A stretch of 27,475 bases of DNA, from positions 1-27,475 of the IMG/VR virus record IMGVR_UViG_3300037070_003533; one strand, written 5' to 3'. The notes below the pieces were generated by a model. That model did not search any database and was not told the origin of the DNA. It saw only the letters and a list, made by a program, of their open reading frames with translations. The position numbers were made by a program, and so were the translations under genes. Positions 1 through 27,475 of the stretch are shown here, piece by piece (position 1 is the stretch's first letter; every line of letters begins with the position of its first letter). The stretch comes from a virus.

Positions 1-70
1 GAATATAGCTTGAGAGTGTTGCCCCACAAGCCATTGATACGCTAAAGACCTGTACAGGTCCGTAGCTCAT
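1..70 (-). CDS. Small virion-type protein, 5' end only (runs off left edge)
   Basis: An ATG at 70-68 opens a frame that stays open to position 1, giving 23 codons that begin MSYGPVQVFSVSMACGATLS. Short phage structural proteins found next to the following 89-residue protein often start with a similar pattern (GPV-x-VFSV, then SGATLSS). It starts 2 bases after the stop of the upstream gene, so translation is probably coupled. The rest lies outside the window. The assignment is by pattern memory only and the function is unknown. Confidence 0.55.
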   Translation of the reverse strand, partial: MSYGPVQVFSVSMACGATLSSYI

Positions 71-72
71 AA

Positions 73-342
73 TTAGTTACCGTAAACGGTTAGGTAAACG
101 CGATCAGCAGAAGTGGCGCCGGTAATTGCAACATTACCAAGGGCAGCCGTTCCAGCTGAAAGGATGTTTGGCTTAAATTTGATAGCGCCACTTGTTGCGG
201 TGTTAATCGCGGTGGACATACCAGAAATGTTTTTCAAACCAGTTGAAAGCTCATATGTTGCAGAGTCAGCGAGCAAATCCCAAACTTGCAAACGCTTATC
301 GCCAACTACGGCTTCTACTACTTTTGTCGCGGTCCAGGCCAT
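73..342 (-). CDS. Small phage structural protein, hypothetical
   Basis: An 89-residue protein beginning MAWTATKVVEAVVGDKRLQV and ending in VYLTVYGN. A GTG at 348 lies only one base from the AGGGAG Shine-Dalgarno, whereas the ATG at 342 has 7-nt spacing and is preferred. The composition (Ala, Thr, Val, Gly; no membrane segment) and the beta-rich pattern fit a small virion or accessory head protein. It follows the Maf-like gene in the head module and is followed by another small virion-type gene. Related short proteins are common in phage head/neck regions, but no function can be assigned. Confidence 0.7.
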   Translation of the reverse strand: MAWTATKVVEAVVGDKRLQVWDLLADSATYELSTGLKNISGMSTAINTATSGAIKFKPNILSAGTAALGNVAITGATSADRVYLTVYGN

Positions 343-353
343 ATTCACACTCC

Positions 354-1361
354 CTATGAATAAAGTATTTTTTTCTGCGCTTTAGCATCCGCCATTTGCG
401 CGTCTAGCTCGTCGTTGATATTGAACATTCTAAGGCAATCAGCCAAATCCATATAGCGAAAAGCCGCGATGTTACCTTCGGGGTATGATCCGAGACAGCC
501 CCCACTACAATTATAGTATATTCCAGGCGCCCGCATAGCCACCGAGTCAAAATAAGCTTTAAAGTTATAGTAGGACGGCCATGTTTTACGACGTATCCCG
601 TAAACATCTGTACACCACATGACGTGGCCCATATTTGCGTCGTACTTACTATCCCAAGCATGGAACCTATGATCATAACCAAAACAGAAATCTGCACCTG
701 TATAGATAATCTGGTGTGCCGCCAAAATTGACTTAGCAAAGTATAAACACGCACCTAGTACATTCCCACCAGTTGACAAGAAGTGATTAAACTCCTCGAT
801 CGCATCTATTTTTTGTATGAGCTCGGCATTCGGTAACGGCGAGTTAAAAAATAGTATCTTGCCTTGCCACTTCTCCAATAAACGCGGATCGGTGGCAATA
901 AAGGCGATAAGTGTTCGGTCCTTCGTGCGAGCCCAGTATTCGTCGACTGGTTTTGTCCCGCCTTCGGTAACTTCTTCGATGGTGACGGGTCCGGCGTCGA
1001 GGGTAACGTAGTATTCAGGATTGAGGTCAAGGTCTTCGAAATAATGAAAGTTATGCAAACAAGAAATAAGAGGTATGCGACCGCGATTTTTAAGATCATG
1101 CGCGTTACCTTTCAGAGAAGGACCAGAGCCCGCTATGATCGCAGGGCCATACTGGTACTTCTTGAATTCAGAGGAAATGGACCTCTCAGCGAAAGATCCA
1201 AACCGGCTTTTATTCGCCGTAATGTTTGCAAGCCAAATGTGCCACCAATGTTTAATTGTTGACTCGTCATTTGAACATGCTTGCTGGTAAAGGGCCCCCG
1301 GGGTTGCCGGAGGCCGCTCTATCAGATTTTGGTATTCCAGAATTACTTCTGCTTTTTTCAT
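354..1361 (-). CDS. DUF115 / Maf-like (motility accessory factor) glycosyltransferase
   Basis: A 335-residue protein with the hallmark nucleotide-sugar-binding motif of the DUF115 (MptE-like/Maf) family: PAIIAGSGPSL, with GSGPSL at residues 78-83. It is followed by STGGNVLGACLYFAKSIL (GGNVLGA at 198-204), GADFCFG (222-228) and YNCSGGCLGSYPEG (283-296). In bacteria Maf proteins transfer CMP-activated pseudaminic or legionaminic acid to Ser/Thr of flagellin. It is shorter than many bacterial Mafs (over 600 residues) and is essentially the core domain. It lies between the decoration-like gene (7-base gap) and another small virion gene, so it is probably co-expressed with capsid proteins. With NeuB at 8.1-8.9 kb and the sugar cassette at 22-26 kb it suggests virion glycosylation. 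Family membership is fairly sure; donor and acceptor are inferred. Confidence 0.8.
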   Translation of the reverse strand: MKKAEVILEYQNLIERPPATPGALYQQACSNDESTIKHWWHIWLANITANKSRFGSFAERSISSEFKKYQYGPAIIAGSGPSLKGNAHDLKNRGRIPLISCLHNFHYFEDLDLNPEYYVTLDAGPVTIEEVTEGGTKPVDEYWARTKDRTLIAFIATDPRLLEKWQGKILFFNSPLPNAELIQKIDAIEEFNHFLSTGGNVLGACLYFAKSILAAHQIIYTGADFCFGYDHRFHAWDSKYDANMGHVMWCTDVYGIRRKTWPSYYNFKAYFDSVAMRAPGIYYNCSGGCLGSYPEGNIAAFRYMDLADCLRMFNINDELDAQMADAKAQKKILYS

Positions 1362-1367
1362 TACAGC

Positions 1368-1838
1368 CTATAAAACTGAAATGTACGCCGTGCCTGATGC
1401 ACCAGATGCAATTGCACCCATTGCTTTAACGGCCGCTGGCGCGACATATCCTGTTGAGATTGTTTTCGCACTAAACTTACCATCAGCGGCAAGAATAAGC
1501 AAAGCACCTGCAGCAGCAGATAAGTCAGCACCCATATTTACTTGGCTAAAACCTTTGGTTACAACGTAACCGTAGTAGCCAGTAGCAATGGCAGCATGCT
1601 TAACAACGCCGACAAGCAAATCAACAGAAGTTGTAGACGAAACCGTTACCGAGTATCCGCTTACAGCAGAGACGATAACACCGTCGCCAACATTGGCCGT
1701 GCTGCTACCCGCGTTGTAAACAAAGACATAGTCCTCGTTACCAACGTGAGCAACATCACCAACGCTCGGGTCATTTACACCCAAAGAGTTAGTCACGAAG
1801 CTTGGGCCGACAAAACGAATTGGAGATAAGTTATGCAT
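1368..1838 (-). CDS. Capsid decoration-like / head protein
   Basis: A 156-residue protein rich in Gly, Ala, Ser, Thr and Val, without Cys, transmembrane segment or signal peptide. Its pattern (GDVAHVGNEDYVFVYNAGSS, then VTKGFSQVNMGADLSAAAG) resembles small beta-structured phage head proteins encoded just after the major capsid gene. A strong Shine-Dalgarno (AAGGGGG) lies 5 bases before the ATG. Position between capsid and Maf-like genes suggests a decoration or head-stabilising protein. Its Ser/Thr-rich loops make it a plausible acceptor for the neighbouring transferase, which is inference only. Confidence 0.65.
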   Translation of the reverse strand: MHNLSPIRFVGPSFVTNSLGVNDPSVGDVAHVGNEDYVFVYNAGSSTANVGDGVIVSAVSGYSVTVSSTTSVDLLVGVVKHAAIATGYYGYVVTKGFSQVNMGADLSAAAGALLILAADGKFSAKTISTGYVAPAAVKAMGAIASGASGTAYISVL

Positions 1839-1847
1839 AGGGCCCCC

Positions 1848-2774
1848 TTATGCCGCTAGAACGCTAAATTTACCGTGGTATCTGTTGTTGGTAGATGCAT
1901 AAGCACCTGCCCAGAATACCATAGCAGACTTAACGTTTTGGTTACGTGGACGCTCAAAATCATCCATGCGCATGTCTTCGTCTTTGTGCGCGAAGATATA
2001 GAAATATGCTTCGTTTACAAAGAACCAGTGTAACGCAGGACAGTTTGAACACGCTAGAACCGGAATACCGTTAAACATTAGGCTGGTGAAACCTGCTTTA
2101 GCAGATTGCTCATCAACGAAACGTTGTTGCGGTTGTAATAGACCCCAATACTTTGAGTACAAAGCTTTAGTGGTATACGCAACGGTTGGCGCTTCAGTGT
2201 CCTCAGAACATTGCATGTACAATGTCTCAAGAGCAGTTAGGCCCAAAGTTGTAGTTGCTGCGTCCACTTGACCTTGCCACCAAGAGTTGTTGGTCTGGCT
2301 GATGCCACCGATAGTATTTGCAGTCGCTACGATAGCGCGCAAACCGACCGGAGCTTTCGGGTCTGTACCAGCGTTGAAATACGCTAAAGACATGTTTTGA
2401 CGCATAGTCTTTTCAGCGTTTTTCATTTTGCTTTTTACGAAATCAATAACTTGAGCTTCGCCCATGTTCTTAAGTTCGTCGATACGTGAAATGGTGATTG
2501 GAGCTGCACATTGACGCCAGTCCCAGCTAGCGCCTGTGAAGACGTCTGCATCTGAGGTGTTGAGCGTTTCTGCACCGCTGTACCACTGAAAGTTGCCCGC
2601 GGCATATTCAAGTGGGGTGATAATTTTAGTTCCGCCGTCTACTTTTTTGTAGCTCTTCTCTTTTGCGCGTTTTAGCTCGGGTGTACCGACGAAAACGTTA
2701 TCAGCCAATTTTGGCAAGAAGTAGCGTTTAGAGACTGCGGAGATTTGATCAAAGTCTGTAGTTGGCAAAGCCAT
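1848..2774 (-). CDS. Major capsid protein
   Basis: About 308 residues starting MALPTTDFDQISAVSKRYFL. A further ATG two codons upstream (2780) lies only 2 bases from the AGGGAG, so the ATG at 2774 (8-nt spacing) is preferred. The order terminase, portal, scaffold, this gene is the canonical place for the HK97-fold coat protein. Features typical of coat proteins include an N-terminal arm, a region rich in aromatic and small residues, and a closing block with RMDDFERPRNQNVKSAMVFW. About 310 residues without a long N-terminal delta domain agrees with a separate scaffold gene directly upstream. Assignment is by context and general pattern. Confidence 0.85.
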   Translation of the reverse strand: MALPTTDFDQISAVSKRYFLPKLADNVFVGTPELKRAKEKSYKKVDGGTKIITPLEYAAGNFQWYSGAETLNTSDADVFTGASWDWRQCAAPITISRIDELKNMGEAQVIDFVKSKMKNAEKTMRQNMSLAYFNAGTDPKAPVGLRAIVATANTIGGISQTNNSWWQGQVDAATTTLGLTALETLYMQCSEDTEAPTVAYTTKALYSKYWGLLQPQQRFVDEQSAKAGFTSLMFNGIPVLACSNCPALHWFFVNEAYFYIFAHKDEDMRMDDFERPRNQNVKSAMVFWAGAYASTNNRYHGKFSVLAA

Positions 2775-2807
2775 TGTCATCTCTCCCTGATGATTGTTGT
2801 TTTAGAT

Positions 2808-3689
2808 TTAAACTTTTCTTGATGCTGCCAGATCCGCTAAAGCAAATTGTGCGGCGTCATCGTAGCTGTGCGTTTTTGGATTAAAAGCTCGACCCGGAGT
2901 ACCAGCGGACGGTGTTCGGGAAACCCCAAGTATACCGTTTTTACGCATCTCCTGGTTTTGCTTGATCACTTGCTCTTGCGCAGCTTCTTTTTGTTTCCCG
3001 ATTAGATTGTCGAAGTACATATGCTTGAAAGCCATCTCGAATTGACCAGGTTTATTGCCTTCTAGGCCCATTTCCTTCATCGTTTCGAGTGTGCGCCATT
3101 CAAGGCTACGTCCTTGCTCATCTGAAATCGCGAAATCGACACCAAATTTCTTAGCAACCGTCTCTATTTCAGAGCTAAATTGCTTATCCTCGGCCGCAAA
3201 CTGAATTTTTTGCTTCTCTGATACAAACTCGTCCTTGAGTCCGCGTAGGTCAGCAAGTTCTTTTTGCAGTGCCTCGAATCTTGGATCTTGCACTTGATTA
3301 GATTGTCCCAGATTTTGCCGGTTGTTCCAAGTCTCCTCGACGTGTTTGGCCCATTCTGGGTTCTGCTTAGCAAAGTCGTCGTATTCTTTCCAACGACCTA
3401 ACTCCTTAGCTTGTTGTTCGTAGGTCTGGTACTTACTGCGTTCTTGATCAAAGCCTTCTCGCTCACGCTTAAGAGCCTCCATCTGTTGGGCATAGTGGTA
3501 GCCCATTTGCGCACGCTTTTGCACCATCTCCCACGGTTCGGTAATCTTTTTACCGTTAACTTCGTATTCTAACTTTGATGGGTCGAATGGCGACTGTTGC
3601 GGAGCTTGTGCCTCAGGGGCCGCAGCACCAGGTGTTTCCTCTTTTACAGAGGCCAACATTTCTTCAGCGCTTAATTCTTGGTCTTGCAT
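2808..3689 (-). CDS. Scaffolding protein-like
   Basis: A 293-residue, strongly charged, Gln/Glu/Lys-rich protein with an Ala/Pro-rich N-terminus (about residues 15-40). Long predicted helices and coiled coil lie at about 60-190 (runs such as QQMEALKREREGFDQERSKY), with a short basic C-terminus ending ASRKV. This layout is typical of phage internal scaffolds that pair with coat protein through a basic C-terminal helix-turn-helix. It lies directly upstream of the capsid gene. No protease motif is visible, so a separate or absent maturation protease is implied. Confidence 0.8.
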   Translation of the reverse strand: MQDQELSAEEMLASVKEETPGAAAPEAQAPQQSPFDPSKLEYEVNGKKITEPWEMVQKRAQMGYHYAQQMEALKREREGFDQERSKYQTYEQQAKELGRWKEYDDFAKQNPEWAKHVEETWNNRQNLGQSNQVQDPRFEALQKELADLRGLKDEFVSEKQKIQFAAEDKQFSSEIETVAKKFGVDFAISDEQGRSLEWRTLETMKEMGLEGNKPGQFEMAFKHMYFDNLIGKQKEAAQEQVIKQNQEMRKNGILGVSRTPSAGTPGRAFNPKTHSYDDAAQFALADLAASRKV

Positions 3690-3695
3690 TACTTG

Positions 3696-4007
3696 TTAAC
3701 CCCTTACCACGCCTTGAGGACCAGCTGGAATAGCTTTGCCCGCACCGGCTTCAGGACTAACTTGACCAGCAGGCGCAGCGCCTTGGCCACCACTTGTTAA
3801 CTCAACAATCACCGACTGAAATTGATCAGCGAGACCGTTAAGCTTTTCTGCAGCACCTGGGTTAATGCTAGCAGCCGCTTCAGAGAGCATGCCCATTGCG
3901 TTACTGATGTTCGTTACTAAATCAGTGAATTGATCGCCGCCACCCTCTGGGGCTGGTGCGCCTTCTTGTGGTGCGGGTGCCGGGGCACCCATTTGATCCA
4001 TAGCCAT
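3696..4007 (-). CDS. Pro/Ala/Gly-rich hypothetical head-module protein
   Basis: A 103-residue protein. Both ends are low-complexity Pro/Ala/Gly, and a central helical stretch runs from about residue 27 to 70 (DLVTNISNAMGMLSEAAASI). AGGGAG sits 5 bases before the ATG, the same leader used by the capsid gene. It lies between portal and scaffold with gaps of 12 and 6 bases and is probably a virion-assembly accessory. No recognisable domain. Confidence 0.65.
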   Translation of the reverse strand: MAMDQMGAPAPAPQEGAPAPEGGGDQFTDLVTNISNAMGMLSEAAASINPGAAEKLNGLADQFQSVIVELTSGGQGAAPAGQVSPEAGAGKAIPAGPQGVVRG

Positions 4008-4019
4008 AGAAACTCCCTG

Positions 4020-5855
4020 TTACTTGGCGGGTGGAGCAGACTGGGCCATTTCAGCCGCGGCCTGCTTCATACGCTGTGTTATTAGTTCTGCATTTGGATA
4101 CTCCAAACGCTTAAGCACTTCTTCACCGTCGATAATCTGACGGTCAAACAAGTTGAGCACCCGTTGCTCGGTCTCTTGCTTGCTAAACGGTAGTCCTGAG
4201 ATTGTGTTAACCCGAACATCCATCTCGCCACGAATTTCGTACTCCTTGGCCTCATCTGATGGGACGGTTTGCTGCAAGTCGTTCTTAACGTAGTCACGAA
4301 CAACAGCGACCCTCTTGGTGCTACCGTCTGGTTGCTCGCGATGTTCCACGTGAAACTTAAAGTACTTATTTGAGCCTTCTTGGTTAGTTAGGCGAAATAT
4401 TTGCGGTGCGGTGTAATACTGCATAACTCGAGATACATACTGCTCACCAAAGTCACGAAGCATAGAGTCAATATTTCTGACCTTTTGCTTAACCCTCTTT
4501 TGAGCGGCGTCGAGTAGGTTCTCAATCGCAGCGTTTGCCGTTACACCAGTCGGGTTAATCCCGCGTGTTACGTCCTGATCACCAGCGGTATCGTTAAACC
4601 ACTTCTCCATACGGTCCATGAATTGGAAAACCCACGGCTGTAACTGAACACCCTCAACACGTTGCGGTGCAGCATTGGCGTTATGCTCAACAACTAAGCC
4701 GGGCTCACTCGTTAAGTGACGGCTATCGGCACCTGACTCAATTGGGTTTAACCAAATCGGGTTACCCATGAGCATAAGAACGTCTAGGCCGAAGTTAACC
4801 ATCTTATTGAAAGTGGCTTGCGGTCCTTTTAGGTTCTCAAGTTCGTCAATACCGTAAAACTCGCGTGGTAATGCTGAGTTTACAAACCGTTGGAATGGAA
4901 ACTTAAGGTCATCGTACTCAAGAGGCCCGTCTTCCATGATGAAGTTGTTGATCTTGACGACTTTGCGACCGCGTGGGTATTTCAAGCGGGTAATGTAAAG
5001 TGTTTCGCCACCAGCTTCATCTTGTTGCTCGATCTCTTCAGTATCAGACGGCTTAAGGTAGGCGGTTAGTACTAGAACCTTGTCTTTTAGTTCCTCATCA
5101 GGACCCTTGCCGTAGGTTAATCGGTCTACTGCAATATCTAGATCGGTGTGTCTTTGAACGTGGAGCGTTTCGGCCGATTTCTTAGCGCGTGATAAGTCGT
5201 CCATATCAGGTTTAATTTGAGTAACGTACTTATGGCCCGCGTATTTCTTCTTTATTTTGTCTAAATCCCAAGGCTTTGCGTCAATTGCATACTCGGCCTT
5301 CTTATTGATATCGGTCGCATCTGGATCCATATACAAATCAAATGGATCTTTTGCGCCCCAATCGATACCGGGCTTACCAGCTTCAATATTCTCACACCAT
5401 TCGCAGTGACCAATACCGACTGAGTATAAGTGACCGTCGAGCATGATGCTGAATAGCTCACTCATCCAATCATTCTTTTGCCAATCAGCTTCGAATACTT
5501 GGTTTAGGATTTGAGAGAATTCTAAATCTGAGGGGTCTTGTGGTAAGAAACCGACCGTCGGACGAGTATCCATCATTACCGCAGTTTGACCCTGGATAAC
5601 TCTGAATATCATGTTGATAACTTCACGGTTCTTATAGCTAGGGCGGCGATTACCAAGCTGTTGACCACGATAGAACTTGTAGTTTTCAGCCCATGATTTG
5701 TCGTAGCGTTTTCTGTGTTTAGCGGCTTTCTTAAATAGCTTATCGACCTGCTTAGCTAACTCTAGCTCCTCAGGGGTCGGATTAGCCTCATCGTTTCCTT
5801 CGGTTGCTTGCGGACGTGGACTATTGGGGTCTAGCTGACCTGTGCCGTAGCTCAT
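4020..5855 (-). CDS. Portal protein (P22-like family)
   Basis: A 611-residue protein with the P22-type portal pattern. It has an N-terminal helical region (KLFKKAAKHRKRYDKSWAEN), then VINMIFRVIQGQTAVMMDTRP at about 80-100. A central block has DPFDLYMDPDATDINKKAEY, a clip-side region has FPFQRFVNSALPREFYGIDE, and a late helix-rich section has RVKQKVRNIDSMLRDFGEQY. The dodecameric portal forms the DNA entry vertex and docks the terminase. Its ATG overlaps the upstream zinc-ribbon stop (ATGA). A P22-like portal is common in podoviruses, but tail type cannot be decided here. Confidence 0.88.
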   Translation of the reverse strand: MSYGTGQLDPNSPRPQATEGNDEANPTPEELELAKQVDKLFKKAAKHRKRYDKSWAENYKFYRGQQLGNRRPSYKNREVINMIFRVIQGQTAVMMDTRPTVGFLPQDPSDLEFSQILNQVFEADWQKNDWMSELFSIMLDGHLYSVGIGHCEWCENIEAGKPGIDWGAKDPFDLYMDPDATDINKKAEYAIDAKPWDLDKIKKKYAGHKYVTQIKPDMDDLSRAKKSAETLHVQRHTDLDIAVDRLTYGKGPDEELKDKVLVLTAYLKPSDTEEIEQQDEAGGETLYITRLKYPRGRKVVKINNFIMEDGPLEYDDLKFPFQRFVNSALPREFYGIDELENLKGPQATFNKMVNFGLDVLMLMGNPIWLNPIESGADSRHLTSEPGLVVEHNANAAPQRVEGVQLQPWVFQFMDRMEKWFNDTAGDQDVTRGINPTGVTANAAIENLLDAAQKRVKQKVRNIDSMLRDFGEQYVSRVMQYYTAPQIFRLTNQEGSNKYFKFHVEHREQPDGSTKRVAVVRDYVKNDLQQTVPSDEAKEYEIRGEMDVRVNTISGLPFSKQETEQRVLNLFDRQIIDGEEVLKRLEYPNAELITQRMKQAAAEMAQSAPPAK

Positions 5856-6244
5856 TCTATTTTCTCTCCCCTGATGATTTTCTTCATTGCGTATTCGACG
5901 GGCTCAAGGGACTTCTCTGTGCGGGCGTCGGCTTCATCATTCAGTTTCTTCTCTTGTGACGCCATGACTTTACTGACGTCCTCGTTACCGACTTCGATTA
6001 AACCACGTTCTTTAGCGATACGTTCGCGGTGCTTAGCATTCTTTACGACACACCCCAGCCCAGCGTTGAACTCGGCTTTATCCCAATCAGAGGCCCCATT
6101 AAAGTTTACCGCAACCAGATAGCGCTTGCTATCCGACTGGCATTTCGGACAGGTTTCAGGGTCCTCGATGTTTCGGACTGATTTGATTACATCGAAGTGA
6201 TGGTCGCAGTTGGTGTTTAGACAAGAGTATGGGTACGTAGGCAA
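5852..6244 (-). CDS. FmdB-type zinc-ribbon protein
   Basis: A 130-residue protein. Residues 1-40 hold a zinc ribbon with Cys8, Cys13 and the pair CPKC (about 32-35), in the pattern of the FmdB/CxxC_CxxC_SSSS regulatory family (PTYPYSCLNTNC). The rest is charged and helical without a known domain. It sits between the Fis-type HTH gene (1-base gap) and the portal (4-base overlap). Small zinc ribbons of this kind are frequent in phage packaging modules, with no established role. Confidence 0.7.
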   Translation of the reverse strand: MPTYPYSCLNTNCDHHFDVIKSVRNIEDPETCPKCQSDSKRYLVAVNFNGASDWDKAEFNAGLGCVVKNAKHRERIAKERGLIEVGNEDVSKVMASQEKKLNDEADARTEKSLEPVEYAMKKIIRGEKIE

Positions 6245-6245
6245 T

Positions 6246-6461
6246 TTAGATCGCCCCCGCTTCTTGGTATTTCTTAAGCTTACGCTGCAGGGTTCTGATG
6301 CCTATGCCGAGGGTCTTGGCGGTTTTGGTTCTGTTGCCTTCATGGTACTTAAGTACAAAAAAGATATGATCGCGCTCAACTTTAGCCATGGTCGATATGG
6401 AAACACCATTATCAGCGTCCCATCTAGCAATGGGATATGTAATCGTATCGATATCTACCAT
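6246..6461 (-). CDS. Fis-type helix-turn-helix protein
   Basis: A 71-residue protein whose C-terminal half (from about residue 28, ERDHIFFVLKYHEGNRTKTA, then TLGIGIRTLQRKLKKY) matches the Fis/NtrC C-terminal DNA-binding fold (HTH_8). The receiver and AAA+ domains of NtrC-type proteins are absent. It overlaps the terminase stop by 7 bases and has AAGGAG 9 bases before its ATG. Its place directly after the large terminase suggests DNA binding in packaging or late transcription. Its target is unknown. Confidence 0.75.
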   Translation of the reverse strand: MVDIDTITYPIARWDADNGVSISTMAKVERDHIFFVLKYHEGNRTKTAKTLGIGIRTLQRKLKKYQEAGAI

Positions 6462-7780
6462 CCCGAGGAACTCCTTGTAGGTCGCCTAATGCGCTCCATG
6501 CGCTCGTGTATCGATAGCTTGCGGTCATCACTTTGAGAAATAACCTGCGGCTTCTTACGATGCTCACCTGTATACGTCGCCAACGTGATGTACCTGTTAG
6601 CGTCCATTGCGTGGTCGTTTTGTTTGACCGGCAATGTGTCGTCAATATCGTTATCTGCTTTGATCTCTTTATCTGCAGGATAATGATAAGTCTCGTACTC
6701 GTCTACAGTATGCTTATTATCACCCCTGAATAGCTTGTAACGACGTGATGCTATTAATGCATAATGTAGGTCTATTCCTACCTTGATATCGTTATCGGCT
6801 GGCACCGCAGCAGATCCGTTGTTACCTATGGCCCTGTTGATCTCTAAGATGTAGCCAGGTTCTGACGGGTCACAATAAAACAGCTTAATTGGGTAGGCTT
6901 GCAGCTTCGCTTTAATGATCGCAATCATATCGGTGATACCTAAACCTGTGCGGTAGGTCTCGCTTACCTGAAAGTGATCGCCATTGGGTGTAATTGCACG
7001 AACTACGATAACAAACGGGGCTGTTGTACCAAAGTCGATACCAGCTACATACTTCGTACCTATTGGTAACTGGAATGGCTCGATCATGTTCGAGTCCTCG
7101 TCGAAACACTTATAGACGAGACCCTCCATCTTATTCCACTCACCGCCGAACATAGCGTTGAACCGTGATGGTTCCATGGTTGATTTCATGCGCTCATAGT
7201 AGTCACGAGGAAAGTACGGGTTATCGATTGATCTAGCTTTTAGATAAAGAACGTCGGGCCTTGAGTTTGGATCTCGTTGCTTAGGTCGAATAATATCTTT
7301 AAATAGCCAATTTAAGGTATAGGGAGATGTCGTGAGCAGTATTGGTGCGCCTTTAAAAGCTGCGCGAGCTTGAATATTTTCCCAAAAATACAGACTGTAG
7401 AGTCCGGCCTCATCCCCGTATATTGCTCGAACGTTGGTGATACCGACGATAGAATCAGGGTCCGTTCCAGTTCGGAAATAACATCTCCCTCCGCCATGCA
7501 TCTCAAACACAGAGTCTTGCCTGTGGAAGTTTCCGTATCCATCCATAAACCTCAAGATCGGTGGTAATGTTGACTGAGCTAATATTTTGTACGTTGGGGA
7601 TAAAACAATAAAATTGTCAGTTTCCGATGTATTCATATGCATTTGCTGCATTAGCCACAACGCACCGATTGTTGTTTTTCCATATTGCACCCCGGTTGCC
7701 AGTACTGTGATAGGACACTTACTACGTAGTGCCAGTTCCTGGGGTAGACTATGTGGAACGAATGTTATCGGTTCGGTCAT
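6455..7780 (-). CDS. terL: Terminase large subunit
   Basis: A 441-residue packaging motor. The N-terminal ATPase has a Walker A variant GVQYGKTT (residues 30-37) and a Walker B region ending RAIYGDEAG. The C-terminal RNase H-like nuclease is marked by YVAGIDFGTT (first acidic residue), FYCDPSEPG (second) and NDHAMDANRY (third). Length and order match full-length enzymes. AAAGG precedes the ATG by 7 bases. It docks on the portal and cuts and translocates DNA. Followed directly by the Fis-type HTH and preceded by a small unknown gene. Confidence 0.93.
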   Translation of the reverse strand: MTEPITFVPHSLPQELALRSKCPITVLATGVQYGKTTIGALWLMQQMHMNTSETDNFIVLSPTYKILAQSTLPPILRFMDGYGNFHRQDSVFEMHGGGRCYFRTGTDPDSIVGITNVRAIYGDEAGLYSLYFWENIQARAAFKGAPILLTTSPYTLNWLFKDIIRPKQRDPNSRPDVLYLKARSIDNPYFPRDYYERMKSTMEPSRFNAMFGGEWNKMEGLVYKCFDEDSNMIEPFQLPIGTKYVAGIDFGTTAPFVIVVRAITPNGDHFQVSETYRTGLGITDMIAIIKAKLQAYPIKLFYCDPSEPGYILEINRAIGNNGSAAVPADNDIKVGIDLHYALIASRRYKLFRGDNKHTVDEYETYHYPADKEIKADNDIDDTLPVKQNDHAMDANRYITLATYTGEHRKKPQVISQSDDRKLSIHERMERIRRPTRSSSGW

Positions 7781-7796
7781 CCGTGACCTTTGTGAT

Positions 7797-8078
7797 TTAC
7801 GTTAACAAATGGATCTTAGCCTTAGCTTCGGCTTCGGCTTTTACCCACCCCGCAGCCTCCATCATTTTCTCGTCTAGCTCTTTTATATCATCAAAGTCTT
7901 TAACCACGATAACGTAGCACTGACTCTCAAGGAAAAACTCATGCCCAAGGCGAGAGAATTGCTCTGCTAGGTAGGGTTCTTTAACAAGTAGGACTTTGCA
8001 ACCTTCGTTATTGACTAAGCCACGTACGCGCTCGATAAAGCCTGATTTGAAGGATGTTATTTCGGTTGGTTCGCTCAT
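7797..8078 (-). CDS. Hypothetical protein between NeuB and terminase
   Basis: A 93-residue, mixed alpha/beta protein beginning MSEPTEITSFKSGFIERVRG, with an Ala/Glu/Lys-rich C-terminus (AEAEAKAKI). Its start overlaps the NeuB stop (ATGA), so the two are translationally coupled. No known domain recognised. Coupling to NeuB leaves open a role with it, but packaging accessory is equally possible. Confidence 0.65.
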   Translation of the reverse strand: MSEPTEITSFKSGFIERVRGLVNNEGCKVLLVKEPYLAEQFSRLGHEFFLESQCYVIVVKDFDDIKELDEKMMEAAGWVKAEAEAKAKIHLLT

Positions 8079-8872
8079 GTTTTCTTCGTCCTATAATACC
8101 CATTCAATTCAGGCACCCACCTACGTTTAGAGTACTTGATGAAGTCGGCTTCGTCGGGGTTCGGGAATATATATTGTTCGTCGGGTATAAGAGACCGTAT
8201 CTGCGAAACCATAAATTTGAATTCTTCTGGCAATATCGAGTGTGGGTTATCGGGTGTATTCATATCCCTAATCTTGAAATGTTTCTCTATAACCGTCGCC
8301 CCAATTTGAGCTGCGGCGAAACATTCTTGCCCTGTAGTTGTGTGGCAAGAATAACCCACCCTGTTACCAAGACGACGTTGCAGTCTATCTACTCCCGCTT
8401 TTGATATACAGGCATTATCCGACGGGTAGACAGAAACGCAATACATGGCGGTTAGGTTTGCTTCTGGATAAAGCTCAAACGGCTCCATAATCTCCTGAAA
8501 CGTACTTCCCCCCGTCGAAAACAGAATCGGCCTGCTAAGCCACACAACCATCTCCCAAATATTTGGATCACTCGTCTCCGCACTCGCAATCTTATGCCGC
8601 TTTACATACGGATCTATCATTTGATAGCCAATGGGCGAGAAAGCCGTACACATAAATTCAATTGAAACTTCTTTACACTTATCAGCAAGGATTGGGACCC
8701 ACTCGAAAGGTAACTCGCCATCCATCTCGCCGTCGTATCCGTATAGTTCTCTGTGTGTGTAAAGTTGGTATTTGACCGCATCCGCACCGCATTCTTTCGC
8801 AGCGACGATGCTATCTAGGCAGTCTTGTAGGTTGGTCCAGTTGCTACCCACCTCACAAACGATAAAGGTCAT
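8075..8872 (-). CDS. neuB: NeuB-family sialic/nonulosonic acid synthase (lacks SAF domain)
   Basis: A 265-residue TIM-barrel enzyme of the NeuB family, which condenses PEP with an N-acylated hexosamine to form a nonulosonic acid. Visible motifs are CEVGSNW (Glu7), GADAVKYQ (29-36), HKIASAE (93-99), ILFSTGGST (116-124), CVSVYPS (145-151), GYSCHT (173-178, usually GYSDHT) and VIEKHF (194-199). His177 and His198 are 21 residues apart, the spacing of the two Mn-binding histidines in meningococcal NeuB. Typical NeuB is about 340-350 residues and ends in an antifreeze-like SAF domain, which is missing here. GGAGG sits 7 bases before the ATG, and both ends overlap neighbours by 4 bases. It lies between the terminase genes. 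Confidence 0.88.
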   Translation of the reverse strand: MTFIVCEVGSNWTNLQDCLDSIVAAKECGADAVKYQLYTHRELYGYDGEMDGELPFEWVPILADKCKEVSIEFMCTAFSPIGYQMIDPYVKRHKIASAETSDPNIWEMVVWLSRPILFSTGGSTFQEIMEPFELYPEANLTAMYCVSVYPSDNACISKAGVDRLQRRLGNRVGYSCHTTTGQECFAAAQIGATVIEKHFKIRDMNTPDNPHSILPEEFKFMVSQIRSLIPDEQYIFPNPDEADFIKYSKRRWVPELNGYYRTKKT

Positions 8873-9114
8873 GCGTTCGCCTCCATAATCTGGTTGTTCA
8901 ATGAGTCAATTTCATCGGCAGCATACTCAAGCGCATCAGCCACTTTTGCTAACGCGTCAACAAACATATCGCCACGCCCGGGAGCTGGCATATTCAGTCG
9001 TTTACATGCCTCCTCAAGCCTAAACTCGATAGTTGTTTCATTCAGCTCTTGACGTAATTGTGCTGACATTTCTAGCGTCAGTTCGCCGCGGTCTTCGTGT
9101 ACGGGTGGGATCAT
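8869..9114 (-). CDS. Small helical hypothetical protein
   Basis: An 81-residue, acidic helical protein beginning MIPPVHEDRGELTLEMSAQL and ending in a heptad-like helix (DALEYAADEIDSLNNQIMEA). A TTG 18 bases upstream could extend it by six residues, but the ATG at 9114 is preferred. Its stop overlaps the NeuB ATG, and its 3' end carries NeuB's GGAGG. No domain recognised. Confidence 0.6.
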   Translation of the reverse strand: MIPPVHEDRGELTLEMSAQLRQELNETTIEFRLEEACKRLNMPAPGRGDMFVDALAKVADALEYAADEIDSLNNQIMEANA

Positions 9115-9155
9115 AATCAAACTTTCTAACAAATAAAATTTAACAATAACGTTAA

Positions 9156-9332
9156 CTAAAAAACTTTCTTGAACGAATCACTGATTTTCTTTGCCTTATC
9201 TTGGTCTAGTCCCATGCGACGGTCAACAGGAGAAGAGCTACCTGCAGCGGGTTTAGTAACCACAATAGCCGCATCAGATGCACTATCTGACTGATCAGGC
9301 TTATCTATTTTCTTGGGGTTAATTGCGCTCAT
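9156..9332 (-). CDS. 58-residue hypothetical protein
   Basis: A small frame from ATG 9332 to TAG 9156, starting MSAINPKKIDKPDQSDSASD and ending KKISDSFKKVF. It starts one base after the stop of the terminase-small-like gene, with GAGG 6 bases upstream, which supports expression. Mostly disordered Ser/Asp/Lys with a basic C-terminal helix. Packaging-module accessory by position; function unknown. Confidence 0.6.
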   Translation of the reverse strand: MSAINPKKIDKPDQSDSASDAAIVVTKPAAGSSSPVDRRMGLDQDKAKKISDSFKKVF

Positions 9333-9333
9333 A

Positions 9334-9714
9334 TTAGTCCTCGTCTTTTGTCGTGGTTAGTAGAGTTTGCTCACCATTAGAATACGAAATAAGCACGGGA
9401 GTTGCACCTTTATGCTCAACGCGGTCCGTCACTTTTCCGACAATTCGATCCATGAAGAAATTTAATCTCTGATGATCGCCTTGTTCAATTGCAATCTTAG
9501 CAACAGATGCGACCATGCGGTGGAATACTGGTTTCGTATCATCAGTGAGAATGTGGTTCAGCGACTCGACGCGCATAGATAAATACTGCCCGAGTATTTC
9601 CATGATCATCGTCTTGGTGAGTTTATTTGCTTCTCTGATATCCTCAGGTAGAGGCTTTGGGCCAGCTGGGTTTCCAGACTGTCCTTTTTTGAAACGGGTG
9701 TCCTTCTTGGTCAT
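9334..9714 (-). CDS. DUF5681-type protein, putative terminase small subunit
   Basis: A 126-residue protein that begins with the DUF5681 signature, RFKKGQSGNPAGPKPLPEDI (residues 7-26), often seen in small terminase-like phage proteins. A helical segment follows (about 30-100). The small terminase recognises the packaging site on DNA; here that role is inferred from the motif and from its place upstream of terL in the same transcript. The Shine-Dalgarno is weak (AGGA about 12 bases upstream), so the start is moderately sure. Confidence 0.7.
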   Translation of the reverse strand: MTKKDTRFKKGQSGNPAGPKPLPEDIREANKLTKTMIMEILGQYLSMRVESLNHILTDDTKPVFHRMVASVAKIAIEQGDHQRLNFFMDRIVGKVTDRVEHKGATPVLISYSNGEQTLLTTTKDED

Positions 9715-9735
9715 CGTGCCGAAATCCTGCCATAA

Positions 9736-9754
9736 ATTAACCGTGTTGGTTAAT
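9736..9754. promoter_or_regulatory. Perfect inverted repeat upstream of terminase-small-like gene
   Basis: ATTAACC and GGTTAAT form a 7-bp dyad around a 5-base centre (GTGTT), 22 bases before the start at 9714. It could be an operator or a leader hairpin. A TATACT hexamer on the minus strand lies about 15 bases upstream (9771-9766), without a convincing -35. Role inferred only from structure and position. Confidence 0.35.
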
Positions 9755-9834
9755 GTGTCATGTTTTTAGTATATTAGAAGGTTTGACTTTTTATAAGCCA
9801 TCTGGTGGGAAAAGTATACAAAAACGATTAACCA

Positions 9835-10011
9835 TTACCTATCCTGCTGCCCTCTTTTGGGTTCGAGTATTTCACGTGCGATCGCTCCCTTGTCTGATGC
9901 GGCGGCGTTGTTATCCCAGTTATCGGGGTTTGCATAGAACTTTAGTGCCCGCTCGTATTCGTCGAGCATGGTCCGAAGAAATGTGCAGGCTAGGTCGGTT
10001 CCGCATTTCAT
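9835..10011 (-). CDS. 58-residue hypothetical protein, first gene of packaging operon
   Basis: A frame from ATG 10011 to TAA 9835, beginning MKCGTDLACTFLRTMLDEYE and containing ALKFYANPDNW followed by DKGAIAREILE. Short phage proteins with the pattern ALxFYAxPxNW-(n)-DxGxxAR are a familiar small family, which supports a real gene. Its Shine-Dalgarno (CGGGA) lies in the 3' arm of a hairpin (10017-10035). It is the first gene after the promoter at 10151-10179. Function unknown. Confidence 0.65.
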   Translation of the reverse strand: MKCGTDLACTFLRTMLDEYERALKFYANPDNWDNNAAASDKGAIAREILEPKRGQQDR

Positions 10012-10016
10012 TATAA

Positions 10017-10035
10017 GTCCCGAGTATTTCGGGAC
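10017..10035 (-). promoter_or_regulatory. Leader hairpin covering the Shine-Dalgarno
   Basis: GTCCCGA and TCGGGAC form a perfect 7-bp stem with a 5-base loop. Read on the minus strand, the second arm supplies CGGGA, the likely ribosome site for the ATG at 10011. When folded it would hide that site, so translational control is possible. Seen directly; effect inferred. Confidence 0.5.
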
Positions 10036-10084
10036 GCACCTATATTAGATTGGCCGTGTAGTCAACGTAATAGTTGGGGGGAGC

Positions 10085-10142
10085 CGAAACAGGGCTTTTT
10101 ACGACTGCTCTTGGACGGTTTTTAAACCTAAACCCTGTTCCG
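10085..10142. repeat. Inverted repeat pair in packaging-operon leader
   Basis: CGAAACAGGG (10085-10094) and the complement of CGGAACAGGG (10133-10142) match at 9 of 10 positions in inverted orientation, about 38 bases apart. A smaller dyad GGTTT/AAACC (10118-10129) lies between them. They could fold into a long leader structure or be paired protein sites. This stretch (10012-10222) otherwise has no gene. Confidence 0.4.
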
Positions 10143-10150
10143 ACCGAATT

Positions 10151-10179
10151 TGTATACAAAAATAACGAATAGTGGGCAA
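10151..10179 (-). promoter_or_regulatory. Putative sigma70-type promoter with TTGTATACAA box
   Basis: On the minus strand TTGCCC (10179-10174) is followed after exactly 17 bases by TATACA (10156-10151). The -10 lies inside the perfect palindrome TTGTATACAA (10150-10159). It sits just beyond the lipoprotein terminator and would start the leftward packaging/head transcript. The same palindrome recurs at 15269 and 15941. Confidence 0.5.
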
Positions 10180-10201
10180 CCCATTTTCAGGATTACCCAC
10201 T
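10156..10201 (-). terminator. Rho-independent terminator after lipoprotein gene
   Basis: Read on the minus strand, AGTGGGTAATCC and GGGTTGCCCACT pair over 12 bp (two G-U pairs) around a 7-base loop. A T-rich tract (TTATTTTTG) follows about 5-7 bases later. It lies about 20 bases after the lipoprotein stop and would end that transcript. Confidence 0.7.
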
Positions 10202-10222
10202 GATTAACCTTAAGACCCTGCG

Positions 10223-10885
10223 TTACTTCACGCAGTAGATGTTGTATCCGGCTGTTGCTAGGACCTGGAACTTATTTGGTAGGCCCGCAGTTTCGGTTGC
10301 ATACCAGAAATCTGAGTTTACAAGCCAGAAGTTCTGACCTTGTGGGATTGAGGCCGCGATACCGCGTAGACCGTGGTTAATACCCGCGACGGCTTCGGTC
10401 CATGTAGGCAAGTGGTAGGCACCTGTACAGGATGCTACGGCTTGAGCGTAATCACCACCACCACCGATTAGCCATTGTTTACCAGTGATGGGGTCCACCC
10501 ATTGGTTTTTCTTGTTTGTAGCTTCTTCTTCAATAACAGTTGTGACGCCGTCCTGACCGTCAACACCGTCTTTCCCGTCCTTAGCGATTACGTCTAGTAC
10601 AGACCAGTTACCGGAGTCGCATAGATAGTAGGCTTTCTCAGACCGCACATAAGCGAGCTGGGTATCGTTATCAGCGGTACAGTCCGGTAGCTTAGTGGCC
10701 ATCGCGACTGAGATACTGTTTAATGCGTCAGAATCGGCTTCTGGGGCGTTTTCCTCGGTTTCCGATACCGTTGCGCCACCTGAGCCGCTATCAGCTCCAC
10801 AGCCCGTTAAAACACTCGATAGGATAATCATCAAAACTAAGACAGGGGTTAATAAAACGATTGAGTATGACTTAAGGTTTTTCAT
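10223..10885 (-). CDS. Surface lipoprotein with collagen-like repeat and DUF1566-like end
   Basis: A 220-residue protein with a signal peptide (basic MKNLK, hydrophobic 8-25) and lipobox LTGC (Cys29), so it is probably lipidated and exported to the host envelope. A linker rich in Glu/Ser/Ala follows. A short collagen-like stretch GKDGVDGQDG lies at 104-113. The C-terminal region (about 128-220) has WVDPITGKQWLIGGG and Trp-rich segments like DUF1566/lectin-like modules. A strong AAAGGAG lies 8 bases before the ATG, and the gene has its own terminator. The layout suggests a 'moron' gene altering the infected cell surface, for example receptor masking or superinfection exclusion; that role is inferred. 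A virion role is unlikely given the lipobox. Confidence 0.8.
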   Translation of the reverse strand: MKNLKSYSIVLLTPVLVLMIILSSVLTGCGADSGSGGATVSETEENAPEADSDALNSISVAMATKLPDCTADNDTQLAYVRSEKAYYLCDSGNWSVLDVIAKDGKDGVDGQDGVTTVIEEEATNKKNQWVDPITGKQWLIGGGGDYAQAVASCTGAYHLPTWTEAVAGINHGLRGIAASIPQGQNFWLVNSDFWYATETAGLPNKFQVLATAGYNIYCVK

Positions 10886-10984
10886 AGCAGGGTCTCCTTT
10901 GTGCTATTGATCTTCTTTTCGGCATCTGCCGCGAAAACCTTACAGCTCAAGGAAAATAAACACCCTAACAATTATGGTAAGTTA

Positions 10985-11158
10985 TCACCTGAGTAATTTT
11001 ATCCATTTCTTCAAGTCCTCAAAGCCCTCGTTTATAGGGACCCTGGACCCGGTGACTAGGGTTAATATGGTGGGCTGGCCGAATTCGTAGATCACGATTA
11101 GGTCGAGGTTTACGATGATCGGCTTACCATCAAGGCTTGTCAGGGTTATGTTATTCAC
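10985..11158 (-). CDS. FlbD-like small protein
   Basis: A 57-residue protein from a GTG at 11158, which overlaps the upstream stop (GTGA). A longer reading that starts inside the previous gene is unlikely. The pattern MNNITLTSLDGKPIIVNLDL, then ILTLVTGSRVPINEGFEDL, resembles flagellar FlbD/SwrD, a small beta-rich protein of flagellar operons. Such FlbD-like proteins also occur in phages with unknown function. It is the last gene before the lipoprotein. Confidence 0.6.
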   Translation of the reverse strand: MNNITLTSLDGKPIIVNLDLIVIYEFGQPTILTLVTGSRVPINEGFEDLKKWIKLLR

Positions 11159-11448
11159 ACGATTGGATCGGTTAGTTTTTCGAGGTTTCCGCCGTGGGTA
11201 TTCCAATAGGTGCGGTATGCGTCAAGTGACCCGATCGCGTTAGATATATCGGTTTGCGTGTAGCTTTTACCCGTTATAACACCGCCTGTTACAGAGCCCG
11301 GGATATCGGTATCTACTTCAGCCCAGTCTACTGAGATGGCTGAGTTGTAATCTAGGCCTTGTTCAATAACGGCCCTAAGCGATTTAGCGGCTTTAGCCAG
11401 GTCTTCTAGGGCTGCGGTGATTTTAGTAACGTGGATTTGGTTTGCCAT
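11155..11448 (-). CDS. Hypothetical phage protein
   Basis: A 97-residue protein beginning MANQIHVTKITAALEDLAKA, with an N-terminal helix and a Gly/Thr-rich C-terminal half. AGGA lies 6 bases before the ATG. It follows the fibre-like gene by 8 bases and overlaps the FlbD-like gene by 4. It is probably part of the appendage gene group; no domain recognised. Confidence 0.65.
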   Translation of the reverse strand: MANQIHVTKITAALEDLAKAAKSLRAVIEQGLDYNSAISVDWAEVDTDIPGSVTGGVITGKSYTQTDISNAIGSLDAYRTYWNTHGGNLEKLTDPIV

Positions 11449-11456
11449 GGTTTTTC

Positions 11457-12482
11457 CTATAGTGAAATCATAACCGCACCAGCTGTCCTATATAGACGTC
11501 CGGGGACGCCTGGATCTGATGTCGGTAGGTTTGAAAAATCTATCTTATCGCCATCTACTTGTAGATTCGGGGTATGTAAAAAGGCCGTTGTGCCAAGGCT
11601 GCGCGTTGTTGCCGCTGCGTCTAGATAGAGCAAATCGGTGCCGTCAAACTTCTCGACCTTTAGCTCACCGTCAGCGGGGGAGCTTAGAACGGTGCGCGTA
11701 TCCCAATAGATCTGTCCGTTAGCTCTGATAACACACTGGCCGGCGGAAACAAAAATACCCTGGCCAGCAAAGTTACTGACGTTGTTTCCAAACGTCGCGA
11801 GGGTCGTAAGGGTTTGCGCGGTCGAGCCCGATGACCCGGCAACTGTGGTTTGGATAATCAGATTCCCCGGAGTCGCGTTACCGGTTGATACACCCGGCCC
11901 AAGTATTAAATTATTTGCTGCGGAGTTTGATCCTGTAGCTAGCGGCCCCTGAATAGTCGCTGACCCTAGGTTGCCATTGTCATATGAAATATTGGCGGTC
12001 CCGATCGGGCGAAACCGTGCCGTAGCCGAGCCGGTTGAGACAAACCCGTCGTAAAATGAAAGGTTGCTATTAAAGGCAAGGTTAAGCCCAGATGCTGCAG
12101 ACCAGCGCCCGTAGGTGTCAAAGTTAGTACCAGTGCCCCAGCGGCTTACAACCCAGAAAGCAGCGGGCACAACGAACTGGGCGTTGTTACTGGCGGTGGC
12201 GTCGTCTTTATTTCCACAAAGGATTGAGTTAGTGCCGATGTAGGTTTGCGCCGTCATCCTAACGCCGCCGGTACCCGAAAAGGTAAATGACAAACCGGAC
12301 ACGTTCGCGGGGCCAACTATATTCCCGCTATCGTCAATCGTGACGCCGCTATTTTGTACGGTATTACCGCCCGCGCCGTCAAAGCGCACTACCGCATTAT
12401 CCGTTGACGCACCTGGTCCTGATGGTGGTCCGGTTAAGCTACCCCTGCTTGGCTCATTTGTGACTATGTCGTGAACGGGCAT
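11457..12482 (-). CDS. Tail fibre / appendage-like structural protein
   Basis: A 341-residue protein very rich in Gly, Ser, Thr, Asn and Ala, without Cys-rich or membrane parts. The N-terminal pattern GPGASTDNAVVRFDGAGG followed by NSGVTIDDSGNI (about 22-52) is widespread in phage fibres and appendages. Repetitive beta-strand motifs follow (for example GNLIIQTTVAGSSGSTAQTL). No peptidase or lyase motif is seen. It may form a side or head fibre; it lies away from the expected tail module. Confidence 0.7.
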   Translation of the reverse strand: MPVHDIVTNEPSRGSLTGPPSGPGASTDNAVVRFDGAGGNTVQNSGVTIDDSGNIVGPANVSGLSFTFSGTGGVRMTAQTYIGTNSILCGNKDDATASNNAQFVVPAAFWVVSRWGTGTNFDTYGRWSAASGLNLAFNSNLSFYDGFVSTGSATARFRPIGTANISYDNGNLGSATIQGPLATGSNSAANNLILGPGVSTGNATPGNLIIQTTVAGSSGSTAQTLTTLATFGNNVSNFAGQGIFVSAGQCVIRANGQIYWDTRTVLSSPADGELKVEKFDGTDLLYLDAAATTRSLGTTAFLHTPNLQVDGDKIDFSNLPTSDPGVPGRLYRTAGAVMISL

Positions 12483-12490
12483 GGTCTAGC

Positions 12491-12826
12491 CTATGAAAAG
12501 GATTTGCGAACGGTTTTAACCGTAACCGCGCCGGTCGTATTTGAAACAGCGGCGTAGTTTACCTGCATAAACGCATAGCCAATCTCGTACATATTAAATA
12601 TGTGGTTATCAGTAGCTGAGGTCATCGTGTAGGGCAGAGCGGTTAAGTCTTCCCAAGCCAGGCCGTCGTTACTCGCCTGAAGCTTCACCGTTCCGACTGC
12701 GGTATTAAGACCCGTCCATATAATCTGGACTGCACATTGGTTGTAATTTAGTACCTCGAAAGATGTCGTGAACGAGGTGGCTGCTGTGCTTGATGCGACA
12801 AGGGAGTCATAACGTGGATTAGCCAC
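12491..12826 (-). CDS. Small beta-structured virion-type protein
   Basis: A 111-residue protein starting from a GTG at 12826 with AGGAGG 6 bases upstream. The pattern CAVQIIWTGLNTAVGTVKLQ, then ASNDGLAWEDLT and a late AFMQVNYAAVSNTTGAVTVK, is a common small phage protein fold (jelly-roll-like) found next to fibre genes. Likely a virion accessory or binding module; no enzyme motif. Confidence 0.65.
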   Translation of the reverse strand: MANPRYDSLVASSTAATSFTTSFEVLNYNQCAVQIIWTGLNTAVGTVKLQASNDGLAWEDLTALPYTMTSATDNHIFNMYEIGYAFMQVNYAAVSNTTGAVTVKTVRKSFS

Positions 12827-13030
12827 CTAGAACCTCCTACCGATCTGAGTAACACAGCGGTCTAGTTGTCTTGGCCGGGGTGAGATGGCCTCGGTCACGG
12901 CTTCTTCGTGGGATTTGAACGGACCCGTATTACGTAGTTCGTACTTCTTTTTGATATCGACAGTTTCTTTATGTACGTAAACGACAATGGCAAGTAGCGC
13001 TACGAATGCAATGCTAAGAACTAGTTCCAT
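12827..13030 (-). CDS. Small single-pass membrane protein
   Basis: A 67-residue protein. Residues 2-18 (LVLSIAFVALLAIVVYV) form one transmembrane helix, followed by a basic cytoplasmic tail. The stop abuts the next start (GTG 12826). The Shine-Dalgarno is weak (GAGA) and lies at the edge of a 5-bp CTCGG/CCGAG dyad. Holin or inner-membrane accessory are possible; unknown. Confidence 0.55.
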   Translation of the reverse strand: MELVLSIAFVALLAIVVYVHKETVDIKKKYELRNTGPFKSHEEAVTEAISPRPRQLDRCVTQIGRRF

Positions 13031-13068
13031 TTTGTTTTCTCGGATTGTTTTGCCGAGTATACGCTGGA

Positions 13069-13308
13069 TCAGCTATCTAGAGCAATAGTTCGTGCGGACC
13101 GGCGGTATACACGCATGTTGTCTTCGGGATTGTAGCGGTCGCACCAAGCTGCGATGGCTTCTTCGTATGTGTCTGCAGTGGGGCCACACGAATAGCACTG
13201 AAGGCATAACATATAATGCTTCCCGTCGTCCTCATTGACGATCAGGTCAATAGCACCATCAAAAGGGCAAAAGACTGGGAGTTGCTCATCGTCATGATTG
13301 GTCGCCAT
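13069..13308 (-). CDS. Lar-like zinc-finger protein (possible restriction alleviation)
   Basis: A 79-residue protein with the Lar layout: FCPFDG near residue 13, LCLQCYSCGP at about 34-43, then EEAIAAWCDRYN. Lar of the Rac prophage moderates type I restriction. Here the second Cys of the usual CPFCG is Asp, while an extra Cys is present in the second knuckle, so metal binding may differ. AGGA lies 7 bases before the ATG; it overlaps the helicase-loader gene by 17 bases. Confidence 0.55.
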   Translation of the reverse strand: MATNHDDEQLPVFCPFDGAIDLIVNEDDGKHYMLCLQCYSCGPTADTYEEAIAAWCDRYNPEDNMRVYRRSARTIALDS

Positions 13309-13834
13309 CGGTTGATCCTGTGGGCTTTTCTTTTAGTTTAGCACTCATCAGGTTGTTTGTTAGTGAGGCGATTAAGTCGGCCGGATTTACATGCGATCTT
13401 TTTTTGAGCGTGTTCAAATCTTTGGTTAATTTGTCCTTTGACTCGAACTCTGCAATCGACATCCTTGGGAAGGCGGTCCGAGAAAGCCCCCTTTGATCGG
13501 CCGCTGCGCAGTATGGGCAGGCAATCGCCATCCTTTTAAAATCGGAGGTCTGTACGTCCATTTGGCCGTTACCATAACACTTGCCACATTCGGTAAAGGC
13601 GCGGGTTTCAGCCCTCATTTTTTGAAGGTACGGATAGCAAGCCTGTCTAATGGCGTTAACGGTCGGGTGGAACGACGAATTGTCGAGGAGTGATATTACC
13701 GCGTCCTCAAAGTTCCGACGCGTCAGGGCGCGAACCTCAGCGTATAAACGCATCATCTGGTCATGACTGTAGGTCTTTCGGGGAAACGCGTCGTGGATCC
13801 TGGCGATTGTCTGGTTAAACTCATTTAGTTCCAT
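13292..13834 (-). CDS. Putative replicative helicase loader (G39P-like) with zinc motif
   Basis: A 180-residue protein. The N-terminal 60 residues (QTIARIHDAFPRKTYSHDQM, then NFEDAVISLLDNSSFHPTVN) match the pattern of the G39P-type helicase loader/inhibitor family: helix, aromatic-Pro, helix, HPT-Ala-(x)-Ile. A zinc motif follows at about 83-114 (CGKCYGNGQ and ACPYCAAA, DnaJ-like CxxCxGxG). It overlaps the replisome organiser, as such pairs often do. It would bring the host replicative helicase to the phage origin. Confidence 0.65.
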   Translation of the reverse strand: MELNEFNQTIARIHDAFPRKTYSHDQMMRLYAEVRALTRRNFEDAVISLLDNSSFHPTVNAIRQACYPYLQKMRAETRAFTECGKCYGNGQMDVQTSDFKRMAIACPYCAAADQRGLSRTAFPRMSIAEFESKDKLTKDLNTLKKRSHVNPADLIASLTNNLMSAKLKEKPTGSTDGDQS

Positions 13835-14681
13835 TTTTAGCCACCCATTGGTTAAAGGCTTCTTCGGTCAGCTTAGGAATGCCAACGTGCTCACTATTCA
13901 ACCTATCCATGGATTGCAAGATATTTTCGATTTTGCGGACGCCGTTGGTTTTGCTTTTGCCGAGAAGCCGGGGAAGCGATATCGCGTTGGGTGCCCAGAA
14001 TGGGTCGCTCCTAACGAACGACAGGACATCGATTAGGCGCTGCGTATCAATTGAACAAAGGCGCTCGATATCGAGGACTGCTTTGGCGTACTCTTCTGGG
14101 TTGGGGTCGATCTTGGTTTTCGATTGTGTCTTAGAGAATTCAATCCAACTTTGACACAAACCCGCCTGTAGGGCGGTGAGCTGCGCGAGATATATTTTAT
14201 TCTTAATTCTTTCATTCTTAACTTCTTTAATTCTTGTATTATGTCCCTTCGTTGTCCCTTCGTTGTCCCTTCGTTGTTCCTCTGATTTTTCATTTGTCTG
14301 ATAAGTATCCCATTTATTTACTGAAATTATTGTCCCTTGCTTGTTCGCTTTTTTCGTTATTACGCCGCACTTCACCAAAAGAAGAATCACGCGCTGGACC
14401 TGTTTTCGGCTCAGCTTGAGTGACTTCTGAAGGAAACTTTCCGAGCAATAAACCTCGCCTGGCTTCAAAAAATAGACACCACCCTTGTGAACTTTTCGAT
14501 ATGGTTTATGTGACGCCAAAAGAAGAATTTTTATGAAAACAGCCAGGACGGCGTGGTCGTCAAAAAGATTATTCTGAAGCACGGATCTATAAAGCTTAAC
14601 CCAACCTAAGTTTTTGTTTTCTTCAAAACTATTTGCATCGTCGTGGGATTCTGAGATAGTAGGATCAAGATTTTCATCCAT
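13821..14681 (-). CDS. Replisome organiser / origin-binding protein (DnaD- or O-like)
   Basis: A 286-residue protein. Residues about 25-135 show the phage replisome-organiser N-terminal winged helix: LGWVKLYRSVLQNNLFDDHA, then FLKPGEVYCSESFLQKSLKL, SRKQVQRVILLLVKCGVI and ISVNKWDTYQ. A low-complexity linker rich in Lys/Arg/Glu/Asn (about 130-165) is encoded by 11-bp iterons. The C-terminal domain (about 165-286) is helical and would contact the loader encoded next. It would bind and open the origin. The leader has only a weak AAGGA about 12 bases from the ATG. Confidence 0.78.
   Translation of the reverse strand: MDENLDPTISESHDDANSFEENKNLGWVKLYRSVLQNNLFDDHAVLAVFIKILLLASHKPYRKVHKGGVYFLKPGEVYCSESFLQKSLKLSRKQVQRVILLLVKCGVITKKANKQGTIISVNKWDTYQTNEKSEEQRRDNEGTTKGHNTRIKEVKNERIKNKIYLAQLTALQAGLCQSWIEFSKTQSKTKIDPNPEEYAKAVLDIERLCSIDTQRLIDVLSFVRSDPFWAPNAISLPRLLGKSKTNGVRKIENILQSMDRLNSEHVGIPKLTEEAFNQWVAKNGTK
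14243..14285. repeat. 11-bp iterons, candidate replication origin
   Basis: GTCCCTTCGTT occurs three times head to tail (14243-14253, 14254-14264, 14265-14275), followed by a degraded fourth copy. A related GTCCCTTGC lies at 14332. One turn of DNA per unit suits a tandem protein-binding array. AT-rich DNA flanks it, especially 14187-14242. It lies inside the replisome-organiser gene, as lambda ori lies inside O. Because 11 is not a multiple of 3, the repeats cannot be a protein-level repeat. Confidence 0.6.
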
Positions 14682-14706
14682 AGGGAGTACAAGTCCTTGT
14701 GGTTTT

Positions 14707-14745
14707 AAGCCCTGAAGTTAGCCGCTTCGGGGTTTTTATTTTTAG
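14707..14745 (+). terminator. Plus-strand Rho-independent terminator upstream of replisome organiser
   Basis: CCCTGAAG (14710-14717) and CTTCGGGG (14725-14732) form an 8-bp stem with a 7-base loop, followed by TTTTTATTTTT. There is no T-tract on the other strand. No plus-strand gene ends here, so it would end an RNA antisense to the replisome-organiser gene. A weak candidate promoter (TTGCAT, 16 bases, GATAGT) lies near 14630-14660. Confidence 0.6.
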
Positions 14746-14779
14746 TGGATAGTGCTCGAAATATTGGCCGATCCCGGCT

Positions 14780-14912
14780 GAGTTATCAAGAGAGATCTTT
14801 ACTTACCATAATTGACATATCGAAATTTCTTTGCTTTTTCGATGTGTGATCCTCGATAACTCGAATTCGGCGGTTAATTTCGATATACCGATCATTTTAC
14901 TTACCATAATTG
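14780..14912. promoter_or_regulatory. Nested repeats in nuclease-organiser intergenic region
   Basis: TTTACTTACCATAATTG is present twice as a perfect 17-bp direct repeat (14798-14814 and 14896-14912). Between them a perfect 11-bp inverted repeat (ATATCGAAATT at 14817-14827, AATTTCGATAT at 14876-14886) and an 8-bp one (GAGTTATC at 14780-14787, GATAACTC at 14855-14862) interleave. No convincing gene lies here; only a 34-codon frame reads leftward. The second direct repeat abuts the nuclease stop. It is probably a control region for the leftward replication genes or part of the origin. Confidence 0.5.
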
Positions 14913-15248
14913 TCAGGCAGCAGGTCTAAGCTGGTTAAATACTTGAACGGCATCGGTTACAGACCGAATTATGTAATAGCGACCACCTAATTTTTGAACG
15001 CGTTCTTGAAATTGACGTTGCTCGAAAGTTTGGCGGGCATCGCCGGTTTTACATTCTAGGCAGAGCATTACCCCGTCTGAGCTCATGCCAATGAAATCAG
15101 ATGAGCCCTTAAGTCCGAACTTGACAAAGCGTTTGCCGTCTAGCATCCCGGCGCCGGTATTGTTGACCCATATGAAGACGTGCGGGGTTAGCATCGCTAG
15201 CTTTTCAACCGCTCTGATTAACTCTGTATGTGGGTTAACGCGTTTCAC
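14913..15248 (-). CDS. VRR-NUC domain nuclease
   Basis: About 111 residues from a GTG at 15248 (GGCGGG lies about 9 bases before it). An ATG at 15287 would add 13 residues but would lie across the TTGTATACAA operator and the divergent leader. The VRR-NUC fold (PD-(D/E)xK superfamily) is marked by PHTELIRAVEKL, NNTGAGM, GLKGSSDFIGM (catalytic Asp), LCLECKTGDAR (ExK) and EQRQFQERV (Gln). Stand-alone phage VRR-NUCs act on branched or nicked DNA in replication and recombination. First gene of the leftward replication operon, divergent from the RHH gene. Confidence 0.8.
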   Translation of the reverse strand: MKRVNPHTELIRAVEKLAMLTPHVFIWVNNTGAGMLDGKRFVKFGLKGSSDFIGMSSDGVMLCLECKTGDARQTFEQRQFQERVQKLGGRYYIIRSVTDAVQVFNQLRPAA

Positions 15249-15268
15249 TTTATTTTCCCGCCAGAGTT

Positions 15269-15278
15269 TTGTATACAA
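15269..15278. promoter_or_regulatory. TTGTATACAA palindrome in divergent control region
   Basis: A perfect 10-bp palindrome between the divergent VRR-NUC and RHH genes, 27 bases before the RHH start. It contains TATACA/TACAAT, which can serve as a -10, though the base 17 upstream (TTTATT) is a poor -35. It is identical to copies at 10150 and 15941, which suggests a shared operator, probably for the adjacent RHH protein. Confidence 0.55.
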
Positions 15279-15281
15279 TCC

Positions 15282-15300
15282 CCTCATCTAAAGATTGAGG
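15282..15300 (+). promoter_or_regulatory. CCTCA/TGAGG leader hairpin covering RHH Shine-Dalgarno
   Basis: CCTCA (15282-15286) pairs with TGAGG (15296-15300). Two or three inner pairs with a bulged T extend the stem. GAGG of the second arm is the ribosome site, 5 bases before the GTG at 15306. The same element precedes the genes at 15979 and 20475. Confidence 0.5.
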
Positions 15301-15305
15301 TCGAT

Positions 15306-15476
15306 GTGAAATATAAAACTGTCGTGCATGCTAGAATAGAGCGTAAGACACTCGCTCAAATCGAAGCAATAGCAAAAGCGCGAAAGCTAAAGATTAGCTC
15401 TGTTGTTCGCGAATTAGTTGAACAAGCCCTAGAAGGATTAAGGCCCAATGTCAGAAAAGAAGCTAAGCCTACCTAG
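15306..15476 (+). CDS. Ribbon-helix-helix (Arc/CopG-type) transcriptional repressor
   Basis: A 56-residue protein from a GTG at 15306 with GAGG 5 bases upstream. The frame is open further upstream but crosses the operator region. MKYKTVVHARIERKTLAQIE, then AIAKARKLKISSVVRELVEQ, gives the N-terminal beta-strand, helix A and helix B of the RHH fold; a short basic tail follows. Such dimers bind tandem short palindromes about a turn apart, like the paired boxes at 15931-15950. It overlaps the lysozyme start by 29 bases. It probably represses the divergent promoters; target inferred. Confidence 0.75.
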   Translation: MKYKTVVHARIERKTLAQIEAIAKARKLKISSVVRELVEQALEGLRPNVRKEAKPT

Positions 15477-15924
15477 TGTTCCGCCGTTCTGCCTTGATCT
15501 AATCAAGAAATGGGAATCCTTTAAATCTGCGCCCTATCTATGTTCAGCCGGTTATCCGACGATTGGCTACGGGTTTAGGTATTATGCTGACGGTTCACCC
15601 GTTCGAATGAAAGATCCTGATATTGGGATTGATACTGCGGATTATATTCTGATGGTTCTGGTTTCCCACTTTTGGGACTACGTCGATAGCCTGGTTAAGC
15701 CGCCGCTTAACGATAACCAAATGGCAGCTTTAACCTCGTTCGCCTATAACGTGGGGTCTGATAATTTACGTAAATCGACCCTTCTTAAGCTTGTTAATAT
15801 ATTGCCGGAAAATCCCAAAATTAGAGACGAGTTCGCTCGCTGGAATAAAGCTGGCGGGAATACCGTGCGGGGCTTGACTAACCGCCGCATTGAAGAAGCC
15901 AACCTCTACTTCAAAAAGCCTTGA
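15448..15924 (+). CDS. T4-type lysozyme / endolysin (GH24)
   Basis: A 158-residue protein. CLDLIKKWESFKSAPYLCSA gives the catalytic Glu (in WESF, about residue 22), followed by GYPTIGYGF with the usual Thr. Later it has LNDNQMAALTSFAYNVGS, the STLLKL helix and FARWNKAGG...GLTNRRIEEANLY. It cleaves peptidoglycan glycan strands. There is no signal-arrest helix at the N-terminus, so a holin is needed. AAGG lies before the ATG. It is unusual to find it behind the RHH repressor gene in a rightward, early-type operon and not with the late genes. Confidence 0.9.
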   Translation: MSEKKLSLPSVPPFCLDLIKKWESFKSAPYLCSAGYPTIGYGFRYYADGSPVRMKDPDIGIDTADYILMVLVSHFWDYVDSLVKPPLNDNQMAALTSFAYNVGSDNLRKSTLLKLVNILPENPKIRDEFARWNKAGGNTVRGLTNRRIEEANLYFKKP

Positions 15925-15950
15925 GTTTCCTCGTATACAATTGTATACAA
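15921..15950 (+). promoter_or_regulatory. Promoter overlapped by tandem TTGTATACAA boxes
   Basis: TTGAGT (15921-15926), a 17-base spacer and TATACA (15944-15949) make a sigma70-like promoter. The boxes TCGTATACAA (15931-15940) and TTGTATACAA (15941-15950) lie end to end, one helical turn apart, over the spacer and the -10. This is the geometry expected of a repressor that blocks RNA polymerase. It would drive the HTH gene at 15979 and the genes after it. Confidence 0.6.
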
Positions 15951-15971
15951 CCTCAAATAATTATTTTGAGG
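15951..15971 (+). promoter_or_regulatory. CCTCAAA/TTTGAGG leader hairpin covering a Shine-Dalgarno
   Basis: A perfect 7-bp stem with a 7-base loop. GAGG of the 3' arm is the ribosome site, 7 bases before the ATG at 15979. There is no T-tract, so it is not a terminator for the lysozyme gene. It matches the arrangement at 15282-15300. Confidence 0.5.
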
Positions 15972-15978
15972 CTGGTAA

Positions 15979-16224
15979 ATGCAAGAGGACTGGAAAGACC
16001 TACCCCTATATAGAGCAGCGTTAAAATATAAAGTTACAGCGCGCACTATCCAACGTTGGCGCAAACGGGGATTTAGACCCGAACGACAAAACTACTCCGA
16101 AGATTTTAAACAATTTGCTTTAAGCGAGGCGAAAGCGATCGGGGCTATTCCGACGTGTAAAAAATTAGGTATAGCGAAAGACACTATTTATAACTGGATT
16201 AGAGAAAAAAGAGGGGGCGGATAA
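15979..16224 (+). CDS. Helix-turn-helix DNA-binding protein
   Basis: An 81-residue protein with two HTH-like parts. The first is ALKYKVTARTIQRWRKRGFR (about 14-33). The second resembles the transposase/Brinker-type HTH: NYSEDFKQFALSEAKAIGAI, then CKKLGIAKDTIYNWIREKRG (about 60-79). It is the first gene behind the boxed promoter, and its stop shares one base with the RecT-like ATG. Likely a regulator or DNA-replication accessory. Confidence 0.7.
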   Translation: MQEDWKDLPLYRAALKYKVTARTIQRWRKRGFRPERQNYSEDFKQFALSEAKAIGAIPTCKKLGIAKDTIYNWIREKRGGG

Positions 16225-16964
16225 TGGCAGATGAGCAACAATCGGTAGTAGTAAAACAGCCTTTAAGCGACTGGGATATTCTGCGGCACCAAGCCGACAC
16301 TTTGGTTAAGTCGGGATTTTTACCGACTGCGATTAATACATGGCAAAAAGCTACGGCGATGATCATGTACGGTAAAGAACTTGGTATGGGTCCTATGGAG
16401 TCAATCCAATCGATTGACGTGATCCAGGGTAAGCCGACTCAGAAACCACAGTCAATGAAAGCAATGGTCCACAAGAAACTGCCAGGTGCGGTATTTCGCG
16501 TTGTTAAGAGTGACGATAAATCCTGTGAGATTGAAGCCGCAAGACCCGGCGATACAGTTACCAAGTTTATTTTCACGATCGAGGACGCCGCACGCCTTGG
16601 TTTGACAAATAAAGATAACTGGAAAAAACAACCCAAAGTAATGCTGCAATGGCGCTGTATCGGTCACGTTGCAAGAACCGTGTTTCCTGATTGTCTATCT
16701 GGGGTTTCCTATACTCCCGAGGAGATGGGCGCTGAAGTTGACGATGAGCACAATATTATTGAAGTGAAACCAGAGCCGAAAACCCCAACGCCGGAGGTTG
16801 TAAAAAGTGAACCAACAATTAGTGAATCGGTTAGTCAAGGAAGCAGTGGAGATAGCCCACAAGAGGCTCAACCCGCAGGACGAATTAGATCAAGAATACG
16901 GGCCTTGGATGAAACTAGTTCCGGACCCGCGACCGGTCTATTTAAAGCCGACGAAACCAAGTGA
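16224..16964 (+). CDS. RecT-like single-strand annealing protein
   Basis: A 246-residue protein. The segment LRHQADTLVKSGFLPTAINT, then KATAMIMYGKELGMGPMESI and QSIDVIQGKPTQKPQSMKAM (about 15-80), is the conserved start of a phage RecT-like family. It continues through WKKQPKVMLQWRCIGHVART (about 132-151) and YTPEEMGAEV. The C-terminal 60 residues are low-complexity Pro/Ser/Glu. It would anneal complementary single strands during recombination-dependent replication. No partner exonuclease is adjacent in this operon. Confidence 0.72.
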   Translation: MADEQQSVVVKQPLSDWDILRHQADTLVKSGFLPTAINTWQKATAMIMYGKELGMGPMESIQSIDVIQGKPTQKPQSMKAMVHKKLPGAVFRVVKSDDKSCEIEAARPGDTVTKFIFTIEDAARLGLTNKDNWKKQPKVMLQWRCIGHVARTVFPDCLSGVSYTPEEMGAEVDDEHNIIEVKPEPKTPTPEVVKSEPTISESVSQGSSGDSPQEAQPAGRIRSRIRALDETSSGPATGLFKADETK

Positions 16965-17007
16965 CGATGACCGTCACGCTTTATATTTGTATCTAGGTTA
17001 TTGGTGA
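16807..17007 (+). CDS. Possible overlapping gene in the RecT tail
   Basis: A 66-codon frame from a GTG at 16807 that overlaps the last 158 bases of the RecT-like gene in another frame. GGAGG lies 9 bases before the GTG, and the protein (MNQQLVNRLVKEAVEIAHKR ... RHALYLYLGYW) has natural composition. The overlapped part of RecT is only a low-complexity tail, which could tolerate overprinting. Function unknown. Confidence 0.45.
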   Translation: MNQQLVNRLVKEAVEIAHKRLNPQDELDQEYGPWMKLVPDPRPVYLKPTKPSDDDRHALYLYLGYW

Positions 17008-17014
17008 ACAAAAT

Positions 17015-17191
17015 ATGGACTACGTTTTTATTTATTTTTCAATTGGTTTTGTTTTGGGAATACACGCCCTCGTTGGAAGGTCTCAGGACACGACGCCAGA
17101 CTTACCAGCCCCAATATGGTACTTCACCGTGAATGTCTTTCTATGGCCCGCAATATTATCCGTATGCATATTAAAGATGCTTAGGAGTTAA
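17015..17191 (+). CDS. 58-residue membrane protein, two hydrophobic segments
   Basis: Frame from ATG 17015 to TAA 17189-17191, MDYVFIYFSIGFVLGIHALV at the start and WYFTVNVFLWPAILSVCILK near the end, so two likely transmembrane segments with a short polar link. It sits in the rightward operon with one base before the next ATG, and AGGAG of the next gene lies in its 3' end. A small holin-like protein is possible given the lysozyme upstream; unproven. Confidence 0.55.
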   Translation: MDYVFIYFSIGFVLGIHALVGRSQDTTPDLPAPIWYFTVNVFLWPAILSVCILKMLRS

Positions 17192-17192
17192 A

Positions 17193-17471
17193 ATGTTTAA
17201 CGACGAATTTCATTACATGCCGACCGGTGTTAACGAGATCGAGGCGAGCCTCAGCTATCTAAACGAGAAATCTGCGGCTATTGGTAAACTACTTGATGCG
17301 ATGCATCGTTTTGCGAGCGATATCGATCGGTGGGGTATCGAGCATACTAAGTTTTACACGCTGCACACTCATCTCTGTGAGGAGCTTTTACTCGTCGAAA
17401 CTGACCGCGCTATCTGCGAACAGGATTTGAAAAAAGAAGTTATTCGCGCAAGTGAAACTATCTACCAATGA
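17193..17471 (+). CDS. Hypothetical early-operon protein
   Basis: A 92-residue helical protein starting MFNDEFHYMPTGVNEIEASL, with AGGAG 6 bases before the ATG. Acidic with several His residues; no domain recognised. Its stop overlaps the next ATG (ATGA). Confidence 0.6.
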   Translation: MFNDEFHYMPTGVNEIEASLSYLNEKSAAIGKLLDAMHRFASDIDRWGIEHTKFYTLHTHLCEELLLVETDRAICEQDLKKEVIRASETIYQ

Positions 17472-17638
17472 TCACCATTACTTTACCGCTAATGAAATTG
17501 TGGTTTTGGCTATTAGCTGTTGCAAGCGTGGTCGTGGCACTTGTTTCAATTGCGTTTATCCTAGACGCCCTGACTTTACGTAAACGATTAATCCAAAATA
17601 TCGATAACTGGCAAAAACAGAAGGATCATTTTAGATGA
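17468..17638 (+). CDS. 56-residue single-pass membrane protein
   Basis: Frame from ATG 17468, starting MITITLPLMKLWFWLLAVAS. One long hydrophobic helix lies at about 11-35, followed by a basic, amphipathic tail (RKRLIQNIDNWQKQKDHF). It overlaps both neighbours by ATGA, which is strong evidence for translation. Lysis accessory or membrane anchor possible. Confidence 0.6.
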   Translation: MITITLPLMKLWFWLLAVASVVVALVSIAFILDALTLRKRLIQNIDNWQKQKDHFR

Positions 17639-18246
17639 GTGATGCGACCCTAGAAAAAACCAAGAAAAAAGAAGTCGGCGTATTATCTAGTTTTCAACTT
17701 GATTTAATAGATCAATGTGTAAGCCGCTTATCACAGATAATTCAGGATGCTGATGAGTTTCGAAACTTGATTGCTACCGAAATAATTAATCTGAAAGCCG
17801 AGTGTTTTGGCGGTCATTTTGATCTACGCGGGTATGAAGAAAGGTTTTTACTATTTCACATATCGGACAAAATTGGTTTTTCGGTTCAAACTTTAAGAAA
17901 TTGGATTGCGGTTCTTTTGTCGGTGGATGGTGCGGATATTTTAGGTTACGACGAACTTGGTTTTGGTGAAAAGCTTGCCGTTGTTAGGGACATCAGACAA
18001 AACAAGAAAAAAGCTACTGAGGCAATAAAAGATCATTACGCCGATAAGTCTGACCCTGTTAAGAAAAAGATTTTTTATTTAGAGCGATATCTCGGACAAT
18101 CCCTATCGACCGCACGAAGTCTAGAGGAACTTTCTTTTAAGCCTACCGCTCATCAAAAAGAAATCATTGACTCATTTAAAGTTAAGCTGAAATTGACCTT
18201 GGATTTAATCGAAAGAATCGGAACCTCATCAATAGGAAACGGATAA
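17635..18246 (+). CDS. Hypothetical protein, possible DNA-binding
   Basis: A 203-residue, mostly helical, Lys-rich protein. The central ISDKIGFSVQTLRNWIAVLL (about 78-97) reads like an HTH with its recognition helix. Helices with Lys/Glu continue to the end. ATGA overlap with the gene before. No family recognised; role in early replication or regulation possible. Confidence 0.65.
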   Translation: MSDATLEKTKKKEVGVLSSFQLDLIDQCVSRLSQIIQDADEFRNLIATEIINLKAECFGGHFDLRGYEERFLLFHISDKIGFSVQTLRNWIAVLLSVDGADILGYDELGFGEKLAVVRDIRQNKKKATEAIKDHYADKSDPVKKKIFYLERYLGQSLSTARSLEELSFKPTAHQKEIIDSFKVKLKLTLDLIERIGTSSIGNG

Positions 18247-18468
18247 ATGAACCTAAACGAACTAGCAGTTGAAATATCCAAATTAGAGGCGGGAAAAAAG
18301 AATCTCTCTATTGCCCAAATCAAAGAGGTAGTGAAATGCCTATCCTCGATCATGTTCAAGAACGACATTGAATTGCTCGAGGGGCCGCTGCCGCCAACGA
18401 AAACCCTCTTCTGGAAGCTTATGCTCAACGGCGCTAAGCAGATAAATAAGAAGAAGAAAACGAGATGA
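18247..18468 (+). CDS. Hypothetical small phage protein
   Basis: A 73-residue protein, MNLNELAVEISKLEAGKKNL then SIAQIKEVVKCLSSIMF. Short phage proteins with LSIAQI-(x)-EV-(x)-KCL are common in early regions and have no known role. The tail is very basic (NKKKKTR). It starts at the base after the upstream stop. Confidence 0.6.
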   Translation: MNLNELAVEISKLEAGKKNLSIAQIKEVVKCLSSIMFKNDIELLEGPLPPTKTLFWKLMLNGAKQINKKKKTR

Positions 18469-18701
18469 CCGAACAAAAAATTGTTTATGTAACGGAAGAA
18501 TTTGGCCAATATCACAATTTCTTTTTTACACCCGGCAGTATCGGTTCTCTCTCGAATTATATCGAAGATGGTTGGGTTGTGAAGTTTATAAAAGACGGCG
18601 GCAATAAGGCCTGCATTCTTTTGGAGAGAGAATCGGTGGACGAGGATGAAACGGACTTCGAAGCATACGAAAGAATGCGCAGTGAAAATGAATGGAAATG
18701 A
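18465..18701 (+). CDS. Hypothetical early-operon protein
   Basis: A 78-residue alpha/beta protein starting MTEQKIVYVTEEFGQYHNFF, with an acidic C-terminus (SVDEDETDFEAYERM). ATGA overlap at both ends shows it belongs to the coupled chain. Starts with the recurrent ATGACCGAAC seam. No domain recognised. Confidence 0.6.
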   Translation: MTEQKIVYVTEEFGQYHNFFFTPGSIGSLSNYIEDGWVVKFIKDGGNKACILLERESVDEDETDFEAYERMRSENEWK

Positions 18702-18997
18702 CCGAACCTAAAAACAACATCGAGCGACTTGAACTCCTTGAGGCATTATTAAAGGCGGTATCATGTTTTCGACCGTGGATGGGTCCGAGAATGAGGGATG
18801 ATGAAAAGATAACGGTTCACTTTAGTGGTCGCGAATACATGGCATTGAACGACGCTATTAGTAGGCTGCAATCCCCCGCCGTCACGATAACGAAAGAGCA
18901 GTTTTGGGAGGCATATGGATTTGCAACCGATAGAATTTTTGCTGACCAAAGCACAAAATGTATTGTTAACAGGATGGCCGAAAGGTTAGGGCTGTAA
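18698..18997 (+). CDS. Hypothetical early-operon protein
   Basis: About 99 residues from ATG 18698, chosen over the in-frame ATG at 18692 because it gives the ATGA overlap and the ATGACCGAAC start used by neighbours. Starts MTEPKNNIERLELLEALLKA and is helical with a C-terminal KCIVNRMAERLGL. No domain recognised. Confidence 0.55.
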   Translation: MTEPKNNIERLELLEALLKAVSCFRPWMGPRMRDDEKITVHFSGREYMALNDAISRLQSPAVTITKEQFWEAYGFATDRIFADQSTKCIVNRMAERLGL

Positions 18998-19441
18998 ATG
19001 AAAAAAGCGTGGCGATACCAAAGACACGGCAAGAGAAAGTCTAGAGAATATATGATTTGGATTGGCATGCGTAGCCGGTGTAACAACCCGAAAAGGCCAG
19101 AATGGCGAAACTACGGAGCCAAAGGAATAACCGTTTCGGATGAGTGGAGTTTTTTTTCCAACTTCATTAACGATATGGGCCCGGCACCGAGCCCGAAACA
19201 CTCCTTAGACAGGATTGACTATCTAAAGGGCTACTCTAAAGAAAACTGTAGATGGGCGTCATCCAGCGCGCAGTCAAGAAACACGAGTCGAAACAAATGG
19301 TACACCATCGATGGTGAAACGCTTTGCCTAACGGATTGGTGCAAAAGATTCGGTCTGTGTCGTGAAACCGCCTATTACAGATTAAAACGTGGGTGGTCAG
19401 TAGCTGAAGCTATTACATTGCCGAGCGGAGCAAAAAGATGA
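18998..19441 (+). CDS. HNH/AP2-like homing-endonuclease-type protein
   Basis: A 147-residue protein with a pattern widespread in free-standing phage endonuclease-like genes: YMIWIGMRSRCNNPKRPEWR, NYGAKGITVSDEW, SLDRIDYLKGYSKENCRWAS and SSAQSRNTSRN. It then has a C-terminal HTH-like part, LCLTDWCKRFGLCRETAYYR, followed by LKRGWSVAEAI. The SLDRID...NCRWA block is characteristic, but catalytic assignment is uncertain. Its basic composition fits DNA binding. Such genes often move independently between phages. Confidence 0.65.
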   Translation: MKKAWRYQRHGKRKSREYMIWIGMRSRCNNPKRPEWRNYGAKGITVSDEWSFFSNFINDMGPAPSPKHSLDRIDYLKGYSKENCRWASSSAQSRNTSRNKWYTIDGETLCLTDWCKRFGLCRETAYYRLKRGWSVAEAITLPSGAKR

Positions 19442-19695
19442 CTAACCAAGAACGATTAAATAAACTCGCGGGAATAAAAAAGCATCTTGTAGAAGATCCT
19501 GACGAGTACGGGGGGTATGCACGGGAAGCAATTAATTATCTTATCTCCCGCGTCGAAGCGCTTGAAGCTATCAGGCTCGCGGCTGAGAAAGTCGAATACA
19601 TGCTTAATATCGAGGACGGTTATGAGGGCTATGTTGACACTGATACCGCAGCAGAATTAGCCGAAGCGTTAGCCGCAGCATCGGAGCAAACATGA
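19438..19695 (+). CDS. Hypothetical helical protein
   Basis: An 85-residue, acidic, Ala/Glu-rich helical protein starting MTNQERLNKLAGIKKHLVED and ending in LAEALAAASEQT. Overlaps both neighbours by ATGA. No domain recognised. Confidence 0.6.
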   Translation: MTNQERLNKLAGIKKHLVEDPDEYGGYAREAINYLISRVEALEAIRLAAEKVEYMLNIEDGYEGYVDTDTAAELAEALAAASEQT

Positions 19696-20168
19696 CGCTA
19701 GAAGAGAAGAAAATCGAGATAACAAAAAAGCAGCTCGAAAAGGCATTTAAGATGGCCGCTAATATATACGCTGATCATCTAATTCTATTCGAAACGCTTT
19801 GCAGCGAACTTGGTCTAGTTAACGACTCCAAACCAAGGGAATGCTCAAAGCCAAGAGAATTTAATACCTGGGGTAGTGGCGTGAAGTTCGAGGATATTCT
19901 CAAGCCCGCCTGCGAAGGAGAAAGACAAGTGACGTACGGAGAAAAAAGGGAATGGCTCGCATCAATTAGCAACAATAGGCTTAGTGAAAAATGGGTCAAT
20001 GCCAGCGACAAATTTCTAATCGAAGAACTCGAAAAGGCGTGGCCCGCACTCGAAATATACGCCGACAAAACAAACTATATTCTGGTCGAACGCGATGGTT
20101 TTGATGAACGTTACTCGGATATTCAACTCGAAGGTGGCGAACGCGCTAGAAAGGCGCTTGAGGAATGA
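19692..20168 (+). CDS. Hypothetical protein
   Basis: A 158-residue protein with an N-terminal Lys/Glu helix (EEKKIEITKKQLEKAFKMAA), a middle part with a SKPRECSKPREF duplication, and an alpha/beta C-terminus ending RARKALEE. The codons for its last six residues belong to a 17-bp repeat shared with the end of the next gene. ATGA overlap at both ends. No domain recognised. Confidence 0.6.
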   Translation: MTLEEKKIEITKKQLEKAFKMAANIYADHLILFETLCSELGLVNDSKPRECSKPREFNTWGSGVKFEDILKPACEGERQVTYGEKREWLASISNNRLSEKWVNASDKFLIEELEKAWPALEIYADKTNYILVERDGFDERYSDIQLEGGERARKALEE

Positions 20169-20378
20169 ACCGTTTCAAGCTTCTGAAAAAGAAAAACCCT
20201 GAGCCACCATTGACGAGGTACGGAATGCTTTCAGATGGTTCTTTTCCCGCTCCGGGAACTGAAATCGCGTATCGTTGCGAAGAATGTAACGAACTTTGTT
20301 TAACAAAGGCATCGAAAGCTGCGCGCTGGCCTGCGTTCTGCTCTACTTGTGCAGACAAATATAGAAAGGCGCTTGAGG
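20147..20378 (+). repeat. 17-bp direct repeat at two successive gene ends
   Basis: TAGAAAGGCGCTTGAGG is identical at 20147-20163 and 20362-20378, 215 bases apart. Each copy encodes RKALE at a C-terminus and brings GAGG just before the next ATGA. The zinc-finger gene at 20165-20383 lies between the copies, as if inserted or duplicated by recombination at a translation-start seam. Confidence 0.7.
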
Positions 20379-20383
20379 GATGA
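20165..20383 (+). CDS. Small zinc-finger-like protein
   Basis: A 72-residue protein with RCEECNELC (about 37-45) and FCSTCADKY (about 57-65), four Cys in two CxxC pairs typical of a zinc ribbon. Basic N-terminus (FKLLKKKNPEPP). It ends in RKALEG, the same seam as the gene before. A 10-codon frame (MTEHLYYSAT) follows with an ATGA overlap at 20380; too short to call. Confidence 0.6.
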   Translation: MNRFKLLKKKNPEPPLTRYGMLSDGSFPAPGTEIAYRCEECNELCLTKASKAARWPAFCSTCADKYRKALEG

Positions 20384-20457
20384 CCGAACACCTCTACTAC
20401 TCGGCCACTTAGTCCCATACTAATCTTTAAACTAATATTGTAATATTTACCCATAGT

Positions 20458-20469
20458 CCTCATTTGAGG
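20458..20469 (+). promoter_or_regulatory. CCTCATTTGAGG leader element over a Shine-Dalgarno
   Basis: CCTC and GAGG pair around ATTT. GAGG is the ribosome site, 5 bases before the ATG at 20475. It is the third copy of the CCTCA...TGAGG layout seen at 15282 and 15951. An AT-rich stretch with AATATT-GT-AATATT (20434-20447) lies just upstream and may hold the promoter. Confidence 0.45.
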
Positions 20470-20474
20470 TGCTT

Positions 20475-20750
20475 ATGGGTTCTTTGACACTTGACGAACT
20501 ACGTGCCCTAACGACGGCTTATCGTAAAGAACGAAAGCTAAAACAAACGACTTTGGCGAGGGTGCTTAAGATTAGCCGGTCTTCCCTATCTAGGTTTGAG
20601 CGTGGGGAAAGATGCATGAAGGCTGATGCGCTGAAACGGCTTTGCGAACACCTTGGGACCAAATACGACCCCGAACAACTAAAGATGTCTCTTACTTGTC
20701 CGAACTGCCATCATCGATTTTCTCGTCAAGCCTTGCGCGTTGACCCTTAG
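20475..20750 (+). CDS. XRE-type HTH regulator with C-terminal zinc-ribbon-like CxxC
   Basis: A 91-residue protein. An XRE/Cro HTH spans about residues 8-62: AYRKERKLKQTTLARVLKIS, then RSSLSRFERGERCMKADALK and RLCEHLG. The tail has LTCPNCHHRF, one CxxC with two His, unusual for a Cro-like protein and possibly a small zinc site. It follows an AT-rich gap and probably has its own promoter. It is the last rightward gene, and its 3' end overlaps a convergent gene by 59 bases. Confidence 0.75.
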   Translation: MGSLTLDELRALTTAYRKERKLKQTTLARVLKISRSSLSRFERGERCMKADALKRLCEHLGTKYDPEQLKMSLTCPNCHHRFSRQALRVDP

Positions 20751-20904
20751 CCGACTCGTATACGCGTTTTGCTCTGTAGGCATCCATCTCACGTTGAAAC
20801 CGCTGAAAAGCTTCCCACGCCTCTTTATTGTCCTTTAGGCGGGACAGGTAGATATCAAAGAACTTAATCGCGACCGGAACTAGCAAGCTAAGAAATGAAA
20901 GCAT
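20692..20904 (-). CDS. Small membrane protein with charged helix (spanin- or holin-like)
   Basis: A 70-residue protein. The N-terminal hydrophobic helix (MLSFLSLLVPVAIKFFDIYL) is followed by a long charged helix (NKEAWEAFQRFQREMDAYRA), the shape of an inner-membrane spanin or small lysis protein. Its ATG overlaps the upstream lipoprotein stop (TAATG). Pairing with a lipoprotein is suggestive, but that partner is larger than usual outer spanins. Confidence 0.5.
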   Translation of the reverse strand: MLSFLSLLVPVAIKFFDIYLSRLKDNKEAWEAFQRFQREMDAYRAKRVYESAKGQRARLDEKIDDGSSDK

Positions 20905-21620
20905 TATTCGATGCTCCTTACTAAGATTTCTTCGTAACCAATAGTCGTTAAGCGGTGGGTTTTCTTCTCGCCCGCTTCTTCTTTAAATATGTACGTACAG
21001 ACGCCCTTGATAACAGGGAAAATGAATTTCTTACCCGAGGACCGCGATGCAATCTCACCAAGTGGGCAATTAGCATCTGGGTGAACCGCAACGTCCGATG
21101 CAAACTCTATCTCTTGAACAAGTCCGAAACGAGCACCACACGCTGATACACCCATAGCTTGGTATGCCGTTCCGTCGCAGCGCAAAGTTGCGGGCAGCTT
21201 ATCGATATCGTTTTCAAAGTCGATAAAGCCAAAACTGTGTTTACCCGTATCTTTTGAAAAACCCGTGAGGTCTAGCGGACAGTCCTCTAGTTCAAGGGTT
21301 TGCGGAGTAAAGCCAACCTTGCCATTTCGGCGTTTAGTGCCAAATAAGCCGTAACGCTCGTTCACGTTTTCTAGAACCATTTCGCGGTGGCACGACTTAA
21401 CCGTTAATAGATCCATCGTCTGCTTAGACTCAATTTCGATATCGTACTTAGGCGCTTTACGAACAACCAAAACACCAGACGAGGAAACACCGTTAACCGT
21501 GAGCTTCATATCGTAGCGATAAACTATTTTTGGGTCTGGTTTGAGAATTTGCGGGCTAGCCAAATCTTGCAGCGTACTACAAGAGACCAAAAGCAAAGAA
21601 AGGAACGCCAGTTTAAACAT
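20904..21620 (-). CDS. Putative lipoprotein, unknown
   Basis: A 238-residue protein with a short signal (MFKLAFLSLLLVSC; lipobox LVSC, Cys14) and a beta-rich body with several Cys (for example SCHREM, LEDCPLDL, SACGARFG). No known family recognised. Overlaps the following membrane-protein gene, so the two are co-translated. An envelope-located phage protein is likely: a lysis part, or one that alters the infected cell surface. Confidence 0.6.
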   Translation of the reverse strand: MFKLAFLSLLLVSCSTLQDLASPQILKPDPKIVYRYDMKLTVNGVSSSGVLVVRKAPKYDIEIESKQTMDLLTVKSCHREMVLENVNERYGLFGTKRRNGKVGFTPQTLELEDCPLDLTGFSKDTGKHSFGFIDFENDIDKLPATLRCDGTAYQAMGVSACGARFGLVQEIEFASDVAVHPDANCPLGEIASRSSGKKFIFPVIKGVCTYIFKEEAGEKKTHRLTTIGYEEILVRSIE

Positions 21621-21656
21621 TGCTTAAACCCCGCAATTAGAAGTTGAACGATGAAA

Positions 21657-21672
21657 GGCCGAAGTACCGGCC
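21657..21672 (-). terminator. Short hairpin, weak terminator candidate
   Basis: GGCCG and CGGCC form a 5-bp GC stem with a 6-base loop just after the stop of the 21678-21956 gene. On the minus strand only TTT follows, so termination may be partial. It could separate that gene from the lipoprotein pair. Confidence 0.4.
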
Positions 21673-21677
21673 ACATA

Positions 21678-21956
21678 CTAATCTTTGATTTTCTTAAAAG
21701 CTTCTTTTGCGCCAAGCATTAGAGCCAAGAGAGATCCTTCAGGGTCTTCTTTCGCCGCAGATAAAGCTGCTTTGTAGTTGGCTATCGCTTTAATCATGGC
21801 GATGATTTCTTTTGAAACGACAATAGCCGCACCGTCTTCGATCGGTTGAAAACCGTCCTCTAGTTTTTCGTCAACTAGATCGACAAATGCAACAACGTCT
21901 AGCATCAACCCGTAAACTGCCTTTGGCACTTCAAGCGTAATGACTTCCTTTTCCAT
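21678..21956 (-). CDS. Hypothetical protein
   Basis: A 92-residue acidic helical protein starting MEKEVITLEVPKAVYGLMLD, rich in Ala and Lys. AGGGAG lies 9 bases before the ATG. No domain recognised. A bacterial-style small cytosolic protein by composition. Confidence 0.6.
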   Translation of the reverse strand: MEKEVITLEVPKAVYGLMLDVVAFVDLVDEKLEDGFQPIEDGAAIVVSKEIIAMIKAIANYKAALSAAKEDPEGSLLALMLGAKEAFKKIKD

Positions 21957-21993
21957 AAAAACGACTCCCTTCGTTTGTGGTGGTAATTCTATT

Positions 21994-22191
21994 TTACTTG
22001 ATAAAGCCGGAAAATAAACCGCCCAGGACGCCCCAGAATGTGCTTTTAATTTTTACTGCACCGAGATCTTTATCAAGACCGTGGACGGTGTCTTGAATGT
22101 CACTTAGCTTACACTCGACCTTTTCAAGCCGACCCTCAATGCGCTCAAGGGATTTGACAACGAATAGTTCGTGTTCGGGCCAACCGCTCAT
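21994..22191 (-). CDS. XhlA/holin-like small membrane protein
   Basis: A 65-residue protein. An N-terminal coiled-coil helix (LERIEGRLEKVECKLSDIQD, then DLGAVKIKS) is followed by a C-terminal hydrophobic segment TFWGVLGGLFSGFIK. This layout matches small XhlA-type (haemolysin) phage proteins that work with holins. AAGGA lies 8 bases before the ATG. It would help the lysozyme reach the wall. Confidence 0.5.
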   Translation of the reverse strand: MSGWPEHELFVVKSLERIEGRLEKVECKLSDIQDTVHGLDKDLGAVKIKSTFWGVLGGLFSGFIK

Positions 22192-22257
22192 ACGTCGCGT
22201 CCTTGCTCTGTAAGTGGTCTATATATACTACCACGCAATCGTGGTTAGGCATAAATA

Positions 22258-22506
22258 CTACCCACCAATTTTATCATGAGCGAGACGTTCCTGCTCTAGA
22301 GCCCAAAGGGACTCCTCGTCGTTAACGACGGGTTTATACTTAACCCTCGTTTTTTGGGGGAGAATTGTTTTCTTAATCGAGTCTACGGCGTCAGCTAGTG
22401 GTTTAGGCGATAGGCTTTTAGCTACCATGTAAACGATTAAAATCTGCAGCAGAAATACTATAAAGATGAGCAGATACAAAATTGCCAGATCTATAGTAAA
22501 AGTCAC
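22258..22506 (-). CDS. Small membrane protein
   Basis: An 82-residue protein from a GTG at 22506 (AAGGGA 7-8 bases upstream); an ATG at 22521 would add five residues. A strong transmembrane helix lies near the N-terminus (AILYLLIFIVFLLQILIVYM), followed by a basic, then acidic, cytoplasmic tail. It overlaps the GNAT gene by about 90 bases in another frame. Its start seam repeats that of the gene at 22191. Possible holin. Confidence 0.55.
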   Translation of the reverse strand: MTFTIDLAILYLLIFIVFLLQILIVYMVAKSLSPKPLADAVDSIKKTILPQKTRVKYKPVVNDEESLWALEQERLAHDKIGG

Positions 22507-22924
22507 GTCGCGTCCCTTCATGCTCTAAGCCCAGTTTCTCAAACATTTTTATAGCGCGGTTCCCATCGAAACTCTCACCGTAGATGCGGTTTAATCCGAG
22601 CGAATGAAAGCCCCATTCAAAGAGCGAAATAAGCCCGTCTTTAGCGAAACCTTGGTGCCAATACTCAGGGCCTACATAGAGCGAAAACTCAGCCCTGCGG
22701 TTAACCATGTCAATATCAGTCAACCCGCAGACGCCGACCAGTTTGTCGTCCACATCCATCGCAAACATTTCGATCTTGGGGTCGACCCTTTGTTTTTCCA
22801 ACCAATCGCAATGGTCCTGAAAATGAAGCGGAGCAAACTGACGGCACCATTTATAAATTGCCGGATCATTTCGCCATTCAAATAGATATTTTAGGTCCCA
22901 GTCTTTAATCCGCCTTAGTCTCAA
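22418..22924 (-). CDS. GNAT N-acetyltransferase (PseH/RimJ-like)
   Basis: A 168-residue protein, read from a TTG at 22924 (AAAGG nearby) that overlaps the preceding gene by 20 bases. LFEWRNDPAIYKWCRQ (about 14-29) and AEFSLYVGPEYWHQGFAKDG (acetyl-CoA loop, about 78-97), then NRIYGESFDGNRAIKMFEKL and GLEHEG, match the GNAT fold used by PseH-type amino-sugar acetyltransferases. In this cassette it would acylate the amino sugar before the NeuB step. Substrate inferred from context. Confidence 0.75.
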   Translation of the reverse strand: MRLRRIKDWDLKYLFEWRNDPAIYKWCRQFAPLHFQDHCDWLEKQRVDPKIEMFAMDVDDKLVGVCGLTDIDMVNRRAEFSLYVGPEYWHQGFAKDGLISLFEWGFHSLGLNRIYGESFDGNRAIKMFEKLGLEHEGTRRDFYYRSGNFVSAHLYSISAADFNRLHGS

Positions 22925-23102
22925 CCTTTGCCCCGCCTTCTTTCATTACACGGTCGTCCTCGTGTGCTTTTAGCATCCACCAGATAGCCTCTTGGCATTT
23001 AGCTAACGCCATGTCTTTACCGAACCCATCGGGGACGTTCTTATAGACGTAGTTAACGCACGGCTCAAAATGCTTTACTGCTTCACTAATTTTTGGATCC
23101 AT
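22905..23102 (-). CDS. Small helical protein, possibly Acb2/Tad1-hairpin-like
   Basis: A 65-residue protein from ATG 23102 (AGAGGG 6 bases upstream); a longer reading inside the aminotransferase is unlikely. MDPKISEAVKHFEPCVNYVY is followed by VPDGFGKDMALAKCQEAIWW and MLKAHEDD. The pattern Pro-x-Gly-x-x-Lys-x-x-Ala-Leu-x-Lys-x-x-Glu-Ala-x-x-Trp resembles the helical hairpin of Acb2-type anti-CBASS cyclic-nucleotide sponges. It overlaps both neighbours in the sugar cassette. The match is by memory of a short pattern and stays tentative. Confidence 0.45.
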   Translation of the reverse strand: MDPKISEAVKHFEPCVNYVYKNVPDGFGKDMALAKCQEAIWWMLKAHEDDRVMKEGGAKVETKAD

Positions 23103-24285
23103 CTCGTACCCTCTGTGCAAATGGTGATTTAGGCATAGCGCCTTGAAGTTTGACCTGACCAAGCTTCATGCGCGAAACAAATGATTTTAGGAACTCAAAG
23201 AACTGATAGTCAAACTCGCAGTTAGCGAATGAATAGAACCAGCTAGGACCGAACAAGAAACCCGCCTTTATAGCCTCTTGAAAGAATAAAGCCTTGTTAA
23301 CAGGATCGCCGGTGAATACGCCCCTAGTCGGGTAAGCCTCAAGAGCCACATACGGGTTAGCAAGCTCATTAAACCGCTTAATAAATTGTTCGCCCTGTTC
23401 AATTAACTTACCAATTTTGTAATTGTGTTTATTTAGCAACGTATCAACAGTCCAGCGACAAGAAGCAAGTGATAGGGTTTCGCCGGCGTAAGTCGATGAA
23501 ACAAAATAGCCACCGTCCATGATGGCTTTCTTGCCGCCAACAGCCGCTAATGGCAAACCGTTAGCTATTGCTTTACCGAGCAGAATTAAGTCGGGGTAGA
23601 TATTTGTTGCTAGGGCGACTGAATGTTTGTCAAAACGAAAGGCTGTAATAATTTCGTCAAAAATAAGCACAGTACCAGACTTATCACAACGACTTCGCAG
23701 ATTTTGTAGCCACGCAATTCGCTCATCGTCGAGCTTAGAAATAACCGGCTCAATGATAACAGCAGCAACATTATCGAGAGGTATCGACTCATCAAATCTA
23801 ACAATATCAGTGCAAGTATGAACGCCGGTTGCAGGGCTAGTAAGACTAACAAACTCATCCTCGTGTCCATGATAACCATCCGATAATACTAGTTTTCTTC
23901 CTGTATATGCTCTCGCCATTTTAATAGCCGCAGTACACGCCGCAGAGCCTGACTTTAGAAACTTAAACTTATCGACGAAGTAGAACATGCTCTTCAAGGC
24001 CTCAGCCGTTTCAACTTCATCAGTCGTCGGCAAGCTGTGGCTAAAACCTTTTTGCATGTGACGCGTTAAAGTTTCGATCAGAGATGGATGCGAATAGCCA
24101 AATAGATTGCAGCCAAGACCACAAATATAGTCCACATATCTGGTCCCATCAGTTCCGTACACCCACCCCTGGCTACCACCTGATATATGCGTCGGATATA
24201 CTCCGAAAACATGGCTATCGGGGTGCTTACTGTTCGTTAGCGCTCCCTGCGCTACCGAGTCTTGTGCACGTACCCACCAAGCCAT
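23086..24285 (-). CDS. Class III aminotransferase (glutamate-1-semialdehyde aminomutase-like)
   Basis: About 399 residues, PLP enzyme. The start ATG 24285 (1 base after the cytidylyltransferase stop) is chosen because MAWWVRAQDSVAQGALTNSK matches the usual family start; GTG 24312 and ATG 24306 are alternatives. Motifs: FLKSGSAACTAAIKMARAYT (109-128, cofactor phosphate), YHGHED (138-143), VLIFDEIITAFR (206-217, Asp210), and GKAIANGLPLAAVGG (237-251, PLP Lys238). Aminomutase-like enzymes of this type are common in surface-sugar clusters. It probably aminates a keto-sugar. Bacterial pseudaminic/legionaminic clusters normally use a DegT-type enzyme instead. Confidence 0.83.
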   Translation of the reverse strand: MAWWVRAQDSVAQGALTNSKHPDSHVFGVYPTHISGGSQGWVYGTDGTRYVDYICGLGCNLFGYSHPSLIETLTRHMQKGFSHSLPTTDEVETAEALKSMFYFVDKFKFLKSGSAACTAAIKMARAYTGRKLVLSDGYHGHEDEFVSLTSPATGVHTCTDIVRFDESIPLDNVAAVIIEPVISKLDDERIAWLQNLRSRCDKSGTVLIFDEIITAFRFDKHSVALATNIYPDLILLGKAIANGLPLAAVGGKKAIMDGGYFVSSTYAGETLSLASCRWTVDTLLNKHNYKIGKLIEQGEQFIKRFNELANPYVALEAYPTRGVFTGDPVNKALFFQEAIKAGFLFGPSWFYSFANCEFDYQFFEFLKSFVSRMKLGQVKLQGAMPKSPFAQRVRDGSKN

Positions 24286-24286
24286 T

Positions 24287-24991
24287 TTAGAATCTAAAGA
24301 CTGCATAGCCACGCTCTTTTGCTAATTTATATTTATTATCAAGGCTCGTCTTTTTTCGGGTAACGGTTTCAAAGTCCTCTAAGGTATCTACACTGAGCTT
24401 AATATCGGCCAGATCAATATGGGCAAGCACCACACCAAAACGTGCCCAACGCGGCTTTTCACGCCGTAGTAGCGTCGTAACGTGCTCCTGATCAAACGAA
24501 CTGGTAGCGTTATCGACAAGCCATTCAAACGCCCTAGCCGAGATAATCTCAACGTCGTAACCGTCAACAAAGGTGCGCATATCCTCGTAAGCATTTGAGC
24601 AGTAATCGAGGTTAATACCAATCGACGCGGTAATGTGCTTTGTAATGATGGTCGGGATAATTAGCGGGCAATCACCCGTTAACCGCACGATGTAGTCAGG
24701 CGAATATTTTTCGTAAGCAATCCTATATCGCTCAAGGACGTTATCCTCAGGACCTTCAATTACATCACGCTCATCAAAATGGTCTTTTAGCGGGTCATCT
24801 TTAGGAACAACCAAACAGGTTTTAGCTGTGATGTTAGTGCTACCCGACGCACGATTTACATAAGATGCGCTAAGTTGTGCGGTATTGAAAACATGCCCCG
24901 CCATGATTTGATCATCGATTATTCTAAGAGACTTTCCTGGTAGGCGTTTACTGCCCGATCTGGCTTGGATTGCAATTAAGACTTCTGGCAT
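24287..24991 (-). CDS. SpsF/NeuA-like cytidylyltransferase
   Basis: A 234-residue nucleotidyltransferase. IAIQARSGSKRLPGKSL (6-22) is the nucleotide-binding loop of the CMP-sugar synthetase/SpsF group. GPEDNVLERYRIAYEKYSPD, then YIVRLTGDCPLIIP (about 81-114), has the metal-binding Asp. It would activate a keto-acid sugar as its CMP derivative, the donor expected by the Maf-like enzyme. It overlaps the oxidoreductase gene by 16 bases. Confidence 0.8.
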   Translation of the reverse strand: MPEVLIAIQARSGSKRLPGKSLRIIDDQIMAGHVFNTAQLSASYVNRASGSTNITAKTCLVVPKDDPLKDHFDERDVIEGPEDNVLERYRIAYEKYSPDYIVRLTGDCPLIIPTIITKHITASIGINLDYCSNAYEDMRTFVDGYDVEIISARAFEWLVDNATSSFDQEHVTTLLRREKPRWARFGVVLAHIDLADIKLSVDTLEDFETVTRKKTSLDNKYKLAKERGYAVFRF

Positions 24992-25596
24992 GCGTGCTCC
25001 AAAATCTTAGCAACCTTAGTGTGGGCGTGAAGCGCATACTCCCAGTTAGATATCGGGTTAGCAATCCAGCGGTCGATCATGTCGATATAGGCTTGATCCA
25101 TCATTTCGATACCAAGCTGTTTACCGTTAATCGTGCATTGCCACTCAGGACTAGTGTTATTGACGATACAGCCGTCTTTTGCTAGGCCGAGAACATTAAG
25201 ACAATCCCAGTAGAGCCCATCGCCCCCTGTTTTGAAATAGTTGTAATAAGAAGGCTCATCTTGAGCGGTGCCAGCTATTTCGGCGTACTGGTTAACCATA
25301 GAAATCAGGTGCCGATCGCTTCTCCAAACGTCGTTAACGTCGAGCAATGCGGAAAGCTCCTTAGTTAACGGTTTCTCGCACAAGATCGGCTTTTGAAAGC
25401 TTAGGCAGGCTGAAATGTCAGCCAGGTGTCTTTCGGTTGGTGTGCAAACAATAAAATGAGTCGCCTCGTGAGCCTGATAATGAAACGGTTCGTTCTTATC
25501 GTGACCAACGTGCGCTACACCAAGAAAGTTAAGAATAGCTTTGTAACGAGAGGCCATATTGCCGTTATAGCCAAGTATGTAAACGAGTTTATTCAC
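24976..25596 (-). CDS. Gfo/Idh/MocA-type oxidoreductase, short
   Basis: A 206-residue protein. The Rossmann start LVYILGYNGNMASRYKAIL (4-22, GxxGxM form), THFIVCTPTERHLADISACL (46-65) and KPILCEKPL (69-77) identify the family. Usual length is about 320-350 residues, so the C-terminal substrate domain is reduced. It sits between the dehydratase and cytidylyltransferase genes, overlapping both. In surface-sugar clusters such enzymes oxidise or reduce sugar nucleotides or nonulosonic acids. Confidence 0.75.
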   Translation of the reverse strand: MNKLVYILGYNGNMASRYKAILNFLGVAHVGHDKNEPFHYQAHEATHFIVCTPTERHLADISACLSFQKPILCEKPLTKELSALLDVNDVWRSDRHLISMVNQYAEIAGTAQDEPSYYNYFKTGGDGLYWDCLNVLGLAKDGCIVNNTSPEWQCTINGKQLGIEMMDQAYIDMIDRWIANPISNWEYALHAHTKVAKILEHACQKS

Positions 25597-26452
25597 CGAG
25601 TGTCCTTTCGACTAAAGCCATTAATTCATCGTCAGTGTATTTTGGCGCAGTGTTGCTTTTAAATTCAAAATCAGGGTCGTGATAATCGAGCGACTCGTGC
25701 ATTTTCTCGCCAGGCCTAATAGGTATTGGAACAACCTTGTAATCATTGATACCCAAGTACTGCGCGGTAATACGAGCAAGGTCGATTAATGCCGCAGCTT
25801 TCATATTTGGGATATAAGGATTGCCGTCGTTTCCAAACTTAAAGTTTTCGAGCATAAAGTTTGCCGCGTCGTCAATGTGGATCCAGAAGCGGGTCATATG
25901 TAAATCTGTGATGTATACTTTACGTTCTTGTTTCAGGGTTTGGACAAAGCTATGAAGCACAGAGCCCCTAGAACCGAGCACGTTACCCCATCGGAAAACA
26001 TTGTAGATATCTCCGCCGCTTTTTACACCAGCGTCAAACCAAACCTTTTCAGACAAGGCTTTGCAATACCCGTAGCTATTGATAGGTAGCACCGCTTTAT
26101 CGGTCGACGAGAACACGGCATAGCTAACCTCACTAATCCGGCAAGCTTTAGCGACGTTAAGTGTTCCGGTTAAGTTGATTTTGATGCACTCAGATAGATT
26201 TGTCTCAGCGAGGTCCACGTGCTTCATCGCGGCTAAGTGAAATACTACGTCAGCGTCCCAACAGGCCTCGGTAACGCTTTCTAAATCACGTACATCACCA
26301 AGAACATAGCGACATCCGGGATATGTGGCGGCCATTTTCTTCTGCTTAATTTCTTCGCGGGAAAATATGGTTACTTCGTGACCAGAGAGTAAAAGCTTTG
26401 GGGTCAAAGCGTTTCCCAGGGTTCCAGTTCCGCCAATAAGTAAAACTCTCAT
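25589..26452 (-). CDS. UDP-GlcNAc 4,6-dehydratase-like (PseB/FlaA1 type)
   Basis: A 287-residue SDR enzyme from ATG 26452 (AAGGGA 5 bases upstream), preferred over an upstream in-frame GTG. The NAD(P)-binding loop GGTGTLG is at 7-13. FHLAAMKHVDLAETNLSECI is at 71-90. The catalytic set is SSTDKAVLPINSYGYCK with Asp118, Lys119 and Tyr127 (PseB-like). FRWGNVLGSRGSVLHSF and RPGEKMHESL follow, all typical of PseB/FlaA1/CapD short forms. It would make a 4-keto-6-deoxy sugar nucleotide, the first step of pseudaminic- or bacillosamine-type sugars. First enzyme of the cassette. Confidence 0.87.
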   Translation of the reverse strand: MRVLLIGGTGTLGNALTPKLLLSGHEVTIFSREEIKQKKMAATYPGCRYVLGDVRDLESVTEACWDADVVFHLAAMKHVDLAETNLSECIKINLTGTLNVAKACRISEVSYAVFSSTDKAVLPINSYGYCKALSEKVWFDAGVKSGGDIYNVFRWGNVLGSRGSVLHSFVQTLKQERKVYITDLHMTRFWIHIDDAANFMLENFKFGNDGNPYIPNMKAAALIDLARITAQYLGINDYKVVPIPIRPGEKMHESLDYHDPDFEFKSNTAPKYTDDELMALVERTLGE

Positions 26453-26453
26453 T

Positions 26454-26687
26454 CTAATCCCTTCGAATGAAAACGCTTTCGGGTGCCACGCGTTCAATGT
26501 GAAATAAGACGTCACCACGAAGCAAATCGGCCATGAATTGCTGGGTTTCGTAGCTTGGGTTTTCTTTAAATTTGTTTTTTAAGGATTTGAGTTGTAGTTG
26601 GAAATTTCTGGCGCGAAATACCCAAAAAAGCGCTAATAGAGACATGAAAATACACAAAGCCGCCAGGGCATAAACCATAAAAAGCAT
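26454..26687 (-). CDS. Small single-pass membrane protein, first gene of sugar cassette
   Basis: A 77-residue protein. ATG 26687 is chosen because a TTG at 26696 lies inside the operator dyad. One N-terminal transmembrane helix (YALAALCIFMSLLALFWVFR) is followed by a basic coiled stretch and a conserved-looking tail (PSYETQQFMADLLRGDVLFH, then IERVAPESVFIRR). Short phage membrane proteins with this tail are familiar but unassigned. Its stop lies one base before the dehydratase start. Confidence 0.6.
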   Translation of the reverse strand: MLFMVYALAALCIFMSLLALFWVFRARNFQLQLKSLKNKFKENPSYETQQFMADLLRGDVLFHIERVAPESVFIRRD

Positions 26688-26691
26688 AAAC

Positions 26692-26748
26692 GTCAACTTT
26701 TAAAAATTAATATGTATTAACTCTAAAAGTTGACCGCCTATATGTCAA
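26692..26748 (-). promoter_or_regulatory. Sugar-cassette promoter with nested operator dyad
   Basis: On the minus strand TTGACA (26748-26743), a 17-base spacer and TAGAGT (26725-26720) form a promoter. A perfect 11-bp inverted repeat (GTCAACTTTTA at 26692-26702, TAAAAGTTGAC at 26724-26734) encloses a second dyad TTAATATGTATTAA (26707-26720). One arm overlaps the spacer and the -10 edge; the other lies past the start site. This would give the cassette its own regulated transcription. Confidence 0.6.
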
Positions 26749-26753
26749 GAAAA

Positions 26754-27475
26754 CTAGATGCGAGCAATTTGCGTGATAATAAACTGCACGAAATTTCCCG
26801 TCGCCATACCGGAAGCCACCCCAACATGCGGCCTAACCACGTCAGCAGCCGCAAGTCTAACTGTTACCGCAACGCATCCCGGACCGTTAGTACCGCCGTT
26901 TGACGTGATACCAGCCAAGCGCTCAGCTGCAGATAGGGCTAAAACTCCGGTTGTTAAGTTGGCCGAGTTTAAAGAAATACCCATATCAAGCACGCTCGCC
27001 GAACTTAATGAGTTGGTATAGGTGATTGAATAAACCCCGGGCTGATTAATCGTAAATGTTGTAGCGGTAGTAGCCGCATCAGCAGCAGTGATCGAGGTAC
27101 CCACGGTCGTAAAATTGGTTAGCCGCGCAATTCTGGTACTCGTCGATCCAGTAGTTGCGATGCCCGTATCGGCGCGAATCTGCCCGTTCACCACAAGGTC
27201 TTTTCTTATAAAAAGCCACCCGGTTCCGTCGCACTGAATAGTCACGGAGTCATATTGAACATACATCGTGTATGTTGTAGCGCCATCGATGGTTTCGGAG
27301 TTCTCGCCATCAAGAATACACTTACCCACGCCACTATCGACTTTTTTGATGGTGATTCTTCGACCCGAGTTATCCGCAGCTGTCGGCAATGTAATTGTTC
27401 TATCAGAGGCTCCGGTAGTCATCCAAATGATGTCAATACCATCAGTATCAGTGATAACGTAGTCAGCGCTTTCTT
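26754..27475 (-). CDS. Tail fibre / appendage-like protein, C-terminal part
   Basis: The frame is open through the right edge, so this is the 3' 240 codons of a longer gene. An internal Met at 27422 is not the true start: the codons before it (SADYVITDTDGIDIIW) continue a usual motif with TTGASDRTITLPTAADNSGR and RITIKKVDS. Late Gly/Thr/Ala beta-strand blocks (FTINQPGVYSITYTNSLSSA) resemble jelly-roll C-terminal domains of appendages. It is expected to be the last gene of a tail module lying outside the window. Confidence 0.75.
   Translation of the reverse strand, partial: ESADYVITDTDGIDIIWMTTGASDRTITLPTAADNSGRRITIKKVDSGVGKCILDGENSETIDGATTYTMYVQYDSVTIQCDGTGWLFIRKDLVVNGQIRADTGIATTGSTSTRIARLTNFTTVGTSITAADAATTATTFTINQPGVYSITYTNSLSSASVLDMGISLNSANLTTGVLALSAAERLAGITSNGGTNGPGCVAVTVRLAAADVVRPHVGVASGMATGNFVQFIITQIARI

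Follow-up and report, generated by a model that had tools for sequence, protein, structure and literature searches.

The window, that is, the whole stretch of DNA analyzed here, is an entire IMG/VR contig of 27,475 bases (IMGVR_UViG_3300037070_003533). A run of head genes lies on its minus strand in the order, from upstream to downstream, terminase-like, portal-like, scaffold-like, major capsid protein (MCP), decoration-like protein (DECO), Maf-like transferase (MAF), and g91 (Table 1). The intergenic gaps are 9 bases between MCP and DECO, 6 bases between DECO and MAF, and 5 bases between MAF and g91. The ORF coordinates are exactly as an earlier note on this DNA gave them, but the DECO-MAF gap, put there at 7 bases, is 6. 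The same note had placed the transferase gene inside the head genes, and it does lie there, with MCP and DECO upstream and small g91 downstream. A second contig, G003, matches the window at 99.98% over 21 kb and represents the same phage. It departs from the window at position 26748, in the fiber gene region (26748-27475), and rejoins at position 2, making it a fiber-region variant.

Table 1. Head genes and sugar-pathway genes of the window, with the basis of each assignment.
Feature	Position	Strand	Basis
g91, 91 aa, small gene downstream of MAF; no assigned function	73-348	-	
MAF, single-domain Maf/MptE-like (PF01973) transferase, 335 aa	354-1361	-	Pfam, AlphaFold2 model, fold and profile matches
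DECO, predicted capsid decoration protein, 156 aa, candidate acceptor	1368-1838	-	AlphaFold2 fold matches, conserved Ser/Thr columns
MCP, major capsid protein, 310 aa, alternative candidate acceptor	1848-2780	-	NCBIfam NF033394 (2.3e-76), phrog_9953, Ser/Thr columns
Scaffold-like protein	2808-3689	-	Position between portal and MCP; conserved in relatives
Portal-like protein	4020-5855	-	Position and size; conserved in relatives
Large-terminase-like protein	6455-7780	-	Position and size; conserved in relatives
NeuB/PseI-like nonulosonate synthase	8075-8872	-	PF03102 5.6e-42; NeuB family profile vs 8h2c 1.5e-47
PseH-like GNAT acetyltransferase	22418-22924	-	Acetyltransf_3 1.1e-18; TIGR03585 PseH 2.1e-19, below cut-off
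Class-III aminotransferase (HemL-like)	23086-24312	-	PF00202 3.2e-36
Cytidylyltransferase (CTP_transf_3), presumed CMP-sugar synthase	24287-24991	-	PF02348 2e-15; PDB 6oew 9.2e-18
Gfo/Idh/MocA-like protein, no assigned role	24976-25596	-	PF01408 2.1e-4, just below cut-off
PseB-like UDP-GlcNAc 4,6-dehydratase	25589-26518	-	TIGR03589 3.8e-63, below cut-off; PDB 2gn4 3.7e-53

What kind of enzyme is MAF? Its sequence matches the Pfam MptE-like family PF01973 at 2.8e-18, passing the cut-off and covering nearly the full profile. An AlphaFold2 model made from 16 phage relatives has a pLDDT of 92.7, and its top fold match in the PDB is the Magnetospirillum Maf 5mu5 (Foldseek 2.9e-9, probability 1.00; TM 0.49 by query length). 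The MAF sequence profile also reaches 5mu5, at E 3.4e-4. The next fold matches are archaeal MptE/HPPK (8sd5) and then the human sialyltransferase ST8SiaIII (5bo9), a structure that holds bound CMP-3FNeu5Ac. Thus, the label “Maf-like transferase” used in the earlier note is borne out by the PF01973 match and the best fold match. Magnetospirillum Maf has three domains (PMC11339370); MAF does not show this architecture and is predicted to consist of the central catalytic-type domain only. Nor was a flagellar locus with a flagellin acceptor found: MAF lies in the head operon, and its neighbors are capsid genes. MAF also matched the phiX spike protein G (Pfam 0.0048, below the cut-off; PDB 0.25), and this was taken as chance.

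DECO has no match in Pfam, PHROG, or NCBIfam, and searches of the PDB and of cultivated phage records found no relative by sequence. Its AlphaFold2 model (pLDDT 83.5) has 11 PDB matches at E<=0.001, every one a virion protein; the matches are capsid proteins of HFTV1, Pam3, T1, FCWL1, XM1, and TW1, together with the base of the phi29 head fiber. Hence, calling the protein decoration-like is structurally supported, by prediction. It is also true that DECO is Ser/Thr-rich, as first described (18.6%; family median 19.9%), yet this is ordinary for the structural proteins compared: g91 has 19.8%, the next gene 22.4%, the fiber 23.8%, and the post-capsid gene in five phages of a sister capsid lineage 13.7-24.9%. 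Because the same richness is seen in other structural proteins and in sister phages, composition was rejected as an argument for DECO as a sugar acceptor. As for the location of these residues, Ser/Thr is nearly fixed at positions 13, 16, 63, and 67 of 71 DECO proteins. In the same 71 proteins, 7 of 17 Ser/Thr-rich columns fall within residues 57-70, which hold a GYSVTVSSTTS stretch in a hairpin modeled with lower confidence (hypergeometric 1e-4, with the segment picked post hoc). One locus, L132, carries two DECO genes in tandem.

The MCP-DECO-MAF order is nearly invariant. Gene order is conserved over about a hundred diverse contigs, and the arrangement is more than chance. A MAF-queried search found fifteen contigs that read, DNA permitting, NeuB - TerL - portal - scaffold - MCP - DECO - MAF, usually followed by g91, which is absent in 2 of 16 records. 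A scan that used the capsid gene as its query, and not MAF, found 311 MCP matches, of which the best 80 were listed per scan; among the matches listed, DECO comes next in 80/80 loci and MAF is present in all 77 uncut loci, the other three ending before MAF. A second scan with a distant MCP as query, on contigs that partly overlap those of the first, gave DECO in 57/58 loci and MAF in 55/55 uncut loci among the matches listed, and a scan with diverse MAF proteins placed DECO adjacent in 66/67. One contig alone in these sets departs from the pattern: 3300013089_000004 (L128/G040/L279), a 21.7-kb record that is itself a fragment, where DECO was not detected and MAF is intact about 90 bases after MCP. 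In the loci L006 and L007, on contigs that are apparently the same phage, the MCP gene is split into two gapped ORFs, which may reflect an insertion, an intron, or an assembly error. Upstream of the NeuB/terminase region lie variable genes (L018:1400-3133, L031:15812-16957, L179:9041-9727) for a DNA methylase, a laminin-G-like lectin domain, and an FkbM methyltransferase, the last in the pathway-less phage G025 described below.

The sister lineage provides a view of the same slot outside the clade. Among its 80 loci listed, a DECO homologue follows MCP in 51 at a lenient cut-off, and most of these DECO loci have no MptE-like gene. Pfam scans of the post-capsid slot found an MptE-like protein in at least 13 of the 80 loci listed, directly after a DECO match in 8 loci; these proteins differ from MAF in architecture, either carrying a methyltransferase or FkbM fusion or having long N-terminal extensions. 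These counts suggest that the slot acquires MptE-like enzymes more than once, and they show that DECO exists without them. The earlier note had proposed co-occurrence of the DECO and MAF genes across related phages as a check on their partnership, and had counted free carriage of one without the other against it. Linkage is near-perfect inside the clade, while free carriage is seen in part: DECO often occurs without MAF in the sister lineage, and L128 has MAF with no DECO detected. Near the post-capsid slot of one sister-lineage phage (L251:3326-4111) is a hexapeptide-repeat transferase, possibly a sugar-modifying enzyme.

Could MAF simply be an inherited passenger of the head operon, functionally unconnected to its neighbors and linked to them through common descent alone? 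In the MCP tree, one branch (support 0.993) splits 90 MAF-phage sequences from 8 others, so the gain of MAF and of the sugar pathway described below may be one event, and the linkage counts are not independent. However, members of the clade lie far apart on this tree (median 1.12 substitutions per site), and still 66 columns are invariant among 16 MAF proteins. Moreover, MAF is present in every uncut locus, and different MptE-like proteins refill the slot in sister phages. We regard the passenger explanation as very improbable.

MAF phages appear, from the families that their genes match, to encode a CMP-nonulosonate-type pathway. The best PDB match of the NeuB family profile, 8h2c, is a pseudaminic acid synthase, and the PseB-like protein, which matches the UDP-GlcNAc C6 dehydratase 2gn4, keeps the STDK and YxxxK stretches. 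The PseB, PseH, and PseI relatives all score below the NCBIfam equivalog cut-offs, and the sugar is therefore described only as pseudaminic/legionaminic-like. The aminotransferase of the operon is class III and not a DegT-type PseC, and no PseG-like UDP-sugar hydrolase was found among the scanned proteins, which represent part of the ORFs. Among 22 long records of MAF phages, the class-III aminotransferase is present in 22, NeuB in 21, the cytidylyltransferase in 19, and the dehydratase in 18; among 25 long sister-lineage records, neither NeuB (0/25) nor the cytidylyltransferase (0/25) was found (Fisher 1.8e-12 and 2.2e-10, respectively, with shared ancestry ignored). The genes PseB-Gfo-CTP-AmT-GNAT form a conserved run in the 16 records read gene by gene, and NeuB adjoins the head genes in most relatives. 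Variants of this layout occur. In G036, all the genes are in one run, NeuB-Gfo-CTP-AmT-GNAT-PseB; in the GC-rich members G019 and G020 (L035, L037), Gfo and CTP are fused; and G014 has no PseB. The G014 aminotransferase (L033:1321-2967) has a mid-protein insertion of about 140 residues, without a Pfam match in the insert. G025 keeps MAF, DECO, and MCP and has none of NeuB, CTP, Gfo, GNAT, and PseB; an aminotransferase relative remains. The window NeuB is 265 aa long, with most of the C-terminal SAF (antifreeze-like) domain gone, a truncation common to the near-identical contig G003; phage relatives keep the SAF domain. This truncation, which makes activity uncertain, and the lack of a PseG-like match among the scanned proteins count against the glycosylation reading set out below.

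Because the pathway is absent from G025 and from those sister phages that carry MptE-like genes, the donor could differ; the sister phages would need a host-made donor or another sugar. MAF could have a different PF01973 activity: it might be pterin diphosphokinase-like or transfer some other sugar, with a virion protein or the nucleotide pool as its target, and the sugar operon would then serve, for example, the tail fibers. The occurrence of MptE-like genes without the pathway is consistent with this possibility, as is the naming of PF01973 after archaeal MptE, the second-best fold match, and the sugar operon adjoins fiber genes. Nevertheless, the best fold match is a Maf, and the ST8Sia sialyltransferase comes right after MptE. 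In addition, the orthologous MAF accompanies NeuB and the cytidylyltransferase at the frequencies given above, and NeuB sits beside the head genes in most relatives. We consider a different activity unlikely.

How might these genes work together? We infer a donor sugar, a transfer reaction, an acceptor, and a purpose from the gene identities, predicted folds, synteny, and co-occurrence, and we conclude that the phage probably encodes a self-contained capsid-glycosylation system. The PseB-like dehydratase, class-III aminotransferase, PseH-like acetyltransferase, and NeuB-like synthase would convert UDP-GlcNAc to a nonulosonic acid, presumably pseudaminic/legionaminic-like, and the cytidylyltransferase would activate it to the CMP-sugar. 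MAF would be expressed from the late head operon, immediately after the capsid and decoration proteins. For known Mafs, the donor is a CMP-nonulosonate and the acceptor residues are surface-exposed Ser/Thr (PMC11339370). Late in infection, MAF would act in the host cytoplasm, where it would O-glycosylate Ser/Thr on a protein of the capsid surface, either ahead of assembly or while it proceeds. The outcome would be an acidic sugar coat on the capsid that could provide charge or shielding, adhesion, or stability.

An alternative target is the host rather than the virion: MAF could, during infection, add the phage-made sugar to host flagellin or another surface component, thereby blocking other phages or mimicking host glycans. 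Every characterized Maf acts on flagellin (PMC11339370), and phage enzymes that modify the pseudaminic acid of the host capsule are described for Acinetobacter (PMC12053666). The position of MAF argues against a host target. In essentially all relatives it lies between MCP/DECO and small genes of the late head operon, neither a flagellar nor a polysaccharide gene adjoins it, and other MptE-like genes recur in the capsid slot of the sister lineage. Modification of the host therefore seems to us a rather poor prospect.

If a capsid-surface protein is glycosylated, which protein would it be? DECO is the candidate we put forward, tentatively and at somewhat less than an even chance, because it is adjacent to MAF and presumably surface exposed. 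An Aeromonas Maf is reported to suit Ser/Thr flanked by hydrophobic residues (PMC11339370). By analogy, the DECO hairpin, with Ser/Thr between hydrophobic residues, would suit such an enzyme. An alternating pattern of Ser/Thr and hydrophobic residues is also common in beta strands. A loop of MCP (residues ~172-180) is a doubtful but credible acceptor, favored by L128, which has MAF without a detected DECO. This loop carries a Ser/Thr cluster at 174-178 and 180 whose conservation is comparable to that in DECO, and the cluster is kept in L128. Residues 172-181 of MCP contain a clade mean of 5.75 Ser/Thr, as compared with 6, 3, 1, 2, 1, and 3 in six phages of the other lineage. There is a small chance that the acceptor is a different protein of the virion, for example g91 or a fiber, and a similarly small one that it is not a virion protein.

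What would be the implications of such a system? Taken at its broadest, the proposal is that a whole lineage of tailed phages produces a sialic-acid-like sugar and coats its capsids with it, by means of a Maf-type transferase that recognizes a decoration protein, and that, with the sister MptE-like genes, capsid O-glycosylation is widespread and repeatedly adopted. We hold this as a serious possibility that falls a little short of even. If it is correct, there are several consequences. First, Maf-type nonulosonate O-glycosylation would extend from flagella to virus capsids. Second, phages would bring along both the transferase and the means to make its sugar. Third, about seven genes and a small acceptor would form a system in which to ask why a phage wears an acidic, sialic-acid-like coat, with adhesion, shielding, and stability as candidate uses. 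Fourth, the system might become a new tool to O-glycosylate proteins in E. coli. Fifth, phage proteins that databases name just “MptE-like” would gain a testable function.

Among 50,697 deposited phage records, no relative of MAF, DECO, NeuB, or CTP was found; class-III aminotransferase matches in these records were remote, were judged from hosts and fragment sizes to be mostly bacterial contamination, and were discounted. GTDB genomes yielded no close MAF homologue or prophage, and the MCP search of GTDB found just two remote (28%) MAG contigs, with MAF absent. G019 and G020 carry a tyrosine-integrase gene (361 aa, PF00589), which suggests that some of the lineage may be temperate; the genome scan yielded no prophage.

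Each part of the proposed system resembles something familiar. The bacterial Mafs of Magnetospirillum (5mu5), Clostridium botulinum, Aeromonas caviae, and Campylobacter share with the phage MAF the PF01973 domain and its fold, a genome that also encodes a NeuB/CMP-sugar pathway, and a gene position beside the presumed acceptor. In contrast, the phage MAF, at 335 aa, lacks both the N-terminal and the C-terminal domain of the three-domain Maf and sits in a head operon with no flagellin. The PseBCHGIF pathway and the Bacillus SpsM-C-D-G-E-F pathway (PMC7439481) have dehydratase, acetyltransferase, synthase, and cytidylyltransferase steps that are also represented in the phage, whereas the phage has a class-III HemL-like enzyme in the aminotransferase position, an extra Gfo-like protein, no hydrolase among the scanned proteins, and a pathway split between two regions. 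DECO is like the decoration or cement proteins of T1, Pam3, XM1, TW1, and HFTV1, and the phi29 head-fiber base, in predicted fold, size, and post-capsid position; it differs in having no relative by sequence in the PDB or in the searched records of cultivated phages, and in being followed by MAF. Acinetobacter phages have pseudaminic-acid epimerase and acetyltransferase genes (PMC12053666, PMC6586298) and thus also act on nonulosonic acids, although these genes reportedly tailor a host capsule sugar and are not reported to form a whole pathway with a head-operon transferase. A search of an open-access library of papers found no description of such a system. Maf-flagellin glycosylation, nonulosonate pathways, decoration proteins, and phage editing of pseudaminic acid are already known; what is new is that they are combined, at a constant position within the head operon.

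Follow-up and report, generated by a model that had tools for sequence, protein, structure and literature searches.

The window, that is the whole stretch of 27,475 nucleotides analysed here (positions 1 to 27,475 of IMGVR_UViG_3300037070_003533), ends within a fibre gene, of which only the 3′ part (26754-27475, minus strand) is included. A sugar cassette follows on the same strand and is headed by a small gene (26454-26687), the first after the putative promoter considered below, which encodes 77 aa from the ATG at 26687 or 80 aa if a TTG at 26696 is used. Its product was read by eye as a membrane protein from the hydrophobic N-terminus. Next come genes for a nucleotide-sugar dehydratase/epimerase (Polysacc_synt_2; 25589-26452, start picked by alignment), a GFO/IDH/MocA-like oxidoreductase (24976-25596, with a Pfam match slightly under the cut-off), a cytidylyltransferase (24287-24991, domain match to CTP_transf_3), a class-III aminotransferase (23086-24312) and a GNAT acetyltransferase (22418-22924), all on the minus strand. 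A NeuB-type synthase gene at 8075-8872 adjoins the terminase gene region, and the gene families at 22418-26452 together with this synthase are, judged by the known pathway, presumably a nonulosonic-acid-type cassette. The small protein belongs to a family that accompanies the cassette and combines a hydrophobic N-terminus with a conserved C-terminal stretch, DL..G.A.V.....DP...F..SP; no Pfam model matched more than one of 25 members at E 0.05. An MptE-like protein (PF01973, E 2.8e-18) is encoded at 354-1361. The MptE-like domain occurs in Maf-type glycosyltransferases, which attach nonulosonic-acid-type sugars to flagellin. Residues ~196-280 of the same product gave a weak match, possibly by chance, to the phiX174-like major spike protein G (E 0.0058 among solved structures, and E 0.0048 in Pfam, below the curated cut-off).

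Between the fibre gene and the small gene lies a perfect 11-bp inverted repeat (26692-26734), the arms of which (26692-26702 and 26724-26734) are 100% complementary and separated by 21 nt. As the preliminary description had reported, it encloses a second dyad, TTAATA-CA-TATTAA, at 26720-26707 on the minus strand, and by coordinate arithmetic the centres of the outer (26713) and inner (26713.5) dyads are half a base apart. The near-consensus −35 with correct spacing described there was likewise recovered, with TTGACA at 26748-26743 on the minus strand followed, after a 17-nt spacer, by the −10-like hexamer TAGAGT (26720-26725, minus strand, 4/6 matches) within what would be the 5′ arm of an RNA hairpin. 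Together TTGACA-17 nt-TAGAGT matches 10 of 12 positions of the sigma-70 consensus, which is assumed here to apply to the host. Placed by rule 7 nt past the −10, the predicted transcription start falls at 26713 (minus strand), in the hairpin loop (26712-26715). The element does stand directly after the fibre gene, as had been claimed: the stop TAG occupies 26754-26756 on the minus strand and TTGACA begins after 5 further bases, while the ATG of the small gene at 26687 starts four bases past the 43-base palindrome on that strand.

No other perfect inverted repeat in the window has arms of 11 bp or longer and a loop of 3-30 nt. Twenty dinucleotide shuffles of the whole window gave one such repeat in all (mean 0.05), and shuffling the local 120 nt 1000 times produced none. 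Taken alone, the promoter match was not significant, since 3 promoter-like sites were found in 24000-27475 against 5.8 expected, and it is conservation, rather than the match, that supports the putative promoter in the window. No site was called at 26692-26748 when an intrinsic terminator, with a G+C-rich stem and a T run, was considered. The sole Rfam match in 26500-27000 was V_IGR5, which scored 21 bits where the gathering score is 75 (E 0.76), and was taken as chance.

For close comparison there is a single sister contig, G001 (IMGVR_UViG_3300037119_003295), which is identical to the window over 5737-26734, that is 20,998 bases with zero mismatches, an identity that breaks off right at the outer dyad edge (26734/26735). 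The dyad is kept letter for letter in this one close relative found, together with the cassette, in line with the conservation that the preliminary description had proposed to check. Past 26734 there are 4 mismatches in 26735-26741, ATGTCAA is common to both at 26742-26748, and nothing aligns beyond. The fibre gene has been replaced, the G001 fibre (386 aa) displaying no significant similarity to the fibre end of the window, although TTGACA and its 17-nt spacing are retained between flanks that both differ. Because the fibre stop precedes TTGACA by 5 bases in the window and by 1 base in G001, the joint is biologically sensible and unlikely to be a random misassembly. Drift would hardly account for four differences in seven positions beside 20,998 identical bases, and 26735-26741 most likely arrived together with the other fibre gene. 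In that case TTGACA was present in the donor as well, equally far from the palindrome, and this points to selection on the −35.

The replacement region corresponds to 26735-27475 in the window and 5014-6174 in locus L084, and is a recent exchange between phages that are otherwise identical. Immediately upstream of its fibre gene the sister has a gene for an HNH endonuclease (L084 6194-6670), and the phage encodes a RecT-like annealing protein at 16224-16964. In another contig, G005, one open reading frame joins a G001-like N-terminal part to a window-like C-terminal part, which argues that these fibres are exchanged in pieces. Inversion of the fibre gene was considered and rejected, as the fibre end of the window did not align to G001 or G002 and was found in 0 of 3 records, an empty answer that is weak alone. 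The window, G001 and G002 appear to overlap as pieces of one genome of ~36.6 kb, of which the window would lack ~9.9 kb, bearing tail-type genes, between its two ends.

The 43 bases in the sense (minus-strand) orientation were calculated to fold at −14.9 kcal/mol (z −6.2) into a hairpin (26692-26734) consisting of the perfect 11-bp outer stem and an inner stem, linked in the sense RNA through a bulge and three pairs, two of them G-U and one A-U. The antisense of the same bases reached −10.7 kcal/mol, and the sense fold was better than the antisense at three of four chosen loci and equal at the remaining one. In the window version the stem is extended (26685-26742, minus strand), as UAUAGGCG (26742-26735) pairs with CGUUUAUG (26692-26685) and the AUG is included, and in the sister phage another, shorter pairing reaches the AUG in one fold but not in the fold of a slightly different stretch. 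In read-through RNA the hairpin is predicted to cover the ribosome site and start codon of the small gene, and RNA from the predicted start, placed by consensus, would lack the 5′ arm. The calculated cost of opening the ribosome site in the window was 13.7 kcal/mol for the read-through RNA and 3.3 kcal/mol for RNA from 26713. The small gene has no recognisable Shine-Dalgarno sequence in the window (AAAAGTTGACGTTTATG).

On balance we think it probable that the 5′ arm of an RNA hairpin contains a sigma-70-type promoter here and that the element acts as a transcript-origin switch. Read-through RNA from the fibre gene would hold both arms and fold a 19-bp hairpin, longer with the flanking stem, in which the start of the small gene heading the sugar cassette would be hidden. 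RNA begun at the embedded promoter would start in the loop, have the 3′ arm alone and be unable to fold the hairpin, leaving the start of the small gene open to ribosomes. The head of the cassette would in this way be translated from its own promoter and be insulated from late read-through. We infer from the sequence that transcription does start at the promoter, that read-through RNA is made and that the two RNAs differ in translation; as to timing, it may be late rather than early read-through that is blocked, because the upstream gene is structural. The cassette may be expressed outside the late phase, as the preliminary description suggested.

In distant relatives, including five contigs of 36-37 kb, the cassette comes next to a fibre gene whose N-terminal domain is the same, and on its downstream side. 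The small gene precedes the dehydratase gene, except in G009, G012 and G014, where it is second, and in G013, where the dehydratase gene is located elsewhere. Scanning with the N-terminal domain of the fibre yielded 61 loci, with the small protein in 32 (E up to 0.004) and the dehydratase in at least 24, and from a dehydratase scan the best 80 of 398 confirmed loci were kept. Loci L104-L244 number 141, not all of them on separate contigs, and in 60 the small protein was found at E 0.001. These 60 loci contained 39 distinct leaders, of which two were dropped for being more than 85% alike, leaving 37 non-redundant leaders from the two scans. The phage under study is represented among them by its sister, as L104, and for L140, L141 and L147 the leader is that of the dehydratase gene, after which the small gene comes there. 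The hypothesis of a promoter within a hairpin was written down after L104, L146, L121 and L106, before the dehydratase scan gave L181 and L236, and these two fit it closely, with TTGACA, a long stem and, by eye, a clear Shine-Dalgarno sequence paired in the stem.

Leaders were subjected to a joint test, passed when a promoter of at least 9/12 matches has its start in the loop of a hairpin, with the start codon of the longest open reading frame. Seven of the 37 leaders passed (L146, L131, L108, L104, L142, L181 and L121), compared with 0/37 antisense leaders and 1/257 upstream regions of other open reading frames in the same loci. Dinucleotide shuffles (n = 200) gave a mean of 0.78 and a maximum of 4, none reaching 7, and under five other sets of thresholds 4 to 7 leaders passed, a number never equalled in 200 shuffles. 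When the promoter threshold was lowered to 8/12 the controls climbed to 6/257 upstream regions and 1/37 antisense leaders. Among the nine leaders obtained from the later scan alone, one (L181) passed the main joint test and two (L181 and L236) a wider setting. The thresholds and statistics of this test and of the accessibility test were designed after the first cases (L104, L146, L121 and L106) had been seen.

In the accessibility tests, in which start codons were set by rule, a relief of at least 6 kcal/mol was found in 7/37 leaders (L146, L181, L236, L104, L113, L131 and L126) and 4/366 intergenic controls, the controls being richer in G+C than the leaders (0.47 vs 0.33). Against AT-matched controls, consisting of 814 upstream regions of open reading frames, intergenic and other, the same relief was found in 6/29 AT-rich leaders and 9/814 controls. 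Promoter-like sites of at least 9/12 were also commoner before the cassette (16/29 AT-rich leaders vs 120/814 AT-matched controls). A first version of the test, also at 6 kcal/mol, had given 6/37 leaders against 0/257 controls, with shuffles (n = 60) at a mean of 0.30 and a maximum of 1; starts closer than 8 nt to the codon were left out of it, which removed L146, and later versions allow 6 nt. With start codons and start sites chosen by hand, as for the window, the opening cost fell from 25.2 kcal/mol in read-through RNA to 3.3 in promoter RNA for L146, from 18.7 to 3.1 for L181, from 18.5 to 4.5 for L236 and from 11.8 to 4.1 for L131. Three leaders from the joint test (L121, L108 and L142), and L106 at 8/12, gained at most 2.2 kcal/mol at the ribosome site, two of the four losing, and L236, L113 and L126 passed the accessibility test but failed the joint test at its main setting. 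The trusted core is L104 (the phage under study), L146, L181, L131 and L236. Outside the sister, the layout recurs in some relatives with sequences unrelated to that of the window, and it was absent from 30 of the 37 leaders in either test.

The chief rival reading is that the palindrome serves as a DNA operator, at which a dimeric repressor of phage or host would bind over the −10 and the start and repress the cassette promoter. The perfect 11-bp palindrome does overlap the promoter-like sequence and is centred on the predicted start, TTGAC at the −35 forms, in either variant, one more inverted pair with an arm of the dyad, and an HTH protein of 81 aa, encoded at 15979-16224, is a candidate binder. 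We nevertheless hold an operator to be unlikely, as the nested half-sites lie off one axis (26713 vs 26713.5), the middle of the stem relies on G-U pairs, the RNA folds better in the sense orientation at three of four loci, and the relatives with the layout have other sequences. A search for an operator common to other phages found the exact dyad, with a gap of 10-40 nt, only in the sister contig among viral contigs. Copies before other genes, for which the preliminary description had suggested a search, were not found either, as there is no further arm copy in this record: a second exact dyad is absent from the window, and copies of the arms with up to two mismatches occur at chance level (10, both arms included, against 10.8 expected). 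This weighs little, because the record is without part of the genome and one-site repressors exist. From the earlier view of an independently controlled cassette, a promoter-like element apart from the fibre gene thus stands, as the sister and the relatives indicate, whereas its control by an operator is not favoured. An operator is at the same time compatible with a hairpin, both being described for T4 I-TevI (PMC2988022).

Less probable still is a hairpin for mRNA processing or for protection of the 3′ end after the fibre gene, either an RNase III site or an exonuclease barrier, beside which the promoter match would be accidental or secondary. A long AU-rich stem right behind a structural gene would suit such a role, as would the strong stem of L106, which leaves the ribosome site free, but the sister keeps TTGACA at its exact spacing, promoter-like sites occur more often ahead of the cassette than in the controls, and in L104, L146, L181 and L236 the stems extend to the start region and do not float in the gap. 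It is very improbable that the palindrome is a recombination joint only, a site-specific or annealing crossover point for fibre swaps with no role in expression. The identity with the sister stops precisely at the outer edge of the dyad, and the RecT-like annealing protein and the HNH gene beside the fibre gene of the sister are present, as such a joint would suggest; the window and G001, however, each have a single dyad, which gives no second site copy for site-specific recombination and no site pair for inversion, and the incoming side has kept TTGACA at promoter spacing, for which there would be no need at a mere crossover point.

Phage promoters tied to inverted repeats are known from N4, where the promoters of the virion RNA polymerase have short stems and 3-nt loops and are read by a giant phage polymerase. 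In the window, by contrast, the stem is long and the promoter resembles that for sigma-70. The embedded-promoter reading is closer to T4 gene e, where the longer read-through RNA folds over the ribosome site and late promoters within the stretch encoding the 5′ strand yield RNA without the structure, and in T4 soc and 49 the Shine-Dalgarno sequence and/or the AUG is held in a helix (PMC3014915). Gene e and, by prediction, the window are alike in a ribosome site hidden by a hairpin and a promoter whose RNA cannot form it, but in gene e the promoters are phage late promoters and early read-through is blocked, whereas the window has a sigma-70-like promoter, a structural upstream gene and a sugar cassette. 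The T4-type late promoter (TATAAATA) is absent here, where the element is TTGACA-17-TAGAGT, and because of this absence the element is considered to work like that of gene e but is not filed as a T4 member. Similar arrangements of hairpin and promoter precede the endonuclease genes I-TevI, I-TevII, I-TevIII, segB and Aeh1 mobE, again with a hidden ribosome site and promoter RNA that cannot form the hairpin (PMC2988022). These leaders serve homing endonucleases, three of them intron-encoded with a consensus Shine-Dalgarno sequence in that account, unlike the small gene of the window, which is without an evident one. In the seg43(25) leader of Aeromonas phage 25 the ribosome site is free and a stable hairpin stands shortly before it, as in the relative L106, and no embedded promoter is described for it in the passages used (PMC2988022).

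More tentatively, the junction between fibre gene and cassette in this lineage of uncultivated phages may repeatedly have gained a ribosome-hiding hairpin with a buried sigma-70 promoter, from unrelated sequences, by which, in the inverse of the gene e switch of T4, late read-through would be silenced and the cassette licensed from a promoter accessible to host polymerase, the same element possibly serving as a joint for fibre exchange that spares the control of the cassette. If this holds, a device known mainly from T4-like phages and their homing endonucleases would have arisen in phages unrelated to them too, equipped there with a host-type promoter, probably timed the opposite way and protecting genes that would alter the sugars of the cell surface or the virion. 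As the layout is kept while the sequence turns over, motif searches would miss such switches, and the combined test of promoter and accessibility can be used to look for them.

Searches of databases gave few relatives. The phage collection contained no DNA match for 20800-27475. Among isolate and genome relatives, the cytidylyltransferase search gave no match, the tail protein search gave one weak match (23% identity), and the terminase search matched 435 records, with an identity of 24-26% among the matches listed (20). A scan of genome contigs with the fibre domain confirmed 0/55 stretches, and one with the oxidoreductase confirmed 28/419, short and weak and in bacterial records, which were taken for cellular relatives. 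In viral contigs, single-sequence scans with the dehydratase, the small protein and the fibre of the sister found the sister alone, and a scan with the fibre of the window confirmed 0/24 stretches. A literature search showed, among the entries listed, no paper on a hairpin-promoter switch before a sugar cassette.

Since most leaders are without the device and some have terminator-like hairpins, the common theme may be a separate handling of the cassette by varied means across the relatives, the hairpin promoter being one. The nearest upstream open reading frame of at least 60 codons ends less than 35 nt away in 10/37 leaders. Terminator-like hairpins with T runs were seen near the start of the cassette in L136 (5186-5270) and, by eye, in L183 (2468-2530), and are perhaps another way to insulate it.
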